DNA of 21,381 nucleotides. Source: a virus. Numbering within the stretch: the stretch's first letter is position 1; each line of letters begins with the position of its first letter. Location of the stretch: IMG/VR virus record IMGVR_UViG_3300000116_000063, positions 16,577 to 37,957 of that record; one strand, written 5' to 3'. A model generated the notes under the pieces. That model did no database searches, had not been told where the DNA came from, and saw nothing but the letters and a program-made list of their open reading frames with translations. Shown here one piece after another: positions 1 through 21,381 of the stretch. The translations under genes were made by a program, and so were the position numbers.

Positions 1-303
1 TGTAACATCAATAGTTTTGGTATTATAAAATCCACCACCAGCGCCTTGGAAATGGTGACAACGGCTACAGGAACATTCTCCGTTACCATTACCTCCAGAC
101 CCCCACAATTCAAAAGTAACCCTATTAATTCCTGCAGGTACTGTCCAGAGACAGCAACAACCAGGAGTACATACAGTTTCTTGACCGTAAACGTACTGCA
201 CATTATATGCCAAACCAGATCCCGCTTGTAAAGCTAAATTAGGAACAGTTTGATCGAGCAGTTGACCCTGTATAATTTTTTTGTAACTTCCGTAGGATGC
301 CAT
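1..303 (-). CDS. Cysteine-rich glycine-rich virion protein, N-terminal part (cut by window edge)
   Basis: The reading frame opens with ATG at base 303 and runs off the left edge after 101 residues without a stop. It begins MASYGSYKKIIQGQ and continues to a W-T-V-P-A-G-I segment followed by F-E-L-W-G-S-G-G, the kind of beta-strand plus glycine-rich stretch seen in phage fibre and appendage proteins. Seven cysteines fall in two clusters: C45, C49, C50, C51 (as CTPGCCC) and C77, C79, C82 followed by H83-H84. That is unusual for a phage structural protein and suggests metal binding or disulfides. A GAGG Shine-Dalgarno-like site lies about 12-13 bases upstream, and an exact late promoter box lies at 328-335, so this should be a late virion gene. 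I recognise the general style from cyanophage structural genes but cannot give a function. Confidence 0.8.
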   Translation of the reverse strand, partial: MASYGSYKKIIQGQLLDQTVPNLALQAGSGLAYNVQYVYGQETVCTPGCCCLWTVPAGINRVTFELWGSGGNGNGECSCSRCHHFQGAGGGFYNTKTIDVT

Positions 304-327
304 CTTTTACATTAATCCTCGTTTTAT

Positions 328-335
328 TATTTATA
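328..335 (-). promoter_or_regulatory. T4-type late promoter box (TATAAATA)
   Basis: The minus strand reads TATAAATA exactly, 25 bases before the ATG at 303 and just after the terminator at 360-387. TATAAATA is the consensus late promoter of T4-like phages, read by RNA polymerase with the phage late sigma factor gp55. Placement between a terminator and a virion gene supports the call. Confidence 0.75.
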
Positions 336-359
336 ATATTCAAATTATATGAAACAACT

Positions 360-387
360 AAAAAAAGGGGGAATATAAATCCCCCCC
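360..387 (-). terminator. Rho-independent terminator after the 1265-aa fibre gene
   Basis: On the minus strand a run of seven G (387-381) is followed by a nine-base AT-rich loop, five C (371-367) and then seven T (366-360). This is a GC stem plus U tract lying 15 bases downstream of the stop codon of the 402-4199 gene. It separates that unit from the late promoter at 328-335. Confidence 0.85.
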
Positions 388-401
388 ATGATTATTATCT
401 A

Positions 402-3400
402 TTAAACGTTAAATATTCTCCATCCATAAGTATCGTTGTAGAAGATAAGATCAAATGCTGCACCTTCAGTTGTAACCGTGAGATCCGCTGCATCTCCCAT
501 AATAAGTTTGCCATTTCTACCAATAGTAAGTGTATTACTATCGAAAGTCTTAGCAACGTCAAGGAATCTAACAGTGTCTCCTTTATTAGGAGTTGCTGGT
601 AGAGTGACAGTAAATCCACTGGAAGATGTGTCACACCAGAGAGTCTGGAAGACACCAGCACTATAAGTAGTGTTTACATCTACGTTCTGCAGACCACCGA
701 TGGGCACCCAAGCACTACCATTATATGCTTCATGAGATCCAAGAGTTGTATTGAATCTAAACCCACCTTGAATCGGAGCGACAGGTCTCTGTGCGGTAGT
801 TCCTACAGGAGGAACCATCGCTTCAACACCCATGTTACCGCGTGTAATAAATCCGCGAACCGCAAATTCCGTTGGAGTTGCAGTGTTGGAGTTACCACTC
901 ATGGTCTCGTCAGAGGAGAATTCGTTGATCGCCTCACCAATCTGACCACCCAGTGAACCCAGTCTCAGTTCAGTCAAACCAGACAGGTTGAACGCGGAAG
1001 CATCCAGGGTAGCAGCACCAGTTAACTGGTTAACGGAGAAGAAGTCACCAACTCTGAAGTTACCACCTTGGTCAGTAGAGACGAAGAAGACTCTACCAGG
1101 ACCAAAGTTGCTAGTTTCATTACCCTGCTGTACGTTTGATTCGTCAACATTTGGATAGTTGGTTTCAGTTTTGTTACCAACACCAATTGAGAGGAAGTCG
1201 TGACCAGTCAGACGTGCGTTAGAGAATCTAGTTCTAACTTCAACAAAAGAACCACCATCCGATGTCGTAGTACCAATTCCTGCACGAGTATCAGGTGATT
1301 TAGCTCCTTTCTCTGGAGATAACGTTACTGTTACACGACCAGAATATACGACAGGAGTTAATCCAACATCACCTCTATACTGAGTGTATGAAGTTTGGAA
1401 TCCAGTTACATTATTAACAATATAGAATCTTGGTTGACCATTAACTAAGTCACTACCAACACCAACAGTAGTAATACCAATAGCATCACCAACTAATGGT
1501 AAATTATCACCATCAGCAAGATCAAGTTCAAACAGAACCCCTCTCTGTCCGCCTGCAGCACCTGCTGCAGTGGCAAGTTTGATAGCACCCGTTGTGCCTG
1601 CTCCAATGAAGGTAACCTGCTCACCATCTACGAAGGACGTAGTACCAATACCTGCACTTACATCACCATATCCAGGATAGTACTTGAAGTAAATTGCATC
1701 TGCAGAGATTTGATCATTAATAAAGGTTGCTCTTGCACCAGATGTTTCACCAACCATGGTGTTACCGATTGCAACAGTACCACTTACCGTACCAACAGTA
1801 GTATCTGCTTTATCACCAAACAGTCTCAGAGATCTTGGAGTCTCAGCAGTAGAGAATCCAGATGCGATGACACCATAGTCACCATAAGAGTTGTTACCAC
1901 CAACACCACGAATCCTAGAACCACCACCTGCGTAATAACCCCACTTACAATAGTATGTGAAGGAAGAGACGATCTCAGAACCAGCGTCAGAATCAAGAAT
2001 AAATCCAGCACCATCACTCAGAACGTTCGTGAAGGCGTCAAAAACCATAGTGCGGAATCCAGATGAGTGGACAGCACCATCAACCAGAACACCAACACCA
2101 GCACCACCAGTACCACCATCAGTTGGAGGATTACCGAATACGGTACAATCCTTAACGTAAGGAGACTTGTTCAGAATTGGGGAGTTGGGGTTGAATGCAA
2201 AGTAAATACCGCAAGCAGTAGTACCAATACCAGTTCTAACTGTAGTAGAACTGAGTTCAAATGGTTTATTAGAATCATAATCAAATCCAACCATACCATC
2301 AGCGTTCAGACCCTGAATCGTTGTTGCGTCAGAGAGTTGGAACATGGTCTGACGGTTATTAGGAGTCACACCATCAGCAGACAGACCAGAAGCAGGTCTA
2401 ACCTTGGAAGATCTCAGCGTAGAACCAACAACAGAAGTGAATGGTGGAACAACAATTGGAAGTTGCTCGACAAATTCAGAAGAAGATAGTTTAACAACAG
2501 CAGGAGACAGATTCAGAACTTGCCCACCACTAACGTAAGCATGATTAATGGTGGATATACCAGCATTAATTGTAAATGTGTTGTTATCAACAACATCAAT
2601 AACATTAAAGTAAGAAGTAAGAATGTTCCTTGGGAAGAAGGATGTGTCAACACCAACAAATACTGTACCACCAGATACATATACGTGCTGAATTGTAGAT
2701 ACACCAACGTTCATCTCAATTTGCTGAGGTCCGTTGATTGCACTTACTGTGAAGTTAAATCCTTGGCCTCTTGTTCCGTCAGGGAAGATAGTTGTTGTGA
2801 TACCAGAACCACCTGGACAGGTGAATTCAAGGTTATCAAGTCTAATTGTATCTCCAATTTGGAGACCAGTCATTGCTGCACCAACAGTACAAGTAGCAAC
2901 ACCAGCAGAATTATCATACTGGAATGCATTGACTGCATAAGTATTTGCTCCTGAGAGGCAAGAGAACTCAATATCTCTCAGTCTAACAGTAACGTTTGGA
3001 TATAAAATACCATGACTTGGTGCGGTAACTGTAGATAGACCAGTTACTTCATCATAGATGTAATTTGTAATATTTGTAATCGCACTTGCACTATCACATG
3101 CAGTCTTCAGCGTTCTAAACGCCATGTCTGGAGTAACACCATTGAAGGTATCCTTACCCAGTTCTGGGTCAACGTGATAAATTCTAGTAGAATCACCAAT
3201 GGTCATCCATTGGGGAGTCAAATCTGTCCCTATACCGAGAGACTGATAAGTCATTCCAACACCCAGTCTGGTAGGTGCCGTTTGATCTCTAATAAGAATA
3301 TCGCCTGGAGAAGTCAGCAGTGCGTTGGAGTCACCAACAGCCATTGCTCCCCATATTGTCTGATCAGATCCAGGGGTAACATTAAGGAATGAAGTAGATC

Positions 3401-4199
3401 CAAGACCAACGTAGGATGATGATGCATATTCTACTACATCATTTCTATAATATTCGGATATTGTGGAATATGTACCAGCATATCTAAGACCTCTATTGTA
3501 AAGGGTCCATGCGGTTATAGCAACACCAACAACTGTAGAACCAATACCAACACTAAGACCCTTAGTTGGGTGTACATTCTCAGTAGAAGTTGATTCTACC
3601 TGATAAGTATCACCACCAACTGATACCAGATCACCCCTATAATAGGTAACACCAGATTCATAGGTGGTCAAACCTACGGCATTATGACCTTGTGCAAGGA
3701 ATTCCCACTGAGCACCAAGTTCAGTTGGAGGAATTGCCCCCTGTACTGATGTTTGAATTGCAACATAAGAGTTGCCAGAATAGAGAACAACGTCTCCAGT
3801 CTCATATACAGTGCCTGCTTCCCAAGGACCCTCACCATTAAAACCAGCAACATATGCTGTAACATTAGGAGAATCATCTCCAGAAAATGCTAATCCAGCA
3901 GTAGTTCCAATACCTGCAGTAACCCGATATTGAGTATTGCCATACTTGAGAACATCGTTGATTTTATAGAACGTACCTGGAACATATGTTCCTACGTTTC
4001 TAATACCCTCAACATGAGTTTGCCAATACGACGCATCAACATCGTACCACCCCGTCTCGTTTGCTACAGAGGTGTGATTGGTTACAGCAACAAATGTATT
4101 AGCACCAAATTTGACAATATCATCAATGACATATTCGGTGCTAGGAGTCCAGTCGCCTCTCCAATTAAATTTTAGTCTTCCTAATCTAAAATCAGCCAT
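402..4199 (-). CDS. Giant tail-fibre/adhesin-like virion protein (1265 aa) with five CBM-like modules
   Basis: A 1265-residue virion protein, probably a tail fibre or baseplate adhesin. Residues 1-285 hold five degenerate modules of the form W/Y-x-x-G-x-x-Y-x-x-x-D-x-V-x-x-x-x-x-x-Y, at about 14-45, 69-95, 125-150, 175-203 and 240-265. They resemble carbohydrate-binding (CBM5/12, chitin-binding-like) modules. Around residues 342-372 a segment with H-V-D-P-E-L-G-K-D and A-F-R-T-L-K resembles the entry to a parallel beta-helix, and the long Thr/Ser/Gly-rich middle fits such a fold. The last 95 residues form a domain that recurs in the 152-aa protein at 4571-5029 (P-F-T-V/G-F-T-V, L-P, G-D-T, N-L, W-R-I/L-F). 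G-I-G-T-T motifs are frequent. An AAGGAA Shine-Dalgarno precedes the ATG and a strong terminator follows the stop. The structural assignment is secure in kind; sugar binding is inferred. Confidence 0.85.
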   Translation of the reverse strand: MADFRLGRLKFNWRGDWTPSTEYVIDDIVKFGANTFVAVTNHTSVANETGWYDVDASYWQTHVEGIRNVGTYVPGTFYKINDVLKYGNTQYRVTAGIGTTAGLAFSGDDSPNVTAYVAGFNGEGPWEAGTVYETGDVVLYSGNSYVAIQTSVQGAIPPTELGAQWEFLAQGHNAVGLTTYESGVTYYRGDLVSVGGDTYQVESTSTENVHPTKGLSVGIGSTVVGVAITAWTLYNRGLRYAGTYSTISEYYRNDVVEYASSSYVGLGSTSFLNVTPGSDQTIWGAMAVGDSNALLTSPGDILIRDQTAPTRLGVGMTYQSLGIGTDLTPQWMTIGDSTRIYHVDPELGKDTFNGVTPDMAFRTLKTACDSASAITNITNYIYDEVTGLSTVTAPSHGILYPNVTVRLRDIEFSCLSGANTYAVNAFQYDNSAGVATCTVGAAMTGLQIGDTIRLDNLEFTCPGGSGITTTIFPDGTRGQGFNFTVSAINGPQQIEMNVGVSTIQHVYVSGGTVFVGVDTSFFPRNILTSYFNVIDVVDNNTFTINAGISTINHAYVSGGQVLNLSPAVVKLSSSEFVEQLPIVVPPFTSVVGSTLRSSKVRPASGLSADGVTPNNRQTMFQLSDATTIQGLNADGMVGFDYDSNKPFELSSTTVRTGIGTTACGIYFAFNPNSPILNKSPYVKDCTVFGNPPTDGGTGGAGVGVLVDGAVHSSGFRTMVFDAFTNVLSDGAGFILDSDAGSEIVSSFTYYCKWGYYAGGGSRIRGVGGNNSYGDYGVIASGFSTAETPRSLRLFGDKADTTVGTVSGTVAIGNTMVGETSGARATFINDQISADAIYFKYYPGYGDVSAGIGTTSFVDGEQVTFIGAGTTGAIKLATAAGAAGGQRGVLFELDLADGDNLPLVGDAIGITTVGVGSDLVNGQPRFYIVNNVTGFQTSYTQYRGDVGLTPVVYSGRVTVTLSPEKGAKSPDTRAGIGTTTSDGGSFVEVRTRFSNARLTGHDFLSIGVGNKTETNYPNVDESNVQQGNETSNFGPGRVFFVSTDQGGNFRVGDFFSVNQLTGAATLDASAFNLSGLTELRLGSLGGQIGEAINEFSSDETMSGNSNTATPTEFAVRGFITRGNMGVEAMVPPVGTTAQRPVAPIQGGFRFNTTLGSHEAYNGSAWVPIGGLQNVDVNTTYSAGVFQTLWCDTSSSGFTVTLPATPNKGDTVRFLDVAKTFDSNTLTIGRNGKLIMGDAADLTVTTEGAAFDLIFYNDTYGWRIFNV

Positions 4200-4217
4200 T
4201 GTTAGTTAATTCCTTAC

Positions 4218-4574
4218 TTACTTAGGTCCTTCGGTTGTATAATCATATGTGCCGTTTATACGGGCGACAAAGTATCCATCATCATCAACATAATAATTTA
4301 AATTTCTAAAATCAAATCGATACTGTTGATATTTATCAAAGGTATCGTTCTTGTATGATTTGTCTTCGGTTGTTTCATCAACGTAGTCAACACCATCAAG
4401 GAACCCTGGATATTGAGTCCCATTTGTTCTGTAAAAATCACCAATCTCAGTACTACCAGAACCAACTTTTGTATAACGCAGCATACCATCGGCATCTCTA
4501 CGTAAAGCATGTACAATAAAATCGTTAGATTGCTCTACCGTTTTCTGTGTACCGTCCATTCTACTTAAGTTCAT
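4218..4574 (-). CDS. Small acidic virion-associated protein (118 aa), unknown function
   Basis: A 118-residue acidic protein rich in Asp, Tyr and Asn, without signal peptide or membrane segment. I start it at ATG 4574, which overlaps the TGA of the upstream 152-aa gene as ATGA, the usual sign of translational coupling. The frame stays open ten codons further to a TTG, which I reject because it would overlap the upstream gene more and lacks a better context. The C-terminal third reads like a short beta-rich segment (N-L-N-Y-Y-V-D-D-D-G-Y-F-V-A-R-I-N-G). The gene sits between an Mtd-N-type protein and a giant fibre, so a role as a linker, chaperone or minor tail component is plausible. I do not recognise a family. 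Confidence 0.8.
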   Translation of the reverse strand: MNLSRMDGTQKTVEQSNDFIVHALRRDADGMLRYTKVGSGSTEIGDFYRTNGTQYPGFLDGVDYVDETTEDKSYKNDTFDKYQQYRFDFRNLNYYVDDDGYFVARINGTYDYTTEGPK

Positions 4575-5029
4575 GAGAACAATCTCCAGTAAGTTCCTTC
4601 CCAAATAAGTTCGACATAAGCGCCAGCAACGTCACAGTTTAAAAATGTATCAATAAACCCAGTGCCATCCTTAATTTGATCTCCACCTTGAGCATATACA
4701 CTAAGATTATTTATGTTCCAAGTGTATTTAGAATCTGCAAGATGGATAGTATCCCCCACATATCGAAGAGTAGGTAAATATACAGTAAAAGGACCTGATG
4801 ATGTATTAGAAAAATACTTAATATTTGTTCTCAAAGTATCACCATTATCTGAAGGATTCAACTCTGATAATCTGGATTTTTGTATTTCTACACCAGATAG
4901 AGTAAGACCATCATGAACTCTAATAGTTCCTTTATCAGTATCAAATGTTACTTCTGCTAGAGCGCCTGTAAATGTTGAGTGCTCTAACTCAGTCCCTTTA
5001 CGCAGTTGTACCCGTTTGGTATTAGCCAT
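4571..5029 (-). CDS. Mtd-N-type tail adhesin protein (152 aa)
   Basis: The N-terminal 50 residues match the pattern of the major tropism determinant N-terminal domain found in many phage receptor-binding proteins: V-Q-L-R-K-G-T, E-H-x-x-F-T-G, E-V-T-F-D-T-D-K-x-T-I-R-V-H-D-G. The remainder (about 65-152) is the same kind of C-terminal domain as at the end of the 1265-aa fibre encoded two genes downstream (F-T-V-Y-L-P, G-D-T-I, N-N-L-S-V, T-Y-W-R-L-F). The protein is therefore two small fibre domains with no shaft between them. It probably acts in virion assembly or attachment. No clear Shine-Dalgarno precedes the ATG at 5029. A late promoter-like box lies at 5058-5065. No diversity-generating retroelement is seen nearby, so the Mtd name refers only to the fold. 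Confidence 0.85.
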   Translation of the reverse strand: MANTKRVQLRKGTELEHSTFTGALAEVTFDTDKGTIRVHDGLTLSGVEIQKSRLSELNPSDNGDTLRTNIKYFSNTSSGPFTVYLPTLRYVGDTIHLADSKYTWNINNLSVYAQGGDQIKDGTGFIDTFLNCDVAGAYVELIWEGTYWRLFS

Positions 5030-5057
5030 TAAAGGTCATTAAAAAATGCGTTATATT

Positions 5058-5065
5058 TATTTATC
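5058..5065 (-). promoter_or_regulatory. Late promoter-like box (GATAAATA) before the Mtd-N gene
   Basis: The minus strand reads GATAAATAAATA in the 39-base gap between the 1543-aa and 152-aa genes. GATAAATA differs from the T4 late consensus TATAAATA at one base, and an overlapping AATAAATA lies four bases further downstream. Position between two virion genes supports a late promoter. Confidence 0.6.
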
Positions 5066-5068
5066 AGT

Positions 5069-8000
5069 TTAAATAACTACAATTCTTGTTGGATGAGGTT
5101 TACGGAATTCAATGTAGCGATCTTCGGTAATCTCATTTCCTCTGTTAACGTTAATGAGACCCTCAACAATATGAGGTGCTGGAGTGAAGGACTCTGCTTT
5201 TGTTCCAGAGAACTTAACTTTTGCACCTTCTGGGAAGGTTCTAAGTCGGAATACCGTAATACCTCTGGAGATATTACCTGGAAGACCTGGGTCACTAAGA
5301 CCAACTCTAATCTGACCAACCGCGAGATTAGCAGCAGTGAATTTGACATCTCCACCAACAGTATCTCCGCCAATAGTAAAGAGAGTAAACGTGACTTCAA
5401 CATTAGATGTACTCTCTGCTCCACCAACAAATCCAGTAAGTGTACCAGATCCAATCTCAACATTGGTTTCGCTGTCTGCAACATCACCCGCGAATGTAAA
5501 CAGACTCCTGAGTCCGCGTGGAACAATGACTCTCGCTTCAGTTGTACTGGAGAATCCAAAGATAGAACCAGTTCCAACATGATCGAATGCAGTTCTCTCA
5601 ACCAGATTACCATTGACATCCAGACCAGGAACGGGAGTTCCTTGTAACGTGGAAGAGAATCTTTCTTCTGCAGTACCAGAGATACTATAAAGAGTGGTGC
5701 GCTCTGGATAATCAAAGACTTTTGCTTCGGTTGTACTGGAGAATCCAAAGAGTCCACCAGTTGTAATGTGTGGAGCAGGAGTAATACGCTCTTGAAGATT
5801 GCCAGCGAAGGAGAATAGTGCTTGCTTCTCTTCTGCAACTGCAGTAACTTCAACACCAGAGGCAAATCCGAAGAGAGATCCAAACGCGACCATGGAATTG
5901 GTCTCTCTCTCTGCAGAATTACCCTCGAAAGTGAATAAAGTAGTCTTGTCGATTGGATTGAAGACTGATGCTTCTGCTGCACCAGAGAATCCATAGAGTC
6001 TTCCAAGTCCAATTTCTGGAGCAGGAGTAAAGGACTCATCAAGTTCACCATGAACTTCGACAGGTTGTAAACCAGTCTCAGTAACTCTAACTTGGAAGGT
6101 AGTGAACGCCTCGTCTGGCAAGAACCTTGCCTGGACAAACTTCTGTTCAGAGAAGGTAAGTAGAGGAGTCTCGATTTCACCAGTAAAGGTAAACAGAGTG
6201 AAGTCATCTGGTGGATTAGAACCAACTGCTTCTGCAGCACCACCAATTCCACCGAACAGTTTTCCAAATCCTTCTGGAATGAATGGAGTGAAGGATTCTG
6301 GTTCGATTCTGACGCCAGAATCACGGACAAAGATAGAACCAGCACCAGTGTGCTTAGGTAGAACGAAGACCTTAGGCGAACCTCTAAGAAGAAGATGCGT
6401 TGTCTCAACAGTCTCCCAAGCGAAGGAGAATTGTATATCAGTAGCAGCACCAGAGAATCCAAAGAGTGCCTTCTTCTTCGCAGGTACAAATGTTGCCGAT
6501 TCAGTGAACGATACAAACGAGAATATAGATCCGCGACCAGCAGGAATCCAAGGGGTAAAGGATTCTGGTTCGATTCTGACACCAGAATCACGAAGGAAGA
6601 TAGTACCAGCACCAGTGTGCTCATTTCCAGTTGCTTCTCCAGAACCAGTGTAACCAAAGAGTTGACCACTTGCTTCCCAAGCAGCGGTAAACTTGAGTTC
6701 AGATTCTTGCTCAGTAACTGCACTGATGCGAAGACCACCATCAATTGCAAACAGAGGATCTGCCTTAGCAGGTTCAAAGGCAACTCTCTCACTGAAGGTA
6801 ACATAACTGAAGAGTGAACCAGATCCAATCTCAGTTGCAGGAGTTGTAGACTCAGTAGCGTTACCTTCAAATCCAAACAGTGCTTTCTTCTTAGCAGGTA
6901 TGAAGGCAACTGCTTCAGCAGAACCAACAAATGCTCCAATAGAACCAGATGCAGTGTAGTTACCTCTACTGAATGCTTCTGGAGCAGTGCCAACAAAGTC
7001 AAGTTGAAGACCTTGTGGTTCCAGACAATCATCTGGGAAGAGATTACCGTAATCTTCGTGATTGTATTGATAATATTGATTTACATATCCATAATCAATC
7101 GCGTTTGGTATTCTTCCAAACTCAGAGACAACATCATTAGCAAGAGAACTGATAGAATCATTGAGATATCCAAGCAATGCTGGAGATTCTTCAACATTAA
7201 ATACCGATTCACTAACGAATCCATAATCATCACCCTCACATGCACCGAAGGAAGACTCTTGGTTATAGTGGAAGGTAACTCTCTCTGCTGCACCAACAAC
7301 AGTTCCAAGAGATCCAGATCCAACTTCGGAGAAGATTGATTTTTCAACGACTTCACCATGAACGGAGAAGAGTCCATCATTAATAGTAGTGATTCTAATC
7401 GATATTGTACTAGAATCAAATCCGAAGAGTGATCCAACTCCATCATAGTTGCCCTTACCAAACTTCTCAACCAGTTCACCTTCAAAGTTGAAGAGTGCTC
7501 TATCATCCTTGGCAGGTACGAATGCAACGGCTTCCGCTCCTCCAGATAGCGTGGGTAGATTACCAGTACCAACCCAATCTCTTGCCCTAACAAAGTCAGT
7601 GTTACCTCTGATCTTAATAAGGTCACCTTTAGATGTGAACTTGGGTAAGACATATACCTTACCAGTACCAAGAAGTCTAAGATTAGTCTCTTCAATGTTG
7701 CCAACAAATCTTCTAACTCTTGGCGTTTCAGTAGAACTATGAAGTCTACCAAGTCCGAAGGGAAGTCTTGTTGTGGTAGGAGCAAGAGTACCAAAGTTTT
7801 CTATCTGCCAAGGATAGTAAATCTCATCATAAGTTACATCACCATAATCTTCCGAGATCGTGACCGTATCTGTGATGTATCCATAATCAATGGACTCAAT
7901 ATTAACAACAGAAGATAGGTTGTATGCAAATGCCCTTCTGTTAATCTCTTCATTGTTGAAGGAGAAGACTCTATCAACTTGGTTGAAGATAACCTGATAG

Positions 8001-9700
8001 AATGCTCCACCCTGGATAAGAAGATCTTCTTCACTGACACCAACTTCACTTCGTACTGCCTTGAATGTTGTGGCACTCTTAACAGTAAATAATTTTCCAG
8101 ATCCCTCATTAAGAACAGAAGTTGTATTGGCACCAGAAGCAAATCCAAAGAGAGAACCACCACGGAATCTCTGTGGATAGAAATCATATCCACCGTCTGC
8201 CTTATAGTGCATCCTGATCTGGATGCGAGGCGTACCGTCAATATTGATCCAACCAAATCCTTGGTGCTTAGGAATGGTATAGTCAATACCAGTACCAAGA
8301 AGTCTTGGTTGCTTGTTACCAACAGAACCTGTGTAGTTACCCTTGATGAAGCTCTCTGCTGCACCACCACTGAATGGCATTCTGCCAGTCGCTGCCTTAG
8401 TGGTAACATCAATACTAATAAGACCGAAGTCATCTTCACTGAGTCCAGTTCCTGTGGTGAGTTCCTGGAACTGAATATTTTTAACACCCCAGTGATCTAA
8501 AACAAGATCAACAACTCTTGGACCAATATTATAAGTGTAGTCTGGGAAAGCACAGCGTACTCTAAATCTCTGACCGTAATTTCTTGCCTGAGCAGGTAGA
8601 GTTGCTGTATATGTGTTTAAATTATTGAAGGAAGAATCTGCATAAGAGACTCTTCCAAATTCCTGCCAGGTTCCATTAGAACTCAGGTACTGGAATACTA
8701 AATCTTCCGAACTATCGTCTGGGGACTCACCACCATTGCTATTATTGCCTCTGATAACATCAAAAGATACAAGATCAAGATGTCTAGTGTCAGATTCAAA
8801 TTCAAAGTATCTTTCGTAATTATATCCAGCGCCAAACGCTCTGGGTGGACGCTCTCTAAATGATATGTGTGGACCAATATTAAATCCACCAGTAAATCCT
8901 ACACCAGTTCCACCAGTCTCCAATTTAGTGGAGAAGAATACTGACTGGTAAGAAGGATCTAAAAGATCATCAGGTTCAATGATGAACGGATGACCTGTAA
9001 TTGTTTGATTATATGCAACATCACCATAGTCCTCACTTCTGAGTACAGTCTCAGTGAGTGATCCATGGTCATCTGATCTAAAGTCTATTGAATCTTCTTC
9101 ATCAAACAGATAAGATCTGCTCTCTTGTGCTTCACCAATGAAGTCAAAGATTCTATCTTGCTGATTAAATATTACTTCTGTCTTCGCTGAACCCTTTGTA
9201 GAAAGGTGGAAGATGGATGTAGGTGGTGTAGAGATAACCGCATCCAGAGCTTCCGCCCCGACTGGAGGTAAGACGCCTCTTCCCAACCAGGAAGAGGTAA
9301 TCTTATCTTCGGCAACACCTTGGAAGTCAAAGACCCTATTGACTGGGTTGAAGAATACCTCTGTTATTGCTCGTCCGAACAGTGCGAATTCGACACCACC
9401 AACACTTACTCTTGTGGTATTGTCGTCTGCTGACAAGTGGATACCGATCTTACCCATCGGTACGCCAGTTGTATCCAGCGTGATAGTTCCAAAGTCTTGG
9501 ATCTGATAGTATTGTTCGATGGAAGCAGTAATCTCACCGTAGTCTTCTGCTTCTACTACCGCATCGGTAATACTACCATAACTAAGTTCCTCATAATTGA
9601 GGATAGAAAATTGATTATACGAATATACCGCTCTCTGTACAGTAAAAAGATTACCTAGAGAACGGAGGCTACCTATTCCTTGATATTGGAATAACGCCAT
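5069..9700 (-). CDS. Giant repetitive tail-fibre-like protein (1543 aa)
   Basis: The largest gene of the window. The N-terminal part carries D-Y-G-x-I/V motifs, often as a pair about 13-15 residues apart (residues near 41/53, 211/224, and again near residues 615-640 and 880-900). Residues about 250-415 look like a separate beta-sandwich module with V-I-R-G-N-N-S-N-G-G-E, an F-Q-Y-L-S strand and a closing D-H-W-G-V. The C-terminal half is built from degenerate units of about 41-45 residues, each pairing G-S-L-F-G-F-x-S-G-A-E-A with L-F-T-F-E-G-x-x-x-E. Minor recurring motifs are K/R-G-N-Y and V-L-P-K-H-T-G-A-G. This looks like a fibrous shaft made of short beta strands with lectin-like insertions. 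I recognise it as a cyanophage virion protein type; receptor and exact location are unknown. The upstream box CTAAATA (9718-9724) may be its late promoter; no strong Shine-Dalgarno is visible. Confidence 0.85.
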   Translation of the reverse strand: MALFQYQGIGSLRSLGNLFTVQRAVYSYNQFSILNYEELSYGSITDAVVEAEDYGEITASIEQYYQIQDFGTITLDTTGVPMGKIGIHLSADDNTTRVSVGGVEFALFGRAITEVFFNPVNRVFDFQGVAEDKITSSWLGRGVLPPVGAEALDAVISTPPTSIFHLSTKGSAKTEVIFNQQDRIFDFIGEAQESRSYLFDEEDSIDFRSDDHGSLTETVLRSEDYGDVAYNQTITGHPFIIEPDDLLDPSYQSVFFSTKLETGGTGVGFTGGFNIGPHISFRERPPRAFGAGYNYERYFEFESDTRHLDLVSFDVIRGNNSNGGESPDDSSEDLVFQYLSSNGTWQEFGRVSYADSSFNNLNTYTATLPAQARNYGQRFRVRCAFPDYTYNIGPRVVDLVLDHWGVKNIQFQELTTGTGLSEDDFGLISIDVTTKAATGRMPFSGGAAESFIKGNYTGSVGNKQPRLLGTGIDYTIPKHQGFGWINIDGTPRIQIRMHYKADGGYDFYPQRFRGGSLFGFASGANTTSVLNEGSGKLFTVKSATTFKAVRSEVGVSEEDLLIQGGAFYQVIFNQVDRVFSFNNEEINRRAFAYNLSSVVNIESIDYGYITDTVTISEDYGDVTYDEIYYPWQIENFGTLAPTTTRLPFGLGRLHSSTETPRVRRFVGNIEETNLRLLGTGKVYVLPKFTSKGDLIKIRGNTDFVRARDWVGTGNLPTLSGGAEAVAFVPAKDDRALFNFEGELVEKFGKGNYDGVGSLFGFDSSTISIRITTINDGLFSVHGEVVEKSIFSEVGSGSLGTVVGAAERVTFHYNQESSFGACEGDDYGFVSESVFNVEESPALLGYLNDSISSLANDVVSEFGRIPNAIDYGYVNQYYQYNHEDYGNLFPDDCLEPQGLQLDFVGTAPEAFSRGNYTASGSIGAFVGSAEAVAFIPAKKKALFGFEGNATESTTPATEIGSGSLFSYVTFSERVAFEPAKADPLFAIDGGLRISAVTEQESELKFTAAWEASGQLFGYTGSGEATGNEHTGAGTIFLRDSGVRIEPESFTPWIPAGRGSIFSFVSFTESATFVPAKKKALFGFSGAATDIQFSFAWETVETTHLLLRGSPKVFVLPKHTGAGSIFVRDSGVRIEPESFTPFIPEGFGKLFGGIGGAAEAVGSNPPDDFTLFTFTGEIETPLLTFSEQKFVQARFLPDEAFTTFQVRVTETGLQPVEVHGELDESFTPAPEIGLGRLYGFSGAAEASVFNPIDKTTLFTFEGNSAERETNSMVAFGSLFGFASGVEVTAVAEEKQALFSFAGNLQERITPAPHITTGGLFGFSSTTEAKVFDYPERTTLYSISGTAEERFSSTLQGTPVPGLDVNGNLVERTAFDHVGTGSIFGFSSTTEARVIVPRGLRSLFTFAGDVADSETNVEIGSGTLTGFVGGAESTSNVEVTFTLFTIGGDTVGGDVKFTAANLAVGQIRVGLSDPGLPGNISRGITVFRLRTFPEGAKVKFSGTKAESFTPAPHIVEGLINVNRGNEITEDRYIEFRKPHPTRIVVI
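6291..6621 (-). repeat. Pair of 64-bp direct repeats inside the 1543-aa fibre gene
   Basis: Bases 6291-6354 and 6558-6621 match at 59 of 64 positions by direct comparison, 267 bases (89 codons) apart and in the same frame. Both encode the motif H-T-G-A-G-S/T-I-F-V/L-R-D-S-G-V-R-I-E-P-E-S-F. The mismatches are few and several are silent, which indicates a recent internal duplication or conversion compared with the more diverged repeats around them. Confidence 0.85.
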
Positions 9701-9716
9701 CTACTCGCGCTTTCTT

Positions 9717-10637
9717 TTATTTAGTAAACCTAGGATACAACTGTCCTGTGAGTGGTCTGTTTGGTTCGGAAGCAGGATACGCATTAGTAATATTAAGATT
9801 ATAAGTATCCATACGCATAGTTCCGTTTGTCTCACTTATAAGTGTTCTATTAATCTGCTGATCATACAAACTCAACACTTCAGTATCACTTAAAGATCTA
9901 TCACGATACATTCTTACGAGACTAATTCCACCTTCAAAAGATTGACCACTACTAGCAGCATAAGCTCCAATCTGATAATCTAAAGTTGGTTCGATTGCAG
10001 CAGCATAAGTATCCTCAACTCCAAGTTTTCCATTCAACCACCACTTAATAACACCTTCTCTCCTAGTAACAATCGTGTGGTAATTAGTATTAAGAGATAT
10101 TGTCTCTGGATATATCCAATCATTAGATTCGCCATTTATCGCAAGTGTCATACCACCTGTAGAACCAATGGATATAATAAACTTATTATCACTACTGCCA
10201 AACGTATTCCAACTTGCAATTAATGCTGATGGATATGTTGCATTTGGAGTTCCAGTCATATTAAAAGAGATCTCTACCGCAAAATCACCCGCAAAATCAA
10301 AGTCAGAACCATCATCTAATGCTGCATATCCAGTATCTGCAAAGACAATATTTCTTCCATCAAAAGAATAACTACCATAGAACGTAGCATTATTTTGAGG
10401 CAATCCAGTATCATACCAGATAGAAGTTGTACCAATACCACTATGCCTATTAGATGGAACCCCATTATAAGAAAGGGGATCCATGGAATCTAATTCCAAA
10501 ATCTTCTCACTACCAACACCAACACCATCAGGCAAATCTAATCCTATCTTTGAAAATCTCAATTGCTTTGTTGACATTGAAGTTGTAGCAAAACCAACAA
10601 TACCAGATGTTAAATTAGGTAGAGTATAATTTGTCAT
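9717..10637 (-). CDS. Concanavalin A/LamG-like lectin-domain virion protein (306 aa)
   Basis: A 306-residue protein whose residues about 80-270 fit the concanavalin A-like jelly roll of the LamG_3 family. It has a Y-S-F-D-G-x-N strand, D-F-D-F-A-G-D-F-A-V-E-I-S-F, the central Y-H-T-I-V-T-R-R-E-G-x-I-K-W-W-L-N-G-K and the closing F-E-G-G-I-S-L-V-R-M-Y-x-R-x-L-S-x-x-E-V. Such domains bind sugars or proteins on phage tails. I start at ATG 10637, which shares one base with the TGA of the preceding 648-aa gene; an in-frame TTG one codon upstream is less likely. The stop codon TAA at 9717-9719 lies inside the candidate late promoter of the next gene. The context of fibre genes on both sides supports a role in adsorption; ligand unknown. 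Confidence 0.85.
   Translation of the reverse strand: MTNYTLPNLTSGIVGFATTSMSTKQLRFSKIGLDLPDGVGVGSEKILELDSMDPLSYNGVPSNRHSGIGTTSIWYDTGLPQNNATFYGSYSFDGRNIVFADTGYAALDDGSDFDFAGDFAVEISFNMTGTPNATYPSALIASWNTFGSSDNKFIISIGSTGGMTLAINGESNDWIYPETISLNTNYHTIVTRREGVIKWWLNGKLGVEDTYAAAIEPTLDYQIGAYAASSGQSFEGGISLVRMYRDRSLSDTEVLSLYDQQINRTLISETNGTMRMDTYNLNITNAYPASEPNRPLTGQLYPRFTK
9718..9724 (-). promoter_or_regulatory. Possible late promoter box (CTAAATA) overlapping a stop codon
   Basis: The minus strand reads CTAAATA 18 bases before the ATG of the 1543-aa gene and contains the TAA stop of the lectin gene. It is a partial match to TATAAATA. If used, the leader would be only about ten bases long. Moderate support, mainly from position. 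Confidence 0.4.
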
Positions 10638-12583
10638 CAAACAGTCCTTGCACAGAATGCAATTCCACGGGTAGTCGTAGTCTGATTATATGATGCAGTA
10701 ATTACTGTCCAAACTTCACTTGGACTAATAGTAAATGTATCACCCTGTTGAATGTTTGCATTCGCAGCATTGTAGTAGAACTCAACCAATCCAAAATCTT
10801 CAGGCAAATAATATGGGCAAGGAATTAAGTTAATATTAATAGGTATTCCTTTTATAACTGCATTAAAGTTTGCCTCAGGAGATACTCTACTAGTACCATT
10901 CAGTTCTGTCTGATAAGGATACCCTCCCCTAAATGTCATTGGTTGGTCCTCGGATCGATAATAAAGTCTAGCTTGATTAACAGTATTATCCTGCCTATAA
11001 GACATACTTGCATAATAAGATGATACATAATTCTCTGCGGTATCATCATAAGCTTCATATTCTTGCCAAGGAAACTCTGCAGCTCTCTTCTGCCCTCCAC
11101 CATTTGTCTCATAACTACTTGAAAGACTTGTTTTGAAAGTTAACGTTGGAACAGTAGTATTACCCGCAGCAGGAAGTATCTCAGTCATTCCAGCGAGAAA
11201 TACGTGATCATAATCCCATAAATTAGAGTCAAAATTATGAAAGAAAAATGTTGATGCAGTATTACTAGTAAGATGTGTTGAAGATAATGTAGGATATCTA
11301 TAGGAAAATACAACAAATCTTGGATCTAACGCAGATTTAAATAGATTAAGGTCCATATCAAATCCATAATTAGTATTATATGACAATGATATCAATTTAT
11401 TATAATCGTGAGTATTAGTGACCGCAGTATGAGAGAGGTAGCTATTTGAGAAACCACCGATATTGCGGGTTGAAAAATCTAAATTTGATGCCCCAGCAAC
11501 TCTCTTACTATATCCAGTTCCCCCATGTGCATACCTACCATCAGTATTTCCATTTTTTGAATTGGGTGCATATTCAGTTCCATCATAATGCATATATCCA
11601 TTAAATGACCATACATCTAAGATGCCCTCGGTAGAACTTTGCCTAAAAGATCTATAGGTATTTCCATACAATTTATTTGCTGCTATAGAATGTTTTTGAA
11701 TACCATATGGTCGAGCATTAGAAAGATCACTATCCCAGTGATCAGTATTAGTTCCATAACCAACAAGAGTTCTATCTGCAGCATCACCACTCCAAGGTTG
11801 AACAATCACTCTCCCACCCTCAGGTCCTATACTACTATTAGTATAAGATTTGATTAGATATGTTCCTGCTTGACCAATCTTAAACGTATATTCAGAATAT
11901 CCATCAGCAGTATTTAAGTTCCCGTCCCAACCCGCAACTCTCTGAGAACTTGATGATGATGCAGCATTATCTTCATAGATATGAGGACTGACGATACCTG
12001 GATCATAAGAATCACTATAACTATTAGCAATACTTATTGTATCACCTTCTCTAACTGTAATTATACTCACACCTGCGCCAATCACACCCGCTCTGTCAGC
12101 GTTGTGCAAATCAAACGCATACAAGTACCCTCCAACCTCAGCTCCCTGGTATACCATAGTAGTTAATGCTATTGATACTGTTGTTCCATTACCAACTATC
12201 TCATCAACACATACCTTAAATGATAAGTCGGTAGCTCCATTTGAAAATCCACCAATATCATCAGCGGATAAAGTCACCATCTCACCAGAAGTATATCCAA
12301 GTCCAGGGCGATTAACAATAACTTTTTTGACACCTACAGTATCTCTATAAACCGCAAAACTAGATTCCGTACCAACACCAGTGGTTGATTTGGGTCTTAC
12401 ATCTTCATACCAATCTGATGCATTAGTATCTCCACCACCAGTCAATGTACCAAGACCAACAATATATCCCGTAATCTCATCACTAACCCAACCGAGAGAC
12501 ACCATTGCCTGACCCATTTGGGATATGACATCAGAGGATGCCCATCCAGCGTTTACTTTAAACGTGCTTGTAGTAATTGCCAT
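10637..12583 (-). CDS. Virion structural protein (648 aa)
   Basis: A 648-residue protein beginning MAITTSTFKVNAGWASSDVI, a start I associate with cyanophage structural proteins. It is rich in Tyr, Ser, Asn and Gly, has only a few cysteines, and lacks a signal peptide or membrane span. Within the first 125 residues lies an R-P-G-L-G-Y-T-S-G-E segment typical of small beta-solenoid or Ig-like structural domains. A later stretch (about 165-270) with E-G-D-T-I-S-I and G-Q-A-G-T-Y-L-I-K-S-Y resembles a beta-sandwich. The C terminus has G-D-T-F-T-I-S-P-S-E-V-W-T-V-I. It lies five bases downstream of the 901-aa fibre stop, with AGAGGC as a Shine-Dalgarno inside that gene's last codons, and overlaps the lectin gene by one base. 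The three are one unit. Function beyond virion structure is not visible. Confidence 0.8.
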   Translation of the reverse strand: MAITTSTFKVNAGWASSDVISQMGQAMVSLGWVSDEITGYIVGLGTLTGGGDTNASDWYEDVRPKSTTGVGTESSFAVYRDTVGVKKVIVNRPGLGYTSGEMVTLSADDIGGFSNGATDLSFKVCVDEIVGNGTTVSIALTTMVYQGAEVGGYLYAFDLHNADRAGVIGAGVSIITVREGDTISIANSYSDSYDPGIVSPHIYEDNAASSSSSQRVAGWDGNLNTADGYSEYTFKIGQAGTYLIKSYTNSSIGPEGGRVIVQPWSGDAADRTLVGYGTNTDHWDSDLSNARPYGIQKHSIAANKLYGNTYRSFRQSSTEGILDVWSFNGYMHYDGTEYAPNSKNGNTDGRYAHGGTGYSKRVAGASNLDFSTRNIGGFSNSYLSHTAVTNTHDYNKLISLSYNTNYGFDMDLNLFKSALDPRFVVFSYRYPTLSSTHLTSNTASTFFFHNFDSNLWDYDHVFLAGMTEILPAAGNTTVPTLTFKTSLSSSYETNGGGQKRAAEFPWQEYEAYDDTAENYVSSYYASMSYRQDNTVNQARLYYRSEDQPMTFRGGYPYQTELNGTSRVSPEANFNAVIKGIPININLIPCPYYLPEDFGLVEFYYNAANANIQQGDTFTISPSEVWTVITASYNQTTTTRGIAFCARTV

Positions 12584-12588
12584 TATCG

Positions 12589-15294
12589 TTATGCCTCTAG
12601 TTGTAGAATGGTGAGATTTGCAGTAATTGTTTGCGTCGAACCAGATAGATTTTGTATGGAGACGTAGATTTTATTTGTAACAGGTTCATCCATGTTGCCA
12701 CCCATAGCAAAAGGTGTAATCACTTGCTGAGTGGAGATTCCAGTAGTAACAACCTCTGCAATCACACCACTACCAGGTGCTGGATCTTCTCCAACACTTC
12801 TACTCACATCATTTGATCTAGATGTACTATCAGTATATAGTCGGATCCAACCTGTTGTGGATAGACCAACCTTCATCAGAGCATAAGACTTCTGACCAAT
12901 AATATCAGTGTTACCAATTCCAAGATTAGCAATCGATGTTGTCACTCCACTGACAATGTTTCTTGACTGAGCACCACCACCAGATCCAGTGACTGTTGCA
13001 ATGCCAGCAGAGGCAACTACATTCAGACCAGAGGCAAAGTTAATTACAGTAGCAGCAGCACCGACACCAACACCATCGTCCTGAATATTAACACCAGTTC
13101 CTGCAGCAGTTACATTCACAAGATTGGAACCATCAATTGCAGGAAGTGCTCCTGTAAGATTAGATGCTGCAAGAGATCCAGAGAAGGAAGTTGCAGTAAG
13201 AGCACCACTTACATTTACATCATCTAATTCAGTATGACCATCAACATCAATAGATCCATTAAAGTTGACAGCACCAGCAAAAGTAGAAATACCTGATACA
13301 TTTACATCATCAAGTTCAGTTTGTCCATCAACATCTAAGTTACCATTAGCATCAATAGCACCAGCAAAAGTAGTAATACCTGATACATTTACATCATCAA
13401 GTTCAGTTTGTCCATCAACATCTAAGTTACCATTAGCATCAATAGCACTAACAATAATACTTGGAGAACCAGTAAGACCGCCAGCATTAGTTGCAAAGGA
13501 TGCAGTATTTGATCCAGTGATTGTGGCAATACCTGCACTCAATACTACGCTAAGGTTATTACCAAAGTTGATTGTCGCTGCAGCACCGACAGGAGAATCA
13601 CTATCTCTAATCTCAACACCAGATCCAATAGCAGTGACACCAGTCAATGCAGAACCATCAAGAGATGGAAGAGCACCCGTCAACTGACTTGCAGGAAGTG
13701 TTCCATAGAATGATGTTGCAGATACAATACCAGCAACAGTCAGTGCCTCAGTAATAATAGTAGTTTTAATTCCTACATCACCACTAGAGTTAATAAACTG
13801 TCTGATATTACCTTGACCATCAGACAGAACAACATTATTAGATAAAGCTCTAATATCTAAATTATTCTGATTGCCATTGTATGCACCAAGCAGAACGTTA
13901 TAAGATCCAGATGTAAGATTCTGTCCTGCTCGGTCACCAATAGCTACATTATACTGACCAGTGTTTACTGCATAGTGTGCAAGTTGTCCGATAGATATAT
14001 TATGCCCATCTCCACCACTATTTGATCCTAATGCTTGATCACCAATAGCAATATTGGCAGCACCACTACCACCAGTCAAGTCACCAATTTTTATATTCTC
14101 TCCACCTGTACCAAACTTAATTCTAGTTGGTGCGCTTATCTCTCCGTTTAATACAATATTACCATCAAGATCAATATTACCCTTAACGGTAAGCATCTGT
14201 GTTGGTATAGTTGTACCAATACCAACCTTAGAAGTTGTACCAATACCAACTCCGTTTGTTCCTTCAAAGAATCCTGTTGCACCACCACTGAATGTTGCAG
14301 TTATAATCGCAACTTGTCCAGTCTGAGTAACAAGAATATTATCACCAGCAGTAATTGTGGTAACACCTACGGTATTAACGCCCGTCAGTTGAGATCCATC
14401 ACCAACAAACTTCAGAGCAGTTACAATACCAGCAATATTAACATCAGTTCCAATACCCAGAGGTAAGTTTACAGACCCACTACCACTCAGAATTTGAACT
14501 GACTGTTGTCCATCGGGAGATAAGAAATATCCAGAGATTGCTTTAAGACTCTGTGCTGTCAGTATTCCAGTGAACTCCGCATCAGTTGCAGCAAACTTTG
14601 TTGCTGTAAGAATACCAACATTCAGGTTTGGTGTTCCAGTAAGTCCTGCTGCAGCAGTTGCCAGTCCAGCGATGGAAGCATAGTCAGCGGTAGAAGCATT
14701 GCCAGCAGCAGTTGCAACTCCAGCAACGTCAGCATATGTAGAGACCCCTACATTGATTCCTGTAAGTTCTGATCCATTACCAACAAACAAACCACCAGTA
14801 ATTACGCCAACAATAACGTTGGGTGATCCAGTAAGTCCCTGTGCGTTTGTAGCAATCCCTGCTGTATCAGCATACGTGGAGATACCTGCATAAGGAGCAA
14901 ACGCAGTCTCTCCAGATTGTGTGGCATACGTAGCGTTAGTTGCAAGTCCTGCTACAGAAGCATACGTTGATACTCCAGCAACTAAAGCATATGTTGATAC
15001 ACCCGCAATTGGTGAATAAGTTGATATACCAGCAACAATTGCATAGGTTGATACACCAGCGATTGGTGCATATGAAGCAATTCCAGAACTAATTGCATAG
15101 TTTGCAACAGTTGCAACTCCAGATACTGGTGCATATGAAGCAATTCCAGCAGACTCACTGTAAGTTACAACAAGTCCAGAAGAGGTTATACCACTTAAAG
15201 TTGTTGATAATGCGAAGGTATCAACAGCAATCAAATTAATTATCTGTCGTTGTTGTTCAAAAGTTGAATTTACACCTACATTAAAAGCGGGCAT
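12589..15294 (-). CDS. Modular tail fibre with YadA-like head repeats (901 aa)
   Basis: A 901-residue fibre. The N terminus (MPAFNVGVNSTFEQQRQIIN) looks like an attachment segment shared among marine phage fibres. Residues about 48-150 are nine-residue repeats of the form G-V/I-S/A-T-Y-A-x-x-A. Next come segments with K-F-V-G-D-G-S-Q-L-T-G-V, a recurrent fibre motif. Residues about 395-475 contain N-I-A-I-G, N-I-S-I-G, N-V-A-I-G and N-V-L-L-G units, the left-handed beta-roll signature of YadA-type trimeric adhesin heads. Three 29-residue units with D-G-x-T-E-L-D-D-V-N-V-S-G follow near 618-695. The last about 125 residues form a compact knob (L-Y-T-D-S-T-S-R-S-N-D, P-G-S-G-V-I-A-E-V). Trimeric assembly is inferred from the repeats. 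Its AGGAG site may be controlled by the hairpins at 15307-15347. Confidence 0.85.
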   Translation of the reverse strand: MPAFNVGVNSTFEQQRQIINLIAVDTFALSTTLSGITSSGLVVTYSESAGIASYAPVSGVATVANYAISSGIASYAPIAGVSTYAIVAGISTYSPIAGVSTYALVAGVSTYASVAGLATNATYATQSGETAFAPYAGISTYADTAGIATNAQGLTGSPNVIVGVITGGLFVGNGSELTGINVGVSTYADVAGVATAAGNASTADYASIAGLATAAAGLTGTPNLNVGILTATKFAATDAEFTGILTAQSLKAISGYFLSPDGQQSVQILSGSGSVNLPLGIGTDVNIAGIVTALKFVGDGSQLTGVNTVGVTTITAGDNILVTQTGQVAIITATFSGGATGFFEGTNGVGIGTTSKVGIGTTIPTQMLTVKGNIDLDGNIVLNGEISAPTRIKFGTGGENIKIGDLTGGSGAANIAIGDQALGSNSGGDGHNISIGQLAHYAVNTGQYNVAIGDRAGQNLTSGSYNVLLGAYNGNQNNLDIRALSNNVVLSDGQGNIRQFINSSGDVGIKTTIITEALTVAGIVSATSFYGTLPASQLTGALPSLDGSALTGVTAIGSGVEIRDSDSPVGAAATINFGNNLSVVLSAGIATITGSNTASFATNAGGLTGSPSIIVSAIDANGNLDVDGQTELDDVNVSGITTFAGAIDANGNLDVDGQTELDDVNVSGISTFAGAVNFNGSIDVDGHTELDDVNVSGALTATSFSGSLAASNLTGALPAIDGSNLVNVTAAGTGVNIQDDGVGVGAAATVINFASGLNVVASAGIATVTGSGGGAQSRNIVSGVTTSIANLGIGNTDIIGQKSYALMKVGLSTTGWIRLYTDSTSRSNDVSRSVGEDPAPGSGVIAEVVTTGISTQQVITPFAMGGNMDEPVTNKIYVSIQNLSGSTQTITANLTILQLEA
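13271..13444 (-). repeat. 87-bp tandem duplication in the 901-aa fibre
   Basis: Bases 13271-13357 and 13358-13444 are head-to-tail copies that differ at a single position (a/t near the start of each copy). Each encodes 29 residues, so the frame is kept. A third, clearly diverged copy follows on the plus-strand left side (about 13205-13270). The near identity marks a very recent duplication. Confidence 0.95.
14917..15153 (-). repeat. Degenerate 27-bp coding repeats in the 901-aa fibre
   Basis: This stretch encodes successive nine-residue units such as GVSTYAIVA, GISTYSPIA, GVSTYALVA and GVSTYASVA, with a 27-base period visible in the DNA (repeated gcatatgttgatac-like words on the plus strand). 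The period and in-frame unit fit a fibrous coiled or beta-solenoid shaft that can change length by slippage or recombination. Confidence 0.8.
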
Positions 15295-15306
15295 AGCGAT
15301 TATTAT

Positions 15307-15324
15307 CTCCTAAAAAAATAGGAG
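15307..15324 (-). promoter_or_regulatory. RBS-sequestering hairpin before the 901-aa fibre
   Basis: On the minus strand CTCCTA (15324-15319) and TAGGAG (15312-15307) are perfect complements around a six-T loop. TAGGAG contains the AGGAG Shine-Dalgarno for the ATG at 15294. The 5' arm overlaps the 3' arm of the terminator stem at 15321-15347, so the two hairpins cannot form together. Confidence 0.55.
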
Positions 15325-15347
15325 GGATCGCACCAGGCAACCCCTCC
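15312..15347 (-). terminator. Rho-independent terminator between the 461-aa and 901-aa genes
   Basis: The minus strand has an 11-pair stem (15347-15337 with 15331-15321, two G-T wobbles), a five-base CTGGT loop, and then TA followed by seven T. It begins 27 bases after the stop codon of the 461-aa gene. The form is that of a strong intrinsic terminator. No exact late promoter box is visible between it and the 901-aa gene, so expression of the latter may rely on readthrough. Confidence 0.85.
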
Positions 15348-15373
15348 ATAACAAAGTATATTGTGCAAAGTAA

Positions 15374-16759
15374 TCAGTCGAGGCTGACATTCAGAGTAAC
15401 TTTGATTTGGTCACCATTGTTCTGAATGTTGTAAGGACCATTTGTGAATCTCTCAGAGAAGAAGATACTGCTGTAGAGAGTTGCACTTCCGATACCTGTC
15501 ATTGCAGGAGTGGTAGTGAAGGTGCTTTCATCCTCAGTGGTATGAATTGTGTAAGTACCAGAGGTTGTAGTTGTGTTAGCAGCACCAGCAGCAACATAAA
15601 TTACATCACCAGCAACCAGTCCGTGAGTAGTAGCACCAACGCTTACTTCAGCATAGTTGAAGTAAACAATATTACCAGTAGCGTTCTGAATGTTGTTTTG
15701 TAATTCACTGCTAAGGTATACTCTACCAGTCTTTTCATCATAACCAGTAATAAGTGTATCGTCAAGGATGGCAGCAACCTCACCACCGATGTTACCATGA
15801 GTAACACCCATACCTACACAAATATCCTCACCAATTTCTTGATAGAATGTAGTGACTCCAGATACAGTTCCTGTGTTTTTCTTATCAAGAACGATAGTAG
15901 TGGTATTCATGATACCAACAACTCTTGCTCCTTCAGCAACTCCAGAACCAATAACTCTCTGTCTAGTATTGATACCTACGTTTGTATTTACAGTCAGTGT
16001 AAACTCCGATCCTACACCAACAGCAGTTGGTTCAGAAGAGAATGGGAATAGATCGACAAATGTATTTCCAATAGTTCCGCTTGTCTGTGCCTTGGAAATA
16101 GTTAATCCAGTTCCAACATTAACTGCATGCTCAACACCATTCAGAGATACTGGCAAATTGTTTGCTCTAATCAAATAATATCCGTAAATATTATTAGCAG
16201 CAGAAGTAAACGTATAAGTTTGCTCAGGGTAAGATGCAGTTGTTGTGCCAACACCAAACTCAAGTGCCTGACTAGAGAAGGTAGCAGCGTTCTTTACAGT
16301 AAGAACAATAGTGTTACCATCAATCGCTGCAACAACAGCGTTGTTACCAACATTGCCACCGCTTACGTAATGTCCGACCGCGATATTGGAAACAGAGGAT
16401 ACTGTAATCGTATACTCATTAATGTTACCACTGCCAGTAGTTGTAGCAATTGGATTGAGAATGGTTCTTACAGACCACTCACTGCCGTTCAAGAATATTC
16501 CATACTGTCTGGAATAGTCCTCATCATGACGTGCATTGACGATCGGCGGGTAACCTGTAGAAGGTTCTGTTCCATAACCCACAAGACCTGTAGCGTCATA
16601 TGGTTCATAATATGCTGTCTGAGAGGGAACATCAGTCTCAGTAGGAACTGTATTTGAAGTATACAGTTTTAAAATAAGGTTTCTTGGGATATTTCTATCA
16701 GAATTAACCAGATATCTAAGCGACTGAAGTTCACCGTTGTCTGATACTAATAAAGCCAT
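15374..16759 (-). CDS. Virion structural protein (461 aa)
   Basis: A 461-residue beta-rich protein. Its first 45 residues (M-A-L-L-V-S-D-N-G-E-L, L-R-Y-L-V-N, then N-L-I-L-K-L-Y-T-S-N-T-V-P) follow a pattern common to short phage structural proteins, here extended by a long Thr/Gly/Val-rich region. The extension contains repeated blocks such as V-S-S-V-S-N-I-A-V-G-H-Y-V-S-G and V-I-G-S-G-V-A-E-G-A-R-V-V-G-I, which look like tandem small beta domains. The last 80 residues (T-H-G-L-V-A-G-D-V-I-Y-V, then F-F-S-E-R-F-T-N-G-P-Y) form a terminal domain. ATG 16759 has AGGAG about ten bases upstream. An exact late promoter box lies at 16798-16805 and a terminator follows, so the gene appears to be its own unit. 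Exact virion position unknown. Confidence 0.85.
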   Translation of the reverse strand: MALLVSDNGELQSLRYLVNSDRNIPRNLILKLYTSNTVPTETDVPSQTAYYEPYDATGLVGYGTEPSTGYPPIVNARHDEDYSRQYGIFLNGSEWSVRTILNPIATTTGSGNINEYTITVSSVSNIAVGHYVSGGNVGNNAVVAAIDGNTIVLTVKNAATFSSQALEFGVGTTTASYPEQTYTFTSAANNIYGYYLIRANNLPVSLNGVEHAVNVGTGLTISKAQTSGTIGNTFVDLFPFSSEPTAVGVGSEFTLTVNTNVGINTRQRVIGSGVAEGARVVGIMNTTTIVLDKKNTGTVSGVTTFYQEIGEDICVGMGVTHGNIGGEVAAILDDTLITGYDEKTGRVYLSSELQNNIQNATGNIVYFNYAEVSVGATTHGLVAGDVIYVAAGAANTTTTSGTYTIHTTEDESTFTTTPAMTGIGSATLYSSIFFSERFTNGPYNIQNNGDQIKVTLNVSLD

Positions 16760-16797
16760 CTGAGTGGACTCCTAATGTACATGGTGTTCCTATGTTT

Positions 16798-16805
16798 TAT
16801 TTATA
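16798..16805 (-). promoter_or_regulatory. T4-type late promoter box (TATAAATA)
   Basis: Exact TATAAATA on the minus strand, 38 bases before the ATG of the 461-aa gene and immediately adjoining the hairpin arm that ends at 16806. Position and exact match support a late promoter. Confidence 0.75.
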
Positions 16806-16840
16806 CTGTTCCTTAATTATAGGATTAACCTAAGGAACAG
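16806..16840 (-). repeat. Perfect 10-bp inverted repeat abutting the late promoter
   Basis: CTGTTCCTTA (16840-16831 on the minus strand) and TAAGGAACAG (16815-16806) are perfect complements around a 15-base loop. The structure spans the last codons and the stop of the 233-aa gene and ends at the TATAAATA box. There is no T tract, so it is a weak candidate terminator; an RNA-stability or processing hairpin is equally possible. Confidence 0.6.
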
Positions 16841-17518
16841 GGAGCATTTTTGAATGCCTGTGCAAGAGACTACGCTAAAATCTAAAATATCACCAGCAAC
16901 TACGTCCGTTGCCCAAGTAGACAACGACTCATCTCTATTTTTCTTTTGATTTGACAAACGTGGATATTCCGACCCAACGATAGATGTCAAATTATCTGGA
17001 TAAGTATCATACTTATCCTTCCTAATATCTATAATAATTGAACCTTCATTCTCTGAAACTACGGTCCAAGATTCAATTCTACCTGATACATCTAAACCTA
17101 AAGACCCCTTTACTCCAGGAACAATGTCTGTAGATCCATTATCCAAAACAAAATTTATTGTCCTAGTAAGATCAGCAACTGTTCTAAGTGCTACACCAAA
17201 AAACTCACTAGATGTTGCAGGAGGGGTAGTAAAAATAATTTTACTACCACTAACATTGTAATCAACACCTGGACTTTGAACTACATCATTAATTGAGATT
17301 ATAAGTCCTTGTGCATTTATTGGTGTATATGGATCACCATCAACATACAAATCAAACGTATTCTCAACACCATCAAATTGAGAAGCAATACTATCAAGAA
17401 TTAAATTTTGATACTGTAAACTCTTTGATGGAATCTCATAATTTACACCAATATTATAATCTGGTGTTCCAATACTTACATCTTGATCATCATCTAACGT
17501 AATTATATAATCTGCCAT
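16817..17518 (-). CDS. Fibre-like virion protein (233 aa)
   Basis: A 233-residue protein with two parts. Residues about 45-115 carry F-D-L-Y-V-D-G-D-P, V-V-Q-S-P-G-V-D-Y-N-V-S-G-S-K-I-I-F-T-T-P-P-A, a beta motif common in phage fibre and tail-tip proteins. Residues about 122-233 form a second domain (G-V-K-G-S-L-G-L, S-W-T-V-V-S-E-N-E-G-S-I-I-I-D-I-R-K-D, then P-R-L-S-N, W-A-T-D-V-V-A-G-D-I-L-D-F). That pattern recurs at the C termini of phage adhesins and is probably a jelly-roll. The start ATG overlaps the TAA of the 111-aa gene by one base, so the two are coupled and share the late promoter at 17877. The C-terminal codons lie in the hairpin at 16806-16840. Role in tail or baseplate is inferred. 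Confidence 0.85.
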   Translation of the reverse strand: MADYIITLDDDQDVSIGTPDYNIGVNYEIPSKSLQYQNLILDSIASQFDGVENTFDLYVDGDPYTPINAQGLIISINDVVQSPGVDYNVSGSKIIFTTPPATSSEFFGVALRTVADLTRTINFVLDNGSTDIVPGVKGSLGLDVSGRIESWTVVSENEGSIIIDIRKDKYDTYPDNLTSIVGSEYPRLSNQKKNRDESLSTWATDVVAGDILDFSVVSCTGIQKCSLFLRLIL

Positions 17519-17853
17519 TAGAAGCTAACTCCTGGTTGTACTAACACCATACCAGCAACAACTTTAGTTTTTATCCCGTTTGATGATTCAACAAAAACAT
17601 CATAAACATATCTTCCTTCAGGTATTGTACCTGTCGTAGTATCGGACATAGACAACCTAAGTTTTCCCTTTGACCTATCAATAAAGGTGACACTAAATTC
17701 AAATTTTTTTTCAGCAGTATAATGCTTTCTCATTTGACTTGCTGCAGTATATCCCAGCAAGTTAAGAGGAGATTGATCTTTATTCCTAACAGTAAAGTTT
17801 ACTTGGAAGTCTGTTCCCTGTTCTAGGGTCAGATTCAATGGTACTGCTGCCAT
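17518..17853 (-). CDS. BppU-N-like baseplate/tail protein (111 aa)
   Basis: A 111-residue single-domain protein with the pattern of the BppU N-terminal Ig-like domain family of phage tail and baseplate proteins: E-Q-G-T-D-F-Q-V-N-F-T-V, P-L-N-L-L-G-Y-T-A-A-S-Q-M-R, a middle K-G-K-L-R-L-S-M-S, and I-P-E-G-R-Y-V-Y-D-V-F-V closing with V-L-V-Q-P-G-V. In other phages such domains anchor receptor-binding fibres. It is the first gene after the exact late promoter at 17877-17884 and is followed without a gap by the fibre-like 233-aa gene, which fits an adaptor that mounts a fibre. The family is a judgement from motif order, not from an alignment. Confidence 0.85.
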   Translation of the reverse strand: MAAVPLNLTLEQGTDFQVNFTVRNKDQSPLNLLGYTAASQMRKHYTAEKKFEFSVTFIDRSKGKLRLSMSDTTTGTIPEGRYVYDVFVESSNGIKTKVVAGMVLVQPGVSF

Positions 17854-17876
17854 TATAATCTACACTGGGTTTCATA

Positions 17877-17884
17877 TATTTATA
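17877..17884 (-). promoter_or_regulatory. T4-type late promoter box (TATAAATA)
   Basis: Exact TATAAATA on the minus strand, 24 bases before the ATG at 17853. It is the first late promoter met after the small-gene junction and marks the entry into the virion gene block. Confidence 0.75.
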
Positions 17885-17910
17885 TTCTCATGCAGTGAAG
17901 ATGTTCTCAA

Positions 17911-17991
17911 TCAATCTGAAATACAAGAAAATGCAAATAACAATATTCCAAGTAAAAGATATGCACATAAAATAACTATTTGGACTGCCAT
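17911..17991 (-). CDS. Possible tiny membrane peptide (26 aa)
   Basis: A 26-codon frame, MAVQIVILCAYLLLGILLFA plus six residues, almost entirely a single hydrophobic span with no charged residue until the final Asp. It overlaps the end of the 73-aa gene by 16 bases, and AGAGA lies a few bases before the ATG as a possible Shine-Dalgarno. Phages often carry such one-span peptides, but at this length chance cannot be excluded. Confidence 0.4.
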   Translation of the reverse strand: MAVQIVILCAYLLLGILLFAFSCISD

Positions 17992-18197
17992 AGATCTCTA
18001 AAGTAAAAATCAACTTGCGTTAAACTACCTAGAGGAACATTATTTTTTTCATTATTTGCCCATTCATAACAAAACTTTGATATGGATGTTGATCCATTTA
18101 TTGCATTAACACCATACATTCTAGAAAATGAACTCATGGCAAAATTATACCGCGATTTAGTGTGATGTTCCATTTCCATCATAGTCATCACTATCAT
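17976..18197 (-). CDS. Small protein of unknown function (about 73 aa), start uncertain
   Basis: A soluble-looking protein with conserved-looking aromatic segments: S-R-Y-N-F-A-M-S-S-F-S-R-M-Y-G, K-F-C-Y-E-W-A-N-N-E, and the end D-F-Y-F-R-D-L-W-Q-S-K. I chose ATG 18197 because GAGGAG lies 12 bases upstream. ATG codons at 18188, 18182, 18179 and 18173 are alternatives, and the frame is open to a TTG at 18227. The Met-rich beginning (M-I-V-M-T-M-M-E-M-E) lies over the acidic tail of the 43-aa gene and may be only a frame shadow, in which case translation starts at 18179 or 18173. Function unknown. Confidence 0.65.
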   Translation of the reverse strand: MIVMTMMEMEHHTKSRYNFAMSSFSRMYGVNAINGSTSISKFCYEWANNEKNNVPLGSLTQVDFYFRDLWQSK

Positions 18198-18288
18198 AGT
18201 AAAAATTTTCTCCTCGATAAATCCCAAAGATTATCGTAGTTATTAAAAAAGGTATTGATAAAAAAGCAAGCACATGTGCAAATGTCAT
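18157..18288 (-). CDS. Small single-span membrane protein (43 aa)
   Basis: MTFAHVLAFLSIPFLITTII then F-G-I-Y-R-G-E and an acidic tail with D-S-D-D-Y-D-G-N-G. Residues about 3-23 form one transmembrane segment, with a positively charged residue just after it and an acidic, Asp-rich end. GGAGATAAAAA directly before the ATG is a strong Shine-Dalgarno, and the preceding gene's TAA joins it as TAAGGAG. The gene overlaps the start region of the 73-aa gene. Membrane placement is inferred from hydrophobicity; function unknown. Confidence 0.7.
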   Translation of the reverse strand: MTFAHVLAFLSIPFLITTIIFGIYRGENFYYDSDDYDGNGTSH

Positions 18289-18299
18289 TTTTTATCTCC

Positions 18300-18464
18300 T
18301 TACTGACTATATTCATCAAGAACATCTAAAACTTTATTCAACATATGATCTGCAGATGTTCTTTGTTCAATACTCCATTCAGAATACTTACCATCATGCA
18401 AAGAATTTTTCATTTTAAATACTCTTGAGAGCATGTCAACCTTTCTTAGTGTTCCGCTAGACAT
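18300..18464 (-). CDS. Small helical protein of unknown function (54 aa)
   Basis: A 54-residue charged protein, predicted mostly helical: M-S-S-G-T-L-R-K-V-D-M-L, F-K-M-K-N-S-L-H-D-G-K-Y, and a C-terminal amphipathic helix H-M-L-N-K-V-L-D-V-L-D-E-Y. It follows the sigma70-like promoter at 18492-18519 by about 28 bases from the -10 box, and its stop touches the Shine-Dalgarno of the 43-aa membrane gene. It opens the junction unit of small genes. No family recognised and no strong Shine-Dalgarno visible. Confidence 0.7.
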   Translation of the reverse strand: MSSGTLRKVDMLSRVFKMKNSLHDGKYSEWSIEQRTSADHMLNKVLDVLDEYSQ

Positions 18465-18480
18465 TAGCACTACTCAGTTG

Positions 18481-18519
18481 TGTATATTATAATTATACAT
18501 GATGAGATACAAGTGTCTA
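18481..18519 (-). promoter_or_regulatory. Sigma70-like promoter with dyad at the -10 box
   Basis: On the minus strand TAGACA (18519-18514, five of six bases of the -35 consensus) is followed after 16 bases by TATAAT (18497-18492, perfect -10). The -10 lies within TGTATAATTATAATATACA (18499-18481), a perfect 6-bp dyad with a 7-base centre. It differs from the late boxes and could drive host-polymerase transcription of the small genes. The dyad may be an operator or merely AT-rich sequence. Confidence 0.5.
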
Positions 18520-18526
18520 CAGGATG

Positions 18527-19108
18527 TTAGGATTCCCCCAAAAACAAACTTCTATAAAAAGTATTAAAACTAATAACACACCTACTTGAAACTTCAGCAT
18601 CAGTTTCATGCTCTAACCAACTAGGGAATAAAAAAAGTGTTCCTAGTTCAGGATTTAATTTAATTCCAGAGCTTGCATATTGATTATCAAATCTTTCATA
18701 TAGATCATTCATCTTATAGGGTTTTAATGGATTATGAAATATAATAGGGACAGTCTCTTCTTCAACATCAATATAAAAGGCACCACTAATAACGCTACCC
18801 TCATGACGATGTAATTTTACTTTTTTACCCAATTCCATTTCATTATACCAAGACCCAGTAATCTCAAGTTCCTGTAGTCCAGTAGAATCAGTATAATGAC
18901 TTACATGATTTTGAATTTCTTTTCTTAAAAATAATAGATCAGAATCTAAAAGTAAATTTGTATTTTGACCAAAACTACTTTTACAATCTTCTATCAAATC
19001 ATGAGGAGAAGATACATATTTTTTTACTATACTTAATATATTCTCATAATTAACATCAATATGATAAATTCCAATTGGTGTTGGAAATATAGGTATCAAT
19101 TCACTCAT
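18527..19108 (-). CDS. 2OG-Fe(II) oxygenase-like protein (193 aa)
   Basis: A 193-residue protein with the layout of the TIGR02466/PF13759 group of putative 2-oxoglutarate, Fe(II)-dependent oxygenases frequent in cyanophages. Features are the N-terminal I-F-P-T-P-I-G, a jelly-roll core with G-S-W-Y-N, H100-R-H102-E-G-S-V-I-S-G-A-F-Y-I, and the C-terminal G-T-L-F-L-F-P-S-W-L-E-H167, then R176 and I-S-F-N-T-F. H100/H102 and H167 are candidate iron ligands and R176 the candidate 2-oxoglutarate anchor. I start at ATG 19108, which overlaps purM by eight bases; an upstream TTG is less likely. It is the last gene of the purine operon; the substrate is unknown (protein, nucleic acid or small molecule). 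Confidence 0.85.
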   Translation of the reverse strand: MSELIPIFPTPIGIYHIDVNYENILSIVKKYVSSPHDLIEDCKSSFGQNTNLLLDSDLLFLRKEIQNHVSHYTDSTGLQELEITGSWYNEMELGKKVKLHRHEGSVISGAFYIDVEEETVPIIFHNPLKPYKMNDLYERFDNQYASSGIKLNPELGTLFLFPSWLEHETDAEVSSRCVISFNTFYRSLFLGES

Positions 19109-20036
19109 CTTTAACTTCCCCAATAATCCAAGATCTCATACCAAATGGAGTATCAGCAATCAAGCTCTGAGTTAATGTTGCTACCTCTTGTGGCACTACC
19201 AAACAGAATCCAATCCCACAGTTGAATACATTACGCATCTCTTCCTCAGAAATGTCTCCTGCCTGCTGAATCTTATTGAAGAGTTCTGGTCTCTCCCAAG
19301 CAGAGTAATCAACATCAACTGTAAGACCCATTGGAAGGCATCGTGGGAGGTTCTCGGGTAGTCCTCCACCTGTAATGTGTGCCATACCTAGGATAGGAAC
19401 TTCATCCAATAGATGATGGATTAGACGAGCATAGATGGTAGTTGGAATCAACAACTCAGGCATCTCTTTGTAGAAGATTTTGTTTCTCCACAGCATATCA
19501 TTGACAAGAGTATATCCATTACTATGAAGACCACTACTCTCAATACCAATGACTACATCACCAGGTTTGATGTTCCTACCATCAACAATGTCAAACTTCT
19601 CCACAATACCAGTACAGAATCCAGCAAGATCATAATCAGTTGCCCTATAATGTTCCGCAGTTTCTCCACCCAGTAGTTCCATACCAGCCATTACACAACC
19701 AACATTAACTCCATACACAATGTCACTGACATTAGCATCAAGTTTCTTAGTTGAGATATAATCTAAAAAATATAATGGTTTAGCACCAGAACATATAACG
19801 TCATTGACGCACATAGCAACAAGGTCCTGACCAATAGTGGTGTAATCACGAGCGATCCTACAGATATTAATTTTAGTTCCGACACCATCAGCACCAGATA
19901 CTAGAACAGGTTGCTCATATCCTAATGGGATCTCCATCATTCCATTGAACCCACCAATGTTAGGTGCTAGTGCTTTGATATATTCCACAAAGGAACGACC
20001 CTTAATGATGTCAACACCAGAAGTTTTGTAATCCAT
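19101..20036 (-). CDS. purM: Phosphoribosylformylglycinamidine cyclo-ligase (AIR synthetase), PurM
   Basis: PurM converts formylglycinamidine ribonucleotide to aminoimidazole ribonucleotide with ATP, the fifth step of de novo purine synthesis. The 311 residues show the family landmarks in order: Y-K-T-S-G-V-D-I near the N terminus, V-S-G-A-D-G-V-G-T-K (ATP-binding loop), D-L-V-A-M-C-V-N-D, L-Y-F-L-D-Y, L-G-G-E-T-A-E, Y-D-L-A-G-F-C, S-S-G-L-H-S-N-G-Y, H-I-T-G-G-G-L-P-E-N-L-P-R and F-N-C-G-I-G-F. It is somewhat shorter than the E. coli enzyme (345 aa), mainly through loops and the C terminus, with no core motif missing. I start at ATG 20036, two bases after the stop of the preceding gene; a TTG two codons upstream is an alternative. 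Cyanophages carry purM to raise purine supply during infection. Confidence 0.97.
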   Translation of the reverse strand: MDYKTSGVDIIKGRSFVEYIKALAPNIGGFNGMMEIPLGYEQPVLVSGADGVGTKINICRIARDYTTIGQDLVAMCVNDVICSGAKPLYFLDYISTKKLDANVSDIVYGVNVGCVMAGMELLGGETAEHYRATDYDLAGFCTGIVEKFDIVDGRNIKPGDVVIGIESSGLHSNGYTLVNDMLWRNKIFYKEMPELLIPTTIYARLIHHLLDEVPILGMAHITGGGLPENLPRCLPMGLTVDVDYSAWERPELFNKIQQAGDISEEEMRNVFNCGIGFCLVVPQEVATLTQSLIADTPFGMRSWIIGEVKDE

Positions 20037-20038
20037 AA

Positions 20039-20542
20039 TCAAAAGTTTTTAATTGTGTCAATTACAGCGTAAAAATGTGCTTCTGATTTTAATCTACCAC
20101 CAAAAACAAGACCATTATATTCAATAGAAATTGAATTTCTTATATCTGCAGGAATAAAACCTTCACGGGCAGATAAAGTGCCGTCAGGACCTTCACAATC
20201 AATAAGAATTCTAGTAAGAGATGCGCTACTCTTATCTAAACTAGAAAAAACTTGAGAGAGTGCAGGTTCATTCCAATATTTGGAATAATCGGTATCATCT
20301 TTATTATCATAGAATCTAGCCCGAAATGTAGACTGAACTGTTCGTACTGCTTCTTTATTCAGATAAGGAAAATAATTAAGAATACTATCCTTACGGACAG
20401 ATAAGTTATTGGCAGTTGGATTATCAACTCTCCACTGTAAAGAGTCTAAAATTACTCTCTTTTCATATTTGAGTCTATCGACATAGAATTGTGGATACTC
20501 TGCTCCGACTTGTCCAATTGTCATTTCTAATTTAGATGCCAT
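20039..20542 (-). CDS. Unknown protein with possible winged-helix segment (167 aa), in the purine operon
   Basis: A 167-residue soluble protein without a recognised family. The N-terminal half reads R-V-I-L-D-S-L-Q-W-R-V-D, then N-L-S-V-R-K-D-S-I-L-N-Y-F-P-Y-L-N-K-E-A and V-R-T-V. The order W, L-S, F-P-Y-L, V-R resembles winged helix-turn-helix segments of phage replisome-organiser-like proteins, where the helix after F-P is the recognition helix; this is inference only. The C-terminal half (L-I-D-C-E-G-P-D-G, N-S-I-S-I-E-Y-N-G-L-V-F-G-G-R-L) looks beta-rich. ATG 20542 overlaps the previous stop by one base (TAATG), and the TGA stop lies two bases before purM. Confidence 0.8.
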   Translation of the reverse strand: MASKLEMTIGQVGAEYPQFYVDRLKYEKRVILDSLQWRVDNPTANNLSVRKDSILNYFPYLNKEAVRTVQSTFRARFYDNKDDTDYSKYWNEPALSQVFSSLDKSSASLTRILIDCEGPDGTLSAREGFIPADIRNSISIEYNGLVFGGRLKSEAHFYAVIDTIKNF

Positions 20543-20811
20543 TAGTAAATTTCTCCTTTAATAATTTTTTCACGGTTTTCTAATTTCCATACGATGTATT
20601 CCATCGTTGGTACACACTGGGGGTTCCAACCTACGAACCCATGTGTCTCGCCAGAGTTTACAATCCAACAGGGTGAATCATCATTCTCAAGGTCTAGTGA
20701 CTCACGGTATGCTTCATCACCAAACATAACAACTGCTCGCTCTGCCTGATTCAAACTAGTGAAGCAAGTGAATGCATTCTTCTTAATGATGTCAGGAATG
20801 TGATGTTTCAT
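20542..20811 (-). CDS. Small protein of unknown function (89 aa)
   Basis: An 89-residue protein: M-K-H-H-I-P-D-I-I-K-K, then A-F-T-C-F-T-S-L-N-Q-A-E-R-A-V-V-M-F-G-D-E-A-Y, a middle S-P-C-W-I-V-N-S-G-E-T-H-G-F-V-G-W, and a charged C-terminal helix. No signal peptide or membrane span. Two cysteines and several histidines do not form an obvious metal motif. Its ATG overlaps the TGA of the 47-aa gene (ATGA) and its TAA overlaps the next ATG, so it is coupled on both sides in the purine operon. No family recognised. Confidence 0.8.
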   Translation of the reverse strand: MKHHIPDIIKKNAFTCFTSLNQAERAVVMFGDEAYRESLDLENDDSPCWIVNSGETHGFVGWNPQCVPTMEYIVWKLENREKIIKGEIY

Positions 20812-20951
20812 TCAAATATCGCCGTGACTCCCATAACAGTTGCTCCAGGATTTCTTGCCAAAGCAGTTTCCCTAGCATCTTTATAGTCTCTAGCAATTAC
20901 AATCTCTTCAAAGACTGTACCTGCTTTGTATAGTTCAACTTTACACTTCAT
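20808..20951 (-). CDS. Small conserved-type cyanophage protein (47 aa), unknown function
   Basis: A 47-residue protein beginning MKCKVELYKAGTVFEEIVIA, then A-R-D-Y-K-D-A-R-E-T-A-L-A-R-N-P-G-A and ending V-M-G-V-T-A-I-F-E. The layout strand, strand, helix (K-D-A-R-E-T-A-L-A-R), strand fits a minimal alpha/beta fold. The ATG overlaps the purC stop as ATGA, and the stop overlaps the next ATG in the same way. I have the impression of having seen near-identical short proteins in cyanophages but cannot confirm it here. It probably forms a coupled pair with its neighbours; function unknown. Confidence 0.8.
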   Translation of the reverse strand: MKCKVELYKAGTVFEEIVIARDYKDARETALARNPGATVMGVTAIFE

Positions 20952-21381
20952 TGGATTGCAAGGGGTTGTAGTCGGTCAAGGATCTCACGATAGGCAGGGA
21001 CAATATCACCTTCATCGTTTCTGAATAGATCTTTATCAAATCTCTCATCACCACCAATCTTCCATAGTCTCATACTATCAGGACTGATCTCATCGGCAAG
21101 TAGCAACTCACCATGAGCAGTGTATCCATACTCAATCTTAAAGTCAACCAGATCAATACCCATGATGTAGAACATCTGACGAAGGTAGTCATTGATCCGT
21201 AATGTCATCTCAATAAGAGGTTCTGGGTTATATCCCATTAGTTTCACACGATCTCTCGTAAGTAATGGGTCATGCTTACTATCATCCTTCAGGAAAAACT
21301 CAACAATAGGATGTGGTAGTGAGTAACCTTCTTGTAGCGTTGTCTCCCGAACAATAGATCCAGCAGCACGATTGCGACAGA
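20948..21381 (-). CDS. purC: Phosphoribosylaminoimidazole-succinocarboxamide synthase (SAICAR synthetase), PurC, C-terminal part
   Basis: PurC joins aspartate to CAIR with ATP to give SAICAR. The frame enters from the right edge, so the start lies outside; 143 residues are visible out of about 240 expected. Landmarks match the family in order: C-R-N-R-A-A-G-S-I-V (substrate-binding R-N-R-A-A-G-S), P-I-V-E-F-F-L-K-D-D-S-K-H-D-P, L-V-D-F-K-I-E-Y-G (the D-F-K-x-E-x-G signature), A-D-E-I-S-P-D-S-M-R-L-W, and D-K-D-L-F-R. The natural C terminus is present. An in-frame GTG at 21247 is not the start because the conserved region continues upstream of it. The TGA overlaps the ATG of the 47-aa gene, making purC the head of the visible operon that also holds purM. 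Confidence 0.97.
   Translation of the reverse strand, partial: CRNRAAGSIVRETTLQEGYSLPHPIVEFFLKDDSKHDPLLTRDRVKLMGYNPEPLIEMTLRINDYLRQMFYIMGIDLVDFKIEYGYTAHGELLLADEISPDSMRLWKIGGDERFDKDLFRNDEGDIVPAYREILDRLQPLAIQ

Follow-up and report, generated by a model that had tools for sequence, protein, structure and literature searches.

A conserved predicted intrinsic terminator ahead of the tail fibre genes of a marine cyanophage and probable read-through into the fibre block

It is known that in phage T7 genes 11 and 12, which lie behind the terminator Tphi, are expressed only by read-through (PMC5592923). In T4-like phages, predicted terminators conserved in position follow gene 23 and separate gene 35 from gene 36 (PMC1524935), and the T4-type late promoters of cyanophages have been treated in PMC3037559 and PMC2984593. 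The locus described here resembles Tphi in that a putative terminator stands right after a structural gene bearing a promoter, and the genes behind it have no promoter (here, no exact late promoter). Unlike T7, it belongs to another phage family with another RNA polymerase, its upstream gene codes for a protein other than the capsid, and read-through, established in T7 (PMC5592923), is here presumed. With the 35/36 terminator it shares the predicted intrinsic type, the conserved position across relatives and the location between tail-fibre genes, but its flanking genes have their matches in phrog_10467 and phrog_6942 and are at most putative counterparts of gp35 and gp36. Attenuators and translational riboswitches are also comparable, as they combine a terminator stem with a possible helix that shares one of its arms and could cover the ribosome-binding site (RBS); here, however, an antiterminator made ahead of the decision is lacking, the alternative helix is not conserved, a leader peptide is unsupported, and the leader has no match in Rfam.

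The window, that is, the whole stretch of 21,381 nt that was analysed, comes from a cyanomyovirus contig of 37,957 bases, in which a minus-strand leader separates a 461-aa gene from a 901-aa fibre gene (Table 1). The nearest annotated relatives at the terminator locus are T4-like Synechococcus phages, e.g. S-CAM1, S-CAM3 and S-SSM7. The family matched by the upstream protein carries no function label, although a distant homologue in S-SCSM2R is annotated as 'tail fiber rope protein'; the AlphaFold model of the protein is weak (pLDDT 60), and a search by sequence yielded no convincing relative with a solved structure. The fibre block behind the terminator spans 10.2 kb. The 307-aa protein encoded in it (9717-10640, minus strand) has a lectin-like Laminin_G_3 domain, and a carbohydrate-binding module, CBM_5_12, is present in a 1265-aa protein (402-4199, minus strand).

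Table 1. Features of the fibre locus, in window coordinates.
Feature	Position	Strand	Basis
Predicted late promoter of the 461-aa gene, TATAAATA, 46 nt before the start	16798..16805	-	exact match
461-aa structural gene	15374..16759	-	ORF; phrog_10467 match, E 5.8e-163
Predicted terminator hairpin (5' arm 15347-15337, loop 15336-15332, 3' arm 15331-15321)	15321..15347	-	folding, covariation
U-tract, UAUUUUUUU	15312..15320	-	read from sequence
AGGAG, likely ribosome-binding site of the 901-aa gene	15307..15311	-	read from sequence
Possible alternative helix, not supported as functional	15296..15331	-	GCGAU/AUCGC, 15331-15327 with 15300-15296; CUCCUA/UAGGAG, 15324-15319 with 15312-15307
901-aa fibre gene	12589..15294	-	ORF; phrog_6942 tail fiber protein, 2.1e-18
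Rest of the fibre block, ORFs of 648, 307 and 1543 aa	5069..12583	-	ORF list

The sequence-only reading of the leader had claimed an intrinsic terminator with an 11-pair stem and seven U, and such a structure is indeed found, the U run being preceded by UA. Seven of the 11 pairs are G-C, the loop comprises five nucleotides, and the stem, at -18.5 kcal/mol, forms with P > 0.95 in the folded full leader. Between the stop codon of the 461-aa gene and the stem there are 26 nt; the tail ends at AGGAG, and the ATG of the 901-aa gene is situated 26 nt past the stem. Among 120 random single-strand windows, one held a stem of at least 10 pairs followed by a T-rich tail; the present stem is the sole instance in the window. 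Thus the locus has what is expected of an intrinsic terminator, a stable G+C-rich stem-loop, backed by covariation, and a U-tract directly 3' of the stem. The strength of the terminator is uncertain, because an A interrupts the U-tract at its second position. In E. coli, ribosomes cease to repress a terminator when the distance from the stop codon to the stem exceeds 27 nt (PMC4824070); the spacing observed here is near this limit, and hence the terminator should mostly work.

For comparison, 80 viral loci with the upstream gene and five annotated phage records were collected, yielding 57 distinct leaders. A hairpin with a U-rich tail was observed in all of them, 22-40 nt past the stop codon, and in all distinct leaders found later (n = 8; 20-30 nt). 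Since the search selects a single best hairpin per leader, on condition of a T-rich tail, a few weak hairpins (L003, L061) could have arisen by chance. In the alignment of 33 leaders, 98.6% of cells in the terminator stem are paired (0/500 shuffles as high) and 18 cells are altered on both sides, with no shuffle as high, so that the covariation check proposed along with the sequence-only reading shows compensatory changes in the stem. Pairing falls to 54-62% when the stem partner is shifted along the alignment, and the RNAalifold output on the leader alignment is the terminator helix alone. The hairpin and U-tract of the putative terminator are thus conserved by comparison, together with the compensatory changes. 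A dispersed repeat family was rejected, as the hairpin occurs at most once per searched record (one of the searches behind this covered the GGGGNTTGC form only). A short TTAT(G) immediately before the stem (15348-15352, minus strand) is seen in most relatives, even in those with intervening bases (L077, L006).

The comparison also shows that the hairpin is independent of the type of the downstream gene. The downstream genes form groups in whose N-terminal parts no similarity to the corresponding part of the window fibre could be detected, yet the terminator is retained. As it is retained before genes of unrelated families, the predicted terminator belongs to the upstream gene. In one relative, L034, the leader before the stem nearly matches the window, the stem has diverged through compensated changes, and a different fibre follows. 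In another, L026, whose leader is similar to that of L018, the RBS position reads AAGAG instead of AGGAG and the start position ATA instead of ATG; a gene of another family with its own AATAAATA comes next, and the terminator is intact. This stretch of L026 may be a decayed leader.

The predicted late promoter of the upstream gene is conserved as well. The exact ATAAATA core is found 40-63 nt before the start of this gene in all 51 distinct relatives, with approximately four expected by chance, and before the upstream gene in 8/8 relatives found later. On the other side of the hairpin, an exact core at most 60 nt from the next gene was observed in 3/51 relatives (chance about one), and in the remaining 48, as in the window, the gap has no exact late promoter. 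Hence, two features of a Tphi-type arrangement are found: a predicted promoter before the upstream gene, and a gap free of exact late promoters. The absence of an exact core from the gap, also claimed in the sequence-only reading, agrees with the scan of the window, where none occurs between 5069 and 15374, and so all four ORFs there (901, 648, 307 and 1543 aa) are without one; the 648-aa ORF is preceded, at a distance of 96 nt, by a site with one mismatch to the core. For promoter types other than late, the gap was covered by a consensus scan alone; a -10-like GATAAT in it was set aside, as relatives do not retain it. All seven exact cores in the window are on the minus (coding) strand, several of them 30-50 nt before ORF starts, and their number is not above chance.

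Taken together, late transcription of the 461-aa gene probably stops at an intrinsic terminator, and, because the fibre block has no exact late promoter, this block is probably served by read-through. The dependence of the fibre on read-through, suggested earlier, is therefore supported as probable at the level of sequence by the terminator and the lack of a late promoter in the gap. The late promoter before the 461-aa gene would drive its transcript, the hairpin and U-tract would end most of this late transcription, and the fraction of polymerases reading through would transcribe the fibre block, so that the terminator would lower the amount of fibre RNA in proportion to that of the upstream RNA. 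We infer that termination occurs in vivo, that its efficiency is incomplete, and that its purpose is stoichiometric. The fast-changing fibre genes mostly have no exact late promoter before them, and therefore leakiness of the terminator may set the fibre dosage. For the fibre block of a group of marine cyanophages, this provides a tentative transcription map, in which a conserved promoter-gene-terminator unit stands ahead of fast-changing fibre genes.

Vice versa, the terminator could be complete, insulating the upstream unit, and the fibre block would then be transcribed from a diverged late promoter or a host-type promoter missed by the consensus. The relatives with an exact late promoter between the terminator and the next gene, L026 among them, are in line with this. 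So is the other end of the window, where a second predicted terminator, GGGGGGGATTTATATTCCCCC followed by seven T (366-387, minus strand), comes after the 1265-aa gene and is itself followed by an exact TATAAATA (328-335, minus strand) and an ORF; however, this is an ordinary end-and-restart, unlike the fibre locus. Between the stem and the ATG of the fibre gene there are only 26 nt, with no conserved promoter-like motif, and we consider complete insulation unlikely.

The sequence-only reading had further suggested a two-state leader, in which the terminator fold frees the RBS, and, once this fold is opened, its 3' arm masks the RBS, tuning fibre translation. The pairing itself exists: CUCCUA/UAGGAG, which indeed shares the 3' arm of the terminator, can form at -7.0 kcal/mol alone, and five further pairs, GCGAU/AUCGC, absent from that reading, extend it. 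When the 5' arm is made unavailable in folding, this pairing is strong, and the RBS is fully paired with the aid of GCGAU/AUCGC. In the full leader, folding of both states favours the terminator, whereas the masking helix has P = 0.02-0.06, and even in the terminator state AGGAG is not free, as had been supposed, but only partly open (per-base unpaired probability 0.20-0.69). There is no known trigger for opening an 11-pair stem. Moreover, the 3' half of the second helix lies at or past the end of the U-tract, and since the helix needs RNA made after the U-tract, it forms only past the termination decision and cannot make it.

Conservation in homologous leaders, proposed at the outset as the test of the second hairpin, was not observed: 68% of cells of the extended helix are paired across relatives, versus 98.6% for the terminator. 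The helix is disrupted in many relatives, among them the L019/L020/L023 sister clade, which has lost it despite the same end of the 3' arm and the same fibre family, and in many relatives AGGAG is altered or missing altogether. Some measures are somewhat above shuffles (as high in 3/500 for the percentage paired, 11/500 for double-changed cells and, weakly, 23/500 for the covariation score), and two further ones are not; relatedness alone can suffice for this modest excess. The arm pairs with its own RBS slightly better than with partners swapped among lineages (-7.30 vs. -6.80 kcal/mol), and approximately 9% of permutations are as good. In the window, the own RBS pairs with the arm at -11.7 kcal/mol, compared to about -8 (at best -8.2) for other AGGAG sites, and this advantage is due to the five extra pairs, the core helix pairing almost equally well with such unrelated sites. 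Thus the two-state leader appears very improbable, and the second hairpin most likely arises incidentally, because CCUCC in the 3' arm resembles an anti-Shine-Dalgarno sequence; a terminator arm of this kind can imitate an RBS-masking switch, which is a trap when a single sequence is read. Accordingly, of the proposed tuning of the ratio between the fibre and the upstream protein, the part that could stand is the one acting via terminator read-through, and not the one acting via the switch. A conserved terminator before fibre genes would be of an already known type, and the switch, which would have been the new part, is not supported.

There is a very slim chance that, in the clade of the window only, the extended helix, with its 11 possible pairs, silences the translation of fibre mRNA that cleavage has deprived of the 5' arm of the hairpin; if so, the fibre would be made from intact read-through RNA only. 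It is hardly credible that ribosomes entering a short translated ORF from an ATG at the stem base open the terminator: this ATG is at or adjoins the stem base in most leaders and the frame is open through the stem in many, but the ATG is missing in several lineages and has no Shine-Dalgarno sequence ahead of it in the window, the frame is shifted by changes in loop length, the stop positions are scattered, with no advantage over the two alternative frames, and, with neither frames nor stops conserved, an ORF through the hairpin was rejected.

Returning to the unit formed by the upstream gene and its predicted terminator, the leader and the approximately 100 nt that end with the stop codon before it show the highest DNA identity to the window in L034, L026 and L007; identity then declines within the fibre gene, as though modules of the fibre had been swapped near the leader.
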